A stretch of 64,000 nucleotides of DNA, taken from assembly GCA_000720995.1 (NCBI GenBank), contig JOEL01000004.1:248001-312000 (forward strand), written 5' to 3'. Both the position numbers and the translations under genes were made by a program. Shown in pieces: positions 1 to 64,000 of the stretch; position 1 is the first letter of the stretch, and the number at the start of each line of letters is the position of its first letter. Below the pieces are notes generated by a model. The model was not told the origin of the DNA, searched no databases, and saw only the letters and a program-made list of their open reading frames with translations. This DNA comes from Streptomyces celluloflavus. Its GTDB lineage: Bacteria > Actinomycetota > Actinomycetes > Streptomycetales > Streptomycetaceae.

Positions 1-233
1 TCGTACGTCGTGATGACGTGGTAGAGACGTCCGCCGACGAGTCCGAAGGGCACGGCCCATACGGCGATGTCCGCGACGGTGCCGGAGCGGCCGCCGCGCT
101 GCACCCAGCGTTTGTTGCCGAGCCAGACGCCGACGAAGACGCCGACGATGATGCAGAACGCGTAGCCGCGCAGCGGGATCGGGCCGAGATGTACGACGCC
201 GACCGACGGGCTGGGAATGAATGCGAGGTCCAT
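1..233 (-). CDS. lgt: Prolipoprotein diacylglyceryl transferase, N-terminal part (runs off the window)
   Basis: Only the first 77 codons are present; the gene continues beyond base 1. The visible protein starts MDLAFIPSPSVGVVHLGPIP and carries the Lgt hallmarks of an early periplasmic segment with GPIPLRGYAFCIIVGV, a first membrane helix, and the G-G-R-x-Y-H-V-I stretch (GLVGGRLYHVIT) that in the family contributes to phosphatidylglycerol binding. Lgt transfers diacylglycerol from phosphatidylglycerol to the lipobox cysteine of prolipoproteins in the cytoplasmic membrane. ATG at 233-231 is the natural start. It is the last gene of the leftward trpA, dsbA-like, lgt series and is separated from the dsbA-like gene by 114 bases containing a GC-rich stem-loop, so it may have its own promoter. 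Identification is secure despite the truncation. Confidence 0.93.
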   Translation of the reverse strand, partial: MDLAFIPSPSVGVVHLGPIPLRGYAFCIIVGVFVGVWLGNKRWVQRGGRSGTVADIAVWAVPFGLVGGRLYHVITTY

Positions 234-308
234 GGCAGGGTCGACGCTACCGCGCCGGGCCGGTTCGGCGGCAACCCGCCCGGCAACGGCTGCGTAACGA
301 CCCCGCCG

Positions 309-342
309 GGCCGCGCCGTGGCGCGGGGTGTCCGGCGCGGCC
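309..342 (-). terminator. GC-rich stem-loop after the DsbA-like gene
   Basis: A perfect 9-bp inverted repeat (309-317 with 334-342, 16-base loop) lies just past the DsbA-like stop codon (348-350) and before lgt. There is no U-tract, which is usual for Streptomyces stem-loops. It could be a terminator or an mRNA 3' stabiliser. Confidence 0.4.
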
Positions 343-347
343 GGCCG

Positions 348-1157
348 CTACGAGGCGGGGGCGGCGCTGCGGCCCGGCTGTTTGCCCTTGTTGGCGTCCC
401 GCACCATCTTCTTGAACTCCGCGGGGGTGAACTGCCCGTTCTTCACCGTCGCCAGGTCCTTGCCGTTGAGCAGCACGGTCGGCGTACCGCGGTATCCGGA
501 GCTGGTGAAGGCGGCGTTGGACTTCTGCACGAAGGCGTCGTACGTCCCGTCGTCGACGCACCGGGTGAAGGACTCCGTCACCAGCCCCTGCACCTTGCCG
601 GCCAGTTCCAGGAGGTACTTCTTGCCGGCGAACTTGTCCTGCTGCTCGGGGGGTTGGTGGGTGTAGAGCACGTCGTGGTACTCGCGGAACCGGCCGGCCT
701 GCTGGGCGCAGAGCGCGGCGTTGGCGGCGTTGAGGGATCCCCGGCCGCCGGCGTTGCCGTCGATGATCGTCGCGAGGTGGTACTCGGACCGGAGCTCGCC
801 GGAGTCCTCCAGTTCGTGGATGACCGGGCGGAAGCCGGTCTCGAACTGCCGGCAGGCGGGGCAGCGGAAGTCCTCCCAGACCGTGAGGGTGGACGGGGCG
901 CCGCGCAGGCCCACCGGGACGGCCGGTTTGTCGCCGTCGGTCGTCCCCTTGGGGAGCGCCGCTTCCGTGCTGCCGCTCTCCTCGCCCGCGTCGGACGAGA
1001 CCCAGACGGCGACGCCGCCCGCGATGGCCAGCACCGCCACCACCGCTCCGGCGACGATCGCCTGCCGGCCGCGCCGGGACCGTGCCCTCTCCTTCTCGCG
1101 CTGTGCTTGCAGCCGCTCGCGGGCGCTGCTCTTACCGTCATGATTCTTCTGGCTCAC
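348..1157 (-). CDS. Membrane-anchored DsbA-like thiol-disulfide oxidoreductase
   Basis: A 269-aa protein with a charged cytoplasmic N-terminus (ARERLQAQREKERARSRR), one membrane helix at about residues 33-53, and an exported thioredoxin-fold domain. The active site is C99-P-A-C102 in the context WEDFRCPACRQFE, and the cis-proline loop is seen as RGTPTV near the C-terminus, which is the DsbA/Thioredoxin_4 pattern. It should oxidise or reshuffle disulfides in secreted proteins. GTG at 1157 gives the typical start VSQKN; an in-frame GTG at 1193 lies inside a stem-loop and is less likely. It follows trpA by 158 bases and precedes lgt. Two further paralogues occur at 34480-35322 and 36235-37176. 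The exact substrates are unknown. Confidence 0.88.
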   Translation of the reverse strand: MSQKNHDGKSSARERLQAQREKERARSRRGRQAIVAGAVVAVLAIAGGVAVWVSSDAGEESGSTEAALPKGTTDGDKPAVPVGLRGAPSTLTVWEDFRCPACRQFETGFRPVIHELEDSGELRSEYHLATIIDGNAGGRGSLNAANAALCAQQAGRFREYHDVLYTHQPPEQQDKFAGKKYLLELAGKVQGLVTESFTRCVDDGTYDAFVQKSNAAFTSSGYRGTPTVLLNGKDLATVKNGQFTPAEFKKMVRDANKGKQPGRSAAPAS

Positions 1158-1174
1158 GCCCCTGGACAACGAAG

Positions 1175-1200
1175 CGGAGGGGTGCCGTCGCACCCCTCCG
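1175..1200 (-). terminator. Strong stem-loop between trpA and the DsbA-like gene
   Basis: A perfect 11-bp stem (1175-1185 with 1190-1200) with a 4-base loop lies downstream of the trpA stop (1316) and just upstream of the DsbA-like start. No U-tract follows. It is the best candidate for ending the trp transcript, or for attenuating read-through into the dsbA-like and lgt genes. Confidence 0.6.
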
Positions 1201-1315
1201 CACCGATGTTCGCCCTATCGGGGGACGGCGCCCGCCGGGCCGCCGTACACACGTACCCGGTCCGGCCCAGCTCGCGCGCGACCGGGCCCCGAGCCGCGCG
1301 CGGTGCCCCGCGGCG

Positions 1316-2134
1316 CTATCCGCGGCTGCGCACGCCCGCGGCCAGCTCGCCCGCCAGGGCGCGTACCCCGGCGAGACCGGCCGCCGGATCGCCGTCCGCC
1401 GCCAGCAGGCGCTTGACGAACGCCGAGCCGACGATCACGCCGTCCGCGAACTGGGCGACCTCCGCGGCCTGTTCGGGATTGGAGACGCCGAGCCCGACGC
1501 ACACCGGCAGGTCCGTGGTGGCGCGGGTGCGGCGCACCAGGTCCTGCGCCTCGCGGCCGACCGATTCGCGGGTGCCGGTGACCCCCATCAGGGAGGCGGC
1601 GTAGACGAAGCCGGTGCCGGCCGCGGTGATCTTGGCGAGCCGCTCGTCCCGGCTGCTCGGCGCGACCACGAAGACGGTGGCCAGGCCGTGCTGTTCGGCG
1701 GCCTTGCGCCACCCCTCGGACTCCTCGACCGGCAGGTCGGGCAGGATGCAGCCGGCGCCGCCCGCCGCGGCCAGCTCGGCCGCGAACCGCTCGACGCCGT
1801 AGCGGTCGACGGGGTTCCAGTACGTCATGCAGAGCACCGGCGCGCCGGTGGCGGCGTGCACCTCACCGACCGTGCGGAGCACGTCGACGATCTTCACCCC
1901 GCCGCGCAGCGCGATGTCGTCGGCGGTCTGGATCACCGGCCCGTCCAGGACCGGGTCGCTGTGCGGCAGTCCGACCTCGACGATGTCGCAGCCGCCCGCC
2001 AGCATCGCGGTCATCGCCGCCACGCCGCCGTCCACGGTCGGGAAACCGGCCGGGAGGTAGCCGACGAGCGCGGCCCGGTTCTCGGCGCGGGCGGTGGCCA
2101 GCACCGAGGTCAGCAGTTCCACGTTGCCCGACAT
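1316..2134 (-). CDS. trpA: Tryptophan synthase alpha chain
   Basis: A 272-aa TIM-barrel protein that cleaves indole-3-glycerol phosphate to indole and glyceraldehyde-3-phosphate and passes indole to TrpB. The catalytic pair is visible as E53 (DIVEVGLPHSD) and D60; LPDLPVEES and the phosphate-binding GLGVSN further support the family. Start: ATG at 2134 overlaps the trpB stop by one base (TGATG), with GGAGGAG just upstream; a GTG one codon earlier (2137) is also possible. Tight coupling to trpB fits equal synthesis of the alpha2-beta2 complex. It is the last trp gene of the leftward operon. Confidence 0.97.
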   Translation of the reverse strand: MSGNVELLTSVLATARAENRAALVGYLPAGFPTVDGGVAAMTAMLAGGCDIVEVGLPHSDPVLDGPVIQTADDIALRGGVKIVDVLRTVGEVHAATGAPVLCMTYWNPVDRYGVERFAAELAAAGGAGCILPDLPVEESEGWRKAAEQHGLATVFVVAPSSRDERLAKITAAGTGFVYAASLMGVTGTRESVGREAQDLVRRTRATTDLPVCVGLGVSNPEQAAEVAQFADGVIVGSAFVKRLLAADGDPAAGLAGVRALAGELAAGVRSRG

Positions 2135-3414
2135 CACTTCTCCTCCTGGTCTGCCGGCCGGTCCTCGCCGCGGGCGGCGCCGCGGCCCTCGTCGTCGTAC
2201 AGGCCGAAGTAGCGGGCCGCGGTGTCCATGTCCTTGTCGCCCCGGCCGGAGAGGTTGACCAGCAGCAGGCCGTCCGGGCCCAGCTCGCGGCCGACCTCCA
2301 GGGCGCCGGCCAGCGCGTGCGCGCTCTCGATGGCCGGGATGATGCCCTCGGTCCGCGACAGCAGCCGCAGCGCCTGCATCGCCGCGTCGTCGGTGACCGC
2401 GCGGTACTCGGCGCGGCCGGTGTCCTTGAGGTAGGAGTGCTCCGGGCCGATGCCCGGGTAGTCCAGTCCGGCGGAGATCGAGTACGGCTCGGTGATCTGG
2501 CCGTCCTCGTCCTGGAGAACGTAGGAGCGCGAACCGTGCAGGATGCCCGGGGTGCCCTCGGTGAGGGTGGCCGCGTGCTCGCCGGTCTCGACGCCGTGCC
2601 CGCCCGGCTCGCAGCCGATCAGGCGGACCGTCTCGTCGGGGAGGAAGGCGTGGAAGAGGCCGATGGCGTTGGAGCCGCCGCCGACGCAGGCCAGCGCCGC
2701 GTCCGGGAGGCGGCCGGCGCGCTCCAGGATCTGCCGCCTGGCCTCGACACCGATGACCCGGTGGAAGTCGCGGACCAGCACCGGGAAGGGGTGCGGTCCG
2801 GCGACCGTGCCGAAGAGGTAGTGGGTGCGGTCGACGTTGGCGACCCAGTCGCGGAACGCCTCGTTGATGGCGTCCTTGAGGGTGCGGCTGCCGGACGTCA
2901 CGGAGACGACCTCGGCGCCGAGCATCCGCATCCGGGCGACGTTGAGGGCCTGTCGCCGGGTGTCGACCTCGCCCATGTAGATGGTGCAGTCGAGGCCGAA
3001 GAGGGCACAGGCGGTCGCGGTGGCCACGCCGTGCTGGCCGGCGCCGGTCTCCGCGATGACCCGCGTCTTGCCCATCCGCTTGGTGAGCAGTGCCTGCCCC
3101 AGCACATTGTTGATCTTGTGGGAGCCGGTGTGGTTGAGATCCTCGCGCTTGAGGAACACCCGGGCGCCGCCCGCGTGTTCGGCGAACCGCGGCACCTCGG
3201 TGAGCGCGCTGGGGCGCCCGGTGTAGTGGACCATGAGGTCGTCGAGCTCGGCCGCGAAGGCGGGGTCCGCCTTGGCCTTCTCGTACTCGGCGGCGACCTC
3301 GTCGACCGCGGCGACCAGCGCCTCGGGGATGAACTTGCCGCCGAAGGCACCGAAGTAGCCCTGGGCGCTGGGGACCTGACCGTCGGGGTCGGGAATGAAG
3401 AACTCGGAGGACAT
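2134..3414 (-). CDS. trpB: Tryptophan synthase beta chain
   Basis: A 426-aa fold-type II PLP enzyme that condenses indole with L-serine to give tryptophan. The PLP lysine is K100 in [18 protein letters not shown], and the phosphate-binding loop is visible as [13 protein letters not shown] at 3414 is preferred because AGGAG lies 8 bases upstream; a GTG at 3423 has that sequence immediately abutting it. The start lies 285 bases downstream of trpM, a gap that holds a small hairpin. The C-terminus ([10 protein letters not shown]) is a short acidic tail beyond the usual family end. It is directly coupled to trpA. Confidence 0.97.
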
Positions 3415-3699
3415 CTGACGCACTCCTAGGCCGGGGCAGCCGCCCCGGAAGTCTGGGTAGGTCGGAATACGGGCATCACGCCGTGCGGTGCGCGCTGTGC
3501 CGGGTCGCGGTGGTCGCGGAAGCGGCTCGTACCGGTTCCGTGGACGGGCCGTCCGGCGCCCTCGGGAGGCCGGACCGGCGCGGTCACCGCGCGGGGCGCC
3601 GCCGCCGGCGGATGGCCGACGGACGGCGGGGGCCGTGGCGCAGCGGTCGGATGACCGCCGTGCCCCTGGGTACCCCTGCGCCGGCGCGGGGCCGGCGCG
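3415..3699 (-). other. Non-coding spacer before trpB with a small hairpin
   Basis: This 285-base interval between trpM and trpB has no supportable gene on either strand. Next to the trpB ribosome site is a 7-bp hairpin (3431-3437 with 3442-3448, 4-base loop), ending about 3 bases before the CCTAGGAG that serves trpB. I see no Trp-rich leader peptide. A long spacer inside an otherwise compact operon suggests an internal promoter or a translational control site for trpBA, but nothing in it proves this. Confidence 0.35.
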
Positions 3700-3990
3700 T
3701 CAGCGCGCGGACCCCGCCGGCCATCTCCTGCCGTTGACCTGTCCCGGCTCGGCGCCGATGTGATACCTGACCCGCCGGCCGAGCACCCGACGGGCGGGCG
3801 CCCGGCAGCCGCGGTGCCAGGAGGGCAGCGCGGAGCGCTTGGGCTCGGGGCGGCGGTTGCGGGGCGGCCGGTGGCCGTGGCCCGGCGCCGGGTGCGGCAG
3901 CCGGGCGGCGCCCGCCGCGGCACCCGCGCCCGCCCGGCCCGGGTGCGTACCCGGGGCGGGGCGGCGGAGGCCGGCGGCGGAGGCGGTCAT
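3700..3990 (-). CDS. trpM: TrpM-like small basic protein of the trp operon
   Basis: A 96-aa, strongly basic protein between trpC and trpB. The C-terminal third (GCRAPARRVLGRRVRYHIGA, then EPGQVNGRRW) is the part I recognise as conserved in the Streptomyces TrpM (formerly TrpX) family, a small protein reported to modulate tryptophan synthesis and differentiation in S. coelicolor. The N-terminal half is low-complexity (Ala, Gly, Pro, Arg) and has no motif. ATG at 3990 lies 17 bases after the trpC stop; the ribosome site (GGGACC) is weak, so a later start is possible. The single conserved Cys and Arg-rich core suggest binding to a protein or nucleic acid partner, which is inference only. Confidence 0.7.
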   Translation of the reverse strand: MTASAAGLRRPAPGTHPGRAGAGAAAGAARLPHPAPGHGHRPPRNRRPEPKRSALPSWHRGCRAPARRVLGRRVRYHIGAEPGQVNGRRWPAGSAR

Positions 3991-4007
3991 ATCAGGGTCC
4001 CGGCCGC

Positions 4008-4817
4008 TCAGGACCGGCCGTGGCGGATGGCCGGGTGGGAGCCCGCGGCGACCAGGTCGGCGACCGCGGTCCTGGGGTCCTTGCCGGTGACGAGGGATTC
4101 GCCGACGAGCACGGCGTCCGCGCCGTCGTTGGCGTACGCGATCAGGTCGTGCGGCCCGCGCACCCCGGACTCGGCGATCTTGACGATATGGTCCGGGATC
4201 TCGGGGGCGACCCGGGCGAAGTTGCCGCGGTCGACCTCCAGCGTCTTGAGGTTCCGCGCGTTGACGCCGATGATCCTGGCGCCGGCGTCGACCGCGCGGG
4301 CCACCTCGTCCTCGTCGTGCACCTCGACCAGCGGCGTCAGCCCGATCGACTCGGCCCGCTCGATGAGCGAGACCAGGGCCTCCTGCTCCAGCGCGGCGAC
4401 GATCAGCAGCGCCAGGTCGGCGCCGTACGCGCGGGCCTCCCACAGCTGGTAGGCGGTGACGATGAAGTCCTTGCGCAGGACCGGGATGTCCACCTTGGCG
4501 CGGACGGCTTCGAGGTCGGCCAGCGAACCGCCGAAGCGGCGCTGTTCGGTGAGGACGGAGATGACCGCGGCGCCGCCCGCCTCGTAGTCGGCGGCGAGTC
4601 CGGCGGGGTCGGCGATCGCGGCGAGCGCGCCCTTGGACGGGCTGGAGCGCTTGACCTCGCAGATCACCGTGACGCTCTCGCCCTTGAGGGCGGCGACACC
4701 GTCCTTGGCGGGGCGTGCCTTGCGGGCCCGTTCCTTGAGCTCGTCGATGCCGACGCGCGCCTGCCGCTCGGCGAGGTCGGCGCGGACTCCGTCGATGATC
4801 TCGTCGAGCACACTCAC
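4008..4817 (-). CDS. trpC: Indole-3-glycerol-phosphate synthase
   Basis: A 269-aa TIM-barrel enzyme that closes CdRP to indole-3-glycerol phosphate. The family signature E-x-K-x-x-S-P ([12 protein letters not shown]) is at residues 52-63, followed by [16 protein letters not shown] and ESGV in the right order. GTG at 4817 is chosen because GGAGG lies 8 bases upstream; longer in-frame extensions carry no family similarity. It begins the trpC-trpM-trpB-trpA block. No trpF is present nearby, and the preceding isomerisation is probably done by PriA (15248-15970). Confidence 0.96.
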
Positions 4818-4927
4818 GCGAGCGGCCTCCTTCTTCAGCGGTGGAGGTGGACAGTGCCCGCGGGGCGAGGTGCCGTCCCCCAGACACTTCGATGGTATCC
4901 GGCGGGGGGCACAGGTCACGCACCCGG

Positions 4928-4955
4928 TGGACATCAGTCCCACTACCTGGACATC
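4928..4955. promoter_or_regulatory. Direct repeats upstream of trpC, candidate operator
   Basis: Two exact copies of TGGACATC start at 4928 and 4948, exactly 20 bases apart (about two helical turns), with a degenerate third version (TGGCCATT) at 4958. They lie 111-138 bases upstream of the trpC start in the gap after the DUF2752 gene. The spacing is what a dimeric regulator on one DNA face would need. No known regulator consensus was recognised. Confidence 0.3.
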
Positions 4956-4989
4956 TGTGGCCATTACGGCGGTGTGCGCGGGCGGGCGG

Positions 4990-5427
4990 TCACGGGACGA
5001 GGGCGGCGCCGAAGGGGAGGTTGCGGACCACCGTGAAGACCAGCAGCAGAGCGCCCAGCGCCCACCAGTGGACGGCCCGGGGCTGCGGGCCCGGTGTACG
5101 GCGGCCGCTCGCCGCCCGGACGGTCCAGACCACCCAGAAGACCGCGCAGGCGGCGTAGGCGGCGACCGCGAGGGCGTTGGCGCCCAGCGCGGCGCCGAGG
5201 TCGCCGTGCGCGACGGCGTACGCGCTGCGCAGTCCGCCGCAGGCCGGGCAGTAGAGGCCGGTGAGGTGGAGCAGCGGGCAGACCGGATAGTGGCCGGGGT
5301 GGCGCGGGTCGACGGCGCCGACGTACGCGAAGGCGGCGGCGCCGGCCGCCAGGACGCCGAGGGGCGCCGCCAGCCTGCGGACCGGACCGCGGCGGCGGGT
5401 CGTCGGCGGGGCCACGGGAGCGTTCAC
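4990..5427 (-). CDS. DUF2752 membrane protein of the trp cluster
   Basis: A 145-aa protein with about three membrane helices (roughly residues 18-38, 84-104 and 119-138). The DUF2752 signature is the loop [20 protein letters not shown], i.e. C-x(9)-C-P-x-C-G-G-x-R, at about residues 50-69. The family is of unknown function. The C-x2-C suggests metal or redox chemistry. GTG at 5427 is the start. It lies between a HGxxPAAW protein and trpC in the same direction, and this trio of small proteins between trpE and trpC is a recurring Streptomyces arrangement. Confidence 0.85.
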
Positions 5428-5593
5428 GGTGCCGATGGTGCCGCCGGACGCGCGAAGGCGCAGCTTCTCGGCCGCCGTCCGGGGTGGGCACGGACGGCGG
5501 GTACGGCACCGGGGGTGCGTACGGGCCGGGAAGCGGCGCCTGCGTGGGGTGCTGCCGGTGTGGCGCCGGTATCCGGCGCCACGGGAGCGGAGG

Positions 5594-5839
5594 TCAGCCC
5601 TCCTGCGGCTGCACGCCCGCCGGTACGGGGGCCTGCGCCGACCGCTTCGGGGTCGAGCCCAGCCCGGCCAGCCGCATCAGGCCGCCGACCACGGCACCGA
5701 GGACGATCAGGACCATGCCCGCCCAGAATCCGGGGACGTTCGCCGCCACCATGAACAGGCCGGCGACACAGAAGCCGATGAACGAGATGATGACGCCGGT
5801 CCATGCGGCGGGAGTGTGTCCGTGGCCACTGCTCGACAT
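5594..5839 (-). CDS. HGxxPAAW-type small membrane protein
   Basis: An 81-aa protein with the family-naming motif HGHTPAAW at residues 7-14 and two membrane helices (about 15-35 and 40-58), then a Pro/Ala-rich tail. ATG at 5839 has GAGGAG 7 bases upstream. Its function is unknown. It lies between the TIGR02234 protein and the DUF2752 protein in the trp supercluster and is probably cotranscribed with them. The 166-base gap downstream before the DUF2752 gene has no other coding potential that I can support. Confidence 0.85.
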   Translation of the reverse strand: MSSSGHGHTPAAWTGVIISFIGFCVAGLFMVAANVPGFWAGMVLIVLGAVVGGLMRLAGLGSTPKRSAQAPVPAGVQPQEG

Positions 5840-5924
5840 GAGTGCTCCTCGTTGATCTTTCGCGCCGGGGTCCGGCCGCGGTGATACCTCTTCGCCATTG
5901 TCCCCGATGGCCGGTGAAGCCCGG

Positions 5925-6572
5925 CTACCGGGTGGGGTCCTCGCCCCGGTCCAGGGACTTCCAGATCTCTTCCGGGCGGGCCAGGTCCGGCGCGGCCGCG
6001 GCGCGGCGCGGACCGCGGGCGCCGTCCGGCGTGCGCTCGTAACGCCCGGACATCGCAGGCCAGTAGCGGCCGTGGAGCAGTGCGAGCGCACCGGCGACCA
6101 GCAGCAGCAGACCGCCGGCGGCGGCCACCCACGGCCAGCCGGAATGTGTGACGTGATGCACATCGGTGCCGCTCAGGCCGACCGCGAGGGCCGCCTTCTC
6201 TTTGAGCGCCGAGGTGTCGGAGCGGCCGAGGACCGCGGCGACGGCGGTGCCCAGGCCGCTGAGCGCCAGCAGCGCGGCGACGGCGATCCGGCCGGCCCGG
6301 CGCACCGCGAAGACGGCGACCAGCGCGGCCAGGCCGACGATGGCGAGCGCGCCGGGCACGCCCGTCACATCGGCGCCGGTGACGCTGCTGGGCAGCTCGC
6401 CCTGCGCGAGCGTCGCGGAGCCCTCGGCCCAGGTGCGGCCGGAGGCGAGCAGCGCGAGGCCGGCGCCGGCCGCGCCGGACAGCAGCGCGAGGGCGAGAGT
6501 GCGCGTGGCACTGCGGGGCGCGGCGGCCTTCGGGGGCGCGGCGTCGGTACGGGGCTCGGGTGCGGCACTCAC
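5925..6572 (-). CDS. Trp-cluster-associated membrane protein (TIGR02234-type)
   Basis: A 215-aa protein with four predicted membrane helices (about residues 25-45, 67-87, 95-113 and 146-166) and a basic cytoplasmic C-terminus. Its position immediately after trpE and its helix pattern match the actinobacterial family named for its association with tryptophan genes. Its role is unknown; transport or sensing of an aromatic compound is possible. GTG at 6572 follows GATAGT by 7 bases, so the gene may have its own leaderless promoter. The gap to trpE is 124 bases. Confidence 0.82.
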   Translation of the reverse strand: MSAAPEPRTDAAPPKAAAPRSATRTLALALLSGAAGAGLALLASGRTWAEGSATLAQGELPSSVTGADVTGVPGALAIVGLAALVAVFAVRRAGRIAVAALLALSGLGTAVAAVLGRSDTSALKEKAALAVGLSGTDVHHVTHSGWPWVAAAGGLLLLVAGALALLHGRYWPAMSGRYERTPDGARGPRRAAAAPDLARPEEIWKSLDRGEDPTR

Positions 6573-6696
6573 ATGCCCCACTATCGCGTACGGGCGGGTG
6601 GGGTCCGGCGCCCGGGGTGCCGTACCCGTGCGGGCAGGCCGGTGCGGGGCGTGGCCGCGCCGGGAGCCCGGCCCGTCCGTCCGCCCGGCCGGTCCG

Positions 6697-8250
6697 TCAG
6701 GTGCCCAGCCGGTTCGCGGTGTGCACCGCGCGCAGCACCGCGGCCGCCTTGTTGCGGCATTCGGTGTCCTCGGCGACCGGGTCGGAGTCGGCGACGACAC
6801 CGGCGCCCGCCTGGACGTAGGCGGTGCCGTTCCGCAGCAGGGCGGTACGGATCGCGATGGCGGTGTCGGAGTCGCCGGCGAAGTCGAGATAGCCCACGCA
6901 GCCGCCGTACAGCCCGCGCCGGGTCGGCTCCAGTTCCTCGATGATCTGCATGGCGCGCGGTTTGGGGGCGCCGGAGAGGGTGCCGGCGGGGAAGCAGGCG
7001 GTGAGGACGTCGAAGGCGGTGCGGCCCGCGGCGACCCGTCCGGTGACGGTCGAGACGATGTGCATGACGTGGCTGTAGCGCTCCACCGACATGAAGTCGA
7101 CGACCTCGACGCTGCCCGGCTCGCAGACCCGCCCCAGATCGTTGCGGCCCAGGTCGACGAGCATCAGATGCTCGGCGCGCTCCTTCGGGTCGGCCAGCAG
7201 CTCGGCGGCGAGGGCCTGGTCCTCCGGGAGGGTGGCGCCGCGCGGGCGGGTGCCGGCGATGGGGTGCACCATCGCCCGGCCGGCCTCGACCTTGACCAGC
7301 GCCTCGGGGCTGGAGCCGACGACGTCCACGCCGCCCTCGAAGCGGAAGAGGTACATGTACGGGCTGGGGTTGGTGGCCCGCAGCACCCGGTACACGTCCA
7401 ACGCGCTCGCCGTACAGGGGGTTTCGAAGCGCTGGGAGGGCACCACCTGGAACGCCTCACCGGCCCGGATGCGCTCCTTGACGTCCTCGACGGCCCGCTG
7501 GTAGGCGGCGCCGCCCCACTCCGCGGTGTACGGCGGCAGCTCGGAGGGCGGCAGCGCCGCGGCGCCGGCCGGCGCGGGGCGGGCGAGGTCGTCGGCCATC
7601 GTGTCGAGGCGGGCCACCGCGTCCGCGTACGCCTCGTCGACGCCGGTGTCGAGGTCGTTGTGGTTGATCGCGTTGGCGATCAGCAGGACCGTGCCGTCCC
7701 AGTGGTCGAGGACCGCGAGGTCGGAGGTGAGGAGCATGGTCAGCTCCGGCAGCCGGAGCTCGTCGGCGGCCCGCTCGCCGATCTTCTCCAGCCGCCGCAC
7801 GATGTCGTAGCCGAGATAGCCGACCATGCCGCCGGTGAAGGGCGGCAGTCCGGCGCCCTCGATCAGGTCCCGGGGGGTGTGCAGCGCCTCGATGGTGGCG
7901 CGCAGGGCGGCGAGCGGGTCGCCGTCGGTGGGGACGCCGACGGGCGGGGTGCCGAGCCAGTGCGTCCGGCCGTCGCGGGCGGTCAGGGTGGCGGCGCTGC
8001 GGACGCCGATGAACGAGAACCGCGACCAGCTGCGGTCTCCCCCGCCGCCGGACCCGGTGGAGGCGCCCGCGTCGGCGGATTCCAGGAGGAAGGTGCCGGG
8101 CCGCTCGGCGGCGAGTTTGCGGTAGAGCCCCACCGGGGTGTCGCTGTCCACGAGCAGGCGCCTGGTGACGGGGATGACCCGGCGGTCGTGGGCGAGCGTA
8201 CGGAACGTGTCGAGGTCCGGAGTGGCGGTACCGGTGGTTCCCGTGGTCAT
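6697..8250 (-). CDS. trpE: Anthranilate synthase component I
   Basis: A 517-aa chorismate-binding enzyme that makes anthranilate together with a glutaminase subunit encoded elsewhere (no trpG is fused or adjacent). The C-terminal catalytic domain has PSQRFE, the IAGTRPRG loop, and [12 protein letters not shown] at residues 423-434. The N-terminal domain shows the LLESA element associated with tryptophan feedback binding in TrpE. ATG at 8250 is only 11 bases from the hisI stop and has no Shine-Dalgarno; instead TAGGCT lies 8 bases upstream, which suggests a leaderless transcript. There is no room for a classical Trp attenuator. Confidence 0.96.
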
Positions 8251-8258
8251 GGCAGCGG

Positions 8259-8264
8259 AGCCTA
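8259..8264 (-). promoter_or_regulatory. -10 element for leaderless trpE mRNA, overlapping the hisI stop codon
   Basis: The hexamer TAGGCT on the minus strand is 8 bases before the trpE ATG, and its first three bases are the hisI stop codon TAG. The same hexamer at a similar distance precedes two other genes here (8911 and 21749). No good -35 was found. Confidence 0.5.
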
Positions 8265-8675
8265 CTGGTCCGTGATCAGCACATCCGCATCGAAGCAGGT
8301 GCGGTCGCCGGTGTGGCAGGCCGCGCCGACCTGGTCGACCCGGACCAGGAGCGTGTCGGCGTCGCAGTCCAGCGCCACGGACCTGACGTGCTGGACGTGG
8401 CCGGAGGTGTCGCCCTTGACCCAGTACTCCTGGCGGCTGCGGGACCAGTACGTGCAGCGGCCGGTGGTGAGCGTGCGGTGCAGCGCCTCGTCGTCCATCC
8501 AGCCGAGCATCAGTACCTCGCCGGTGTCGTACTGCTGGGCGATGGCGGGGACCAGACCGTCGGCGTCCCGCTTGAGGCGGGCGGCGATGGCGGGGTCCAG
8601 CGCGGTCCCGGTGGATCCGGCGGCCCGGTCCGCGGTGGCTGCGGCGGTCTCTGCTGTGGTGGCGCGGCTGGTCAT
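8262..8675 (-). CDS. hisI: Phosphoribosyl-AMP cyclohydrolase
   Basis: A 137-aa single-domain HisI that hydrolyses phosphoribosyl-AMP to ProFAR. The family core is clear: [25 protein letters not shown], and the metal-ligand stretch CDADT with CHTG and CF near the C-terminus. It lacks the HisE pyrophosphohydrolase domain, as is usual in actinobacteria. The first 25 residues are Ala/Thr-rich and unconserved. ATG at 8675 follows CACAAT by 6 bases and lacks a Shine-Dalgarno, so it too may be leaderless. It is the first gene of the trp supercluster and is about 5.4 kb from the rest of the his operon. Confidence 0.95.
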
Positions 8676-8707
8676 GGGTCCATTGTGCCGTGCGGCATCC
8701 TGCTGGC

Positions 8708-8872
8708 ATGTATCAGCAGCGTCCGCCCGTCCCGCCGCCGGAGCCGGGCCCGCACCGGGGCCAGGGGCCGGAGCGGGACCCGGACCGGGCCGCGCGGGTC
8801 GCGGTGCGGGTGCTGGGGGCGGTGTTCGTGGCGGCGGTGGCCGTGGCGGTGGTGCTGGTGGTGTGGCGCTGA
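8708..8872 (+). CDS. Small single-pass membrane protein
   Basis: A 54-aa reading frame divergent from hisI. The first half is Pro/Arg/Gly-rich ([13 protein letters not shown]) and the second half is one strong membrane helix ([21 protein letters not shown]) ending in WR. No family was recognised. The start ATG is 32 bases from the hisI start and has no good ribosome site, so it may be read from a leaderless transcript. Its composition and place before the TIGR03085 gene favour a real gene, but short high-GC frames arise by chance. Confidence 0.5.
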
Positions 8873-8910
8873 GGGCGGGCGGTGCCGTGGCAGGGGCCGG
8901 GTCGCGGTCG

Positions 8911-8916
8911 TAGGCT
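8911..8916 (+). promoter_or_regulatory. -10 element for a leaderless TIGR03085 mRNA
   Basis: TAGGCT ends 6 bases before the ATG at 8923 and no Shine-Dalgarno is present, so the transcript is expected to start at or next to the start codon. Confidence 0.55.
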
Positions 8917-8922
8917 GGCGGT

Positions 8923-9555
8923 ATGTCGACCCATGCGAAGCGCGAACGGCTTCTTCTCGCCGACCTGTTGGAGAGCGCCGGCCCGGAGGCGCCGACGTTG
9001 TGCGAGAACTGGACGGCGCGGGATCTGGCCGCGCATGTGGTGGTGCGCGAGCGGCGTGCCGACGCGGCGGGCGGGATCCTCGTCAAGCCGCTGGCCGCGC
9101 GGCTGGAGCGGGTCCAGGCGGAGTTCGCGGAGAAGCCGTACGAGGAGCTGATCCAGCTCATCAGGACCGGGCCGCCGCGGATGTCGCCGTTCTCGCTCAA
9201 GCAGATCGACGAGGCGTCGAACACGGTCGAGTTCTATGTCCATGCCGAGGACGTGCGGCGGGCCCAGCCGGACTGGGCGGCGCGGGAGCTGGATCCCGTC
9301 TTCGCGGATGCGCTGTGGGCGCGGCTGGAGCGGGCGGCCCGGGTGCTGGGGCGGAAGTCGCCGGTCGGGCTGGTGCTGCGGCGGCCGGACGGCCGGACGG
9401 TGGTGGCGCACCGGGGGGCGCCGGTGGTCACGGTGGTCGGGGAGCCCGGCGAGCTGACGCTGTTCGCGTTCGGGCGCCAGGCGGTGGCGGATGTGGAGCT
9501 GGACGGTGACAAGGAAGCGATCGCCCAGGTGATGGAGGCGAAGCTGGGGGTGTGA
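8923..9555 (+). CDS. TIGR03085 family protein (mycothiol-dependent isomerase/DinB-like fold)
   Basis: A 210-aa protein matching the actinobacterial TIGR03085 group. The N-terminal half resembles the metal-binding maleylpyruvate isomerase/DinB-like domain: the opening [20 protein letters not shown], then [19 protein letters not shown], and a later [15 protein letters not shown] with a candidate metal histidine. Members are thought to be mycothiol- or metal-dependent enzymes, but no reaction is established for this branch. The C-terminal half (residues 140-210) is a sterol-carrier-like beta-rich region. The start is supported by the -10 hexamer 6 bases upstream. It ends convergent with the LysR gene. 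Confidence 0.8.
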
Positions 9556-9616
9556 CGGGGGTCCGGGGCGGGTCCGCGACCGGACTCCTCCCCGTACGCC
9601 GCTCCGACCAGGGCCG

Positions 9617-10513
9617 TCAGGGCTTCCCCAGGTCCAGGTGTTCCCGCAGGATGCGTTCCAGTTCGCGGGCCGCGCGCGGGGGCGAGACGTCGGCCCGGTG
9701 GGCCACGGAGACGACGCGGTGCATGCCGGGGGTGGCGAAGCGGGTGATGCGCAGACCGGAGCGTTCGGCGACCATGCTGGGGACGACGGCGATGCCCAGG
9801 CCCGCGCGGACGAAGCCGAGGACCGCGTCCATCTCGCCGCCCTCGACGGTGAAGGCCGGTTCGAAGCCGGCCGCCCGGCAGGCCGCGATGGTGAATTCCC
9901 GCAGGTCGTAGCCGCGCCGGAACATCGCGAAGGGGCGGTCGCGCAGGTCCGCCACGTGGATGCGGGTGCGGCGGCCCACCGGGGCGGGGCGGTCGGGGGC
10001 GGACACCACCACCAGTTCCTCGCGCAGCAGCTCGGAGGTGATCAGCGCGGGGGCCTGGACGGGGAGCGGCGTGATGATCAGGGCGAGGTCCATCTCGCCG
10101 TCCGCCAGTGCCCGTACGAGGTCCTGGGAGCCGTCCTCGTGGACGATGAGTTCGACGCCGGGGTAGCCGGCGTGGAAGGCGCTCAGTACGTCGGGGACGA
10201 GGCTGGCGCAGAGGCTGGGCGGGGCGCCGAGGCGCAGCCGGCCGCGGCGGAGCTGGGCGACTTCCTGGACTTCACGGCGGGCGGTCTCGGCGTCGGCGAG
10301 GATGCGGCGGGCCAGCGGCAGGAGGGTTTCGCCGGCGTCGGTGAGGGTGATGTGGCCGCGGGCGCGGTGGAAGAGGTCGGCGCCCAGCTCCTTTTCGAGC
10401 GAGCGGATCTGCTGGGAGAGGGAGGGCTGGGCGACGTGTTCGCGTTCGGCGGCGCGGGTGAAGTGGCGGGTGTCCGCCACGGCGGTGAAATAGCGGAGCT
10501 GTTGGAGCTGCAT
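9617..10513 (-). CDS. LysR-family transcriptional regulator, divergent from sdhCAB
   Basis: A 298-aa LTTR. The winged helix-turn-helix is at residues 1-60 (LRYFTAVADTRHFTRAAERE, then PSLSQQIRSLEKELGADLF), followed by the effector-binding domain (residues about 90-295) with FVRAGLGIAVVP. Transcribed away from sdhC across a 95-base gap that holds three dyads, one an ATAG-N7-CTAT box, so by LTTR precedent it probably controls both itself and the succinate dehydrogenase genes. The inducer is not evident from sequence. The start ATG is at 10513. Confidence 0.93.
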   Translation of the reverse strand: MQLQQLRYFTAVADTRHFTRAAEREHVAQPSLSQQIRSLEKELGADLFHRARGHITLTDAGETLLPLARRILADAETARREVQEVAQLRRGRLRLGAPPSLCASLVPDVLSAFHAGYPGVELIVHEDGSQDLVRALADGEMDLALIITPLPVQAPALITSELLREELVVVSAPDRPAPVGRRTRIHVADLRDRPFAMFRRGYDLREFTIAACRAAGFEPAFTVEGGEMDAVLGFVRAGLGIAVVPSMVAERSGLRITRFATPGMHRVVSVAHRADVSPPRAARELERILREHLDLGKP

Positions 10514-10533
10514 GGGGGCATCGTAAAGCGGCG

Positions 10534-10548
10534 ATAGGTTCTGGCTAT
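10534..10548. promoter_or_regulatory. LysR-type box in the lysR-sdhC gap
   Basis: ATAGGTTCTGGCTAT is an ATAG-N7-CTAT dyad that also satisfies the T-N11-A rule of LysR-type binding sites (T at 10535, A at 10547). It is 21 bases upstream of the lysR start and 61 bases upstream of sdhC, a usual place for an LTTR recognition site. Confidence 0.65.
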
Positions 10549-10560
10549 GGAGATGAGCCG

Positions 10561-10594
10561 GTCCATGTCTTGGACTGATAGGACTGTCGGTCCT
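10561..10594. promoter_or_regulatory. Two adjacent dyads before sdhC, candidate activation sites
   Basis: GTCCA-N5-TGGAC (10561-10575) is a perfect 15-base dyad that again gives T-N11-A. AGGAC-N5-GTCCT (10580-10594) is a second perfect dyad centred 19 bases further on. Together with the ATAG box they look like the recognition site plus activation site layout of LTTR targets, overlapping where the sdhC promoter should be. Confidence 0.45.
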
Positions 10595-10608
10595 TAACGT
10601 CAGGACTC

Positions 10609-11313
10609 ATGGCACTGGACACACGGACGGACCGACGGCCGTCCTTCGCAGGCGTTCTGTGGCGCTCGACCGTCGGCAAGAAGACGGCGATGGCCGTCAG
10701 CGGCATCGTGATGCTGCTGTATCTGGTCGCCCATATGCTGGGCAACCTCAAGATCTTCTTCGGGGCGCTGGATTTCAACGGTTACGCCGCCTGGCTGCGC
10801 ACCATCGGTGAGCCGTTTCTGCATCACGAATGGTTCCTGTGGATCGTCCGGGTGGTGCTGGTCGTCGCGGTGGTGACGCACGCCGTGGCCGCGTACCAGC
10901 TCAGCCGTCGCGACACAGCCGCCCGTCCCACGGCGTACTCGCACCGGCGCCGCCGCGCCAGCTACGCCACCCGGACCATGCGCTGGGGCGGTGTCATCCT
11001 CGGCCTGTTCATCGTGTGGCACATCCTGGATCTGACGACGCTGACGGTGAATCCGCGCGCCGAGAGCGGCCATCCTTACGAGAACGCCGTGGCGAGCTTC
11101 TCCACCTGGTACAGCGCCACGCTCTACCTCGTCGCGATGCTCGCCCTGGGCCTGCACATCCGGCACGGCTTCTGGAGTGCCGCGCAGACGCTGGGTGCCA
11201 ACCGGCCCGGCCTCGACCGGCCGCTCAAGGGCCTGGCGAACGGCCTCGCCGCCCTCCTGACCCTCGGCTTCATCGCCGTCCCCGTCTCCGTGCTGACCGG
11301 AGTAGTGAGTTGA
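10609..11313 (+). CDS. sdhC: Succinate dehydrogenase cytochrome b subunit (b558-like)
   Basis: A 234-aa membrane subunit with five predicted helices that anchors SdhAB and passes electrons between succinate/fumarate and the quinone pool. Candidate haem ligands in helices are H42 (VAHMLGN), H91 (VTHAVAAY), H138 (VWHILDL) and H183 (LGLHIRHG), which fits a two-haem type with no separate SdhD. Overall it resembles the b558/TIGR02046 group and the mycobacterial Sdh1 set. Start ATG at 10609; the ribosome site is poor (AGGA close by). One base separates its stop from sdhA. Confidence 0.93.
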
Positions 11314-11314
11314 G

Positions 11315-13264
11315 ATGACCTCGTACCACGATTACGCGACCGGTGAGCCGGTCGCCGACCGTACCGCCCCCGAGGGGCCGATCGCCGAGCGGTGGGACCG
11401 GCGGCGGTTCGAGGCGAAGCTGGTCAATCCGGCCAACCGGCGCAAGCACACCGTCATCGTCGTCGGCACCGGGCTCGCGGGCGGCGCGGCCGGCGCGACC
11501 CTGGCCGAACAGGGCTATCACGTCGAGCAGTTCTGCTATCAGGACTCACCGCGCCGGGCGCATTCCATCGCCGCGCAGGGCGGTATCAACGCCGCGAAGA
11601 ACTACCGCAACGACGGGGACTCCATTCACCGGCTGTTCTACGACACGGTGAAGGGCGGCGATTTCCGCGCGCGGGAGTCGAATGTGCACCGGCTGGCCCA
11701 GATCTCGGTGGAGATCATCGACCAGTGCGTGGCCCAGGGCGTGCCGTTCGCGCGGGAGTACGGCGGTCTGCTGGACACCCGGTCGTTCGGCGGTGTCCAG
11801 GTGTCCCGGACGTTCTACGCGCGCGGCCAGACGGGGCAGCAGCTGCTGCTGGGGGCCTATCAGGCGCTCTCCCGGCAGATAGCGGCCGGGAACGTGACGC
11901 TCCACGCCCGTACCGAGATGCTCGATGTGATCGTCGTCGACGGGCGGGCCCGGGGCATCGTCGCGCGGGATCTGGTCACCGGGCGGATCACCACGTATTT
12001 CGCGGATGCGGTCGTCCTGGCGAGCGGCGGTTACGGGAACGTCTTCTACCTGTCGACCAATGCGATGAATTCCAATGCCACGGCGATCTGGCGGGCGCAC
12101 CGGCGGGGCGCCTATTTCGCCAATCCCTGTTTCACGCAGATCCATCCGACCTGTATTCCGCGCACCGGCGACCACCAGTCGAAGCTGACGCTGATGAGCG
12201 AGTCGCTCCGCAACGACGGACGTATCTGGGTGCCGCTGGCGAAGGGCGACACCCGGCCGCCGAACGAGATTCCCGAGGACGAGCGCGACTACTACCTGGA
12301 GCGGATCTATCCGGCGTTCGGCAATCTCGTACCGCGCGATATCGCGTCCCGGGCGGCGAAGAACGTCTGCGACGAGGGGCGCGGCGTGGGACCGGGCGGG
12401 CAGGGTGTCTACCTGGACTTCGCGGACGCCATCGGGCGGCTGGGCCGGGCCGGGGTCGAGGAGAAGTACGGCAACCTCTTCGACATGTACGAGCGGATCA
12501 CCGCGGAGAACCCGTACGAGGTGCCGATGCGGATCTATCCCGCCGTGCACTACACGATGGGCGGGCTGTGGGTCGACTACGACCTGCAGACCACCGTGCC
12601 GGGCCTGTTCGCCATCGGGGAGGCCAACTTCTCCGACCATGGCGCCAACCGGCTGGGGGCCTCCGCGCTGATGCAGGGCCTCGCGGACGGCTATTTCGTG
12701 CTGCCGTCGACGATCAACGACTATCTGGCGCGCCATCCGCTGGACGATGCGGTCGACGCGACGCATCCGGCGGCCGTGCAGGTCGTCGCGGAGACCACGG
12801 AGCGGCTGGCGAAACTGCTGGCCGTCGACGGTGACCGTACGCCCGACTCCTTCCACCGGGAGATCGGCGAACTCATGTGGGAGTACTGCGGGATGGCCCG
12901 CACCGACGCGGGGCTGCGCAAGGCCCTCGACCGGATTCCGCACATCCGCGCGGAGTTCTGGCGCCGCATCAAGGTGCCCGGCACCGGCGAGGAGTTCAAC
13001 CAGTCGCTGGAGAAGGCCAACCGCATCGTCGACTATCTGGAGCTCGCCGAGCTGATGTGCCTTGACGCGCTGCACCGCGCCGAGTCCTGCGGCGGGCACT
13101 TCCGCGAGGAATCGCAGACCCCGGACGGCGAGGCCGCCCGCCGCGACGAGGAGTTCGGCTACGCCGCCGCCTGGGAATTCACCGGCACCGGCGAAGCCCC
13201 CGTCCTGCACAAGGAAGACCTTGTCTTCGAGTACGTCCACCCCACTCAGCGGAGCTACGCATGA
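11315..13264 (+). CDS. sdhA: Succinate dehydrogenase flavoprotein subunit
   Basis: A 649-aa flavoprotein that oxidises succinate to fumarate. The FAD dinucleotide fold [18 protein letters not shown] is at residues 51-68, and H83 in [14 protein letters not shown] is the expected site of covalent FAD. Active-site elements [10 protein letters not shown] and [12 protein letters not shown] are present. Start ATG is 1 base after the sdhC stop and the end overlaps sdhB by ATGA, so the three genes form a coupled operon. The N-terminal extension of about 40 residues before the FAD fold is typical of the actinobacterial Sdh1-like type. Confidence 0.96.
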
Positions 13265-14004
13265 AGCTCACCCTGCGCGTCTGGCGCCAGCGCAACCCCG
13301 ACTCCCCCGGAGCCATGGCCACCTACGAGGTGGACGGCATCTCCCAGGACATGTCGTTCCTGGAGATGCTCGACACCCTCAACGAGGAGCTGATCCTCGG
13401 CGGTGACGAGCCGGTCGCCTTCGACCACGACTGCCGCGAGGGCATCTGCGGCGCGTGCAGCCTGGTCATCAACGGCGACGCCCACGGCCCGGAGCGCACC
13501 ACCACCTGCCAGCTGCACATGCGGTCCTTCCAGGACGGCGACACCATCGACGTGGAGCCGTGGCGGGCCGCCGCCTTCCCCGTCGTCAAGGACCTGGTCG
13601 TGGACCGGTCCGCGTTCGACCGCGTCATCCAGTCCGGCGGCTACATCACCGCGCCGACCGGCGCCGCGCCCGAGGCGCACGCCACCGCCGTCCCCAAACC
13701 GGTCGCCGACACCGCCTTCGAGCACGCCGAGTGCATCGGCTGCGGCGCCTGCGTGGCGGCCTGCCCCAACGGCTCGGCGATGCTGTTCACCGCCGCCAAG
13801 GTCGTCCACCTCAACTCCCTGCCGCAGGGCGCCCCGGAGCGGGAGAGCCGGGTGCTGGAGATGGTCGGGCAGATGGACGCGGAGGGGTTCGGCGGCTGCA
13901 CGAACACCGGTGCGTGCGCGACGGCCTGCCCCAAGGGCATCCCGCTGTTCAGCATCGCGAAGATGAACCGGGAGTTCGTCCGGGCCGCCCGCAAGCGCGG
14001 CTGA
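13261..14004 (+). CDS. sdhB: Succinate dehydrogenase iron-sulfur subunit
   Basis: A 247-aa electron-transfer subunit. The [2Fe-2S] ligands are C58, C63, C66 and C83 ([11 protein letters not shown] and TTCQLH). Two later Cys sets, [12 protein letters not shown] and [12 protein letters not shown], are the ligands of the [4Fe-4S] and [3Fe-4S] clusters. It passes electrons from SdhA FAD to the SdhC haems and quinone. It overlaps sdhA by 4 bases and ends 34 bases before the convergent hisF stop, a gap with no obvious terminator. Confidence 0.96.
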
Positions 14005-14038
14005 CGGCCCGGTGGCGGGGGCACCCGGGCGGCGCGGT

Positions 14039-14794
14039 TCAGCGCACCGGGTGCCCCGCCTCCCGCAGGGCGTCCTTGACCTGGCCGATGCGCAGGTCGC
14101 CGAAGTGGAAGACGGAGGCGGCCAGGACCGCGTCGGCGCCCGCGGCGACGGCGGGGGCGAAGTGGTCCAGGCGGCCCGCGCCGCCGGAGGCGATGACCGG
14201 GACGCTGACGTGGGAGCGGACCGCCTCGATCATCTCGACGTCGTAGCCGTCCTTGGTGCCGTCCGCGTCCATGGAGTTCAGCAGGATCTCGCCGGCGCCC
14301 AGCTCGGCCGCCCGGTGCGCCCATTCGACGGCGTCGACACCGGCGGAGCGGCGGCCGCCGTGGGTGGTGACCTCGAAGGAGCCGTTCGCGGTGCGGCGGG
14401 CGTCGACGGACAGCACCAGCACCTGGCTGCCGAAGCGTTCGGCGATCTCGCGGATCAGGTCGGGCCGGGCGAGGGCGGCGGTGTTGACGCCCACCTTGTC
14501 GGCGCCGGCCCGCAGGAGCTTGTCGACGTCCTCGGGGGTGCGCACGCCGCCGCCGACGGTCAGCGGGATGAAGACCTGCTCGGCGGTGCGGCGGACCACG
14601 TCGTAGGTGGTCTCGCGGTCGCCGGAGGAGGCGGTGATGTCGAGGAAGGTCAGCTCGTCCGCGCCCTCCTCGCCGTAGATCTTGGCCATCTCGACGGGGT
14701 CGCCCGCATCGCGCAGGTTCTGGAAGTTCACGCCCTTGACGACCCGGCCGTTGTCCACGTCCAGGCAGGGGATGACTCGGACCGCCAGGGTCAT
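14039..14794 (-). CDS. hisF: Imidazole glycerol phosphate synthase, cyclase subunit
   Basis: A 251-aa TIM barrel that combines PRFAR with ammonia from HisH to give imidazole glycerol phosphate and AICAR. The first catalytic Asp lies in [15 protein letters not shown] near the N-terminus, and [22 protein letters not shown] and ASGGAG follow in family order. It is the last gene of the leftward his operon and starts 5 bases after the RidA-like stop. HisH is encoded upstream in the same operon, so both halves of the synthase are made together. Confidence 0.97.
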
Positions 14795-14799
14795 GCGGA

Positions 14800-15225
14800 T
14801 CAGACTCCTTCGGGGGTGCGGGGGTCGCCCCCCGGGGAATGGCAGCCTCGGAAGGCTTCGAGCTCTACTTCGACCAGTACACGGGAGTCGACGAAGCCGG
14901 AGACCACGACCAGGGTCGCGGCCGGGCGGACGGCCTCGAAGAGTTCCCGGTGGGCGCGGCTGACCGCGTCCACATCGCGCAGGTGGGTCAGGTACATCCG
15001 GGTGCGCAGGACGGCGTCGGCGCCCAGGCCGAACGGTTCGATCGCCGCCAGCGCGTTGGCGAAGGCGGCCCTGGTCTGTTCGTAGGGGTCGCCGTCGCCG
15101 TGCAGGACGCCGTCTACCAGCGGCATCGTGCCGGCGACCAGGACCCGGTCGCCGGCCGCCACGGCGCGTGCGAAGCCGATGGCCTCTTCCCAGGGACTGT
15201 CGGTCCGTACGCGCTCGATGGTCAT
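14800..15225 (-). CDS. RidA-family protein in the his operon
   Basis: A 141-aa RidA/YjgF-like protein. The family clefts are seen in [35 protein letters not shown] and the conserved Arg of [12 protein letters not shown], which in RidA contacts the carboxylate of imine intermediates. RidA proteins hydrolyse reactive enamines/imines; whether this member does so is inferred. ATG at 15225 (alternatively GTG at 15228) follows AAGGCGG. It is inserted between priA and hisF, and the context suggests it removes a reactive by-product of histidine synthesis. The C-terminus is a short unconserved tail. Confidence 0.85.
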
Positions 15226-15247
15226 CACGCCGCCTTTCGGTTACGCC

Positions 15248-15970
15248 CTACGACACTGCCGCCAGCGCCTCTTCCAGGGTGAACGCCTTCGCGTACAGCG
15301 CCTTGCCGACGATCGCGCCTTCGACACCCTCCGGTACCAGGGTCGCAAGCGCCCGGAGATCGTCAAGCGAGGAGACGCCGCCGGAGGCGACGACGGGCCG
15401 GTCGGTGGCCGCGCAGACGTTCCTGAGCAGCTCCAGGTTGGGGCCCTGGAGGGTGCCGTCCTTGTTGATGTCGGTGACGACGTAGCGGGCGCAGCCCTCG
15501 GCGTCCAGGCGGGTCAGCGTCTCGTAGAGGTCGCCGCCGTCGCGGGTCCAGCCGCGGCCGCGCAGGGTGGTGCCGCGGACGTCCAGGCCGACCGCGATCT
15601 TGTCGCCGTGTTCGGCGATGACCTTGGCGACCCACTCGGGGGTCTCCAGCGCCGCGGTGCCGAGGTTGACCCGGCGGCAGCCGGTGGCGAGCGCCGCGGC
15701 CAGCGACGCGTCGTCGCGGATACCGCCGGACAGCTCGACCTTGATGTCCATGGAGGCGGCGACCTCGGCGATCCGCGCCCGGTTGTCGCCGGTGCCGAAG
15801 GCCGCGTCGAGGTCCACCAGGTGCAGCCATTCGGCGCCCGCGCGCTGCCAGGCCAGGGCCGCCTGGAGCGGGTCGCCGTAGGACGTCTCGGATCCGGACT
15901 CGCCGTGGACGAGGCGGACGGCCTGGCCCTCGCGGACGTCCACGGCGGGGAGCAGTTCGAGCTTCGTCAT
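15248..15970 (-). CDS. priA: Bifunctional HisA/TrpF isomerase (PriA)
   Basis: A 240-aa TIM barrel. As HisA it isomerises ProFAR to PRFAR; in actinobacteria the PriA type also isomerises phosphoribosyl-anthranilate, replacing TrpF. The catalytic acids are D11 ([10 protein letters not shown]) and D171 ([15 protein letters not shown]), and the RGRGW segment around W141 is the feature associated with the bifunctional PriA type. No trpF gene was found in the window, which fits. Its start overlaps the hisH stop by one base (TGATG). It links the two amino-acid pathways clustered here. Confidence 0.93.
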
Positions 15971-16617
15971 CAGAGCGTCTCAATCCAGTTCGTCAGCAGC
16001 TGGGCACCGGCGTCGCCGGACTTCTCGGGGTGGAACTGGGTGGCCCACAGCGGGCCGTTCTCGACCGCGGCCACGAACGGCTCGCCGTGCGTGGCCCAGG
16101 TGACCTTCGGCGCGGTCATGTTCCGGTTGCCGGTCTCCAGCTCCCAGTCGTGCACCGCGTAGGAGTGCACGAAGTAGTAGCGGGCGTCGGCGTCCAGCCC
16201 GGCGAAGAGCCGCGAGTCCGCGGGGGCCTCGACGGTGTTCCAGCCCATGTGCGGGACGACGTCGGCCTTGAGCGGGCCGACCGTGCCGGGCCACTCGTCC
16301 AGGCCCTCGGTCTCCACGCCGTGCTCGATACCACGGCCGAAGAGGATCTGCATGCCGACGCAGATGCCCATGACGGGGCGGCCGCCGGAGAGCCGGCGCC
16401 CCACGATCCAGTCACCACGGACGTCCCGCAGCCCCCGCATACAGGCGGCGAACGCGCCCACGCCGGGGACCAGCAGGCCGTCGGCGTTCATCGCCCGGTC
16501 GTAGTCCCGGGTGATCTCCACCTCGGCGCCGACGCGGTCGAGGGCGCGCTCGGCGGAGCGGATGTTGCCGAAGCCGTAGTCGAGGACGACGACCTTCTTC
16601 GCGGCGGTCAATTCCAT
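15970..16617 (-). CDS. hisH: Imidazole glycerol phosphate synthase, glutamine amidotransferase subunit
   Basis: A 215-aa class I glutaminase that supplies ammonia to HisF. The nucleophile is C86 in [11 protein letters not shown], and the His/Glu of the triad are in [10 protein letters not shown] near the C-terminus. GVGAF and MGWNTV are family elements. ATG at 16617 overlaps the end of the upstream 54-aa membrane protein by 10 bases. It is followed directly by priA. Confidence 0.96.
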
Positions 16618-16772
16618 ACCTCCAGCCGCAGCACACCGGCGGTCAGGCACATCGCGGAGCCGATGGCGAGCAGCACGACCACGCTCTTGGGCAGCTTCTG
16701 CTTCCAGAAGGAGTAGACGCCGCCGAGGAGGAAGAGGCCGACGAGGATGAAGACGGTCGACAGGCCGTTCAC
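16608..16772 (-). CDS. 54-aa two-helix membrane protein in the his operon
   Basis: A short protein made of two membrane helices (about residues 4-21 and 31-49) joined by the basic loop [10 protein letters not shown], starting [10 protein letters not shown]. The GTG start at 16772 overlaps the hisB stop (GTGA) and the end overlaps the hisH start, so it is translationally coupled on both sides. Small membrane proteins at this place occur in other Streptomyces his operons, but the function is unknown. The double overlap is good evidence that it is translated. Confidence 0.78.
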
Positions 16773-17362
16773 AGCGCGCCCTTCGTGGAGGGGAGGATAC
16801 CGGCCGCGCGCGGGTCGCGTTCGCTGGCGTAGCGCAGGGCACGGGCCAGCGCCTTGAACTGGCACTCCACGATGTGGTGGGCGTTGCGGCCGTACGGCAC
16901 GTGGATGTGCAGGGCGATCTGGGCCTGCGCGACGAAGGACTCGAAGATGTGCCGGGTCATCGTCGTGTCGTAGCTGCCGATCATCGGCGCCATCGACTCC
17001 GGCTCGGTGTGCACCAGGTACGGGCGGCCGGAGAGGTCCACCGTGACCTGGGCGAGCGACTCGTCCAGCGGAACGGTGCAGTTGCCGAAGCGGTAGATGC
17101 CGACCTTGTCGCCGAGGGCCTGCTTGAAGGCGGCGCCGAGCGCGAGGGCGGTGTCCTCGATGGTGTGGTGGGTGTCGATGTGCAGATCGCCGTCGGTCTT
17201 GACCCGCAGGTCGAAGAGGCCGTGCCGGCCGAGCTGGTCGAGCATGTGGTCGTAGAAGCCGACCCCGGTCGACACATCGACCTGTCCGGTGCCGTCGAGG
17301 TCGATCTCGACCAGCACCGCCGTCTCCTTGGTGGTGCGCTCCACGCGCCCAACGCGGGTCAT
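16769..17362 (-). CDS. hisB: Imidazoleglycerol-phosphate dehydratase
   Basis: A 197-aa monofunctional IGPD (no phosphatase domain). The manganese-binding histidine motifs typical of the family are visible: [39 protein letters not shown] and [17 protein letters not shown]. It makes imidazole acetol phosphate. ATG at 17362 overlaps the hisC stop by 4 bases. Histidinol phosphatase must be encoded elsewhere. Confidence 0.97.
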
Positions 17363-18492
17363 CGCTTGTTCTCCTTCAGGCTGCGTTCTTTGAAGAGCGT
17401 GCGCACCGCGTCGAGGAACGCGTCGTTCTCGGCCGGGGTGCCCGCGGTGACCCGCAGCCAGCCCGGTACGCCGTTGTCCCGGACCAGCACGCCGTGGTCG
17501 AGGATCGCCTGCCAGGCGGCGTGCGCGTCGTCGAAGCGGCCGAACTGGACGAAGTTGGCGTCGGAGGTGACGACCTCGCAGCCGATGGCGCGCAGCTCGG
17601 TGACCAGGCGGTCCCGTTCGGCCTTGAGCTGTTCGACGTACTTCAGCAGGGTGTCGGTGTGCTCCAGGGCGGCGAGCGCGGTGGCCTGGGTGACGGACGA
17701 GAGGTGGTACGGGAGCCGGACGAGCTGGACGGCGTCGACCACCGCGGGGTCGGCGGCCAGATAGCCGAGCCGCAGCCCGGCGGCGCCGAACGCCTTGGAC
17801 ATGGTCCGGGAGACGACCAGATTCGGCCGGCCCTCGATCAGCGGCAGCAGTGAGGGGCGGTGGCTGAACTCGCCGTACGCCTCGTCCACGACGACCAGCG
17901 CCCCGGCGCCGTCGGCACGGGCGGCCTGCGCCGCCTCGTACAGCGCGAGGACGGTGTCGGCCTCGACGGCGGTGCCGGTGGGGTTGTTCGGCGAGCAGAC
18001 GAAGACCACGTCGGGCCGGTGCGCGGCGATCTCGGCGGTGGCCGCCGCCACGTCGATCGTGAAGTCGTCGCCGCGCGGTCCGGAGATCCAGCCGGTGCCC
18101 GTACCGCGCGAGATCAGCGCGTGCATGGAGTACGACGGTTCGAAGCCGAGGGCCGTGCGGCCGGGGCCGCCGAAGGTCTGGAGCAGCTGCTGGATGATCT
18201 CGTTGGAGCCGTTGGCGGCCCAGACCTGGGTGGCGGTGACGGGGTGGCCGCCGGTGCGGGTGAGGTACGCGGCGAGCGCGGTGCGCAGCTCGACGGCGTC
18301 CCGGTCGGGGTAGCGGTTGAGGTGCCGGGCGGCCTCGGTGACCCGCTCGGCGATCCGCCGCACCAGCGGTTCGGGCAGCGGGTAGGGGTTCTCGTTGGTG
18401 TTCAGCCGTACGGGGACGTCGAGCTGCGGGGCGCCGTACGGGGACTTGCCGCGGAGCTCGTCGCGGATGGGGAGATCGTCGATGCCGGTCAC
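17359..18492 (-). CDS. hisC: Histidinol-phosphate aminotransferase
   Basis: A 377-aa fold-type I PLP aminotransferase. The PLP lysine is K233 in [17 protein letters not shown]; the substrate and cofactor sites [28 protein letters not shown] and VVDEAYGEF are in order. It converts imidazole acetol phosphate to histidinol phosphate. GTG at 18492 ([20 protein letters not shown]) is chosen because the family N-terminus begins there; a GTG at 18504 would overlap the hisD stop (GTGA) and add four residues. It may also accept aromatic substrates, as HisC enzymes can. Confidence 0.96.
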
Positions 18493-18500
18493 GTGCCTGC

Positions 18501-19823
18501 TCACTTGCTCTGCGGGACCTTCCAGTCGAACCTGGCCTTCAGCGCGGCGCCATGGGCCGGCAGATCCTCGGCCTCGGCGAGGGTCACCACATGGTGGGCG
18601 ACCTCGGCCAGCGCGTCGCGGGAGTAGTCCACGACATGGATGCCGCGCAGGAAGGACTGCACGGACAGGCCCGAGGAGTGGCAGGCGCAGCCGCCGGTCG
18701 GCAGGACGTGGTTGGAGCCGGCGCAGTAGTCGCCGAGCGAGACGGGGGCGTACGGGCCGACGAAGACCGCGCCGGCGTTGCGGACCCGGGCGGCGACGGC
18801 GGCGGCGTCGGCGGTCTGGATCTCCAGGTGTTCGGCGCCGTAGGCGTCCACGACCTTCAGGCCCGCGTCGACGCCGTCGACGAGGACGATCGCGGACTGC
18901 CGGCCGGCCAGCGCCGTGGTGATGCGTTCGGTGTGCTTGGTGGCGTCGGCCTGCCGCTTCAGCGCGGCCTCGGTGGCCTCGGCGAGCTCGGTGGAGTCGG
19001 TGACCAGGACGGCCGCGGCGAGGGTGTCGTGCTCGGCCTGGCTGATCAGGTCGGCGGCGACGTGCTCGGGGTCGGCGGTGGCGTCCGCGAGGATCGCGAT
19101 CTCGGTGGGCCCGGCCTCGGCGTCGATGCCGATCCGGCCCTTGAGCAGGCGCTTGGCGGAGGCGACGAAGATGTTGCCGGGGCCGGTGACGAGATTGACC
19201 GGCGGGCATTCATCGGTGCCGTACGCGAACATCGCGATGGCCTGGGCGCCGCCGGCGGCGTAGACCTCGTCGACGCCGAGGAGGGCGCAGGCGGCGAGGA
19301 TCGTCGGGTGCGGCAGACCGCCGAACTCCTTCTGCGGCGGGGAGGTGACGGCGATGCCCGCGACCCCGGCCTCCTGGGCCGGGACGACGTTCATCACGAC
19401 GGAGGAGGGGTAGACGGCCAGGCCGCCGGGGACGTACAGGCCGACCCGCTCGACGGGCACCCAGCGCTCGGTGACCGTGCCGCCGGGCACGACCCGGGTG
19501 GTGGTGTCCGTACGGCGCTGCTCGCGGTGGACGATCCGGGCGCGCCGGATGGACTCCTCCAGGGCGGCCCGGACGGCCGGATCCAGCTCCTGGAGGGCGC
19601 GGTCGAGCGCCTCGGCCGGTACCCGTACCCGCTCGATGTCGACGCCGTCGAACCGCCGCGCGTAGTCGATCAGCGCCGCGGTGCCGCGATGGCGTACGTC
19701 CTCGCAGATGGGCCGCACCTTCTCCAGGGCGGCTTCCACGTCGAACTCGGCACGGGGCAGCAGGTCGCGCAGGGCGCCGCCCTCGGGGAGGGCGTCACCG
19801 CGCAGATCGATTCGGGAGATCAC
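18501..19823 (-). CDS. hisD: Histidinol dehydrogenase
   Basis: A 440-aa enzyme that oxidises histidinol twice with NAD+ to give histidine. Family elements include [33 protein letters not shown], the zinc-ligand region DLISQAEHD, and the C-terminal [15 protein letters not shown]. It is the first gene of the leftward his operon. GTG at 19823 has no Shine-Dalgarno but follows GACACT by 6 bases, so the operon mRNA is probably leaderless. The gap upstream contains a long perfect dyad. Confidence 0.97.
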
Positions 19824-19829
19824 AGTCCC

Positions 19830-19835
19830 AGTGTC
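19830..19835 (-). promoter_or_regulatory. -10-like element for a leaderless his operon mRNA
   Basis: GACACT on the minus strand ends 6 bases before the hisD GTG. Its distance from the start codon and the lack of a ribosome site fit a leaderless transcript. No convincing -35 was found. Confidence 0.4.
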
Positions 19836-19864
19836 TCAGACCGGTTCTCGGGCCCGAGCGGCCG

Positions 19865-19923
19865 TATCACTCAGTGGTACGCGGCGCGGTCCGGTCCGGA
19901 CGGCGGCCGGAACCGTCCGGACC
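19865..19923. promoter_or_regulatory. Two dyads between hisD and the divergent gene, candidate operator
   Basis: A 15-base quasi-palindrome, TATCACTCAGTGGTA (19865-19879), is followed by a perfect 11-bp inverted repeat, GGTCCGGACGG (19893-19903) with CCGTCCGGACC (19913-19923). The genes on both sides diverge, so a terminator is not expected here. The dyads lie upstream of the predicted hisD promoter and look like regulator sites or a transcribed control element of the rightward gene. Confidence 0.4.
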
Positions 19924-20053
19924 AGGCCAATTCCGGCCAGGTGTCCGGACCATCGGAAGTTGACCGGAGTTGACCCTCACCGCGCGTGTTCAGACGGTCA
20001 CCACCGGGCATGGCACCCGTACAGACGTACGGCGACGGGAAGGGGGAGCTCAC

Positions 20054-21655
20054 GTGACCGAGCACGAGGACGGCGACGCGCCCGCGGACCTGCGGCTGAC
20101 CTCGGCGGAATGGAGCATGTGGCAGGCGTTCCGCAACGGCAGCACCTGCGAGCTGCACGTGGGCGATCCGGCCCGGGACGATCCGCACGGACAGCATCTG
20201 TGGGGGCCGGAGCGCCGGGTGCGGGCCCGCGTCGTGGCCCTGCTGCTGCTCGAAAGCCCGCACGCCCAGCCGGGCCGGGTCGCCGCGCTCAAGCTCACCG
20301 GCGCGTACATCACGGACACCCTCGACCTCGCGGGCGGCACGATCAAGCCATTCGTGGAGCTGCGCGACTGCCGCTTCGAGGCGGAGCTGGTCCTGCCCGA
20401 GAGCCGGTTCACGACCCTGCGGCTGGTGAACTGCGCGATCCCCCGGGTGGAGGCGGCCCGGCTGCACACCGAGGGCGATCTGCATCTGCCGCGCTGCGTG
20501 GTGCAGTCCGGCGTCCGGCTCACGGACGCCCAGATAGGCACGGACCTGCTGCTCAACCAGATCGTGGTGCACAAGGACCGGCAGGGCCGGTCGATCATGG
20601 CGGACGGTATGACCGTCGCCCAGGACCTCCAGGCCGAGATGATCGAGTCCTACGGCGAGCTGTCGCTGCGCGGCGCCACGGTCGGCGTCACGCTCAGCCT
20701 GCGCGGCAGCCGGCTGAGCAACCCGTTCGGCCGCCGCGCGCTGAACGCCCCGCAGCTGACCGTCGAGCGCACCCTCTATCTGACGGCCGCGGGCCTGGCG
20801 AACTCCCCGTTCTCCAGCGGCGTCACGCCCCCGTACGGCATCGCGCACACCCCCTCCCGCGGCACCCGCATGCAGCGCTTCGAGTGCGAGGGCGGGATGC
20901 GGCTGGACGACGGGCGGTTCGGCGACGCGATCGACCTGGAGGACGCCCGCTTCGTCATGGAGTCCGACCAGGAGCTGTCGCTGCGCCGCATCCAGACGCC
21001 CGAGCTGCGGTTCCTCGGCGAGCGCCCGCAGCGCGGCCGGGTGGTCCTCTCCGGCGCCCGGGTGGTCACCCTCGTCGACAGATCGGCGAGCTGGCCGGGG
21101 CTCGGCGGGCTGTGGATGGCCGGTTTCGCCTACGAGACGCTGGTCCCGCACGGCCGTTTCCCGCTCACCGTGCGGCTGCGCTGGGTGGCGGCGGCGACCC
21201 CCGAGTACGCACCCGAACCGTACGAGATGCTCGCCGCCGCGCTGCGCCGCAGCGGTGAGGACGCCGACGCCCGGGAGGTGCTGCTGGCCAAGCAGCGCCG
21301 CCGCCGCGAGACGCTCCCTCTGGCGGGGAAGGCGTGGGGCTTCCTCCAGGACTGGACGGTGGCGTACGGCTACCGCCCCGGCCGGGCCGCGGTGTGGATG
21401 GCCATCCTGTGGGCGATCGGCGCGGCCTATTTCGCCGGGTCCCCGCCGCCCCCGCTCAAACCGGAGGAGGCCCCGGTCTGGAACCCGTATCTCTACGCCC
21501 TGGATCTGCTGCTGCCGGTGGTCGATCTCAACCAGGGCACCGCCTGGAAGCCGGCCGGCGGCGCCCAGTGGGTGGCGGCGGTGCTGATCCTCGCCGGATG
21601 GGTGCTGGCCACGACGGTCGCGGCGGGCGCGTCCCGGCTGCTGCGGCGGCAGTAG
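20054..21655 (+). CDS. Repeat-rich protein with C-terminal membrane helices, function unknown
   Basis: A 533-aa protein. Residues about 75-370 are made of short, regularly spaced hydrophobic repeats of the form (A/G)-x-(V/L/I)-x-x-x-L-x-L (for example LTDAQIGTDLLLNQ and LRGATVGVTLSLRG), suggesting a pentapeptide-like or beta-helix fold. The C-terminus has two membrane helices (about 445-465 and 507-527), so the protein is membrane anchored. Streptomyces relatives are often labelled membrane-associated oxidoreductase, but I see no cofactor motif that supports this. GTG at 20054 has AGGGGGAG 6 bases upstream. It is divergent from hisD. Confidence 0.8.
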   Translation: MTEHEDGDAPADLRLTSAEWSMWQAFRNGSTCELHVGDPARDDPHGQHLWGPERRVRARVVALLLLESPHAQPGRVAALKLTGAYITDTLDLAGGTIKPFVELRDCRFEAELVLPESRFTTLRLVNCAIPRVEAARLHTEGDLHLPRCVVQSGVRLTDAQIGTDLLLNQIVVHKDRQGRSIMADGMTVAQDLQAEMIESYGELSLRGATVGVTLSLRGSRLSNPFGRRALNAPQLTVERTLYLTAAGLANSPFSSGVTPPYGIAHTPSRGTRMQRFECEGGMRLDDGRFGDAIDLEDARFVMESDQELSLRRIQTPELRFLGERPQRGRVVLSGARVVTLVDRSASWPGLGGLWMAGFAYETLVPHGRFPLTVRLRWVAAATPEYAPEPYEMLAAALRRSGEDADAREVLLAKQRRRRETLPLAGKAWGFLQDWTVAYGYRPGRAAVWMAILWAIGAAYFAGSPPPPLKPEEAPVWNPYLYALDLLLPVVDLNQGTAWKPAGGAQWVAAVLILAGWVLATTVAAGASRLLRRQ

Positions 21656-21658
21656 CGG

Positions 21659-21700
21659 ACGGCGGGCCGGGGCGGAGCGCCGCGGGCCCCGGCCCGCCGT
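21659..21700 (+). terminator. Terminator-like stem-loop after the repeat-rich gene
   Basis: A perfect 15-bp stem (21659-21673 with 21686-21700) with a 12-base loop begins 3 bases after the stop codon at 21653-21655. There is no U-tract. Confidence 0.7.
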
Positions 21701-21748
21701 TCGCGCTCCGCGTACCGGCCCGTGCGGGGCGCCCGGGGCCGCAGGCTC

Positions 21749-21754
21749 TAGGCT
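21749..21754 (+). promoter_or_regulatory. -10 element for a leaderless LON-domain gene mRNA
   Basis: TAGGCT ends 8 bases before the GTG at 21763, with no Shine-Dalgarno. It is the third use of this hexamer in the window. Confidence 0.5.
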
Positions 21755-21762
21755 TGCCGACT

Positions 21763-22509
21763 GTGACCTCCGTGCGCCTGCCGCTCTTCCCGCTGAACTC
21801 GGTGCTGTTCCCGGGACTCGTGCTCCCGCTGAACGTCTTCGAGGCGCGGTACCGGGCGATGATGCGCGACCTGGCCGCCAGGCCCGAGGACGACCGCCGG
21901 TTCGGCGTGATCGCGATCCGGGACGGGCATGAGGTCGCCCCGACCGCGCACGGTATGCCGGACGCCGCCCTGCCCGCCGCCGAAGGCCCCACGGCGGGCT
22001 TCGGCGACGACCCGATGCGGGCCTTCCATCCGGTGGGCTGCATCGCGGACGCGGCGACCATCCGCGCCAAGTCGTCGGCCGACGACAGCGGCTACGAGGT
22101 ACTGGCGACCGGCACCCGCCGCTTCCGGCTGCTGTCGGTGGACACCTCGGGCCCGTATCTGACGGGCGAGGCGGTGGAGCTGGAGGAGGGCGAGGGGGCC
22201 GGCGCGGGGGCGCTCGCCGCGGGCGTCGTACGGGCCTTCCGCACCTATCAGAAGCGGCTGGCCTGGGCGAACGAACGCACCCTGTCCACCGGGCAGGACC
22301 TGCCCGCCGACCCGGCCGTGCTCTCCTATCTCGTGGCCGCCGCGGCCGTGCTGGACATCCCCGCCAAGCAGCGGCTGCTGGAGGCGGCGGACACCGCGGC
22401 CCGGCTCACCCAGGAGCTGAAACTCCTTCGCCAGGAGTCGGCGCTGCTCGGTAAGCTCCCGTCGCTGCCGGCGGTGAATCTGACCCGGCAGCCGACCAGC
22501 CCCAACTGA
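21763..22509 (+). CDS. LON peptidase substrate-binding domain protein
   Basis: A 248-aa protein with the N-terminal LON (PUA-like) domain only: LPLFPLNSVLFPGLVLPLNV and FEARYRAMMRDL, with a later PVGCIADA segment. No AAA+ or protease domain is present, so it is a stand-alone LON-domain protein, possibly an adaptor or substrate binder. The C-terminal part (about 165-248) is helical. GTG at 21763 is supported by the -10 element 8 bases upstream. The downstream gene starts 17 bases after its stop, so the two are probably cotranscribed. Confidence 0.9.
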   Translation: MTSVRLPLFPLNSVLFPGLVLPLNVFEARYRAMMRDLAARPEDDRRFGVIAIRDGHEVAPTAHGMPDAALPAAEGPTAGFGDDPMRAFHPVGCIADAATIRAKSSADDSGYEVLATGTRRFRLLSVDTSGPYLTGEAVELEEGEGAGAGALAAGVVRAFRTYQKRLAWANERTLSTGQDLPADPAVLSYLVAAAAVLDIPAKQRLLEAADTAARLTQELKLLRQESALLGKLPSLPAVNLTRQPTSPN

Positions 22510-22526
22510 CGCGAGGCGCTCCCGAG

Positions 22527-23051
22527 TTGTCGAAGAAGTCGAAGAAGCAGGCGAAGCACGAGCCGTCGCGGTCCGGCGCCGGCGGCACCCCGGCGACCGT
22601 CGCGCTCACCGCCTCCGGTGTCGCTTTCACGGTGCACGCGTACGAGCACGACCCGGCCGCCGCCTCGTACGGCGAGGAGGCCGCCGAGGCGCTCGGCGTC
22701 GCGCCGGAGCAGGTGTTCAAGACCCTGCTGGCGGAGGTGGACGGCACCCTGACCGTCGCGGTGGTCCCGGTCTCCGGCTCCCTGGACCTCAAGGCACTGG
22801 CGGCCGCGGTGGGCGGCAAGCGGGCCGCGATGGCCGATCCGGCGGCGGCCGAGCGGAGCACGGGGTACGTCCTCGGCGGCATCTCGCCGCTCGGCCAGCG
22901 CAAGCGGCTGCGGACGGTGGTGGACGCATCGGCCGAGGGCCGGCCGACGGTCTGCGTCTCGGCGGGCCGGCGCGGGCTGGAGGTCGAACTGTCCCCCGCC
23001 GATCTGGTCGCGCTGACCGGCGCGCGGCTGGCACCGATCGCCCGCGGCTGA
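22527..23051 (+). CDS. ybaK: YbaK/ProX-type aminoacyl-tRNA editing protein (Cys-tRNA(Pro) deacylase-like)
   Basis: A 174-aa single-domain editing protein. Family elements are EEAAEALGVAPEQVFKTLL (with the catalytic-type Lys of the VFKTL motif), AVVPVSGSLDLKALA and GYVLGGISPLGQ. YbaK relatives hydrolyse Cys-tRNA(Pro); the precise specificity here is inferred. It appears to start at TTG (22527), with GAGG about 11 bases upstream; a basic Lys/Ser-rich tail (SKKSKKQAKH) precedes the domain. Probably cotranscribed with the LON-domain gene. Confidence 0.88.
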   Translation: MSKKSKKQAKHEPSRSGAGGTPATVALTASGVAFTVHAYEHDPAAASYGEEAAEALGVAPEQVFKTLLAEVDGTLTVAVVPVSGSLDLKALAAAVGGKRAAMADPAAAERSTGYVLGGISPLGQRKRLRTVVDASAEGRPTVCVSAGRRGLEVELSPADLVALTGARLAPIARG

Positions 23052-23074
23052 GCCCGGGGCGAGATCCGGGGCAC

Positions 23075-23106
23075 GGGGCCGGGGTCACGGGGCCGGGGTT
23101 TCGGGG
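23075..23106 (+). other. G-quadruplex-type run of five GGGG tracts
   Basis: Five GGGG tracts (23075, 23081, 23089, 23095 and 23103) are separated by loops of 2-4 bases (CC, TCAC, CC, TTTC). They lie in the spacer 24 bases after the ybaK stop on the coding strand. The loops are short enough for a stable four-tract quadruplex in the mRNA or the DNA. Confidence 0.45.
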
Positions 23107-23273
23107 CCAGGGATTCGGACCGGGTCACGGGACCGGTCGTGGCGGCCGGGCCCCGGGCAGCCGGGCGGGCCTGGCCGAGAACAGCCGCGAACGGCGCCGT
23201 ACGGCGGCCGCGGGCCCGCCCGAAGCCTTTACGGCGGGCGCCTCCTCGGCTACGACCGGGGTGGAGGTACGCC

Positions 23274-23348
23274 ATGTCGAAGAGGACCCGCAAGCGGAAG
23301 TGGCGCATCAGGAAGCGCCGGGCCAACCACGGACGCCGGCCGTCCTGA
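23274..23348 (+). CDS. bL37-like 24-aa ribosomal protein
   Basis: A 24-residue, highly basic protein, MSKRTRKRKWRIRKRR followed by ANHGRRPS. Its length and the terminal R-A-N-H-G-(K/R)-R-P match the actinobacterial ribosomal protein bL37, first seen in mycobacterial 50S structures. It has a good ribosome site (GGAGG 6 bases before ATG at 23274). It is far below usual gene-finder length limits. Streptomyces also encode other tiny basic ribosomal proteins, so assignment to bL37 rests on the C-terminal motif. Confidence 0.8.
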   Translation: MSKRTRKRKWRIRKRRANHGRRPS

Positions 23349-23445
23349 GGCACCGGGGATCTGCCGGACGGCTCCGGCCCGTGGCACCCGCCGGCCGGAT
23401 GTTACGGACCGGCCGTCACGGACCGGGCACCGGGCCCGGCCGTCG

Positions 23446-24126
23446 TCACCGCTCCGGCTGTTCCAGGTGGCCGGACCAGTCCGGCACCATGGGCGGCTCC
23501 TCCGGGTCGCGCGGCCCGAACAGCCCGGTCAGCACGATCTGCACCACCATCGCGGCGGTCGGCCAGGCCAGCAGCAGGACCTTGCTCTGGAGCCGCAGCG
23601 GGCCGTAGAACGTCACCCCGGTGCCGACCTCCTTGGCGTGGGCGACGACATCCGGCGTGGGGCCCAGCCACATGCCCGTCAGCCAGCCCACCACCGCGGC
23701 GAGCAGCCCGCCGACGACCAGCGCCGCCACCAGCGGAAGCCCGCCCCGCCGGCGGAAGAGGAAGACCACGGCGGTGCTGAGCGCCCCGAGACCGAGGGAC
23801 AGCAGCGCGAACGTGCCGTCCGCGCCGATCGCCTCCTCGCCCTCGGCGTTCTTGAGGTAGACGTTGCGGGTGTCCGCGATCAGCGGGATATGCGGCGCCA
23901 GCCACGCCCACAGCACACCGAGCAGCACACCGCTGACCGCCAGGACGAGCGCGAGCACGGCGCCCTCGATCAGCTCGCGGCGGAATCCGGGGCCGCCGAG
24001 GCCGCCGTGTTCCGCGGCCCCGTACGCGCCGGGGTCGGCCGTGGCTCCCCCGGTGGCGGGCGCGGCCCAGGGGTTGTGCGGCTCTTCGGGCGGTTGGTCG
24101 TCGCGTGGCGTCAGCGGTGCGGTCAC
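23446..24126 (-). CDS. Four-helix membrane protein, DUF2567-like
   Basis: A protein of 226 aa from GTG 24126 (MTAPLTPRDDQ). An alternative GTG at 24198, overlapping the permease stop (GTGA), adds 24 residues. A Pro/Gly-rich cytoplasmic N-terminus precedes four predicted helices (about 54-76, 105-124, 131-153 and 181-202), with an extracytoplasmic loop NVYLKNAEGEEAIGADGTF between the first two. This resembles the actinobacterial DUF2567 group, function unknown. It lies directly after the ABC permease in the same direction and may belong to that transport system. Confidence 0.72.
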   Translation of the reverse strand: MTAPLTPRDDQPPEEPHNPWAAPATGGATADPGAYGAAEHGGLGGPGFRRELIEGAVLALVLAVSGVLLGVLWAWLAPHIPLIADTRNVYLKNAEGEEAIGADGTFALLSLGLGALSTAVVFLFRRRGGLPLVAALVVGGLLAAVVGWLTGMWLGPTPDVVAHAKEVGTGVTFYGPLRLQSKVLLLAWPTAAMVVQIVLTGLFGPRDPEEPPMVPDWSGHLEQPER

Positions 24127-24194
24127 CTTGTCATCGTGCCAGGTCGGCGCCGTGCCGCCAGCAGCAGGACGCCCGTTCGGGCCTGTCGGCCCGG

Positions 24195-25031
24195 TCACCG
24201 GACCGCCGCCCGGCGGTACGCCCAGGCCGCGACGGCCAGCGAGAGCACGCCGACGGCCGCACAAACGCCCAGGTCGGCGCCGATCGCCCACCAGTCGGGG
24301 CGGGCGTCGAAGCTCCGCCCCAGCGCCTCCACCCCGTACGTCGAGGGCAGCAGATCCCGGGCGTAACCGATCGGCGCGGGCAGCCGGCCGGCCGGCAGTA
24401 CGCCCAGCAGCAGGGCCGCCGACATGCCCAACTGGCCACAGAGAGTGGCCAGTTCCGGACGGGGGGCGAGCAGTCCGAGGGCGGCGCCGAGGCCGGCGAG
24501 CGCCGCACCGGCCAGCGGGATCACGGCGGCCAGTATCCACAGGTTGGCCATCGGCAGCTGGAAGAGCAGACAGCCGGTGACGGCGGTGACGACCGTGCCG
24601 GGCACGGTGAACGAGGCGTACGCGCCGGCCGCCCCGAGCACCACCGCGGCCGGCGGCACGGGCAGCGTCGCGTAATGGTCGAGCCCGCCACCGGCCCGCA
24701 GCTGCCCGAAGTACTGCGCCAGCAGGTTGAGTGCCACGAAGGCGACGACCAGCACACTGGCCCCGGACACCACGGCCCGCGCCTCGTCGCCGCCGTCGAC
24801 CACCCCGCGCATCAGGATCATGATCCCGACGGACTGGAAGGTGGCGACGAAGAGCAGGGGGATCCGGGCGACCCGGGCCCGCGAGAGCTGGGCGCGGTAG
24901 ACGGCGCCCAGCGCGGGGAACAGGCGGGCGCGCGGCCCCAGCGGGGCGGCCGGGCCGTCCTCGGGCCACGCCCCGGGATCCGGGGTGCCCTCCTCGGTCC
25001 CGGCCACCGCCTCCGCGGGAACCACACTCAC
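24195..25031 (-). CDS. ABC transporter permease
   Basis: A 278-aa protein with about six membrane helices after a cytoplasmic N-terminal segment of about 55 residues that ends near RIPLLF. The pattern and length match ABC-2 type export permeases. It sits 100 bases downstream of the ATPase gene at 25132-26142, its evident partner. GTG at 25031 follows a GGTGG. The substrate cannot be told; ABC-2 systems export drugs, lipids or polymers. Confidence 0.85.
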   Translation of the reverse strand: MSVVPAEAVAGTEEGTPDPGAWPEDGPAAPLGPRARLFPALGAVYRAQLSRARVARIPLLFVATFQSVGIMILMRGVVDGGDEARAVVSGASVLVVAFVALNLLAQYFGQLRAGGGLDHYATLPVPPAAVVLGAAGAYASFTVPGTVVTAVTGCLLFQLPMANLWILAAVIPLAGAALAGLGAALGLLAPRPELATLCGQLGMSAALLLGVLPAGRLPAPIGYARDLLPSTYGVEALGRSFDARPDWWAIGADLGVCAAVGVLSLAVAAWAYRRAAVR

Positions 25032-25131
25032 GCTGCCACCACGCCTTCCTCGGTACGTCTTCGGTACGCCCCCGTACCCGCCATGCCCGGCGCCGTGCGG
25101 TCGCCCCCCGCGGCCGCCGCGCTCCCCCGCC

Positions 25132-26142
25132 TCACCCCTTGACCAGCCCTTCCCCGCGCCCGCCGAGCGCCAGATACACGTCCTCCAGGCTGGGCGTGGC
25201 GAGGGTGAAATCGTCCAGGGCGGCGAAGGCGGGGCCCGCGGTGACGGCCGAGACGGCGGCGCGGGCCTGCCCGGCGGGCAGCCGGAGGGTCCAGCGGCGG
25301 CCGGCCGCGCGGGCGGTGGCGGCGAGGGCGGCGACCTCGGGGACGTCCAGGGGCGGCCGATCCCGCCACACCAGTTCCAGCCGGATCTCCTCCCCCACCA
25401 GTTCCTTCAGCCCGCCCGGTGAGTCACAGGCGATGACCCGTCCCCGGTCGATCACCGCGACCCGGTCCAGCACGCTCTCGGCCTCCAGCACGTTGTGCGT
25501 CACCAGCACCACGGTGGTACCCCGCTCGGCCCGGCGCCGGTCCACCGCGGCCCACACCGCGCGCCGCGCGACGGGATCCATACCGGTGGTCGGCTCGTCC
25601 AGTACCAGCAGCGGCCGCTCGCCGATCAGCACGGCCGCGAAGCACGCCAGCCGCCGCTGCCCGCCGGAGAGTTTCTTCAGGGCGCGGCCCGCGATGTCCG
25701 CGAGGCCCAGTTCACCGACGACCGCGTCCCGCCGGTCCCGTGCCTCGCGCGCGGTCAGTCCGCGCAGCCGGCCGGTGGTCTCCACGGCGAGCGCGACGGT
25801 CATCTCGTCCAGCGCGGTGGACTCCTGGCCCAGATAGCCGAGCAGCCGCGCGGCCCGCTCCGGGTGGCGCACCAGGTCGTGGCCGAGCACGGAGACGCTG
25901 CCGGAGTCCGGTCGCAGCAGTCCCGTCAGCTGGCGCACCAGGGTGGACTTGCCGGCGCCGTTGGGGCCGAGCAGCCCGAAGATCTCGCCGCGCCGTACTT
26001 CGAGGCTGATGCCGTCGCTGGCGCGTACCGCCGGCGCCTGTGCCGCCCCGCGGCGCCCGCGCATCGCGGGGTACGTCTTGACCAGGTCCCGTACGGCGCA
26101 CACCGTCGCGCCGCGCTCCACCTGTTTTGCGCCCGTTCTCAC
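25132..26142 (-). CDS. ABC transporter ATP-binding protein
   Basis: A 336-aa ATPase of the DrrA/CcmA type. Walker A is GPNGAGKST, the Q-loop region is YLGQES, the signature is LSGGQRRL, and Walker B with D-loop is LLVLDEPTTGMD. The extra C-terminal domain (about 230-336) is typical of export ATPases. GTG at 26142 has no good ribosome site but TACCCT lies 8 bases upstream, so a leaderless mRNA is likely. It should work with the adjacent permease. Confidence 0.93.
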   Translation of the reverse strand: MRTGAKQVERGATVCAVRDLVKTYPAMRGRRGAAQAPAVRASDGISLEVRRGEIFGLLGPNGAGKSTLVRQLTGLLRPDSGSVSVLGHDLVRHPERAARLLGYLGQESTALDEMTVALAVETTGRLRGLTAREARDRRDAVVGELGLADIAGRALKKLSGGQRRLACFAAVLIGERPLLVLDEPTTGMDPVARRAVWAAVDRRRAERGTTVVLVTHNVLEAESVLDRVAVIDRGRVIACDSPGGLKELVGEEIRLELVWRDRPPLDVPEVAALAATARAAGRRWTLRLPAGQARAAVSAVTAGPAFAALDDFTLATPSLEDVYLALGGRGEGLVKG

Positions 26143-26295
26143 GAGCTATGAGGGTACGCGGCCCCGTACCGCCCCCGGCCCGCGGGGCAGGGGCGGCACG
26201 GGGCCGGGGGCATGCCGCGGGAAGGGGACGGACGAGGGCGCGCGGGCGGGGTACGGCGGGCCCGCCCCGCGCGGCCGGCGGCCGGATGCGGGCCG

Positions 26296-27594
26296 TCAGT
26301 CCCCGGCCGGTGTGCGCTCGGCGGCGGTGCGCTGGTCGACCTCGCGCCAGAATCCGGCCCGGATCGCATAGCGGTCATGCTCGTCGATCTGGTCGTCCTT
26401 GTGGGCGAGCAGGCCGAACCGGGCGGCGTAGCGGAGCAGTTCGCCGTCGATGCGGTGCGGGATACGCGGGTACTCCACGGAGAGCTGCTGGAGATGCGCC
26501 GTGCCGGAGAGCCGCTCGGTCCAGCGCCGGGCGAAGACCTGGCCGACCTCGAAGGGATCGCCGCTGACGGCCGTGATGTCCTCCTCGCGGTCGGCCCAGC
26601 GCTGCTCGGCGCTGGTCAGCTGGGCGAGGGTCGGCAGGGAGGCGGTCTCGGACGGTTCGCCCGCCGGGCCACCGCGCTCGACCCACCCCTTGTCGGAGGA
26701 CCAGCGCAGGGTGGCGCTGGGCGCGGGCACCTGCTGGCCGCCGGTCGCCGGGGCGGCCGCTCCCGGACCCGCGGCGTGGGTCCGGCTCAGCCCGGCCAGA
26801 TCCTTGGGCGTGGGGACGACCCTGGGGCCGGCGGCGCCGGAGTTCTCGTCCGCCTCGGTGTCGTCGGTGTTCTCGGGACGCGCCGTACCGTTCGCACCGT
26901 TGCGGCGTTCGTGACCGTGGTCGGCGGTGTCCGCCCCGGTGACGGCGGCGGCCGCGGCGGCGACCGCGGACTCCGGCAGCGGCGCGGAGAGGATCGCGGC
27001 GATCTCGGGGCGCGGTACGGGGGGCGGTGCGCAGGGGCCGCCGATCTCCTTGGCGCGTACCGCCCGGGTGATCCAGGCCCGGTCCAGCACCCGCCGTTCG
27101 TCGGCCTCCGCGACCAGGTCCTCGGACTGGTTGTAGTCGCCGTCCGCGGCCTGGACGGCCCACAGGTGGACGGCGACGCCGTGCTCCTTCGCCGACATCA
27201 GACCGGGCAGCAGATCGCCGTCGCCGGTGACGAGGACGATGTCGGAGCAGGCGCGGTTGCGGGCGAGTTCGGTCAGCTCGGCGTGCATGGCGGCGTCCAC
27301 GCCCTTCTGCGCCCAGCGTCCGTCGCTGCGGGTCAGGGCGCCGAGCCGGACGGTGACGCGCGACATGACGCGGAGCCGGCGGTGCTCGGGCTGCGGGACG
27401 CGGTCGGGGGCGCCGTCGAACCAGTAGATCCGCAGCAACGGCCGTTCCGTATCGGCCTCGGCCCGCTGCCGCAGGCCCTGGATGAGGGCGGCGTGATCGA
27501 CGGTGATCCGGGACCGGGCAGGCTCTCCGGCGAGCAGACTCGCGGCGGCGCCGAGCAAATATCCGGCGTCCACCAGGACGACGCAGCGATCCAC
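26296..27594 (-). CDS. NYN (PIN-like) domain protein, predicted RNase
   Basis: A 432-aa protein. The N-terminal 180 residues form an NYN domain: VDRCVVLVDAGYLL with an Asp at residue 9, DIVLVTGDGDLLPGLMSA with two more acids, and a final strand VAVHLWAVQ, the usual metal-binding acids of this nuclease fold. A low-complexity linker (about 215-320, Ala/Pro/Gly/Thr) leads to a C-terminal helical domain (about 335-432) with FARRW, IPHRIDGELLRYAARFG and IRAGFWREVDQR. The latter could be a winged-helix or LOTUS-like RNA-binding module, which is inference. GTG at 27594 follows GAGGGTGG. Confidence 0.85.
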   Translation of the reverse strand: MDRCVVLVDAGYLLGAAASLLAGEPARSRITVDHAALIQGLRQRAEADTERPLLRIYWFDGAPDRVPQPEHRRLRVMSRVTVRLGALTRSDGRWAQKGVDAAMHAELTELARNRACSDIVLVTGDGDLLPGLMSAKEHGVAVHLWAVQAADGDYNQSEDLVAEADERRVLDRAWITRAVRAKEIGGPCAPPPVPRPEIAAILSAPLPESAVAAAAAAVTGADTADHGHERRNGANGTARPENTDDTEADENSGAAGPRVVPTPKDLAGLSRTHAAGPGAAAPATGGQQVPAPSATLRWSSDKGWVERGGPAGEPSETASLPTLAQLTSAEQRWADREEDITAVSGDPFEVGQVFARRWTERLSGTAHLQQLSVEYPRIPHRIDGELLRYAARFGLLAHKDDQIDEHDRYAIRAGFWREVDQRTAAERTPAGD

Positions 27595-27867
27595 GTTCCA
27601 CCCTCTTCCCTGAGGTGCTGAAGTCCGGTCGCCCCCCGGCTCGGCCTGTGGCACGAGTTTCCTTCGGCTTTCCTTGGAGTCTGCCCGACCGTACGGGGGT
27701 TATCTGCCCGAACTCGATCATCGGCGTGGCGGATTCGGCGGGGATCCCGGGTGGTTTGCGTGACCTCCCGCATCACCCACGGTAATTGCCCAAAATGCGG
27801 CGTCTTGTCCGGCGTGTAAGTCTGGTCCCGGCCCCGATCTCAGGATCCCCCCTCAGGAGGCATGATC

Positions 27868-28041
27868 ATGGCCAAGCACAAGAAAGACCGAAATAAGCAG
27901 CAGAAGGCCGGTCCGGCCGAGCGCGGTCACGAGCAGTCCCAGCAATCGTCCCTCGACGCGATATCCCAGCCGCAGCAGTCGGCCCAGGGCACTCCGGCGG
28001 ACGTCGCCCGCAAGCACCAGCGGCGCTTCGGTCACAACTGA
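27868..28041 (+). CDS. 57-aa Gln-rich hydrophilic protein
   Basis: A short protein, MAKHKKDRNKQQKAGPAERG with a Gln/Ser-rich middle (EQSQQSSLDAISQPQQSAQG) and a basic end ADVARKHQRRFGHN. ATG at 27868 has a perfect AGGAGG 7 bases upstream; an ATG two codons earlier is too close to that site. No membrane helix, Cys or Trp is present. The start, length and a 14-bp terminator right after the stop make it a convincing gene. I recognise no function; the composition suggests a disordered protein. Confidence 0.8.
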   Translation: MAKHKKDRNKQQKAGPAERGHEQSQQSSLDAISQPQQSAQGTPADVARKHQRRFGHN

Positions 28042-28060
28042 CGCATCCCACCCACGAGTT

Positions 28061-28091
28061 GAGGGGCGCGCCCGGTGCGGGCGCGCCCCTC
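28061..28091 (+). terminator. Perfect 14-bp terminator hairpin
   Basis: A 14-bp perfect stem (28061-28074 with 28078-28091) with a 3-base loop begins 19 bases after the 57-aa gene. It lacks a U-tract. The following 205 bases to the dnaE stop hold no gene. Confidence 0.8.
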
Positions 28092-28296
28092 GGTCCGGGC
28101 ACCGCGGCCGGCCGTCGGCCGTCCCTCATACGAGTTTCAGTTGCGCTGTACACGCTGTTCGCGCAGGGGGCCGCCGCGCCCCACGGTTGTTACCCGTTCG
28201 GGTACATCACCGCCGTGGCCGGGCGAGGCCACCGCCGCCGGAGCGGGGCCACCCTCGCCGGGGCGCGGGCGGCGTCCGAACCGTCGCCGCCGGGGC

Positions 28297-31200
28297 TCAG
28301 CCCGCCAGGCAGGACGGGCCGAGCAGCACCTTGAGATCGCCGAACAGCGACGGGTCGGGCGTGACCCGGTGCCGGTCCAGCCGGAGCACGGTGGTCTTGC
28401 GGGCCCCCAGGAGCTTGATCCGCACCTCCGTGGAGCCGCGGTGGCTGCTGAGCACCTCACCGAGCTTCTCGACCATCGGCGGGGTGACCTTGACCGTCGG
28501 GATGATGATCGTGACCGGCGCGTTCGCGCCCGCCTCGGAGAGGTCGGGGACCATCATCTCCATCGCGACCAGCCGCGGGATGTCCTCCCGCTTGTCGAGC
28601 CGTCCCTTGACGAACACCACGGTGTCCTCGACAAGTTGGGTCGACACCAGCTGGTAGGTCGCCGGGAAGAACATGCAGTCGATGGAGCCGGCGAGGTCCT
28701 CGACGGTGGCGATGGCCCAGGCGTTGCCCTGTTTGGTCATCTTGCGCTGGAGGCCGGAGATGATGCCGCCGATGGTGACGATGGAGCCGTCCGAGTAGTC
28801 GCCGCCGGTCAGCTGGGCGATGGCCGCGTCCGCCTTGTCGGACAGGACGTGCTCCAGCCCGAAGAGCGGGTGGTCGGAGACGTAGAGGCCGAGCATCTCG
28901 CGCTCCTGGGCGAGGAGGTACGCCTTGTCCCACTCGATGTCCGAGAACTCCACGTCGAGCCCGAAGCCGGGGCCGTCGGAGCCGTCGTCGGAGCCGTCGC
29001 CCATGCCGCCGAAGAGGTCGAACTGCCCCTCGGCCTCCTTGCGCTTGACCTGGACGACGTTGTCGATCATCGACTCGTAGTGCGCCGTCAGCCCCTTGCG
29101 GGTGTGGCCCATCTCGTCGAAGGCACCGGCCTTGATCAGCGATTCGGTGGTGCGCTTGTTGCAGGCGACCGCGTCGACCTTGTCGAGGTAGTCGGGGAAG
29201 GAGGCGTACTTCCCCTTGGACTTGCGGCAGCGGATGATCGAATCGACGACGTTCTGGCCGACGTTGCGGACCGCGGTGAGGCCGAAGAGGATCACATCGT
29301 CGCCCTGGGCGGCGAAGTTCGCCTCCGACTCGTTGACGTTCGGCGGCAGCACCTTGATGCCCATGCGGCGGCATTCGTTCAGATAGACCGCCGACTTGTC
29401 CTTGTCGTCGCGCACCGAGGTGAGCAGTCCGGACATGTACTCGGCCGGGTAGTTGGCCTTCAGATACGCGGTCCAGTAGGTGACCAGGCCGTACGCGGAG
29501 GAGTGCGCCTTGTTGAAGGCGTAGCCGGCGAAGGGGACCAGGACGTCCCACAGGGCCTGGATCGCCGCGTCCGAGAAGCCCTTCTTCTTCGCGCCGGCCT
29601 GGAAGAGCACGAAGTTCTTGTCCAGCTCCTCCTTCTTCTTCTTGCCCATGACGCGGCGCAGCACGTCGGCCTCGCCGAGGGTGTAGCCGGCGACGATCTG
29701 CGCGGCCTTCTGCACCTGCTCCTGGTAGACGATCAGGCCGTGGGTGAGGCCGAGGACCTCCTTGAGCGGCTCCTCCAGCTCCGGGTGGATCGGGGTGATC
29801 TCCTGCTGGCCGTTCTTGCGCAGCGCGTAGTTGGTGTGCGAGTTCATGCCCATCGGGCCCGGCCGGTACAGGGCCGAGACGGCGGAAATGTCCTCGAAGT
29901 TGTCGGGCTTCATCAGCCGCAGCAGCGAGCGCATCGGGCCGCCGTCGAACTGGAAGACACCGAGGGTGTCGCCGCGCTGGAGCAGTTCGTAGGTCTTGGG
30001 GTCGTCCAGCGGGATGGAGAGGAGGTCGAGGTCGACGCCCTTGTTGGCCTTCACCATCTTGACGGCGTCGTCCATGATCGTGAGGTTGCGCAGGCCCAGG
30101 AAGTCCATCTTCAGCAGGCCGAGCGACTCACAGCTGGGGTAGTCCCACTGCGTGATCGTCACGCCGTCGGTGTGCCGCACCCAGACCGGGACGTGGTCGG
30201 TGATGGTCTCGCTGGACATGATCACGCCGGCCGCGTGCACACCCATCTGCCGGACCAGGCCCTCGACGCCCTTGGCGGTGTCGATGACCTTCTTGACGTC
30301 CGGTTCGTTCTCGTACATCCCCCGGATCTCGCCCGCCTCGCTGTAGCGCGGGTGCTTGGGGTCGGTGATGCCGTTGAGGTCGATGCCCTTGCCGAGGACG
30401 TCGGCGGGCATCGCCTTGGTGAGGCGGTCGCCCATCGCGTACGGGTAGCCCAGGACGCGCGCGGAGTCCTTGATGGCGTTCTTGGCCTTGATGGTGCCGT
30501 ACGTGCCGATCATGGCGACCTTGTCGGCGCCGTACTTCTCCGTCACGTACCGGATCACCTCGACGCGCCTGCGCTCGTCGAAGTCGATGTCGACATCGGG
30601 CATGGAGATGCGCTCGGGGTTGAGGAACCGCTCGAAGATCAGCCCGTGCTCGATGGGGTCGAGGTCGGTGATGCCCATGGCGTACGAGACGATCGAGCCG
30701 GCCGCGGAGCCACGGCCGGGGCCGACCGCGATGCCGTTGTTCTTCGCCCACATGATGAAGTCGGCGACCACCAGGAAGTAGCCGGGGAACCCCATCTGGA
30801 TGATGATGTCCATCTCGTACTCGGCCTGCTTCTGGCGGTCCTCGGGGACCCCGTTCGGGAAGCGGCGGGCCATGCCGACCCGGACCTCCTCCTGGAACCA
30901 GGTGACCTCGCTGAACCCCTCGGGCACCTCGAACTTCGGCATCAGGTCGCGCTTGTCGAACCAGCCGTCGTTGTTGATCTGCTGGGCGACCAGGAGGGTG
31001 TTGGCGCACCCCTCCTGCCAGGCGTCGGAGGAGTCGATGGCGTACATCTCGTCCGTCGACTTGAGGTAGTAGCCGGTGCCGTCGAAGCGGAAGCGGTCCG
31101 GGTCGGAGAGGTTCTTGCCGGTCTGGATGCACAGCAGGGCGTCGTGCGCGGTGGACTCGTTCGCGTAGGTGTAGTGCGAGTCGTTGGTGACCAGCGGCGG

Positions 31201-31845
31201 GATGCCGAGCTTCTTGCCGATCTCCAGCAGACCGTCGCGCACCCGGCGCTCGATCTCGATGCCGTGGTCCATCAGCTCCAGGAAGTACCGGCCCTCGCCG
31301 AAGATGTCCTTGTAGTCGGAGGCCGCCTGCACCGCCTCGTCGAACTGGCCGAGCCGCAGCCGGGTCTGCACCTCGCCGGACGGGCAGCCGGTGGAGGCGA
31401 TCAGCCCCTCCGACCACTGGGCGATGGTCTCCTTGTCCATCCGGGGCCACTTCGTCAGCCAGCCCTCGGCGTACGCGTCGGAGGAGAGCCGGAAGAGGTT
31501 GTGCAGACCGGTCCGGTTGGCCGCCCAGATCGTCTTGTGGGTGTAACCACCGGAACCGGAGACGTCGTCGCGCTTCTGGTGCGGCTGGCCCCACTGGATG
31601 CGCCGCTTGTTGCGGCGGGACTCGGGGGCGACATACGCCTCGATGCCGATGATCGGGGTGACGCCCGCCTTTTTCGCCTGGTGGAAGAAGTCGTAGGCGC
31701 CGTGGAGGTTGCCGTGGTCGGTCATCGCGATATGCGACATGCCCATTTCGTTGCACGCGTTGAACATGTCCTTCAGCCGCGCGGCACCGTCCAGCAGCGA
31801 GTACTGGGTATGGACGTGCAGGTGCGTGAAGGGCGGCTTGGCCAC
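28297..31845 (-). CDS. dnaE: DNA polymerase III alpha subunit (DnaE1 type)
   Basis: A 1182-aa replicative polymerase. The N-terminal PHP domain has HLHVHTQYSLLDG and HIAMTDHGNL. The palm catalytic aspartates are in SMPDVDIDFDERR, with SAAGS(I)VSYAMGITD just before. A helix-hairpin-helix, an OB fold and a C-terminal region follow. GTG at 31845 (VAKPPFTHLHVH) is preferred since GGAGG lies 9 bases upstream; the longer open frame has no family match. It is alone, divergent from the DUF2252 gene, with no operon partners. Confidence 0.97.
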   Translation of the reverse strand: MAKPPFTHLHVHTQYSLLDGAARLKDMFNACNEMGMSHIAMTDHGNLHGAYDFFHQAKKAGVTPIIGIEAYVAPESRRNKRRIQWGQPHQKRDDVSGSGGYTHKTIWAANRTGLHNLFRLSSDAYAEGWLTKWPRMDKETIAQWSEGLIASTGCPSGEVQTRLRLGQFDEAVQAASDYKDIFGEGRYFLELMDHGIEIERRVRDGLLEIGKKLGIPPLVTNDSHYTYANESTAHDALLCIQTGKNLSDPDRFRFDGTGYYLKSTDEMYAIDSSDAWQEGCANTLLVAQQINNDGWFDKRDLMPKFEVPEGFSEVTWFQEEVRVGMARRFPNGVPEDRQKQAEYEMDIIIQMGFPGYFLVVADFIMWAKNNGIAVGPGRGSAAGSIVSYAMGITDLDPIEHGLIFERFLNPERISMPDVDIDFDERRRVEVIRYVTEKYGADKVAMIGTYGTIKAKNAIKDSARVLGYPYAMGDRLTKAMPADVLGKGIDLNGITDPKHPRYSEAGEIRGMYENEPDVKKVIDTAKGVEGLVRQMGVHAAGVIMSSETITDHVPVWVRHTDGVTITQWDYPSCESLGLLKMDFLGLRNLTIMDDAVKMVKANKGVDLDLLSIPLDDPKTYELLQRGDTLGVFQFDGGPMRSLLRLMKPDNFEDISAVSALYRPGPMGMNSHTNYALRKNGQQEITPIHPELEEPLKEVLGLTHGLIVYQEQVQKAAQIVAGYTLGEADVLRRVMGKKKKEELDKNFVLFQAGAKKKGFSDAAIQALWDVLVPFAGYAFNKAHSSAYGLVTYWTAYLKANYPAEYMSGLLTSVRDDKDKSAVYLNECRRMGIKVLPPNVNESEANFAAQGDDVILFGLTAVRNVGQNVVDSIIRCRKSKGKYASFPDYLDKVDAVACNKRTTESLIKAGAFDEMGHTRKGLTAHYESMIDNVVQVKRKEAEGQFDLFGGMGDGSDDGSDGPGFGLDVEFSDIEWDKAYLLAQEREMLGLYVSDHPLFGLEHVLSDKADAAIAQLTGGDYSDGSIVTIGGIISGLQRKMTKQGNAWAIATVEDLAGSIDCMFFPATYQLVSTQLVEDTVVFVKGRLDKREDIPRLVAMEMMVPDLSEAGANAPVTIIIPTVKVTPPMVEKLGEVLSSHRGSTEVRIKLLGARKTTVLRLDRHRVTPDPSLFGDLKVLLGPSCLAG

Positions 31846-32175
31846 GGCGGAAGACCTCCGGGAAACGGTCGGCGGGGCACCTCCCAGCGGGGCGGGGGAG
31901 GTGGGTGAGACGGTTTCGAAGTCTACGACTCCCCAGTGACAACCGAGGCGATCCCAAGGCGGCACCGGGGCGACGCCGGAGGGCGCCGGGAGACATCGGA
32001 CCAGCGGCCCGGGAGGGGCACTCCCGCGGGGTCCCGCCCGTTGTCCGTGACGGATCCCGGCGACGGATCCCGGTGATATGTCTCCCCGGCCGGCCTCCGC
32101 GGCCGCTCCGGGGGCCGCGATCCGGCGCCGGTCTCCGCCACCTCTCCGCTGCCGTTCTTCAGGAGGCACTCAGCG
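31846..32175. other. Divergent intergenic region of dnaE and the DUF2252 gene
   Basis: These 330 bases hold no gene that I can support. They contain a TAGACT -10-like hexamer on the minus strand (31920-31925), about 75 bases before the dnaE start. They also contain a 12-base direct repeat, GACGGATCCCGG, at 32049 and 32062 (period 13) upstream of the DUF2252 gene. AGGAGG at 32160-32165 is the ribosome site of the latter. The control of neither gene can be read from this with certainty. Confidence 0.4.
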
Positions 32176-33564
32176 ATGTCGTCCCAGCACGCCCCGGCAC
32201 CGGACGCCGCGCGGCGCGGCGAGCAGATCCTCGCCGTCTTCGACACCGCGTTCGCGGAGCCGCTCGCCGCCGACCCCGCGGCCCTGCGGGGCAGGCTCCG
32301 GAAGATGGCCGCCTCCGCCGCCGACTTCTACCGGGGCACGGCCTGCCTGTTCTACCGCGATCTGGCGGCCGGGGACGGAGCGCGGCGGGACGAGAAGGAG
32401 GGGGCGGCCGGTGTCCCCGCGGCCGTCCCGTACCCCGGCCGGTATCTGGACGAGCGGACCAGCCGGGTGTGGATCCACGGCGATCTGCACGCCGGGGCGT
32501 TCGGCACGTACCTGGACGCCACGGGCCGGCTGGTCTTCCACGCCGACGGCTTCGACGAGGCGTACGTCGGGCCCTTCCTCTGGGACCTCCAGCGGTTCGC
32601 CGCCTCCGTCGCGCTGCTCGGCCACGCCAAGGCGCTCAGCGACGCGCAGATCACCGGCCTGGTGCGGACGTACGCCGCCGCCTACCGCGAGCGGATCCAC
32701 GCGCTGGCCGCCGACGCGAGGCGCCCCGGCCGCGACGAGCTGCCGCCGCTCACCCTCGACACCGCCGAGGGCCCGCTGCTGGACACGCTGCGCGCGGCCC
32801 GTGCGCGCACCCGGGGCGGGCTGCTGGAGACGGTGACGGAGGTCCGCGACTTCGAGCGGCGGTTCTCGGCCGGCGCCGGGACCATCGAGCTGGACGCGGC
32901 CGCGCGCTACAAGGTCCTGGCGGCCTTCGACGGCTATCTGGAGACGCTGCCCGAGTCGAGCCTGGCCCACCCGGACGCGTACCGCGTCAAGGACGTGGTG
33001 GGCCGGCACGGCACCGGCCCGGCCGGAACTCCCTCCTACGACATCCTCCTGGAGGGCGGCAGCGACGCCCTGGAGAGCGATGTGGTGATCTCCCTGCGGC
33101 AGGCGCGGACCCCGGCCGTCGCGCGGCACCTCACCGGCCCCCGGGTCCGCGGCCACTTCCGGCACGAGGGGCACCGCACCGCCGTCGCGCAGCGTGCGCT
33201 GCAGGCGCACGCCGACCCGTGGCTGGGCTGGACCGAGCTGGACGGCGCGGGCCATCTGGTCACCGAGCTCTCCCCGTACGCGGTCGGTCTGGACTGGTCG
33301 GAGCTCGACGACCCGGCGGAGATCTCGGCGGTGGTGGCCGACCTGGGCCGGGTCACGGCGGCCCTGCACGCCGTGCCGGCCGGCGACGGCCACGCGCTGG
33401 TGCCGTTCTCGGCCGAGCGCGCCATCGACGCGGCCATCGCGGCCGACGAGGAGGGCTTCGCCACGGTGCTGGTGGACTTCGCGCACTCCTACGGCGCGCG
33501 TGCCCGCCGCGACCACGAGATCTTCGTGGACCTCTTCCGCGACGGCCGGATCCCCGGCGTGTGA
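32176..33564 (+). CDS. DUF2252 family protein, kinase-like fold
   Basis: A 462-aa member of DUF2252. The diagnostic element is WIHGDLHAGAFGTYL at about residues 95-109, comparable with the H-G-D-x-H-x-x-N/A-F-G loop of aminoglycoside-phosphotransferase-like folds, followed by HADGFDEAYVGPFLWDLQRF. Later parts (DVVGRHGTGPAGTPSYDILLEG and YAVGLDWSEL) also fit. The family has no established reaction; a small-molecule kinase is possible. ATG at 32176 has AGGAGG 10 bases upstream. Confidence 0.88.
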   Translation: MSSQHAPAPDAARRGEQILAVFDTAFAEPLAADPAALRGRLRKMAASAADFYRGTACLFYRDLAAGDGARRDEKEGAAGVPAAVPYPGRYLDERTSRVWIHGDLHAGAFGTYLDATGRLVFHADGFDEAYVGPFLWDLQRFAASVALLGHAKALSDAQITGLVRTYAAAYRERIHALAADARRPGRDELPPLTLDTAEGPLLDTLRAARARTRGGLLETVTEVRDFERRFSAGAGTIELDAAARYKVLAAFDGYLETLPESSLAHPDAYRVKDVVGRHGTGPAGTPSYDILLEGGSDALESDVVISLRQARTPAVARHLTGPRVRGHFRHEGHRTAVAQRALQAHADPWLGWTELDGAGHLVTELSPYAVGLDWSELDDPAEISAVVADLGRVTAALHAVPAGDGHALVPFSAERAIDAAIAADEEGFATVLVDFAHSYGARARRDHEIFVDLFRDGRIPGV

Positions 33565-33574
33565 GGCCGCGCCG

Positions 33575-33617
33575 CTCGGCCGCGCCGGTGTGCCCGGAGC
33601 GCCCCGGCGCGGCCGAG
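33575..33617 (+). terminator. Stem-loop terminator after the DUF2252 gene
   Basis: A 14-bp perfect stem (33575-33588 with 33604-33617), loop 15 bases, begins 10 bases after the stop codon. No U-tract follows. Confidence 0.7.
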
Positions 33618-33712
33618 GCACCGTAGCCGGTCCCACCGGGCGGATTCGCGGGATGTTCCGCCCCGAAGCCCCTTAGGCGGCACTTATCCCGGCCCATGGC
33701 ACACTCGCACCA

Positions 33713-34372
33713 ATGGACATCTCGGCGGCACACCTGCGGGCACTGCGCGCAGCGCTCTTCACGGCGCTGTGCGTGACGCTGTCCTCGGCGTCCCATGTGC
33801 TGCTGTCCCGTATGCCGCTGCCGGTGACCACCGTCGCCGCCCTCTCCCTCGCCGTGTACGCGCTCGCCTACGCACTGGCCGGCCGGGAGCGCGGCTACTG
33901 GCGGATCGCCGCGCTGCTGCTCCCCCTGGAGCTGGCCGCCGACACCGTCTTCAGCATCGGCCAGCACACCTGCTACGGACCGGCCGGCGGCCCGGTCACC
34001 GGCGCGCTGCGCTCGCTGGGCGTGGATCTGCTCTGCGGCGGCGGCTCGGTCGGCTCCCCGCTGACCCAGCTGTCCGGGAACGACGCCGCACCCGCCTCGA
34101 CCTGGCTGCTGCTGCTCGTGGCGCATCTGCTCATCGGGCTGCTGGCGGCCGCCTGGCTGCGCCGCGGCGAGGCCGCGCTGGCGCAGCTGCTGGGCGCGGT
34201 GGCCGGTTTCGCCTTCCGGCCGCTGCTGATCGCCGTCGCGGTCGTCGGCCGGGCGCTCGCCCCGCGCCGCCCGGTGCCCGCTCCCGTGGGGGCCGTTCCG
34301 GCCACCGGCACCGCCCCCCTGCTCGTGCACTGTGTCGTGCGCCGTGGACCGCCCTGCGCGCTCGCTGCCTGA
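33713..34372 (+). CDS. Conserved-Cys multi-pass membrane protein, copy 1 of the duplicated module
   Basis: A 219-aa protein with four clear membrane helices (about residues 11-31, 38-57, 64-83 and 130-149). By the positive-inside rule (RERGYWR and WLRRGE inside), the loop of residues 84-129 is outside the cell. It holds C87 in GQHTCYGPAGGPVT and C108 in VDLLCGGG. C20 (FTALCVTLS) and C207 (VHCVVRRGPP) are also kept in copy 2 at 35476. No family is recognised; paired extracytoplasmic Cys beside a DsbA-like gene suggest a thiol-oxidoreductase partner. No ribosome site; CACACT lies 7 bases before the ATG. Confidence 0.8.
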   Translation: MDISAAHLRALRAALFTALCVTLSSASHVLLSRMPLPVTTVAALSLAVYALAYALAGRERGYWRIAALLLPLELAADTVFSIGQHTCYGPAGGPVTGALRSLGVDLLCGGGSVGSPLTQLSGNDAAPASTWLLLLVAHLLIGLLAAAWLRRGEAALAQLLGAVAGFAFRPLLIAVAVVGRALAPRRPVPAPVGAVPATGTAPLLVHCVVRRGPPCALAA

Positions 34373-34479
34373 GGCCCCGGCCCGCGCAGCGCGCGTACGC
34401 ACGCACCCGTAAGGCGCGCGTACGCCTCCCGACAGCACGCACCCCCTTCCCACGGATTTCCCACGGAGCAGGTACAGCC

Positions 34480-35322
34480 ATGAGCAACCGCAACAACCAG
34501 GCCAACAAGCAGGCAGCGCGCGAGCGGCTGCGCGCCGAGCGCGAGCGGCAGGCGAAGAAGGACCGGACCCGTCGGCAGCTGACGGTCGGCGGCGCGATCG
34601 TCGCGGTCCTCGCGATAGCCGGCGGTATCGGCGTGGCGGTCGCCAACTCGGGCGACGACAGCTCCGGCGGCAGCGGCGACGCCTGGGCGAAGGCCGCGAA
34701 GGCCACGCTCGTCAAGCCCGCCAACACCGCCGGTGACAAGGGCACCGAGGTCGTCATCGGCAAGGCGGACGCCAAGAACACCCTGGAGGTCTTCGAGGAC
34801 CCGCGCTGCCCCGGCTGCGCCAACTTCGAGCAGAACGTCGGGGAGCAGATCCAGAAGGACGTCAAGGACGGCAAGTACAAGGCGTCCTTCCACGTGGGCA
34901 CCTTCCTGGACGGCATGCTCAAGGGCACCGGTTCCAAGGACGCGCTGAGCGCGCTGGGTGCCTCGCTCAACGTCGGCCCGGACGCCTTCCTGAAGTACAA
35001 GGAGGCGCTGTACTCGAAGGAGTACCACCCGGAGGAGACCGGCCCGGACAAGTTCGCCGACAACAGCTACCTGCTCAAGGTCGCCGACACCGTCCCGGCC
35101 CTCAAGGGCAACGCCGCCTTCCAGAAGGCCGTCAAGGACGGTACGTACGACCGGTGGGCGCTGGAGATATCCGACGCGTTCAACGCGGTCAAGGACGTCA
35201 CCAGCACCCCGACGATCAAGATGAACGGCACGGTGCTGGGCACCGACGGCGAACGGGGCAAGGTCGCCCCGGCCACGCTGGACGCCTTCAACTCGATGGT
35301 CGACAAGGCCCTGAAGTCCTGA
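34480..35322 (+). CDS. Membrane-anchored DsbA-like protein, copy 1 of the duplicated module
   Basis: A 280-aa protein: a basic cytoplasmic tail (MSNRNNQANKQAARERLRAE), one membrane helix at about 35-55, a short linker, then an exported thioredoxin domain. The active site is C110-P-G-C113 (FEDPRCPGCANFE) and the cis-Pro loop is TSTPTIKMNG near residue 247. It should act on disulfides of secreted proteins. It begins 107 bases after the membrane-protein gene of the module, in the same direction. The first 66 bases are identical to those of copy 2. A 12-bp terminator follows the stop. Confidence 0.9.
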   Translation: MSNRNNQANKQAARERLRAERERQAKKDRTRRQLTVGGAIVAVLAIAGGIGVAVANSGDDSSGGSGDAWAKAAKATLVKPANTAGDKGTEVVIGKADAKNTLEVFEDPRCPGCANFEQNVGEQIQKDVKDGKYKASFHVGTFLDGMLKGTGSKDALSALGASLNVGPDAFLKYKEALYSKEYHPEETGPDKFADNSYLLKVADTVPALKGNAAFQKAVKDGTYDRWALEISDAFNAVKDVTSTPTIKMNGTVLGTDGERGKVAPATLDAFNSMVDKALKS

Positions 35323-35328
35323 CCCCCC

Positions 35329-35357
35329 GCCGTGCCCGGCCGGCCGCCGGGCACGGC
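35329..35357 (+). terminator. Stem-loop between the two module copies
   Basis: A 12-bp perfect stem (35329-35340 with 35346-35357), loop of 5, starts 6 bases after the copy 1 DsbA-like stop. It suggests that each module copy is its own transcription unit. Confidence 0.7.
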
Positions 35358-35475
35358 TGACCGCGGCATTCCCGGCCGGCGTGCGATCCGCGCGCCGGCC
35401 GATGCCAAATCTTGACCCGGCCTTCCGTCGTGTTCATGGCAGACTCCCGGCATGCAGGGGACGGGAGTGCGCCCG

Positions 35476-36174
35476 ATGGCCCGGCCGGCGGTGCACCTCA
35501 GGATGGTGCGGGCCGCGCTGTTCACCGCGCTCTGCGTCACCCTGTCCGCCGCCTCCCACGTCCTGCTCTCGCGCGCCCCGTTACCGCCCGCGACGGTCGC
35601 CGCGAGCTGCGCCGCCGTCTTCACCGCGGCGTACGCACTGGCCGGCCGGGAGCGCGGCTACGGGCGGATCGCCGCCCTCCTGATACCGCTGGAGCTGGCC
35701 GCCGACACCGTCTTCACCGCCGGGCAGCACACCTGTTACGGACCGGCCGGCGGCCCGGTCACCGGCCCGCTGCGCGCGGTCGGCGTCGAACTGCTCTGCC
35801 GGGGCGGTGAGCTGGGCACTCCGCTGGCCCGGGTGGCCGCCCATCCGGGCGGCCCGCTGCCGCCCGCCGTACCGGCGGCCGCCCCCTGGCTGCTGCTCGC
35901 CGCGCATCTGGCGGTCGGGCTGCTCGCCGCCGCCTGGCTGCACCGCGGGGACGCCGCACTGGACCGGCTGCTGCGCGCGGTGGCCGCGTTCGCGTTCCGG
36001 CCGCTGCCGCGCGCGGACGCCGCCGCGCCTCCCCCGCCCCGCCGCCGGATCCGGCCCCCGCACCCCGTGGCCCCGGCCCGCCCGCGGCCCCACCTCGTGC
36101 ACTGCGTACAGCGCCGCGGCCCGCCCCCCGCGCCCGCACGGCAGGGGCGCCACCACCGCCCCGCCGCCGTCTGA
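35476..36174 (+). CDS. Conserved-Cys multi-pass membrane protein, copy 2 of the duplicated module
   Basis: A 232-aa paralogue of the gene at 33713. Over its residues 8-111 I count 83 of 104 identical positions without gaps. The loop motif GQHTCYGPAGGPVTG and VELLCRGG are kept, as are the first-helix Cys (FTALCVTLS) and the C-terminal VHCVQRRGPP. ATG at 35476 puts the two N-termini in register and has GGGAG 8 bases upstream. An ATG at 35452 is possible too, since CAGACT lies 6 bases before it. The C-terminus is longer and Pro/Arg-rich. Function unknown, as for copy 1. Confidence 0.8.
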   Translation: MARPAVHLRMVRAALFTALCVTLSAASHVLLSRAPLPPATVAASCAAVFTAAYALAGRERGYGRIAALLIPLELAADTVFTAGQHTCYGPAGGPVTGPLRAVGVELLCRGGELGTPLARVAAHPGGPLPPAVPAAAPWLLLAAHLAVGLLAAAWLHRGDAALDRLLRAVAAFAFRPLPRADAAAPPPPRRRIRPPHPVAPARPRPHLVHCVQRRGPPPAPARQGRHHRPAAV

Positions 36175-36234
36175 GCAGTCCGTACGAGAGTCGGCGTCAG
36201 CCCGCCGCAGCACCGAGGGGACCGGGACACACCC

Positions 36235-37176
36235 ATGAGCAACCGCAACAACCAGGCCAACAAGCAGGCAGCGCGCGAGCGGCTGCGCGCCGAGCGCGAG
36301 CAGCAGAAGAAGAAGGAGAAGGTGCGCCGCCAACTCGTCGTGGCGGGCGCGGTGGTCGGCGTCCTGGCGATCGCCGGCGGGATCGGTTACGCCGTGCTGA
36401 AGGCGAACGAGCCCACCGGCTGGGAGGCCGCCAAGGAGGCCAAGCTCGTCGCACCGGCGCACACCCAGGGCGAGAACGGCACCGAGATCCTGATCGGCGA
36501 CAAGAACGCCAAGGAGACCCTGGAGGTCTTCGAGGACGTGCGCTGCCCGGCGTGCGCGGCGTTCGAGCAGAGCACCGGCCCGGCCCTGCTCAAGGACATC
36601 GAGGACGGCCGGTACAAGGTCCGCTTCACCATGTACACCTTCATCGACGGCATGGGCGGCGGCGAGGGCTCCAAGAAGGCGCTGAACGCGCTCGGCGCGG
36701 CGCTGAACATCAGCCAGGACGCCTTCCTGAAGTACAAGGCGGCGCTGTACTCCGCCAAGTACCACCCCGATGAGCGCGAGGACGTCTACGGCAAGAACGC
36801 CGAACTGCTCAAGGTCGCCGCCGAGGTACCGGCCCTGAAGAACAACAAGGCGTTCGAGACGGCGGTCGAGCAGGGCACCTACAACCGCTGGGTGACGGAG
36901 ATGACCGCGCTGTTCGGCCGCAAGGGGGTCAAGGGCACGCCGACCTTCATGCACGGTGACAAGAAGCTGGTGATTCCCGAGGTGCCGCAGCAGCAGATGA
37001 CGCAGGAGCAGTACAACCAGCTCGCGCAGGCCAACTTCAAGAAGATGATCGACAAGGAGTTCGGCCCGGCGAAGGGGACCGCTCCGGACGCGGACAAGAA
37101 CGGCGGCAAGGACGGCGCCAAGGACAAGGAGAGCGGCGGCGGGAAGGGGATCCGCGAGGGCGAGCCGACCCGGTAG
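36235..37176 (+). CDS. Membrane-anchored DsbA-like protein, copy 2 of the duplicated module
   Basis: A 313-aa paralogue of the protein at 34480: the same basic N-tail, one membrane helix (about 34-54), and an exported thioredoxin domain with C104-P-A-C107 (FEDVRCPACAAFE) and the cis-Pro loop KGTPTFMHG. The dipeptide between the cysteines is P-A rather than P-G, so its redox potential may differ from copy 1. The last 35 residues are Lys/Gly/Asp-rich and absent from copy 1. ATG at 36235 is in exact register with copy 1. Confidence 0.9.
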   Translation: MSNRNNQANKQAARERLRAEREQQKKKEKVRRQLVVAGAVVGVLAIAGGIGYAVLKANEPTGWEAAKEAKLVAPAHTQGENGTEILIGDKNAKETLEVFEDVRCPACAAFEQSTGPALLKDIEDGRYKVRFTMYTFIDGMGGGEGSKKALNALGAALNISQDAFLKYKAALYSAKYHPDEREDVYGKNAELLKVAAEVPALKNNKAFETAVEQGTYNRWVTEMTALFGRKGVKGTPTFMHGDKKLVIPEVPQQQMTQEQYNQLAQANFKKMIDKEFGPAKGTAPDADKNGGKDGAKDKESGGGKGIREGEPTR

Positions 37177-37233
37177 AGCGCACCGCGGGTGCCGTACGGG
37201 GAAACGGGCGGGCGCGCTCCCCGGGATGTCCGG

Positions 37234-37262
37234 GAATCCCCGGGGCCCGGCCCCGGGGATTC
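37234..37262. terminator. Bidirectional stem-loop between convergent genes
   Basis: A perfect 13-bp stem (37234-37246 with 37250-37262) with a 3-base loop lies between the DsbA-like copy 2 stop (37176) and the convergent hydrolase stop (37312). It can serve both directions. Confidence 0.7.
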
Positions 37263-37311
37263 CTGGGGAACGCCGGGGCCGGGGCCGGTGCGCCGGCCCC
37301 GGCGCCCGCCG

Positions 37312-37923
37312 CTACAGCCCGGCCAGGAACCCCAGCGCCACCCGCCAGGTGTGCTCCGCCGCCTGTGCGTCGTAGTCCGGCAGTTCGGGGTCGGTGTAGA
37401 GGTGGCCGGCGCCGGCGTAGCGGAAGACCTCGACGTCCGCGCCGGCCCGGCGCATCCGGAGGTACCAGGCGTTCAGCCAGTCGTGCGGCTCGTACGGATC
37501 CGGGTCCGCGACGTGCAGCTGCACCGGGAGGTCGTCGGCGACGGCGTCCTCCGCGATGTCGGAGGTGCCGTGCAGCAGGAGCAGACCGCGGGTCTTCTCG
37601 TCCGCCAGCGCCAGATTCTGCGCGACCGAACCGCCGAAGGAGAAGCCCGCGTAGACCAGACCGCGGTCGGAGTACGGCGCGGCGGTCAGGACGGCCCGCT
37701 TGAGCAGCTCCTCCTTGCCGATGGCGTCCTTGATGGCCATCCCGTCCTGCACCGAGTCGGCGGTCCGGCCGTCGAACAGATCGGGGACGATCACCTCGTG
37801 CCCGGCGGCGCGCAGCCGGTCCGCCCCCGCGTGCACCGCGGGGCGCAGTCCGCACACCGAGTGGAACAGGACAATCGTCGAAGAACCGCTGGCCGCGGAC
37901 TCGGTGGAGGCCGGCACTGACAT
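37312..37923 (-). CDS. Dienelactone hydrolase-family protein
   Basis: A 203-aa alpha/beta hydrolase of the DLH family: IVLFHSVCGLRP, VPDLFDGRT, the nucleophile elbow GFSFGGSVAQ, and a C-terminal catalytic His in AGHLYTDPELPD. Classical dienelactone hydrolases have Cys at the elbow (G-x-C-x-G-G); here it is Ser, so the substrate and mechanism may differ. ATG at 37923 follows AGGGAG; a GTG at 37944 with GAGGG upstream would add seven residues. No pathway context is given by the neighbours. Confidence 0.88.
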   Translation of the reverse strand: MSVPASTESAASGSSTIVLFHSVCGLRPAVHAGADRLRAAGHEVIVPDLFDGRTADSVQDGMAIKDAIGKEELLKRAVLTAAPYSDRGLVYAGFSFGGSVAQNLALADEKTRGLLLLHGTSDIAEDAVADDLPVQLHVADPDPYEPHDWLNAWYLRMRRAGADVEVFRYAGAGHLYTDPELPDYDAQAAEHTWRVALGFLAGL

Positions 37924-37982
37924 CACTCCCTGGGGTTCGTTCACAGTTCCCTCATCGTGCCAGCCGCCACTGACAGTGCCGT

Positions 37983-39578
37983 TCACTGCGTGGCGCGCAG
38001 GCTGCGCATGTCCAGATGGCGCAGCACCCGGTCCACGATCTCCGGGTCCGCGCCCGGTTCGCTGCGCGCGGCGAGCACCTCGTGCCGGGCCGCGGAGAGC
38101 ATCTCCCCCTGGATGCGCTGCACCTTCTTCATCCGCGTGATCCGCTTCTCGAAGTGCTCGCGCCGCTCGTCGTCCATGATCTCCGGCGAGATCCGGGCGC
38201 CGATGTCGTACGCGCGCCGGGACAGCTGGTCGGTGATCTCCTCGGGCAGCTCCTCGACCTCCATGATCTCCCGCAGCCGCCGCTTGGACGCCTTGATCAC
38301 CCGGATCGCCAGCTCCCGCTCCAGCGCGTCCTCGGCATCGGTGTCGGCCCGCACCCGGAGCTTGCGCACCAGCCAGGGCAGGGTCAGGCCCTGGACGACC
38401 AGGGTGGTGAGCACCACCGCGAAGGCGATGAAGAGGATCTCGTCGCGGGCGGGGAAGTCCGTACCGCCGTCGATGGTGTACGGGATGGCCAGCGCCAGCG
38501 CCACCGAGGCCACTCCGCGCATCCCGGACCACCACATGATGACCGTCTCGCGCCAGCTCAGCGGGATGTCCTCGTCGTAGTCGCGGCGCTTGTGCATCCG
38601 TTTGGCCAGCCAGGCGGCGGGCAGCAGCCACAGCAGGCGGACGGCGACGACCACGCCGACGACGGCCGCGGCCGCGCCGAGCATCTCGGCCCACCGCCCG
38701 GACGCGGTGCCGAAGATGTTGTGCATCTCCAGGCCGATCAGCCCGAAGGCGACGCCGGTGACGAGGGTGTCGACGACTTCCCAGAAGGTGTATCCGGCGA
38801 GCCGGCCCATCACGTCGTCGGCGTCGACGGCGTACTCGGCCAGGAAGAGTGCGCTGGTCAGCACCGCCAGCACCCCGGATCCCTGGAACTCCTCGGCGAG
38901 TACGTACGCGACGAACGGCACCAGCAGCGTCAGGCCGATCTGCAGCGTCGGGTCGCCGAGCCGCCCCATCAGCTTGTTGGCGGCCCAGCCGAGCACCAGC
39001 CCGACCGCTATGGCCACGACCGCGGACAGCACCAGCGAACCGACCGCGGCGGGGGCCGAGAAGGTGCCGCTGACGGCCGCGGCGAGCGCGACGTGGTAGA
39101 GCACGATCGCGGTGACGTCGTTGAACAGCCCCTCGCCCTCCAGGATGGAGACCATCCGGCGGGGCAGTCCGAGCTTGCCGGCGACGGCGGTCGCGGCGAC
39201 CGGGTCGGGCGGGGCGACCAGCGCGCCGAGCACCACCGCGCCGGCCAGCGGCAGACCGGGCACGACGGCCTGGGCGACCGCGGCGACGGCGGCCGTGGTG
39301 GCGAAGACGAGGGCGACGGCGAGCAGCAGGATCGGCCGGAGGTTGGCCGTGAACTGCCGCCAGGAGGTGCGTTGCACGGCGGCGTAGAGCAGCGGTGGCA
39401 GCACCAGCGGCAGGATGAACTCGGGCGGCACCTCGACGTTGGGTACGAACGGCAGCAGCGCCAGCACGGCCCCGAAGAGGGTCATCAGCACCGGTGAGGG
39501 AAGCCCCAGCCGGTCACCGACCGGGACCATGACCACAGCCCCGAGGAGAAGAACGAACATCAGGGCCAGCTGGTCCAC
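37983..39578 (-). CDS. Na+/H+ antiporter (CPA1/NhaP type)
   Basis: A 531-aa cation/proton antiporter with about 12 membrane helices in the first 405 residues and a cytoplasmic C-terminal tail of about 125 residues. Conserved parts of the ion site are GALVAPPDPVAATAVAGKLG and ILEGEGLFNDVTAIVLY; GMRGVASVALALAIP is the later helix motif. It exchanges Na+ or K+ for H+ across the membrane. GTG at 39578 is the start; no clear ribosome site. It is followed by the DLH-like gene 59 bases on. Confidence 0.92.
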   Translation of the reverse strand: MDQLALMFVLLLGAVVMVPVGDRLGLPSPVLMTLFGAVLALLPFVPNVEVPPEFILPLVLPPLLYAAVQRTSWRQFTANLRPILLLAVALVFATTAAVAAVAQAVVPGLPLAGAVVLGALVAPPDPVAATAVAGKLGLPRRMVSILEGEGLFNDVTAIVLYHVALAAAVSGTFSAPAAVGSLVLSAVVAIAVGLVLGWAANKLMGRLGDPTLQIGLTLLVPFVAYVLAEEFQGSGVLAVLTSALFLAEYAVDADDVMGRLAGYTFWEVVDTLVTGVAFGLIGLEMHNIFGTASGRWAEMLGAAAAVVGVVVAVRLLWLLPAAWLAKRMHKRRDYDEDIPLSWRETVIMWWSGMRGVASVALALAIPYTIDGGTDFPARDEILFIAFAVVLTTLVVQGLTLPWLVRKLRVRADTDAEDALERELAIRVIKASKRRLREIMEVEELPEEITDQLSRRAYDIGARISPEIMDDERREHFEKRITRMKKVQRIQGEMLSAARHEVLAARSEPGADPEIVDRVLRHLDMRSLRATQ

Positions 39579-39698
39579 GGTGGCTACGCTCCGGGGTCGG
39601 TTTCGATCGTTTTCCGCCCCAAGCCTGCCACGACACCGGTCAATATCCGTCGCGGCCGGTGCCGCGGGTGGCCGGACCGGCGCCCGGCCACCGCGGTA

Positions 39699-40640
39699 TC
39701 AGGCGCTCTCGTCCCGGACGGTGTCCAGGGCGCGCTGGAGGTCGTCGGGGTAGGAGCTCTCGAACTCGACCCAGCTGCCGTCGGAGGGGTGCTCGAAGCC
39801 CAGCCGCACGGCGTGCAGCCACTGGCGGGTGAGCCCGAGCCGCTTGGCGAGCGTGGGGTCGGCACCGTAGGTCAGGTCACCGGCACAGGGGTGGCGGTGC
39901 GCGGACATGTGCACCCGGATCTGGTGGGTGCGGCCGGTCTCCAGCTTGATGTCGAGCAGGCTGGCCGCCCGGAACGCCTCGATCAGGTCGTAGTGCGTGA
40001 CCGACGGCTTGCCCTCGGCGGTCACGGCCCACTTGTAGTCGTGCTGCGGGTGCCGGCCGATGGGGGCGTCGATGGTGCCGCTCATCGGGTCCGGGTGGCC
40101 CTGGACGAGGGCGTGATAGCGCTTGTCGACCGTACGCTCGCGGAACTGCTGCTTGAGGAGGGTGTAGGCGCGCTCGGACTTGGCGACCACCATCAGCCCC
40201 GAGGTGCCGACATCGAGGCGGTGCACGATGCCCTGCCGCTCGGCCGCGCCGGAGGTGGAGATGCGGTAGCCGGCCGCGGCGAGACCGCCGATGACCGTGG
40301 TGCCGCTCCAGCCGGGGCTCGGGTGCGCGGCGACGCCGACCGGCTTGACGATCACGACGATGTCGTCGTCGTCGTGCACGATCTCCATGCCCTCGACGGG
40401 CTCGGCGACGATCTCCACGGGCGCCGCGGGCGCCGGCATCTCGACTTCCAGCCAGGCGCCGCCCTGTACCCGCTCGGACTTCATCACCTCGGACCCGTCG
40501 ACCCGGACCTTCCCGGCCGCGGCCAGTTCGGCCGCCTTCGTACGGGAGAAGCCGAACATGCGGGCCAGCGCGGCGTCGACGCGCTCGCCCTCCAGGCCGT
40601 CCGGTACGGGCAGGGTGCGGATCTCGGGAACGGTGCTCAC
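39699..40640 (-). CDS. rluD: RluA/RluD-family 23S rRNA pseudouridine synthase
   Basis: A 313-aa enzyme with an N-terminal S4 RNA-binding domain (residues 18-65, [19 protein letters not shown]) and the RluA catalytic domain. The catalytic Asp is D143 in [17 protein letters not shown], and [11 protein letters not shown] is the late motif. It isomerises uridines in 23S rRNA; exact sites are inferred from RluD. GTG at 40640 follows CATACT by 6 bases and lacks a ribosome site, so it may be leaderless. It lies 91 bases downstream of lspA. Confidence 0.92.
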
Positions 40641-40731
40641 CCCACGAGTATGGCAGTCCCGCCGCGGTGCCCTTCCCGGGTCCGCCCCGGGGCCCGCCCG
40701 GCCCGGCCCTGGAAGGCGGCCGCCCGGCCCG

Positions 40732-41340
40732 TCAGTCCTTGTGAATCGTGCCGTCGGGGTCGAGCCCGCGGAAGGAGAGGATCACGATCAGGATGCCGCC
40801 GCAGACGATCGCGGAGTCGGCGAGGTTGAAGACCGCGAAGTGCGCCGGGCGGATGAAGTCGACCACCGCGCCCTCGAAGACGCCGGGCGAGCGGAAGACC
40901 CGGTCGGTGAGGTTGCCGAAGGCACCGCCGAGCAGCAGCCCGAGGGCGATGGCCCACGGCAGGCTGTACAGCTTGCGCGCGATGCGGGCGATCACCACGA
41001 TCACCACCGTCGCGATGATCGTGAGGAAGATCGTCAGCGCCTCGCCGATGCCGAAGGCGGCACCGCGGTTGCGGATCACGTCGAACTGGAGCAGCGTCCC
41101 GATGACCTGGATGGGCGCGTGGTACTCCAGCTTCGCGACCACCAGCATCTTGCTGCCCAGGTCCAGCATGTACACGACGGCCGCGACCAGGATCAGCGCC
41201 AGGATCCGGCGTTTGCCCCGGCCCTCACCCTGCTCCGGCTCCGGCTCCGCCGGCCGTCCCCCTTCGGCTCCCGATGCGGGATCCGATCCGGAACCCGGCT
41301 CGGATTCCGGCGTACCGGTGATGCGTTCCGCCTCTGCCAC
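40732..41340 (-). CDS. lspA: Lipoprotein signal peptidase II
   Basis: A 202-aa membrane aspartyl protease that removes signal peptides from lipidated prolipoproteins after Lgt. The catalytic aspartates are D146 ([10 protein letters not shown]) and D175 (VFNLADSAI), in helices 3 and 4; NRGAAFG is the other family motif. The first 43 residues are a long acidic, Gly/Pro-rich cytoplasmic extension. GTG at 41340 has GAGGGA 7 bases upstream. lgt lies at the left edge of the same window. Confidence 0.96.
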
Positions 41341-41458
41341 GTGTGAGTCCCTCAGCCCGTTGAGTCCGCGGCCAGGCCACGCCTGGCTGACCATGAGGGT
41401 ACGGCACACGCTGATGGCCGGGGCCGGTACGGGTGTCCGGCGACGGCCTGCGGCACCG

Positions 41459-42433
41459 TCAGGCGCGCCGCTCCTGCTTCTGCTTGCACTCCACACACAG
41501 CGTCGCGCGCGGGAACGCCTGCATCCGCGCCTTGCCGATCGGCTTGCCGCAGTTCTCGCACAGGCCGTACGTGCCCGCGTCCAGCCGCCCCAGCGCCCGC
41601 TCGGTCTGCGCCAGCATCTCGCGGGCGTTGGAGGCAAGCGCCAGTTCGTGTTCCCGGGTGATGTTCTTGGTGCCGGTGTCGGCCTCGTCGTCCCCCGCGC
41701 CGTCGCCGGAGTCCCGCATCAGCCCGGCGATGGCGGTCTCGGACGCGGCGATCTCGGTGCGCAGCCGCACCGCCTCGCCCATCAGCTCGGTCCGCGCCGC
41801 GGCGACCTCGTCCGGCGTCCAGGGGTCCTCACCGGGCCGGACGGCGAGCTCGTCCGGCGCCGCGGCCGGTACCGCCCCCGCGCCCTTCTTCGCCGCCGCC
41901 TTCCCGGCCCCCGTCTTCTTCGCCTTGGCGGCCGCGGTCTTGGAGGGTGCCGTCTTGGACGGTGCCGCCTTCGATGCCGCGGTTTTCGATGCCGCGGTCT
42001 TGGCGGCGGCGGTCTTGGTCGGTGCGGTCTTGGCGGCGGTGGTCTTGGTCGGTGCGGTCTTTGCGGCGGTCGCCTTGGCCGCGGTGGCCTTCGGAGCGGC
42101 CTTGGCGGCGGCGGTCCCGGCCGCCCTCTCAGCCAGGGCCTTTGCCGGGGCTTTAGCCGCCGGAGCCTTCTTGGCCGGGCTCTTCTTGGCCGGGGCCTTC
42201 TTGACCGGGGCCTTCTTGACCGGGGCCTTCTTGACCGGGGCCTTCTTGACCGGGGCCTTCTTCGCCGTACTCTCCGCCGGAGCCTGGCCGGGGGCCGCCG
42301 TACCGTGCGCCGCTTCCTCCCCGGCGCCCGCCGCCGTGGTCGCGTGCCGCTGCCCACCGGGCGCGGCCTTCCTCGCGGCGTCCTTCCCGGCGGGCGTCGT
42401 GCTCTTCTTCGCGGCGGTCTTTTTCGCCACCAT
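41459..42433 (-). CDS. DksA/TraR zinc-finger protein with a histone-H1-like N-terminal tail
   Basis: A 324-aa protein in two parts. Residues 1-190 are Lys/Ala/Pro/Thr-rich, including four tandem KKAPV units and KTAPTK/KTAASK repeats, like histone H1 or mycobacterial HupB tails. Residues about 205-324 form a DksA/TraR domain with a coiled-coil region ([20 protein letters not shown]) and a C4 zinc finger CENC-x17-CVEC. DksA-like proteins act in the RNA polymerase secondary channel; the tail should bind DNA. ATG at 42433 has AAGGGG 8 bases upstream. Confidence 0.88.
42195..42255 (-). repeat. 15-base tandem repeat encoding KKAPV
   Basis: About four exact head-to-tail copies of the 15-base unit gccttcttgaccggg (plus strand) encode the Lys-Lys-Ala-Pro-Val units of the DksA-like protein tail. 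Slippage here would change tail length between strains without shifting the frame. Confidence 0.75.
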
Positions 42434-42756
42434 GGCCGCGACCCCTTCACGTATATGATCTAGGTGATCTTGTTCGCGAATCGTGACGGGAACGATAAAT
42501 CGCCACACGGCACGCGGCAACGGGACGCACCGCCCGCCGGCACCCGCCGCCCGGCCCCGAAGCCCGGTCCGCCTCCGTTGTTCCCGGCTCCCCGCCCGGT
42601 AATCCGCCACCGCGAGGGGACACCGGCCGCCCCGCACACTCCGGCCCCCGGTGTCTCGCCATTCGGGTCATGACGGCCGCTCCGCACCGCCGCCCGGCCC
42701 CGCGCCCCGCGCACCCGGAAAACCGGTCGGCCGCTGTCACCCCGGCCCCGTACACT
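42434..42756. other. Intergenic region between the dksA-like gene and the ileS leader
   Basis: These 323 bases hold no gene that I can support. Near the dksA-like gene is an AT-rich patch, with TATATGATCTAGGTGATC at about 42453-42470 that may contain its promoter. TACACT at 42751-42756 is the likely -10 of the ileS T-box transcript. Between the two I see only GC-rich sequence without a clear signal. Confidence 0.4.
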
Positions 42757-43030
42757 GGGCGCAGCGAGAGGCATTGATGGGACGAGTAGCGTCGTACGCA
42801 GCCGACAGCGACCCGGGGACGGTGTGAGCCCGGGGGCGTGCACGACGTGAAGATCACCCCGGAGTCGCCGGAAGAAAGCCCGCGGGTCATCCCGGAGGCG
42901 AGTAGAACCGGCAGCGCGACCCCAATGAGGGGGCGGTGCAGCGGCACCGCCAAGGAGGGTGGTACCGCGGGAGCGCGAGTTCTCGTCCCTCCGGACGGAG
43001 AACGCAGCAGGTGTCCGCCGGAGGAAGCCC
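42757..43030 (+). promoter_or_regulatory. T-box leader of ileS (translational type)
   Basis: A T-box riboswitch that senses uncharged tRNA(Ile). The conserved T-box core GAGGGTGGTACCGCG is at 42955-42969; its UGGU (42960-42963) pairs with the ACCA end of tRNA(Ile). A candidate specifier codon ATC (Ile) is at 42853-42855 (GAAGATCACC). The ileS ribosome site is in CCGGAGG (43018-43024), which can pair with CCTCCGG at 42988-42994. That makes a Shine-Dalgarno sequestering helix, as in other actinobacterial ileS T-boxes, with no intrinsic terminator. Uncharged tRNA should free the site and raise IleS synthesis. Confidence 0.92.
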
Positions 43031-43032
43031 CG

Positions 43033-46000
43033 ATGAGTCCGCAGCCCCAGTACCGCCAGGTGCCCGCCCAGGTAGACCTTCCCGCCCTTGAGCACGCCGT
43101 GCTCGATTTCTGGCAGGAGCAGAAGGTCTTCGCCCGTACCCTCCAGCAGTCCGAGGGACGGCCCGAGTGGGTCTTCTACGAAGGTCCCCCGACCGCCAAC
43201 GGCATGCCCGGCGCCCACCACATCGAGGCGCGCGTCTTCAAGGACGTCTTCCCCCGGTTCCGCACGATGCAGGGCTACCACGTCGACCGCAAGGCCGGCT
43301 GGGACTGCCACGGCCTCCCGGTCGAGCTGGCCGTGGAGAAGGAGCTGGGGTTCAACGGCAAGAAGGACATCGAGGCGTACGGCATCGCCGAGTTCAACGC
43401 CAAGTGCCGTGAGTCGGTGACCCGGCACACCGACGCCTTCGCCGAGCTCACGACCCGCATGGGCTACTGGACCGACCTCGACGACCCGTACCGCACCATG
43501 GACCCCGGCTACATCGAATCGGTGTGGTGGTCGCTCAAGGAGATCTTCGACAAGGGCCTGCTGGTCCAGGACCACCGCGTCGCCCCCTGGTGCCCGCGCT
43601 GCGGCACCGGCCTGTCGGACCACGAGCTGGCGCAGGGCTACGAGACGGTCGTCGATCCCTCGGTCTTCGTCCGCCTCCCGCTGACCTCGGGCCCGCTGGC
43701 CGGCCAGGCCGCGCTGCTGATCTGGACGACCACCCCCTGGACACTGGTGTCCAACACCTCGGTCGCCGCGCACCCCGACGTCACCTATGTCGTCGCCACC
43801 GACGGCACCGAGCAGCTGATCGTCGCCGAGCCGCTGCTGGCGAAGGCCCTCGGCGAGGGCTGGACGGCCACCGGCCGGTCCTTCACCGGCCGCGAGATGG
43901 AGCGCTGGGCCTATGAGCGCCCCTTCTCCCTCATCGAGCTGGAGGGCGCCAACTTCGTCGTCAACGCCGAGTACGTCACGACCGAGGACGGCACCGGCCT
44001 CGTCCACCAGGCCCCGGCCTTCGGTGAGGACGACCTCAAGACCTGCAAGGCGTACGGCCTGCCGGTGGTCAACCCGGTCCGCCCGGACGGCACCTTCGAG
44101 GAGGGGCTGGCGCTGGTCGGCGGCCAGTTCTTCAAGAAGGCCGACGAGGCGCTCGTGGCCGACCTCGACTCCCGCGGCCTGCTCTTCCGGCACGTCCCGT
44201 ACGAGCACAGCTACCCGCACTGCTGGCGCTGCCACACCGCGCTCCTCTACTACGCCCAGCCGTCCTGGTACATCCGCACCACCGCGGTCAAGGACGCCTT
44301 GCTGCGGGAGAACGAGAACACCAACTGGTTCCCGGATTCGGTCAAGCACGGCCGGTTCGGCGACTGGCTGAACAACAACATCGACTGGGCGCTGTCCCGC
44401 AACCGCTACTGGGGCACCCCGCTGCCCATCTGGCGCTGCGCCGAGGACCACCTCACCTGCGTCGGCTCGCTCGCCGAGCTCACCGAGCTGACCGGCACCG
44501 ACCAGTCGGAGCTGGACCCGCACCGCCCCTTCATCGACGACATCACCTTCGCCTGCCCGACCTGCCAGGGGACCGCGACCCGCGTCCCCGAGGTCATCGA
44601 CGCCTGGTACGACTCGGGTTCGATGCCGTTCGCGCAGTGGGGCTACCCGTACCGCAACAAGGAGCTCTTCGAGAAGCGCTATCCGGCGCAGTTCATCTCG
44701 GAGGCCATCGACCAGACGCGCGGCTGGTTCTACACCCTGATGGCGATCGGCACCCTCGTCTTCGACAAGTCGAGCTACGAAAACGTCGTCTGCCTGGGCC
44801 ACATCCTCGCCGAGGACGGCCGGAAGATGTCCAAGCACCTGGGCAACATCCTCCAGCCGATCCCGCTGATGGACCAGCACGGCGCCGACGCGGTCCGCTG
44901 GTTCATGGCGGCCGGCGGTTCGCCCTGGGCCGCCCGCCGGGTGGGCCACGGCACCATCCAGGAAGTCGTCCGCAAGACCCTGCTGACGTACTGGAACACC
45001 GTCGCCTTCCAGGCGCTCTACGCCCGTACGTCCCAGTGGGCACCGTCCGCGGCCGACCCGGCCCCCGCCGACCGCCCGCTGCTGGACCGCTGGCTGCTCG
45101 GCGAGCTGAACACCCTGGTCGACCAGGTCACCCGGTCCCTTGAGGCGTACGACACCCAGCGGGCCGGCAAGCTGCTGTCCGCGTTCGTCGACGACCTCTC
45201 CAACTGGTACGTCCGCCGCTCGCGCCGCCGTTTCTGGCAGGGCGACGCGGCGGCGCTGCGCACGCTGCACGAGGTCATCGAGACGGTCACCCGGCTGATG
45301 GCGCCGCTCACCCCGTTCATCACGGAGCGGGTCTGGCAGGACCTGGTCGTACCGGTCACCCCGGACGCCCCGGACTCCGTCCACCTCTCCAGTTGGCCGG
45401 TCGCCGACCTGGAGCGCACCGACGCGACCCTGTCCACGCAGATGCTGCTGGTGCGCCGGCTGGTCGAGCTGGGCCGGGCGGCCCGCGCCGAGTCCGGTGT
45501 GAAGACCCGTCAGCCGCTGTCCCGCGCGCTGGTCGCGGCCGCGGGCTTCGCGGAACTCTCCGCGGACCTGCGCGCGCAGATCGCCGAGGAGCTCAACGTC
45601 TCCTCCCTCGCCTCGCTCTCGGAGGTGGGAGGTTCCCTGGTCGACACCACCGCGAAGGCGAACTTCCGTGCCCTGGGCAAGCGGTTCGGCAAGGGCGTCC
45701 AGGCGGTCGCCAAGGCCGTCGCCGACGCGGACGCCGCGGCGCTTTCGCTCGCACTGCGCGACGGTACGGCGAGCGTCGAGGTCGACGGCGAGACCGTCAC
45801 GCTGGCCCCCGACGAGGTCATCATCACCGAAACCCCGCGCGAGGGCTGGTCGGTGGCCTCCGACTCCGGGGCCACCGTCGCCCTGGACCTGGAGATCACC
45901 CCGGAGCTGCGCCGGGCGGGCCTGGCCCGCGACGCCATCCGGCTGATCCAGGAGGCCCGTAAGAACAGCGGTCTGGACGTCGCCGACCGGATCGCGCTGC

Positions 46001-46185
46001 GCTGGCGGTCCACCGACGACGAGGTGCGTACGGCACTGGCCGACCACGCCGGTCTGATCTCCGACGAGGTGCTCGCCACCGCGTTCGTGGACGAACACGG
46101 CGCCACCGGCGAGGACACCACCGGCTACGGCGAGCCCTTCACGGACGAGGGCCTGGCTCTCACCTTCCAGCTCCGCAAGGCGTAG
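43033..46185 (+). CDS. ileS: Isoleucyl-tRNA synthetase
   Basis: A 1050-aa class I synthetase. The HIGH-region equivalent is PTANGMPGAHHIEAR (residues about 53-67), the editing (CP1) domain includes LIWTTTPWTLVSN, and the KMSKS motif appears as GRKMSKHLGN. The anticodon-binding domain follows, with a C-terminal extension. The HHI and KMSKH forms and the length resemble the eukaryote-like IleRS type that tends to be less mupirocin-sensitive, which is inference. ATG at 43033 has GGAGG 8 bases upstream, within the T-box sequestering stem. It is monocistronic, with a strong terminator after it. Confidence 0.97.
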   Translation: MSPQPQYRQVPAQVDLPALEHAVLDFWQEQKVFARTLQQSEGRPEWVFYEGPPTANGMPGAHHIEARVFKDVFPRFRTMQGYHVDRKAGWDCHGLPVELAVEKELGFNGKKDIEAYGIAEFNAKCRESVTRHTDAFAELTTRMGYWTDLDDPYRTMDPGYIESVWWSLKEIFDKGLLVQDHRVAPWCPRCGTGLSDHELAQGYETVVDPSVFVRLPLTSGPLAGQAALLIWTTTPWTLVSNTSVAAHPDVTYVVATDGTEQLIVAEPLLAKALGEGWTATGRSFTGREMERWAYERPFSLIELEGANFVVNAEYVTTEDGTGLVHQAPAFGEDDLKTCKAYGLPVVNPVRPDGTFEEGLALVGGQFFKKADEALVADLDSRGLLFRHVPYEHSYPHCWRCHTALLYYAQPSWYIRTTAVKDALLRENENTNWFPDSVKHGRFGDWLNNNIDWALSRNRYWGTPLPIWRCAEDHLTCVGSLAELTELTGTDQSELDPHRPFIDDITFACPTCQGTATRVPEVIDAWYDSGSMPFAQWGYPYRNKELFEKRYPAQFISEAIDQTRGWFYTLMAIGTLVFDKSSYENVVCLGHILAEDGRKMSKHLGNILQPIPLMDQHGADAVRWFMAAGGSPWAARRVGHGTIQEVVRKTLLTYWNTVAFQALYARTSQWAPSAADPAPADRPLLDRWLLGELNTLVDQVTRSLEAYDTQRAGKLLSAFVDDLSNWYVRRSRRRFWQGDAAALRTLHEVIETVTRLMAPLTPFITERVWQDLVVPVTPDAPDSVHLSSWPVADLERTDATLSTQMLLVRRLVELGRAARAESGVKTRQPLSRALVAAAGFAELSADLRAQIAEELNVSSLASLSEVGGSLVDTTAKANFRALGKRFGKGVQAVAKAVADADAAALSLALRDGTASVEVDGETVTLAPDEVIITETPREGWSVASDSGATVALDLEITPELRRAGLARDAIRLIQEARKNSGLDVADRIALRWRSTDDEVRTALADHAGLISDEVLATAFVDEHGATGEDTTGYGEPFTDEGLALTFQLRKA

Positions 46186-46256
46186 TCACCTTGCCGTGTT
46201 GACGGTGACGCCGTAACGGCCGCGCACGTCGCCGCCACCGCGGCCCGACGCCATAC

Positions 46257-46291
46257 GAAGCCCCCCGGCACTTCCCGTGCCGGGGGGCTTC
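46257..46291 (+). terminator. ileS terminator
   Basis: A 15-bp perfect stem (46257-46271 with 46277-46291) with a 5-base loop, 71 bases after the ileS stop. It has GC-rich arms and no long U-tract. Confidence 0.85.
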
Positions 46292-46372
46292 ACCGTCCCC
46301 ACCACCGCGTCCGGACCAAGGGTCCGCCGCACGGTCTCCCGTCCGCCAACCGCCGGCCGCCCGGCATGCAAA

Positions 46373-46415
46373 AGGGCCGGGCCCCGAGAGGAATGTTCCC
46401 TCGGGGCCCGGCCCT
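46373..46415 (-). terminator. divIVA terminator with U-tract
   Basis: A 16-bp perfect stem (46373-46388 with 46400-46415) with a small inner stem in the loop. Read on the minus strand it is followed by TTTTGC, so it resembles a classical intrinsic terminator. It begins 29 bases past the divIVA stop and closes the whole dcw transcription block. Confidence 0.88.
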
Positions 46416-46444
46416 GATTGCCGACTATGCGCGCTGCGCGGACG

Positions 46445-47551
46445 TCAGTTGTCGTCCTCGTCGATGAGGAAGCCGCGCATCGGCGACGGCGCCTGCTGCA
46501 TCGGCTGCGGGCTCTGCGGCCGCACCGGTGCCATCGGCTGGGTCATCGCGGGCGACATCTGCTGCTGGCCGCCGTACGACGGAGCGCCGCCGGACGGACC
46601 GCCATGGCCGCCCATCGACGGGCCGCCGCCCATGGAGTGACCGCCACCCATGCTCGGCGCACCGGCCGACGCCATCGACGGCGACGGCGGCAGCGAAGCG
46701 GTCGCCGGGGTCCGCGGCGGGGCGAGCGAGTCATCGGCCTGGTTCTCCAGCTGACGCAGCTGGCTCTCCAGGTACGACTTCAGCCGTGTGCGGTACTCGC
46801 GCTCGAAGCCACGCAGGTCCTCGACCTTGCGCTCCAGCGTGGCGCGGGCGGACTCCAGCGAGCCCATCGCCACGCGGTGCTTCTCCTGCGCGTCCCGCTC
46901 CAGCGCATCGGCCTTGGCGCGGGCGTCCCGCTCCAGGCCCTCGGCACGGCTACGCGCCTCGCCGACAATCTTGTTGGCCTCGGAACGGGCCTCCGCGATC
47001 GCCTGGTCGGCGGTCTGCTGCGCCAGGGACAGCACGCGGGCCGCGCTGTCGCCGCCGGGGCCGCTCTGCTGGGGCGCCTGCGGCAGCTGCTGCGGACCGC
47101 CGGGGCCGCCCATCTGGCCGCCCATCGGGCCACCGAGCGGACCGCCGGGGCCCATCGGACCGGGTCCGTGCGGACCCTGCGGGCCATGGCCACCAGGGCC
47201 GGGGGGCAGCTGGGGTGCACCGCCGGGCAGTTGGGGAGGTCCACCCATCCCCTGCTGCTGCGGGACCGGCTGCGGACCGGATATGGCAGCGGGCACCGGA
47301 GCCCCTTGGCGTTGTTGCTGCTGCTGATCCTGCGGATCCGGTTTACGCATGTTCTGCTGCTGTTGGTTCTGCGCGGCGGCACGCGTGGCGGCGGCCAGCT
47401 TGGCGCGCAGGTCCTCGTTCTCCCGCAGAAGACGGGTCAGTTCGGCTTCGACCTCATCGAGGAAGGCATCGACCTCGTCCTCGTCATAGCCTTCTCGGAG
47501 GCGGACGGTCGTGAACTGCTTGTTCCGCACGTCCTCGGGGGTCAACGGCAT
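46445..47551 (-). CDS. divIVA: Polar growth protein DivIVA (Wag31)
   Basis: A 368-aa coiled-coil protein that marks hyphal tips and recruits the polar growth machinery. The N-terminal membrane-binding domain is MPLTPEDVRNKQFTTVRLRE with GYDEDEVDAFLDEVEAEL. Two coiled-coil stretches (about 30-62 and 170-262) are separated by a long Pro/Gly/Gln linker, and the C-terminus is Met/Gly/Ser/Pro-rich. The long linker and tail are typical of Streptomyces DivIVA, which is longer than the mycobacterial Wag31. It is the last gene of the leftward dcw series. Confidence 0.97.
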   Translation of the reverse strand: MPLTPEDVRNKQFTTVRLREGYDEDEVDAFLDEVEAELTRLLRENEDLRAKLAAATRAAAQNQQQQNMRKPDPQDQQQQQRQGAPVPAAISGPQPVPQQQGMGGPPQLPGGAPQLPPGPGGHGPQGPHGPGPMGPGGPLGGPMGGQMGGPGGPQQLPQAPQQSGPGGDSAARVLSLAQQTADQAIAEARSEANKIVGEARSRAEGLERDARAKADALERDAQEKHRVAMGSLESARATLERKVEDLRGFEREYRTRLKSYLESQLRQLENQADDSLAPPRTPATASLPPSPSMASAGAPSMGGGHSMGGGPSMGGHGGPSGGAPSYGGQQQMSPAMTQPMAPVRPQSPQPMQQAPSPMRGFLIDEDDN

Positions 47552-47600
47552 CTCTACTTCACCTCAACGTAGTCGTCGGCAATCGGCAAGACCGTATCGT

Positions 47601-47894
47601 TCACACCAACAACACCGACCTCACGACGGTGATCAGGATGTACACGATGATCATCAATACGAAGAAGGACAGGTCGAGCGCCACGCCCCCGAGACGCAGC
47701 GGCGGGATGACCCGCCGCAGAAGCTTGAGTGGCGGATCAGTGACAGTGTAGGCGGCCTCCAGAATGACCACCATCGCCTTGCCGGGTTGCCATGAACGGG
47801 CGAACTGGAAGACATAGTCCATCACCAGCCGGAAGATCAACACGATCAGGAAGCAGTACAGCGCGATATAGATCACCTGACCAGCGACGTTCAT
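47601..47894 (-). CDS. yggT: YggT-family membrane protein
   Basis: A 97-aa protein with two membrane helices (about 5-25 and 72-93) joined by a loop with TDPPLKLLRRVIPPLRLGGVALD, the YggT signature. Its role is not well defined; the conserved position between sepF and divIVA points to the division or growth machinery. Start ATG at 47894; it lies 49 bases before divIVA. Confidence 0.93.
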   Translation of the reverse strand: MNVAGQVIYIALYCFLIVLIFRLVMDYVFQFARSWQPGKAMVVILEAAYTVTDPPLKLLRRVIPPLRLGGVALDLSFFVLMIIVYILITVVRSVLLV

Positions 47895-47965
47895 CTCGCG
47901 CGTCCCTCTCCCCTTGCCTTGCTTCTGTGTTGGCCTCGCGGCCTCGGTGTGCCCGGTGTTGCGTC

Positions 47966-48586
47966 TCAGCTCTGGTTGAAGAACCCGCCCTCTGCGATAC
48001 GGGCCTTGTCCTCCGCCGTGACATCGACGTTAGCAGGCGACAACAGGAACACCTTCTGCGTCACCCGTTCGATACTGCCGTGCAGACCGAAGACGAGTCC
48101 GGCGGCAAAGTCGACAAGTCGCTTCGCGTCCGTGTCGTCCATCTCCGTGAGATTCATGATCACCGGAGTGCCCTCACGGAAGTGTTCCCCGATGGTACGG
48201 GCTTCGTTGTAGGTCCGGGGGTGCAGTGTGGTGATGCGGTAGGGCTCCCGCTCGGACACAACCTTGGGCATGATCACCGGTGCGTTCTTCTCCAGATTCG
48301 GGCGGTCGGGTGTGATGGATGCCACGGGGGCGATTCGGGCGGGTCGTCCGCTTTCCGCGGCGAGCGAAGCGGGCTCGCGCTGCGCCGGAGGCTGCACGGC
48401 CCGGACCGGTTCCTCCCGCTCCGGGCGTGTCTCGGCCTGCACTTGGTGCTGTTGACGCCGCCCCCTGTCCGGCTCCGGGTCAAGCTCGGGCTCGAACTCG
48501 TCGTCGGGGTCGAAACCCCGGCCGTCGTACCCATCGTCCTCCACGAGGCCGAGGTAGACCGCCATCTTGCGCATCGCGCCGGCCAT
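47966..48586 (-). CDS. sepF: Cell division protein SepF
   Basis: A 206-aa FtsZ-binding protein. The N-terminal membrane-targeting helix is [17 protein letters not shown]; a disordered acidic linker with Arg and Gln follows (about 25-105), then the folded SepF domain ([58 protein letters not shown]). Actinobacteria lack FtsA and use SepF to tether FtsZ to the membrane. ATG at 48586 has GGAGG upstream. Confidence 0.96.
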
Positions 48587-48709
48587 TCTCTGCGTCCTCC
48601 GCTCTGTGGTGGATCGGCTCCGTCACCGGGCGCCTTGGATCCACTCGGTCCGCCCACATGTTTGCGGGAATGACCATATTTTGTGCTGTGGTCCGACTTC
48701 TTGGCGACG

Positions 48710-49429
48710 TTACCCGAGCCGTGGTCGGACTCCGAGTACCGCAGTGCCGACGCGCACATGTGTCGCCCCGGCCGCCACGGCGTCTTCGAGGTCCGCGCTC
48801 ATGCCCGCTGACACCATGTTGGCAGCAGGATGGGCCGTGCGCAGGTCGGACGAGATTTCCATCAGCCGCTCGAAAGCGGCGAGTTGGCGGCCGGCGTACG
48901 GTCCGGCCAGCGGTGCGACCGTCATCACACCGTCCAGGCGCAGACCTTGGGCCGCCGTCACCGCCTCGGCGAGCGCGGCGACGCCGTCCGGTGCCACCCC
49001 GCCGCGATCGCCCCGCTCCCCCGACCCGGCGTCAAGCGCCACCTGGATCAGGCAACCCAGCTCACGCCCGGTCCGGACGGCTTCCCTGGAGAGCGCCGTG
49101 ACGAGCTTGGCCCGGTCGACCGACTGCACAACTCCGGCATAACCGGCCACAGAACGTACCTTGTTCGTCTGCAGTTGACCAACAAAGTGCCAAGTAAGCG
49201 GCAAATCAGCGCATTCTGCGGCTTTTGGCGCCGCATCCTGATCGCGGTTCTCCGCGACGTGCCGCACTCCCAGCTCGGCGAGCAGCCGGACATCGCTCGC
49301 CGGATAGGTCTTGGTGACCACGATCAGGGTCACCTCGTCCCGCGGCCGGCCGGCCTTGGCGCACGCGGTGGAGATACGGTCCTCCACCCGCGCCAGGTTC
49401 TCGGCCAGTTCAGTTCTGCGGTCCGTCAT
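48710..49429 (-). CDS. yggS: PLP homeostasis protein YggS/PLPBP
   Basis: A 239-aa single-domain PLP-binding barrel. The PLP lysine is in LIVVTKTYPASDV near residue 37, and HFVGQLQTNKVR and SAGMSADLEDAVAAGATHVR-type phosphate loops follow. It regulates free PLP and amino-acid levels in other bacteria. Its start overlaps the end of pgeF by 20 bases, so the two are coupled. Position between ftsZ and sepF is conserved in Gram-positives. Confidence 0.94.
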   Translation of the reverse strand: MTDRRTELAENLARVEDRISTACAKAGRPRDEVTLIVVTKTYPASDVRLLAELGVRHVAENRDQDAAPKAAECADLPLTWHFVGQLQTNKVRSVAGYAGVVQSVDRAKLVTALSREAVRTGRELGCLIQVALDAGSGERGDRGGVAPDGVAALAEAVTAAQGLRLDGVMTVAPLAGPYAGRQLAAFERLMEISSDLRTAHPAANMVSAGMSADLEDAVAAGATHVRVGTAVLGVRPRLG

Positions 49430-50186
49430 GGCTCAGCCCCCCACCTTCGGCGGGGGTGTCCCCGACCCATACATAGCTCGCGAGCCGCCCCGTGGTGCGG
49501 TCGCGCCGATAAGAGAAGTGGTCCGCCGATTCCCGCGTGCAGACGTGGGAATCCTCACGGACCGATACCCCCGCCGCGGCGAGCTGGGCCCGTACCCCCG
49601 CGGTGACATCCACCGCCGGGGTGCCCCAACTGGTCGTCGACCACGCCTGCGGGACCACCACGGCGACCTCGGAGCGCATCGCCTCGGGCACTTCGTAACA
49701 CCGCCCGCAGACCGCGGGTCCGGTGCGGGCCACGATCCGGGCCGGCTCCGCGCCCAGTGCGGCCATCGCCTCGACCGCCGCGGGGACGACCCCGGCGACC
49801 AGCCCCGGCCGGCCCGCGTGCGCGGCCCCCGCGATCCCGGCGACCGGGTCGGCGAGGAGAACGGGAGTGCAGTCCGCGGTCAGGACGGCGAGGGCGAGTC
49901 CCCGACGGGCGGTCACCACCGCGTCCACACAGGGGATGTCGTCCGTACGCCACGGCCCGTCGACCACCGCCACGTCCCGGCCGTGGACCTGGTGCATCCA
50001 GACGACCGACGCCGGATCGAGGCCGAGGTCCCGGGCGGCGAGCTCGCGGTTGGTCCGTACCGCCCGCGGGTCGTCGCCGACCGCGCCGCCGAGATTGAGC
50101 TGCTCAAACGGAGCGGCGCTCACCCCGCCCCACCTGTCGGTGAAGGCGAAGTGCGCGCCGCTCTCGTGGTGCTGTTGTCCTATCAC
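49410..50186 (-). CDS. pgeF: Peptidoglycan editing factor PgeF (YfiH/laccase-like)
   Basis: A 258-aa YfiH-fold protein, with QVHG(R)DV, the Cys of LTADCTPVLLADP and the His of GAAHAGRPGLVAGVV as the metal/nucleophile triad. Most relatives read H-A-G-W-R-G; here the Trp is absent (HAGRPG). PgeF removes mis-incorporated residues from peptidoglycan precursors in E. coli, and its place next to ftsZ suits this; multicopper activity is not implied. GTG at 50186 lies 13 bases after the ftsZ stop. Confidence 0.92.
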   Translation of the reverse strand: MIGQQHHESGAHFAFTDRWGGVSAAPFEQLNLGGAVGDDPRAVRTNRELAARDLGLDPASVVWMHQVHGRDVAVVDGPWRTDDIPCVDAVVTARRGLALAVLTADCTPVLLADPVAGIAGAAHAGRPGLVAGVVPAAVEAMAALGAEPARIVARTGPAVCGRCYEVPEAMRSEVAVVVPQAWSTTSWGTPAVDVTAGVRAQLAAAGVSVREDSHVCTRESADHFSYRRDRTTGRLASYVWVGDTPAEGGGLSHDGPQN

Positions 50187-50199
50187 TTGCGTGCTTCGG

Positions 50200-51453
50200 C
50201 TACTTCAGGAAGTCGGGTACGTCCAGTTCCTCGGCCGCGGTGTCCGTATACGGACGGGCCTGGGGAACCTGCGGGGTGTTCGCCGGGGGTGCCGGCACCT
50301 CGCCCAGCACGGAGCTGTCGGCCGGTCCGGACGCTCCGCCGCGCTCCGCGGCCGATGCGCCGGCGTCCCGTACGGGCACCGCACCGAGGCCGCCGAAGGC
50401 CGACGTCCGCGGCTCGGCCGGGGTGACCGGACGGCTCGGGGCCGGTACGGGCTCGTCCCGCTTCGCGGCGGACAGGCCGGCGGACGCGTCGCGGCGGGCC
50501 GGCGGCTGACCGCCGTCGAAGCCCGCGGCGATGACCGTGACCCGGACCTCGTCGCCCAGCGCATCGTCGATGACCGCACCGAAGATGATGTTGGCCTCGG
50601 GGTGCGCGGCCTCGCTGACCAGCTGCGCGGCCTCGTTGATCTCGAAGAGACCGAGGTCCGAACCGCCGGAGATGGAGAGCAGCACACCGCGGGCGCCGTC
50701 GATGGACGCCTCCAGGAGCGGCGAGGAGATCGCCATCTCCGCGGCGGCCACCGCGCGGTCGTCGCCGCGCGCCGAGCCGATGCCCATGAGCGCCGAGCCG
50801 GCCTCCGACATCACGGACTTGACGTCGGCGAAGTCGAGGTTGATCAGGCCGGGCGTGGTGATCAGGTCGGTGATGCCCTGGACACCCGACAGCAGCACCT
50901 GGTCCGCCGACTTGAACGCGTCGAGCACGCTCACCTGACGGTCCGAGATGGACAGCAGCCGGTCGTTGGGGATGACGATGAGGGTGTCGACCTCTTCGCG
51001 CAGCTGCGCGATGCCGTCCTCGGCCTGGTTGGCGCGGCGGCGGCCCTCGAAGGTGAACGGCCGGGTGACCACACCGATCGTCAGGGCGCCCAGCGAGCGG
51101 GCGATGTTGGCGACGACGGGCGCGCCGCCGGTGCCGGTGCCGCCGCCCTCTCCCGCGGTCACGAAGACCATGTCGGCCCCCTTGAGGACCTCCTCGATCT
51201 CCTCGCGATGGTCCTCGGACGCCTTGCGGCCCACATCCGGGTTGGCGCCGGCGCCGAGTCCGCGCGTCATTTCGCGGCCGACGTCGAGCTTGACGTCGGC
51301 GTCGCTCATCAGCAACGCCTGCGCATCGGTGTTGATCGCGATGAACTCGACGCCCTTGAGCCCGACCTCGATCATCCGGTTGATGGCGTTCACGCCACCG
51401 CCGCCGATGCCGACGACCTTGATGACTGCGAGGTAGTTCTGCGGTGCTGCCAC
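50200..51453 (-). CDS. ftsZ: Cell division GTPase FtsZ
   Basis: A 417-aa tubulin homologue that polymerises into the Z-ring or, in sporulating hyphae, ladders of rings. The GTP-binding signature GGGTGTG is in [18 protein letters not shown], the T7 synergy loop is [11 protein letters not shown], and [17 protein letters not shown] is at the N-terminus. A 95-residue disordered linker precedes the C-terminal partner peptide [11 protein letters not shown]. It is separated from ftsQ by 283 bases with promoter-like sequences, as in other Streptomyces where ftsZ is controlled on its own. Confidence 0.98.
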
Positions 51454-51736
51454 GTCGAAGGCCTCTCGCCTCGAGTTACGTGTCGTCGCCTCACATTCCG
51501 TGTGGACGCCGACTGATGCCGATGGGACGGTCCGTATCGCCGACCCGAACCCTAACGTTGAAGTTTAGGGTTACCTGTGCCTGTGTTCCTGGGTTCCATA
51601 GTCCCTTTGGAACGAGACACTAAGTCGACAAGTGGCGCGCGTTCAACGAACACGCCGAACCTCCCGTTTTTCTTTTCACCCTATGTGATCACCCATAGTG
51701 GTAGCCATCCAGGGTGCTGGCCTGCGGTGACGTACG
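51454..51736 (-). promoter_or_regulatory. ftsZ promoter region with a predicted promoter and dyads
   Basis: The ftsQ-ftsZ spacer (283 bases, noticeably more AT-rich than its surroundings) contains a plausible promoter on the minus strand: TTGAAC (51641-51646), 18-base gap, TAGTGT (51617-51622). A GACAC, the core recognised by the sporulation regulator WhiA, overlaps that -10 at 51616-51620. Two perfect dyads with identical 9-base spacers follow: GTTCCA/TGGAAC (51593-51613) and AACCCTAA/TTAGGGTT (51548-51572). Streptomyces ftsZ is known to have several, developmentally controlled promoters here. Confidence 0.6.
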
Positions 51737-52564
51737 TCAACTCCCCGACGTCGCCGGGGCACTGGGCACCGAGACGTCGAAGTGGCGCGCATCACGTGCC
51801 GCTTTCAGCAGCGCGGTGAGCACCTTGGCCTTCTCGGCGCCCTGTTCGCTGCTGCCCCACACGACCGTACGGCCCCCCGTCAGTTCGAGGGTGAGGGAGT
51901 CGTAGGACCGTACGCGGACCGTCCGCACGTCCTTGCGCAGGGGCGCGGGCAGCTCCCCGGCGACGTCGGCCGCCGCGCGCCGCAGCCGGTCGGTGCCGAA
52001 CCGGTGCAGGCTCGGGGAGTCCGACGCCGCCATTTCCAGAAAGGGAACACCCTTGGGAGCGGCCGGGACAGTGGCGAAACGGACACCTTCGGCGTCCACT
52101 TCGACAAACTTTTTGCCCGATCTCATCAGGAGTTCCGGTGTCCTTTCGGTCACTTCGAGACCGATGGTGTGCGGCCAGGATCGCACGACGTCAACGGTCT
52201 TGATGCGCGGAAGCCGTGCGCGCAGCCGTCGGGCCATCGCGTCGGTGTCCACGGAGACCAGCGGCGCGTTCATCGGGGCCTGCGCCGCCTCGATGACCTC
52301 ATCCGGTGTCAGGACCTCGGTGCCCTCGGCCTTGACGTGCTCGACGCGGAGCCAGTCCGAACCGTAGAGGGTCCAGACGCCGAACGCGCCGAGCAGCACC
52401 ACGAGGATCGAGATGATGATCAGACCACTGCGGCCCGGTGCACGAAAGACGCGGAAGAGACGGCGCAGCCGCGGGAACCGCCGTGTGCGGGACGCCGTCG
52501 AAGGGGGCGGACCGGACCGCGACGCTTTCTTCCCGCCGCGCTTCGCGGTCGTCGGTCCGGCCAC
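51737..52564 (-). CDS. ftsQ: Cell division protein FtsQ
   Basis: A 275-aa single-pass divisome protein: a basic cytoplasmic tail of about 45 residues, one membrane helix (about 48-66, LIIISILVVLLGAFGVW), and an extracytoplasmic POTRA domain (WLRVEHVKAEGTEVLTPDEV) followed by the FtsQ domain (LEVTERTPELLM and FATVP). GTG at 52564 has AGGGGAG upstream. Its stop codon is inside a perfect 12-base palindrome, TGACGTACGTCA (51728-51739). Confidence 0.95.
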   Translation of the reverse strand: MAGPTTAKRGGKKASRSGPPPSTASRTRRFPRLRRLFRVFRAPGRSGLIIISILVVLLGAFGVWTLYGSDWLRVEHVKAEGTEVLTPDEVIEAAQAPMNAPLVSVDTDAMARRLRARLPRIKTVDVVRSWPHTIGLEVTERTPELLMRSGKKFVEVDAEGVRFATVPAAPKGVPFLEMAASDSPSLHRFGTDRLRRAAADVAGELPAPLRKDVRTVRVRSYDSLTLELTGGRTVVWGSSEQGAEKAKVLTALLKAARDARHFDVSVPSAPATSGS

Positions 52565-52586
52565 GCTCCCCTGCTCTCTCTCGTCG

Positions 52587-53675
52587 CTACTTGCTCTGCG
52601 CGATCGCCTCGTACACCATGCCGACCAGCAGCTCGTCGGCGTCCCGGCGGCCGAACTCGGAGGCCGCGCGGGACATCTCGTACAGCCGGTGCGGATCGGC
52701 CAGGACCGGGAGCACGGTGTTCTGCACCCACTCCGGCGTCAGCTGGGCGTCGTCGACCAGCAGACCGCCGCCGGCGTTGACCAGCGGCTGGGCGTTGAGC
52801 CGCTGTTCGCCGTTGCCGATGGGCAGCGGGACGAAGGCGGCCGGGAGCCCGACGGCGGACAGTTCGGCGACGGTCATCGCGCCCGCACGGCAGAGCATCA
52901 TGTCGGCCGCGGCGTACGCGAGATCCATCCGGTCCACATACGGTACCGGGACATACGGCGGCATACCGGGCATGTTGTCCACGTGCGGCAGTTCATTCTT
53001 CGGGCCGACCGCGTGCAGTACCTGAATGCCGGAGCGCTGGAGCGCGGGCACGGCGGCCTGGATGACCTCGTTGAGCCGGCGTGCGCCCTGGGAACCGCCG
53101 GACACCAGCAGCGTCGGGAGGTTGGGGTCGAGGCCGAAGGCGGCCCGCGCCTCGGGGCGGACGGCCGCGCGGTCCAGCGTGGCGATGGTGCGGCGCAACG
53201 GAATCCCGACATAGCGGGCACCGCGCAGCTTGCTGTCCGGGGTGCTGACGGCGACGAACTTGGCGTACCGCGAGCCGATCTTGTTGGCCAGGCCGGGACG
53301 GGCGTTGGCCTCGTGGACGATGATCGGCACGCCCCGCCGCTTGGCCGCCAGATAGCCGGGCAGCGCCACATAGCCGCCGAAGCCGACGACGCAGTCCGCC
53401 TTCGTGCGCTCCAGGATCTGCTCGGCGGCCTTGATCGTGCCGCGCAGCCGCCCGGGGACGGTGATCAGTTCGGGGGTGGGCTTGCGTGGCAGCGGTACGG
53501 CCGGGATCAGACCGAGCTCGTAGCCCCGCTCGGGAACGAGCCGGGTCTCCAGTCCCTTCTCCGTGCCCAGTGCCGTGATCCCCACGGTCGGGTCCTGCCT
53601 GCGCAGGGCATCCGCGAGGGCGAGCGCGGGCTCGATGTGGCCGGCGGTCCCCCCACCGGCGAGTACGACATGCAC
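52587..53675 (-). CDS. murG: UDP-GlcNAc:undecaprenyl-PP-MurNAc-pentapeptide transferase
   Basis: A 362-aa GT-B glycosyltransferase that adds GlcNAc to lipid I to give lipid II at the inner face of the membrane. The first G-loop is [20 protein letters not shown], the second is [15 protein letters not shown], and the UDP-binding region has [14 protein letters not shown] with [17 protein letters not shown] at 53675 begins MHVVLAGGG, 6 bases after the ftsW stop. Confidence 0.97.
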
Positions 53676-53681
53676 CGAAAT

Positions 53682-55022
53682 TCACCGCTCTCCGGACGGT
53701 CGCTTCTTCACGCGCCGTCTCATCGATTTCCATCTCACCCCAGCCGGTTTCCTGCCGAAAACCGGTTGCCGCATGGCCAACGCCGCCCGTGCGGCGGGCT
53801 CGTCACGCGCGAAGGCGATCAGCAGCCCGACGGCGAACATCGTCGGCAGCAGGGCGGAACCCCCGAAGGAGAACAGCGGGAGCGGGACACCGGCGATCGG
53901 CAACAGGCCGAGCACCGCACCGATATTGATCATGGCTTGCACCATGATCCAGGTGGTCACACCTCCCGCGGCGTACCTCACGAAGGGGTCCTCCGTGCGT
54001 CCGGCCACGCGGATACCCGCATAGCCTAGAGCCGCGAAGAGGGCGAGTACCGACAGCGTCCCCGCCAGGCCCAGTTCCTCGCCTGCGATGGCGAAGATGA
54101 AGTCGGTGTGCGGTTCCGGGAGTTCACCCCATTTTTCCATACTCGCGCCCAGCCCGGAACCGAAGAATCCGCCGGAAGCCAGCGCGTAAATACCGTGTAC
54201 AGCCTGCCAGCACTGATCGCTGGGGCCCGGATCCGTGGCCCCGATGCAGGCGAGCCGGGACATCCGGTTGGCGCTCGTCTTGATCAGCAGCGCCGCGACC
54301 ACGCCCGCGACGGAGAGCACCCCCACGAACAGCCGGGTGGGGGCGCCGGCCAGCCACAGCAGCCCGAAGAGGACCGCCGTGAGAATGACCGCGGTGCCCA
54401 TATCGCCGCCGAGCATGATCAGACCGAGCAGCAGGAAGGCGACCGGGATCAGCGGTACGAGCAGATGCTTCCACTGCGCGAGCAGCTTCTTGTCGTGCTT
54501 GCGGGCCAGCAGGTCAGCGCCCCACAGGACCAGCGCGAGTTTGCCGAACTCGCTGGGCTGCATCTGGAAGGCGCCGCCCAGGTTGAGCCAGTTCTGGTTG
54601 CCGTTGACGGCGACCCCGATACCCGGCACCTGCACCAGGCACATCAGGAACACCGAGCCCGCGAGCAGCGGGTAGGCCAGCATGCGGTGCAGCCTGACGG
54701 GCATCCGGGCGGCGACCAGCATGAGTCCGCCGCCGAGGACGGCGGCGAGCAGCTGTTTGCGGAAGAAGTACGACGGGGCCAGACCGTACTGAAGGGCCTT
54801 GATCTGGGAGGCCGAGTAGACCATCACCAGCCCCAGCACGATGAGCAGGAGGCTGCCGCCGAGGACGAGATAGTAGGCGGTCAGCGGCCGGTCCCAGGCG
54901 CGTTTCGCCTGTACGTACAAGCGCCGGGGACCACCCAAGACGCGGCCGCCGCGCGGCGGCCGCCCCGTGGAGGGCCGGCGCGCCGGTCTCGGTGAGGCCG
55001 CCTTCGCCGATCGGGCCGTCAT
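53682..55022 (-). CDS. ftsW: Lipid II polymerase/divisome protein FtsW
   Basis: A 446-aa SEDS protein with ten predicted membrane helices. Diagnostic parts are NGNQNWLNLGGAFQMQPSEF, the SGGFFGSGLGAS loop, PEPHTDFIFAIAGEELG and PLPLFSFGGSALLPTM. It polymerises septal glycan with PbpB. ATG at 55022 has GGAGGGG 6 bases upstream; an in-frame GTG at 55037 abuts that site and is unlikely. A 58-base gap separates it from murD. Confidence 0.96.
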   Translation of the reverse strand: MTARSAKAASPRPARRPSTGRPPRGGRVLGGPRRLYVQAKRAWDRPLTAYYLVLGGSLLLIVLGLVMVYSASQIKALQYGLAPSYFFRKQLLAAVLGGGLMLVAARMPVRLHRMLAYPLLAGSVFLMCLVQVPGIGVAVNGNQNWLNLGGAFQMQPSEFGKLALVLWGADLLARKHDKKLLAQWKHLLVPLIPVAFLLLGLIMLGGDMGTAVILTAVLFGLLWLAGAPTRLFVGVLSVAGVVAALLIKTSANRMSRLACIGATDPGPSDQCWQAVHGIYALASGGFFGSGLGASMEKWGELPEPHTDFIFAIAGEELGLAGTLSVLALFAALGYAGIRVAGRTEDPFVRYAAGGVTTWIMVQAMINIGAVLGLLPIAGVPLPLFSFGGSALLPTMFAVGLLIAFARDEPAARAALAMRQPVFGRKPAGVRWKSMRRRVKKRPSGER

Positions 55023-55080
55023 TCTCGTCCCCTCCACGGGTGCGCTCGCCGCCGATGGTGACGGCAGCGGGGAGAAACGG

Positions 55081-56499
55081 TCAGTGATCCGGTGCGGTCA
55101 GTTCGCGGACCGCGTCGGCGAAGGCATCGCCCCGCTTGGTGTAGTTCACGAACATGTCCATCGAGGCGCAGGCCGGGGCCAGCAGGACCGTGTCACCGGG
55201 CTCGGCCAGCCGCGCCGCTTCCCGGACCGCCTCGGGCATCGCCCCAGTGTCGGTCCGGTCGAGGTCGGCCACCGGCACATCGGGGGCGTGTCGCGCCAGG
55301 GCTTCGCGAATCAGCGCCCGGTCGGCGCCGATCAGCACCACGCCGCGCAGCCGCGCGGCCGACTTCCGGACGAGCTCGTCGAAGGTCGCGCCCTTGGCCA
55401 GGCCGCCGGCGATCCAGACGATGTGCTCGTACGCCGCCAAGGACGCCTCGGCGGCGTGGGTGTTGGTGGCCTTGGAGTCGTCGACGTAGGCGACGCCGCC
55501 GATGTCCGCGATGTGCTGGATACGGTGCGCGTCCGGGTGGAAGGCGCGCAGTCCGTCGCGTACCGCCGTGGGGCGCACGCCGAAGGCGCGGGCCAGCGCC
55601 GCGGCCGCGAGGGCGTTGGCGATGTTGTGCGGGGCGGCGGGGGTGATGTCCGCGACCTCGGCCAGTTCCTGCGCCTGCTGCTGCCGGTTGGCCACGAAGG
55701 CGCGGTCGACGAGGAGGCCCTCGACCACACCGAGCTGCGAGGGGCCGGGGGTGCCGAGGGTGAAGCCGATGGCCCGGCAGCCCTCCTCGACGTCGGCCCG
55801 GCGGACCAGGTCCTCGGTCGCGCCGTCCGCCGCGTTGTAGACGCAGGCGACGGTGTTGCCCTCGTAGATACGGCCCTTGTCGGCGGCGTAGGCCGCCATG
55901 GAGCCGTGCCAGTCGAGGTGGTCGGGGGCGAGGTTGAGGACGGTGGCGGAGTGCGGGCGTACGGAGGGCGCCCAGTGGAGCTGGTAGCTGGAGAGCTCGA
56001 CCGCCAGGACGTCGTACGGCTCGTCCGAGAGGACGACGTCCACGAGCGGGACGCCGATGTTGCCGACGGCGGCGGTGCGCAGCCCCTCGGCCTCCAGGAT
56101 GGCGGCCAGCATCCGGACCGTGGTCGTCTTGCCGTTGGTGCCGGTGACCGCGAGCCACGGCGGTGCGTCGGGGCGGCGCAGCCGCCAGGCCAGCTCGACG
56201 TCGCCCCATACGGGCACACCGGCCTGTTCGGCGGCGCGGAAAAGCGGGCTGGTGGGCTTCCAGCCGGGGGTGGTGACGACGAGTTCGGTGCCCTCGGGGA
56301 GGGTGTCGCCGTCACCGAGGCGGACCGTCACGCCCAGCGCTTCGAGCTCGGCGGCCTCGGCGCGCTGCCGCTCGCCGTCACTGCCGTTGACGACCGTGAC
56401 GGTGGCGCCGAGGCCGGCCAGGGCGCGGGCGGCGGGGACGCCGCTCACGCCGAGGCCGGCGACGGTGATGCGCATGCCGGAGAAGTCCTGCGGGGTCAC
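55081..56499 (-). CDS. murD: UDP-MurNAc-L-Ala:D-Glu ligase
   Basis: A 472-aa Mur ligase. The N-terminal Rossmann part has [16 protein letters not shown], the ATP loop is [13 protein letters not shown], and later [12 protein letters not shown] and [12 protein letters not shown] are the family motifs of the central and C-terminal domains. It adds D-glutamate to UDP-MurNAc-L-Ala. GTG at 56499 overlaps the mraY stop by 4 bases (GTGA), which fixes the start. Confidence 0.97.
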
Positions 56500-57569
56500 T
56501 TGGCCGCCTGCCAGCCGCCGTAGAAGATGCCGAGTCCGACGATCACGCACATGCCCTGGATGATCCAGAATCTGACCACCACCAGCACTTCGCTCCAGCC
56601 CTTCAGTTCGAAGTGATGCTGAAGTGGCGCCATGCGGAAGACCCGCTTGCCGGTGAGGCGGAAGGATCCGACCTGGATCACCACGGACATGGTGATGAGC
56701 ACGAACAGTCCGCCGAGGACGGCCAGCAGCATCTCGGTACGGGAGCAGATGGCCAGGCCGGCGAGCGCGCCGCCCAGTGCCAGCGAACCGGTGTCACCCA
56801 TGAAGATCTTGGCGGGTGAGGTGTTCCACCACAGGAAGCCGAAGCAGGCACCCATCAGCGCCGAGGCGACGACCGCCAGGTCGAGTGGATCGCGGACCTC
56901 GTAACAGGCGGGTCCCGCGGTGATCTGGTTGGCGCAGGACTCCTGGTACTGCCAGATACCGATGAACGTGTACGCGCCGAAGACCATCACCGAGGCGCCG
57001 GTGGCCAGGCCGTCGAGGCCGTCGGTGAGGTTCACGCCGTTGGACATCGCCAGGATCATGAACAGCGCCCAGATCACGAAGAGCACCGGGCCGATCTGCC
57101 AGCCGAAGTCCTGGGTGAAGGACAGCCGGTCGGAGGCCGGGGTCTGTCCGCGCAGATCCGCGAACTGCAAGGAGAGCACCGCGAAGGCGATACCGACGAT
57201 CAGCTGGCCGGCCATCTTGGCCTTGGCCCGCAGACCCAGCGAACGCTGCTTGACGATCTTGATGTAGTCGTCGAGGAAGCCGACCAGACCCATGCCCGCC
57301 ATCAGGAAGAGCACCAGCACACCGGAGAAGGTGGGGTCGCTGCTCGTGATGACCTTGGTCAGCGCGTACGCGATGATCGTGGCCAGGATGAAGGCGATAC
57401 CACCCATGGTGGGGGTACCGCGCTTGCTGTGGTGGTCCCGCGGTCCGTCATCGCGGATGAACTGACCGTAGCCCTTCTTGGCCAGCAGCTTGATCAGCAC
57501 CGGGGTACCGATCAGGGTCAGGAAGAGCCCGATCATTCCGGAGAAGAGGATCTGCTTCATCGAGTTCAT
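56496..57569 (-). CDS. mraY: Phospho-MurNAc-pentapeptide translocase
   Basis: A 357-aa membrane enzyme with ten predicted helices that makes lipid I. Active-site parts are [18 protein letters not shown] near residue 41, [18 protein letters not shown] and [12 protein letters not shown] with [18 protein letters not shown] at 57569 overlaps the murF stop by 4 bases (ATGA). Confidence 0.97.
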
Positions 57570-58999
57570 CGGGCTGCGGCCCCGCCCTCAGCGCCCAGTA
57601 CGCCCTCGTCGTCAAGCAATGCTGCGGCGACCCGCTCCAGACCCATCGATCTGGACGCCTTCACCAGCACGACGTCTCCCGGTCGCAGCTCGCTGCGCAA
57701 CAGGTCGACCGCCGCCTGCGCGTCGGACACGTGCACCGACTCCTCACCCCACGAACCCTCGTTCTTGGCGCCCATGTCGAGCCAGGCCGCTTCCCTGCCG
57801 CCGACTGCCACGAGCTTGCTGACGTTGAGCCGGACGACCAGCCGTCCGACCGCGTCGTGTTCGGCGAGCGCGTCCCCGCCCAGCTCGGCCATCTCACCGA
57901 GCACCGCCCACGTACGACCGCCTGCTGTCCTGGCGGCCGTGCCCATCGCGACCAGCGCTCGCAGCGCCGCTCGCATGGACTCGGGATTCGCGTTGTAGGC
58001 GTCGTTGACGACCGTCACGCCGTCCGCGCGCTCGGTGACCTCCATCCGCCAGCGGGAGAGCGTGCCGGCTTCGGAGAGCGCCACGGCGATCTCGTCTGCG
58101 GGCATGCCCAACTCATGGGCGACGGCGGCCGCGGCAAGCGCGTTCGACACGTGGTGCTCACCGTACAGCCGCATCGTCACATCGCCGCACCCGGAGGGTG
58201 TGTGAAGCGTGAAGGCGGGCCTGCCCTGGGCGGTGAGCCGGACATTCTCGGCACGTACGTCGGCGTCCGCGGCCTCGCCGAACAGGAGCGTACGGGCCTT
58301 CGTACGGGGCGCCATGGCGCGTACGTACGGATCGTCCGCGTTGAGGACCGCGAGTCCGTCCTCGGGCAGCGCCTCGACCAGTTCGCCCTTGGCCTGGGCG
58401 ATCTGCTCGCGGCCGCCGAACTCGCCGATGTGCGCGGTGCCGACGTTCAGCACCACGCCGATCCTGGGCGGGGTCAGCTCGGCGAGGTAGCGGATGTGGC
58501 CGACGCCGCGGGCACCCATCTCCAGGACGAGGTGCCGGGTGTCCGCCTCGGCACGCAGCGCGGTCAGCGGCAGCCCGATCTCGTTGTTGAGGTTGCCCTC
58601 CGGCCAGACGGTCGGACCGCACCGCTGCAGGAGCTGGGCGATCAGGTCCTTGGTGCTGGTCTTGCCGGCCGAGCCGGTGAGGGCGACGACGGTGGCGCCG
58701 AGCCGCTCGACGACGGTGCGGGCGAGCGCGCCGAGCGCGCCGACCACGTCGTCGACGACGATCGCGGGGACGCCGACGGGGCGGGCCGCCAGTACGGCCA
58801 CCGCGCCCGCCTCGACCGCGCGCCGCGCGAAGTCGTGGCCGTCGACGCGTTCCCCGGCGAAGGCCACGAACAGGCCGCCGGGGCGCACCTCGCGGGAGTC
58901 CTTGGCGACGGGCCCGGTGACCTGGACCCCGGCGTCCGGTATGTCGTGCTGCTGCCCGCCGACGATTCTCGCGATCTCGGCTAGGGACAGGGAGATCAC
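57566..58999 (-). CDS. murF: UDP-MurNAc-tripeptide:D-Ala-D-Ala ligase
   Basis: A 477-aa Mur ligase. The ATP loop is [34 protein letters not shown] and LNADDPYV follow, and [17 protein letters not shown] is the late MurF signature. It adds D-Ala-D-Ala to the stem peptide. GTG at 58999 follows GGGGGTGA. It is 62 bases downstream of murE and coupled to mraY. Confidence 0.97.
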
Positions 59000-59061
59000 A
59001 GGTCACCCCCGGCGGGGGGCAGGAGGTACCAACAGAAGGGTTGTGCGCGCATGGCGGTGTG

Positions 59062-60780
59062 TCATCCCTGGTGGTTCGGCTGCTGTGACGTCAAGGAAGC
59101 CTCGATGGCCTCGCGCAGCACCTGGCGGTCGTCGAAGGGGCGGACCACTCCGGCGATGTCCTGGCCCTGCTCGTGGCCCTTGCCCGCGACGATCACGGTG
59201 TCGCCGGGCTCGGCACGGGCGACGGCGGCGGCGATGGCGGCGGCCCGCTCTTCTTCGACCAGCACGGTGCCGCGTTCGTGGACGGGCACCTCGGCGGCGC
59301 CCGCGAGCATGGTGGCGAGGATCGCGAGCGGGTCCTCGGAACGGGGGTTGTCGGAGGTCAGTACGGCGGTGTCGGCGAGCCGGGCGACCGCGGCACCCAT
59401 CGGGACGCGCTTGTGCGGGTCACGGTCGCCGCCGCAGCCGAGGACGGCGTGCAGCTTGCCCTCGGTGACCTTGCGCAGCGCGCGGAGAACCGATTCGACG
59501 GCGTCGGTCTTGTGGGCGTAGTCGACGACCGCCAGATAGGGCTGGCCGGCGTCGACGCGCTCCAGGCGGCCGGGGACGCCGGGGACCGCCGCGACGCCGT
59601 CGGCGGCGGTCTGCGGGTCGATCCCCGCGACGATCAGCGCGGTGATGGCGGCGAGCGCGTTGGCGACGTTGAACGGGCCGGCGATCGGGGAGGCGGCGCG
59701 CAGCGTCCGGCCGTCCGGACCGTGCACGGTGAAGGTCGAGCCCAGCGCGCCGACCTCGACGTCCGCGGCCCGCCAGTCCGCGTCCGGGTGGCCCTCGGCG
59801 GAGAAGGTGGTGACCGGGACCTCGGACTCGCCGTCGGCCAGCCGCCTGCCGTACTCGTCGTCGAGGTTGACGACACCGGCGCGGCTGCGGGCCCTGGTGA
59901 ACAGCTGGGCCTTGGCCTGGAAGTAGTCCTCCATGCCGGAGTGGAACTCCATGTGCTCCGGGCTGAGGTTGTTGAAGATCGCGACGTCGAAGACGCAGCC
60001 GTCGACGCGGCCGAGGACCAGCGCGTGGCTGGAGACCTCCATGGCGACCGCGCGGACGCCGCGCTCGCGCATGACGGCGAAGAGCGCCTGGAGGTCGGTG
60101 GCCTCGGGGGTGGTGCGCTCGGACTTCATGCGCTCACCGCCGATCCGGGTCTCGACGGTGCCGATCAGGCCGGTCGGCGCGCCGTCCGACTTCGCGGCGG
60201 CCGCCCGCAGCCCGCCCTCGATGAGGTAGGCGGTGGTGGTCTTGCCGGAGGTGCCGGTGATGCCGATCTGGAGCAGGTCCTCGCCCGGCGCTCCGTAGAT
60301 CGAGACGGCCAGCGCGCCCATCCGCGAGCGCGGGTTCTCGACGACGAGGACCGGCAGACCGGTCGCCGCGGCGCGGTCCGCGCCCGCCGGGTCGGTCAGG
60401 ATCGCGGCGGCGCCGAGGTCGGCGGCCTGGGCGACGAAGTCGGCGCCGTGCAGACGGGCGCCGGGCAGCGCGGCGTAGACGTCACCGGGACGGACCGCCC
60501 GGGAGTCGTGCGTGATGCCGGTGACCTGGACATCGGGCCCGCCCGCGGCCGGAGCCGGGGTGCCCAGCTGTGCGGCGAGATCCGCCAGGCGGGTCGGGCG
60601 GACCCGCTCGGGGCGGGGTGCGCCCGGGTATGTGCCGGGGCCCTCCTTCTCGGCGTTCCGGGTTTTTGGGGACTGATCAGCTTGTGACACGGCGGTGAGC
60701 GTACCGGGCACAACGGCTCCGGGGCGAAGTGAGGGCTGCTGCGGGGAATGGTTCCCGGGGCCGGGGGTGATGGTCGTCAC
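59062..60780 (-). CDS. murE: UDP-MurNAc-L-Ala-D-Glu:diaminopimelate ligase
   Basis: A 572-aa Mur ligase, long for the family because of an N-terminal extension of about 60 residues rich in Pro, Gly and Ser. The ATP loop is TGTSGKTTTAYLIE, and DYAHKTDAVE, GCGGDRDPHKRVPMG and TSDNPRSEDP follow. The D-N-P-R motif is that of diaminopimelate-adding MurE; Streptomyces use the LL isomer. GTG at 60780 is 18 bases after the pbpB stop; a later in-frame GTG (VSQADQSP) is also possible. Confidence 0.95.
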   Translation of the reverse strand: MTTITPGPGNHSPQQPSLRPGAVVPGTLTAVSQADQSPKTRNAEKEGPGTYPGAPRPERVRPTRLADLAAQLGTPAPAAGGPDVQVTGITHDSRAVRPGDVYAALPGARLHGADFVAQAADLGAAAILTDPAGADRAAATGLPVLVVENPRSRMGALAVSIYGAPGEDLLQIGITGTSGKTTTAYLIEGGLRAAAAKSDGAPTGLIGTVETRIGGERMKSERTTPEATDLQALFAVMRERGVRAVAMEVSSHALVLGRVDGCVFDVAIFNNLSPEHMEFHSGMEDYFQAKAQLFTRARSRAGVVNLDDEYGRRLADGESEVPVTTFSAEGHPDADWRAADVEVGALGSTFTVHGPDGRTLRAASPIAGPFNVANALAAITALIVAGIDPQTAADGVAAVPGVPGRLERVDAGQPYLAVVDYAHKTDAVESVLRALRKVTEGKLHAVLGCGGDRDPHKRVPMGAAVARLADTAVLTSDNPRSEDPLAILATMLAGAAEVPVHERGTVLVEEERAAAIAAAVARAEPGDTVIVAGKGHEQGQDIAGVVRPFDDRQVLREAIEASLTSQQPNHQG

Positions 60781-60798
60781 GGCGGTGTTGCCTCGATT

Positions 60799-62820
60799 TC
60801 ATTCGCCTGGCTTGAAGGTGACCGGCAGCCTCGGGGGCTGGCTGCCGCTCGGCGGAACCTGGAGGGTTTTGAGCGCGAACTCCATGACCTTCTGGTAGAT
60901 CGGGCCGCAGACCTGACCGCCGAAATAGCTGCCCTTGGTGGGATTCTGGACGGCGCAGTAGACCGTGATACGGGGCTTGTCGGCGGGCGCGAACCCGGCG
61001 AAGGAAGCCGTGTAGCCGTGGTAGCGGCCGGTCTTGGGGTCCACCCTGTTGGACGTGCCGGTCTTGCCCCCGACACGGTATCCGTCGATCTTCGCGTTCG
61101 CTCCGGTGCCCTCCCGGTCGTCGACCACCGATTCGAGCATGGTGGCGAGGGTGGCCGCGGTCTTCTTGCTGACCACGCGGTTCTTGGCGGGCTCCGGCGC
61201 GGGGGTGTAGCGGCCGCCGGGCCCGGTGGTGCCGCGGACGAGCGTGGGGGCGACGCGCTCGCCGCCGTTGGCGATCGTGGAGTAGACCGACGCGGCCTGG
61301 ACGGCGTTGAGGGACAGCCCCTGGCCGAACGGGATGGTGAACTGCTGCGAGGTGTTCCACTTCTGCGGCTCGGCCAGGATGCCGGCCGTCTCCCCCGGGA
61401 AGCCGAGCCCCGTCGGCTTCCCGATCCCGAACTTCCGCAGGTAGGAGTAGAGCACCTGGTTGGTCTCCTGCTGCGTCTTGCCGAGCTGGCCGACGGCGAG
61501 GATCGTGCCGATGTTGCTGGACTTGGCGAGCACGCCGTTGAGCGTGAGGTGCCAGGTGGCGTGGTCGATGTCGTCCGCGAACAGCCGGTCGCCGCGGTGC
61601 AGCCGGTTGGGCACGGTGACCTTGGTCGCGGGGGTGGCGGCGCCCTCCTCCAGGACGGCGGCCATCGACATCAGCTTGCTGGTGGAGCCCGGTTCGTACG
61701 CGTCGGTGAGCGCGGCGTTGCCCAGTGCGGCCGGGTCCGCCTTCGCGACGTTGTTGGGGTCGAAGCCGGGTGAGTTGGCCAGCGCCAGGATCTCGCCGGT
61801 CCGGGTGTCCTGGACGACGACGTAACCGCGGTCGGCCTTGGACTTCTCGACCTGCTGCGTGATGGCCTGCTGGGCCGCCCACTGGATGTCGCGGTCGAGG
61901 GTGAGCGTGACGCCGGTACCGGGGACGGCGGGGTGCTCCTGGGTGTCGCCGGTGGGCACCCGGCGGCCGCCGGACTGGGCGTAGACGAGCTTGCCGTCCT
62001 TGCCCGCGAGGCTCTCGTCGAGCCGTGCCTCCAGGCCGCCGGCGCCCTTGCCCTCGTTGTTGACGAAGCCGACGACACCGGCCGCGAGGTCCTGGTTGGG
62101 GTAGACGCGCTTGCTGTGCTTGTCGGCGAAGACGCCGACCAGGACGTTGGGGCGGGGCGCCTGCCGGGGTGCGGCGGCGGCCTTGCGGTCGAGGACCTTG
62201 CGGAGGTCCTTGATCTGCTTCCAGACCTGCGGGGTCTGCTGCCGGGCGAGCACGACGTAGCGCGTCCGGGCGTTGCCGAGCTTTTTGGCGAGGGTGGCCC
62301 GGTCCTCGCCGAGGACGGGCGCGAGCAGCGCCGCGGCCTGCTGCGGCGCGTCCTCGATCTTGGTCTTGTCGGGCGCCAGCAGGCTGGGGTCGGCGGTGAT
62401 GTCGTACGCGTCCACGGAGGTGGCCAGGGCCACCCCGTCCCGGTCCGTGATCGTGCCGCGCTCGGCGGCGAGCTTGACCGGGACGTAGCGGTTCTCGTTG
62501 GCCTTCGCGGCGTACGCCCCGGCGTCCACGGCCTGCACCTGGAAGAGCCGGACGACGAAGACCAGCATCACCAGCGTCAGCGCGAGCGCGACCAGCCGCA
62601 GCCGGGGACGCGGGCTGCCGAGGCGGAAGGGGGCGGCACCGGAGCGCGGGCGTCCGGAGCGGGGGGCGGGGCGCCGGGCCGCCGCGGGTCCGGAGCGGCC
62701 GGCCCCGGACGCGGTGCGCTTGCCGGACGCCGCTTTCGCCGAGGGGCGGGCGGCCGGGCGCTGCGGGCCGCGCTGGGCCGGGCGCGGGACGCGGCGGCGG
62801 GGGTCCTTGGGCTCGGTCAT
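60799..62820 (-). CDS. pbpB: Septal class B penicillin-binding protein (FtsI/PBP3)
   Basis: A 673-aa transpeptidase. A basic cytoplasmic tail of about 70 residues precedes one membrane helix (about 76-95) and a dimerisation domain (RGTITDRDGVALATSVDAYD). The transpeptidase domain has S379-T-S-K382, the SSN motif (LAKSSNIGT) and KTG (VGGKTGTSNRV). It cross-links septal peptidoglycan with FtsW. ATG at 62820 has GGAG 8 bases upstream and overlaps the stop codon of a possible 38-codon frame that fills the gap after ftsL. Confidence 0.97.
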   Translation of the reverse strand: MTEPKDPRRRVPRPAQRGPQRPAARPSAKAASGKRTASGAGRSGPAAARRPAPRSGRPRSGAAPFRLGSPRPRLRLVALALTLVMLVFVVRLFQVQAVDAGAYAAKANENRYVPVKLAAERGTITDRDGVALATSVDAYDITADPSLLAPDKTKIEDAPQQAAALLAPVLGEDRATLAKKLGNARTRYVVLARQQTPQVWKQIKDLRKVLDRKAAAAPRQAPRPNVLVGVFADKHSKRVYPNQDLAAGVVGFVNNEGKGAGGLEARLDESLAGKDGKLVYAQSGGRRVPTGDTQEHPAVPGTGVTLTLDRDIQWAAQQAITQQVEKSKADRGYVVVQDTRTGEILALANSPGFDPNNVAKADPAALGNAALTDAYEPGSTSKLMSMAAVLEEGAATPATKVTVPNRLHRGDRLFADDIDHATWHLTLNGVLAKSSNIGTILAVGQLGKTQQETNQVLYSYLRKFGIGKPTGLGFPGETAGILAEPQKWNTSQQFTIPFGQGLSLNAVQAASVYSTIANGGERVAPTLVRGTTGPGGRYTPAPEPAKNRVVSKKTAATLATMLESVVDDREGTGANAKIDGYRVGGKTGTSNRVDPKTGRYHGYTASFAGFAPADKPRITVYCAVQNPTKGSYFGGQVCGPIYQKVMEFALKTLQVPPSGSQPPRLPVTFKPGE

Positions 62821-62933
62821 ACCGCGTTCTCCGGGGCGTGCGCGGGGATGGCTGGACCGCGGGTGGTGGCTGCGGGAACGCCTGGGGCCTGGGCTGCGCA
62901 GGTGTCGTAGGGGTCGGCGGCCTCGCGCGTCAC
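62817..62933 (-). CDS. Possible 38-aa frame between ftsL and pbpB
   Basis: A GTG at 62933 opens a 38-codon frame starting VTREAADPYDTCAAQAPGVP and ending ENAV, whose TGA overlaps the pbpB ATG (ATGA). It begins 4 bases after the ftsL stop, so it exactly fills the gap. The third codon positions are about 80% G/C, high but below the neighbouring genes. No motif or membrane helix is visible and there is no good ribosome site. It may be a coupling peptide for pbpB or just chance. Confidence 0.3.
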   Translation of the reverse strand: MTREAADPYDTCAAQAPGVPAATTRGPAIPAHAPENAV

Positions 62934-62937
62934 GGGA

Positions 62938-63423
62938 TCACCTGCCGAAGGTCGTCGGAGAGAGGGCGGCCCCGGCACCCGGAGCGCCCGCCGTGCCCGG
63001 CAGCGCGGACGGGCCCGTGAGCAGCGGCCGGACCCGGAAGCTCATCGGCGCCGGCCCGGACGTGGCCTCGCTCGGCTTGCCGCGGACCGTACCGTCCGGG
63101 TTCAGGAACGCCGGGGTGCCGCCCGGCACCATGCCCAGCTCCCGGGCCCGCCGTTCGAGCCCGCCCGGCGCGGAGTAGGAGTCCACTTCCTGTTGCAGCG
63201 CCTGCTGCTCGTCCGTCAGCTCGTCGGTCTTCTTCTCCAGCTTGCTGAGCTCGAACGATCCCTGGTTGAGCGCGGAGTTGAGCAGCAGCAGCGAAATCAG
63301 CCCGGAGCCGAGCAGGACGACGACCAGGAGTACGAAGGGCGTACGCGCCGCGGTGCCGGCGCCGGAGGGGAAGAGCGCCGAGAGGCGTCCCTGCCTCCCG
63401 CGCGGCCGCCCCTGGGCGCTCAC
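62938..63423 (-). CDS. ftsL: Cell division protein FtsL (septum formation initiator-like)
   Basis: A 161-aa bitopic protein: short basic cytoplasmic tail, one membrane helix (about 29-50, [20 protein letters not shown]), and a coiled coil (about 58-85, [20 protein letters not shown]). A Gly/Pro/Ala-rich C-terminal tail follows. Position between rsmH and pbpB identifies it although FtsL sequences diverge. GTG at 63423 overlaps the rsmH stop (GTGA). Confidence 0.9.
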
Positions 63424-64000
63424 GCGATGTCCTCGCGGATGCGCTGTGCGCCGCGCAGCCGGGCGGGGGCCGCGCGCCGGTTCTCGGCGACTTCCTCCTC
63501 CGTGGGGAGTTCGGCGCCCCGGGTGAGCAGTTGTAGCCGGGGCTGGTAGCGCTCGGGGACGACCGGCAGGCCGGGCGGTGCGGTGTTGGCCGCGCCGGCC
63601 GCGAGGACCTGCTTGACGATGCGGTCCTCCAGCGACTGGTAGGAGAGGACAGCGATCCGGCCGCCGACCGCCAGGGACTTCACGGCGGCCGGGATGGCGC
63701 GCTCCACACTGGCCAGTTCGGCGTTGACCTCGATGCGCAGGGCCTGGAAGGTGCGTTTGGCGGGGTTGCCGCCGGTGCGCTTGGCGGCCTGCGGCAGCGC
63801 GTCGCGGATGAGCTCGACCAGCCGCGCGCTGTTCGTGAAGGGCTCCTTGGCGCGTTCGCGGACGACCGCCTCGACGATCCGCTTGGCCTGCTTCTCCTCA
63901 CCGTAGGAGCGCAGGATCCGGACGAGGTCACCGGGCGCGTAGGTGTTGAGGACGTCGGCGGCGCTGATCCCGGTCGTCTGGTTCATCCGCATGTCCAGCG
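63420..64000 (-). CDS. rsmH: 16S rRNA m4C1402 methyltransferase RsmH, C-terminal part (runs off the window)
   Basis: The last 193 codons of RsmH (MraW); the frame stays open to the right edge, so the start lies outside. Visible features are [40 protein letters not shown], the [15 protein letters not shown] stretch and [13 protein letters not shown], all typical of the family. It methylates N4 of C1402 in 16S rRNA. It is the first dcw gene seen here and is coupled to ftsL. Confidence 0.95.

Follow-up and report, generated by a model that had tools for sequence, protein, structure and literature searches.

Streptomyces species produce many disulfide-containing secreted enzymes and are used as industrial secretion hosts. 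DsbB has four helices and outer Cys pairs. In Mycobacterium tuberculosis, DsbA and VKOR are reported to be encoded in one operon, Rv2969c/Rv2968c (PMC3853704), an arrangement shared with the related genera that carry the module described here; in the gene rows of Streptomycetaceae, the gene for a further membrane protein lies upstream of DsbA. In S. lividans, alpha-amylase is reported to be impaired after disruption of the DsbA orthologue Sli-DsbD (PMC6657201).

The window, a 64,000-nucleotide stretch of the Streptomyces celluloflavus genome, holds two neighbouring copies of such a module on the forward strand (33713-37176), with open reading frames where the original prediction had placed them. 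Copy 1 consists of a 219-amino acid membrane protein (MP; 33713..34372), which by gene order holds the position of SCO2066, followed by a DsbA-like protein (34480..35322) with an N-terminal anchor, a Thioredoxin_4 domain and the active site C110-P-G-C113 (CPGC codons at 34807..34818). Copy 2 consists of a 240-amino acid MP, counted from the ATG at 35452 (35452..36174), and a second Thioredoxin_4 protein (36235..37176), whose active site is C104-P-A-C107 (CPAC codons at 36544..36555). Both motifs were thus located as first described. Because the two MPs are 59% identical and the two DsbA-like proteins 58% identical in pairwise comparison, the MP and DsbA genes were duplicated as one unit.

Both DsbA-like proteins (P0003 and P0004) combine the Thioredoxin_4 domain with a CxxC motif, as in DsbA and BdbD, and the solved structures related to the first copy include 4k6x and 4jr4, which we take to be mycobacterial DsbA. 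They had been called tail-anchored; the hydrophobic stretch is in fact N-terminal (residues ~33-55, judged by eye), with the thioredoxin domain downstream. Sli-DsbD (SCO2067) has the same plan, with a TM near residues 34-56 and a BdbD-like domain with CxxC, and by synteny with dnaE and phoD it occupies the same gene place, which makes the window DsbA its probable counterpart (PMC6657201). Likened in this way by gene order, the window differs in having two copies, one with CPGC and one with CPAC. CPGC is chiefly the mark of one group of loci: where an MP is followed by two DsbAs, the first copy has it in 22 of 27 cases and CPIC in the remaining five, whereas it occurs in only 1 of 48 single-pair loci. 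The two copies may, as the original prediction suggested from the CPGC/CPAC split, differ in redox role. In a tree of 72 rows, from which four duplicates had been dropped and which covers retrieved hits only, with weaker DsbA hits of some genomes outside, the linked DsbAs group together in a single clade (SH-aLRT 99). Forty of its 44 rows had been labelled linked beforehand; the other four are L276, where an MP turned out to be present, L270, at a contig edge, L283, where no MP was seen, and L041, from the S. celluloflavus genome itself and on a long branch.

The predicted neighbourhood link with DsbA-like genes was found throughout the Streptomyces loci, where such a gene lies directly after the MP gene in 80/80 cases; they are the best 80 out of 527 loci that were confirmed, and the sample therefore leans towards the window type. 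The intergenic gaps measure 34-178 nt (94 pairs), a regularity beyond chance. Within the same best 80 of 527, a single MP precedes two DsbAs at 13 loci and an extra DsbA lies upstream of the MP at five, so that the pairing of MP and DsbA is not one-to-one. In an MP tree built from 94 of 156 rows, the DsbA-linked MPs form a single clade (99).

Four Cys residues of the MP had been described as conserved. C20, C87, C108 and C207 are indeed common to both window copies, but only C87 (codon 33971..33973) and C108 (codon 34034..34036), both in an outer loop, are constant, being retained without loss in 124/124 distinct DsbA-linked MPs of at least 180 amino acids. Position 20 is Cys in 64 of these 124, and position 207 has Ser as its consensus in a 31-row alignment; E73 and H138 are invariant (124/124). 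The alignment went from 191 to 156 rows by leaving out those shorter than 180 amino acids and same-core duplicates, and broken or fragmentary MPs, such as the truncated second MP of L091, are outside the 156-row set; among 155 linked rows with fragments still included, there are three gaps at C87 and two at C108. The loop with C87 and C108 is predicted to lie outside the cell, since both termini and loops 2-3 and 4-5 carry positive charge, whereas loop 3-4 is net negative.

Profile searches bore out the view that the MP fits neither DsbB nor VKOR. Copy 1 matched no Pfam or NCBIfam family. PF07884 (VKOR) was unmatched by both window MPs (P0001 and P0002) at E up to 1 and by 22 A3 and 80 A2 members, in searches where the HMMER filters remove most weak matches, and PF02600 (DsbB) was likewise unmatched by the window MPs and by these members. 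Profile similarity between MP and VKOR was looked for and none was found. The 124 MPs hold no second constant Cys pair, and an intramembrane pair of the CcdA/DsbD type is absent, the 40 most conserved positions including no Cys other than C87 and C108. The MP structure model is weak (pLDDT 67.6, pTM 0.44) and silent on whether these two residues meet; a Foldseek search with it gave no match at E up to 0.001. The MP thus stands as an undescribed actinobacterial partner of the Dsb type, given its DsbA linkage in 80/80 loci (best 80 of 527), the 124/124 constancy of C87 and C108 and the predicted outside position of their loop.

Such a protein might be no partner of DsbA in catalysis at all and simply one of its clients, with a structural C87-C108 disulfide made by DsbA and a role outside oxidative folding. 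The single Cys pair and its spacing of 21, which suits a structural loop disulfide, would fit this, as would the need of S. lividans for DsbA to obtain an active disulfide-containing secreted enzyme (PMC6657201). We nevertheless consider it rather unlikely, since neither a DsbA gene beside the MP in 80/80 loci (best 80 of 527), nor duplication of the two together, nor co-occurrence with VKOR is expected of a mere client.

In its general plan the MP resembles VKOR, both being small, spanning the membrane with several helices, bearing cysteines on the outer side and encoded beside DsbA, and its four helices and outer Cys pair are reminiscent of DsbB. DsbB, however, has two outer Cys pairs, and the VKORs have a loop pair plus a CxxC pair (each of five aligned), whereas the MP has C87 and C108 only. 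Moreover, MP and VKOR mostly co-occur. The host genome carries a true VKOR and gave no match to DsbB; in S. coelicolor, the VKOR is SCO1507 (PMC10433416). In 11 genomes from other genera of Streptomycetaceae, VKOR is the next gene after the DsbA of the module, and in G002, G036 and G053 the MP-DsbA-VKOR row occurs twice; in Streptomyces, VKOR was found near 0/80 modules (best 80 of 527; flanks up to 10 kb). Across 40 genomes, hand-picked so as to include weak-match genomes, module and VKOR occur together in 30, neither occurs in eight and one occurs alone in two (Fisher p 1e-6, kinship uncorrected), a co-occurrence that may in part reflect shared descent. These counts and the adjacencies were scored by eye from coordinate lists. 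VKOR is thus present in 30 of 31 genomes scored module-positive, or in 29 of 30 without G070, which was scored positive though a contig end cuts off the MP side. The two exceptions are G025, which has the module and gave no VKOR or DsbB match, and G029, which has VKOR without the module.

The original prediction suggested that the MP may be a thiol oxidase following the logic of DsbB or VKOR, re-oxidising DsbA in their stead. The data do not bear this out as the main reading, because the genome has its own VKOR, VKOR stands in the same row in 11 genomes and mostly accompanies the module, and the MP has one Cys pair. The constant outer pair and the adjoining DsbA gene speak for such an oxidase, and G025 keeps the idea alive; set against the 30 of 31 module genomes with VKOR, the missing second Cys pair and the lack of profile similarity to VKOR, it seems improbable.

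The relatives of the MP point elsewhere. The MP is homologous across most of its length to an unnamed, SCO3968-like membrane family, with which it shares the helix plan and a signature: H138 is present in 156/156 distinct rows and R211-P214 in 99%. Copper genes stand at 20 of 30 loci of relatives not linked to DsbA, and at two loci (L152 and L202) the genes are ordered much as in the SCO3968-3964 stretch of the Streptomyces sco cluster. In the marker scan, overlapping markers displaced the MP row at three of the 30 Cu-type loci, which were retrieved by MP match; the phylum-wide search scored six candidates per genome, so members may be missed. H28, H77 and H138 are each present in every one of the 32 distinct relatives that lack the DsbA link. 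In helix 3, these copper-locus relatives have Q73..H77, whereas the DsbA-linked clade has E73 and mostly D77 (N77 in nine), together with C87 and C108. The linked clade also has no Met/His-enriched loop (loop Met+His 3.8% vs 12.8% in unlinked members), and five copper markers sought at DsbA-linked loci were found at 0/80 (best 80 of 527).

These data bear on whether the MP is still a copper handler, with Cu(I) held at C87/C108 and a H28/D77/H138 site and with the DsbA-like protein controlling whether the thiols are reduced or oxidised, much as in Scs or Sco/TlpA systems. The three His residues kept in all 32 unlinked relatives, the 20/30 loci with copper genes and the sco-like gene order at L152 and L202 are consistent with it, and the DsbA-like ScsC of C. 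crescentus is reported to bind copper(I) (PMC8900818). The empty marker count at the best 80 of 527 linked loci, the low Met+His content of the linked loop and the Q28/N77 combination in 9 of 124 linked MPs, all of the VKOR-adjacent group, make it unlikely. A very improbable variant would have a copper-family protein converge on DsbB function as a metal-dependent, quinone-independent thiol oxidase: a His/Asp/His metal site (H28, D77, H138) in the outer half of the membrane, next to C87/C108, would carry the electrons of DsbA to oxygen, alongside VKOR and, in lineages like G025 where no VKOR was found, alone.

We therefore tentatively favour, with a probability of about 45%, that the MP serves Streptomycetaceae as an accessory thiol subunit, set in the membrane, of oxidative folding through VKOR and DsbA. 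Its descent from a copper-cluster family and its usual co-occurrence with VKOR make a helper in disulfide formation more likely than a replacement for the oxidase. In the proposed scheme, a protein from the family of copper-locus membrane proteins would have gained the constant C87/C108 pair where its relatives often have a Met/His-rich outer loop. The anchored DsbA may contact the MP and swap disulfides with this pair on the outer face; the MP may dock DsbA or buffer oxidising equivalents beside VKOR, which would stay the enzyme handing electrons to quinone. For this accessory role we count DsbA after the MP in 80/80 loci (best 80 of 527), the single clades, the invariance of C87, C108, E73 and H138, duplication as a unit, VKOR in the row in 11 genomes, the co-occurrence over 40 genomes, the mycobacterial DsbA-VKOR operon and the alpha-amylase defect of the Sli-DsbD disruption. 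Against it we count G025 without VKOR, G029 without the module, pairing that is not one-to-one, VKOR at 0/80 Streptomyces modules (best 80 of 527) and the weak structure model. The MP gene is a third gene, common in Streptomycetaceae and without a relevant Pfam match, that accompanies DsbA and in most cases VKOR as well; its family would tie copper-locus proteins to oxidative folding. The co-presence of VKOR and the constant C87/C108 pair make knockout and trapping tests feasible in standard laboratory strains.

Upstream of MP copy 1 lies a conserved promoter-like element, TTAG-N6-CTTA-N8-CATGGCACACT (33671..33705, forward strand), 7 nt before the start codon. Its -10 part recurs in 80/80 related loci and the whole element in 57/80, compared with 0.3 and 0.0 per 80 in shuffled-sequence controls, for a pattern fitted post hoc on the same sequences in which it was counted. 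Such an element would suit a sensor whose Cys pair reads out the state of disulfides outside the cell, and the sensor kinase CutS has two conserved outer Cys, C85 and C103, at a similar spacing of 18 residues, which have been proposed as a disulfide-state sensor (PMC12802291). CutS is a kinase, whereas domain searches matched neither a kinase nor any other signalling domain in the MP; the model leaves only ~40 residues after its last helix, and no gene for a regulator was seen in the row. A sensor role is therefore highly improbable. MP copy 2 has a diverged form of the element, ending in CATGGCAGACT (35411..35445, forward strand). The start of this MP, earlier put at 35476, is probably the ATG at 35452, 6 nt downstream of the conserved -10-like element, and the -10 form seen here recurs upstream of second copies in related loci.

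The two-gene module, in which a gene for a multi-pass membrane protein (MP) precedes one for a DsbA-like protein, proved to be real and conserved. All four genes are present as originally predicted: MP copy 1 (33713-34372), DsbA-like copy 1 with CPGC (34480-35322), MP copy 2 (35476-36174) and DsbA-like copy 2 with CPAC (36235-37176). For MP copy 2, 35452 is the likelier start, since this in-frame ATG lies 6 nt downstream of a -10-like element and several related second copies (e.g. L088, L113 and L122) start at the corresponding ATG. The copies are 59% (MP) and 58% (DsbA) identical, and both DsbA-like proteins match Thioredoxin_4 (Pfam). Their single hydrophobic stretch, read from the sequence, is close to the N-terminus; thus, they are not tail-anchored as had been proposed. 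At 33671-33705 and in related loci (L072-L151), TTTAGG/CTTAC half-sites at a spacing of 11 bp, together with a CATGGCACACT-like -10, make up a conserved element. The -10 ends 7-10 nt upstream of the MP start in 68 of the 80 named Streptomyces loci (the best 80 of 527), which suggests a leaderless MP transcript under a putative regulator.

Neither MP copy matched Pfam or NCBIfam, and Pfam gave only scattered weak matches to two homologue sets, A3 (22 members) and A2 (80 members), the best with E 0.0013 in one member. Across the phylum the family is narrow, with members in 17 of 396 genomes and in 6 of 236 genera (six candidates scored per genome, weak matches counted). The S. celluloflavus genome has four matches to MP copy 1: the two module copies and two further loci (L003/L152 and L004/L153). 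At L152, the MP gene precedes genes for YcnI (DUF1775), a PCuAC-like protein, CopC/D and, by eye, a prephenate dehydratase, no separate Sco being listed; at L202 and other loci the order is MP, YcnI, Sco, CopC/D. This arrangement resembles the S. coelicolor sco cluster SCO3968-3962, given as integral membrane protein, hypothetical membrane protein, Sco, conserved hypothetical, CopC/D, hypothetical and prephenate dehydratase (PMC3603459). At least one copper marker (YcnI, Sco, CopC/D, CopA or PCuAC) occurs in 20 of 30 loci whose MP lacks a DsbA partner (unlinked, or copper-type), versus 0 of 80 DsbA-linked loci (best 80 of 527) searched for the same five (Fisher p 7e-15, ignoring kinship). The unlinked regions span 9 to 16 kb and the linked ones up to 20.7 kb, the latter therefore having longer flanks. 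Handling of copper by the module's MP is possible, and in ScsC there is a precedent for copper binding by a DsbA-like protein (PMC8900818, PMC5524982). DsbA-like genes occur near copper-type MPs at L165 (two genes on), L271 (divergent) and the genome's own L153 (ca. 1.5 kb).

An ECF sigma gene is present in 10 of the 30 unlinked loci. Copper-type paralogues adjoin ECF sigma factors at L153, L155, L158, L161, L162, L163, L200, L201 and L204; the outer loop is Met/His-rich in most of these, and a CopA-like ATPase also lies nearby at L153, L158 and L163. Such loci are possibly a copper-responsive sigma system. L165 (5500-7934), from a genome of another family, carries a copper-type MP, an ECF sigma factor and then the DsbA-like gene, and L164 (5497-11096, minus strand) has a VKOR match ca. 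4 kb from a YcnI and copper-type MP pair.

Signature residues were compared in 156 distinct MPs at least 180 aa long. E73, C87, C108 and H138 occur in all 124 that are DsbA-linked, of which 110 have H28 and 111 have D77; H28, Q73, H77 and H138 occur in all 32 unlinked MPs, of which 18 have C108 and two have C87. In the outer loop, Met+His account for 12.8% of residues in unlinked versus 3.8% in linked MPs (4.7% versus 3.1% in the rest of the protein). By hydropathy, four membrane segments stand out clearly and a fifth stretch is weaker. Mean K+R in linked MPs is 2.2 at the N-terminus, 2.7 in loop 2-3 and 2.4 in loop 4-5, and loop 3-4, which holds C87/C108, has 2.3 K+R versus 2.9 D+E. A low-confidence AlphaFold model places helices at 3-32, 38-58, 62-88 and 128-182. 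The predicted topology would put H28, D77 and H138 in the outer portions of their respective helices, compatible with one site. The MP may possibly be a sensor, with CutS as a precedent for a Cys pair that senses (PMC12802291), or a plain client of DsbA. Linked MPs form one clade (SH-aLRT 99, 62 rows). Because three rows of G357 and G304, from other families, fall outside all others when the tree is midpoint-rooted, the copper type is probably ancestral, with the root midpoint-based and not proven; L165, from a third family, falls inside at an unresolved position.

In the S. celluloflavus genome, VKOR has a single match and DsbB has none. The order MP-DsbA-VKOR occurs in other genera of Streptomycetaceae, and VKOR comes immediately after the DsbA of the module in G002, G003, G014, G015, G019, G027, G036, G045, G053, G070 (where a contig end cuts off the MP side) and G183, with two such rows each in G002, G036 and G053. 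Among 40 Streptomycetaceae genomes, picked so as to include weak ones, 30 have both module and VKOR, eight have neither, G025 has the module alone and G029 VKOR alone; DsbB, sought in 15 of these, was found in G029 only. In M. tuberculosis, DsbA and VKOR share an operon (PMC3853704). The idea that the MP substitutes for DsbB or VKOR is weakened, since it mostly occurs together with VKOR, and a stand-alone oxidase is a possible reading. The MP, which has had no name so far, is a companion of DsbA from the copper family, mostly co-occurring with VKOR. Of the readings considered, an accessory membrane subunit of the VKOR-DsbA pathway fits best; its outer Cys pair would exchange with DsbA. The main results against this reading are the loci in which DsbAs outnumber MPs and the one-contig genome G025, which has a module (L227/L260) and no VKOR or DsbB match. 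DsbAs compared from nine module-less genomes all fall outside the linked DsbA clade; L270 and L283 of G070, together with L041 (S. celluloflavus itself, on a long branch), fall inside it without a visible MP.

Among the named loci (best 80 of 527), 48 have one MP-DsbA pair, 14 two pairs (in L091 the second MP is truncated), 13 MP-DsbA-DsbA and five DsbA-MP-DsbA. CPGC is found in 22 of the 27 first-copy DsbAs of two-DsbA loci in this best-80 set, the other five having CPIC, and in one of its 48 single-pair loci. Because copy 2 of the window clusters with the second copies found in another group of Streptomyces (support 90 for MP, 95 for DsbA) and copy 1 is placed elsewhere in both trees, duplication of the whole module probably predates the split of these groups and was followed by partial loss.

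Within the same best 80 of 527, dnaE is near the module in 78 loci and a PhoD-like phosphatase gene, recognised through a Pfam match at query locus L255, in 68. S. kronopolitis has a module at its dnaE locus (L112) and another (L086, CPFC) with no dnaE or other anchors near. In S. coelicolor, phoD is SCO2068 (PMC2853524). Gullon et al. disrupted Sli-DsbD (SLIV_27370) using primers named 2067, assigned residues 34-56 to its TM helix and saw alpha-amylase affected in mutants of all four candidates (PMC6657201). Taking 2067 as an SCO number, the module's DsbA is, by synteny, the putative orthologue of Sli-DsbD, and the MP is at the SCO2066 place, likewise by synteny. SCO2066 was not found by name in the literature searched; SCO2067 is listed as one of the thioredoxins whose abundance in S. 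lividans exceeds that in S. coelicolor (PMC7244524). Elsewhere in the window, another DsbA-like gene of the Thioredoxin_4 kind (351-1193, minus strand), beside trpA-like and trpB-like genes, is possibly of the SCO2035/Sli-DsbB type. In G018 (L281) the relative has a MauE/DoxX gene as its neighbour, with a similar picture in G029 (L278).
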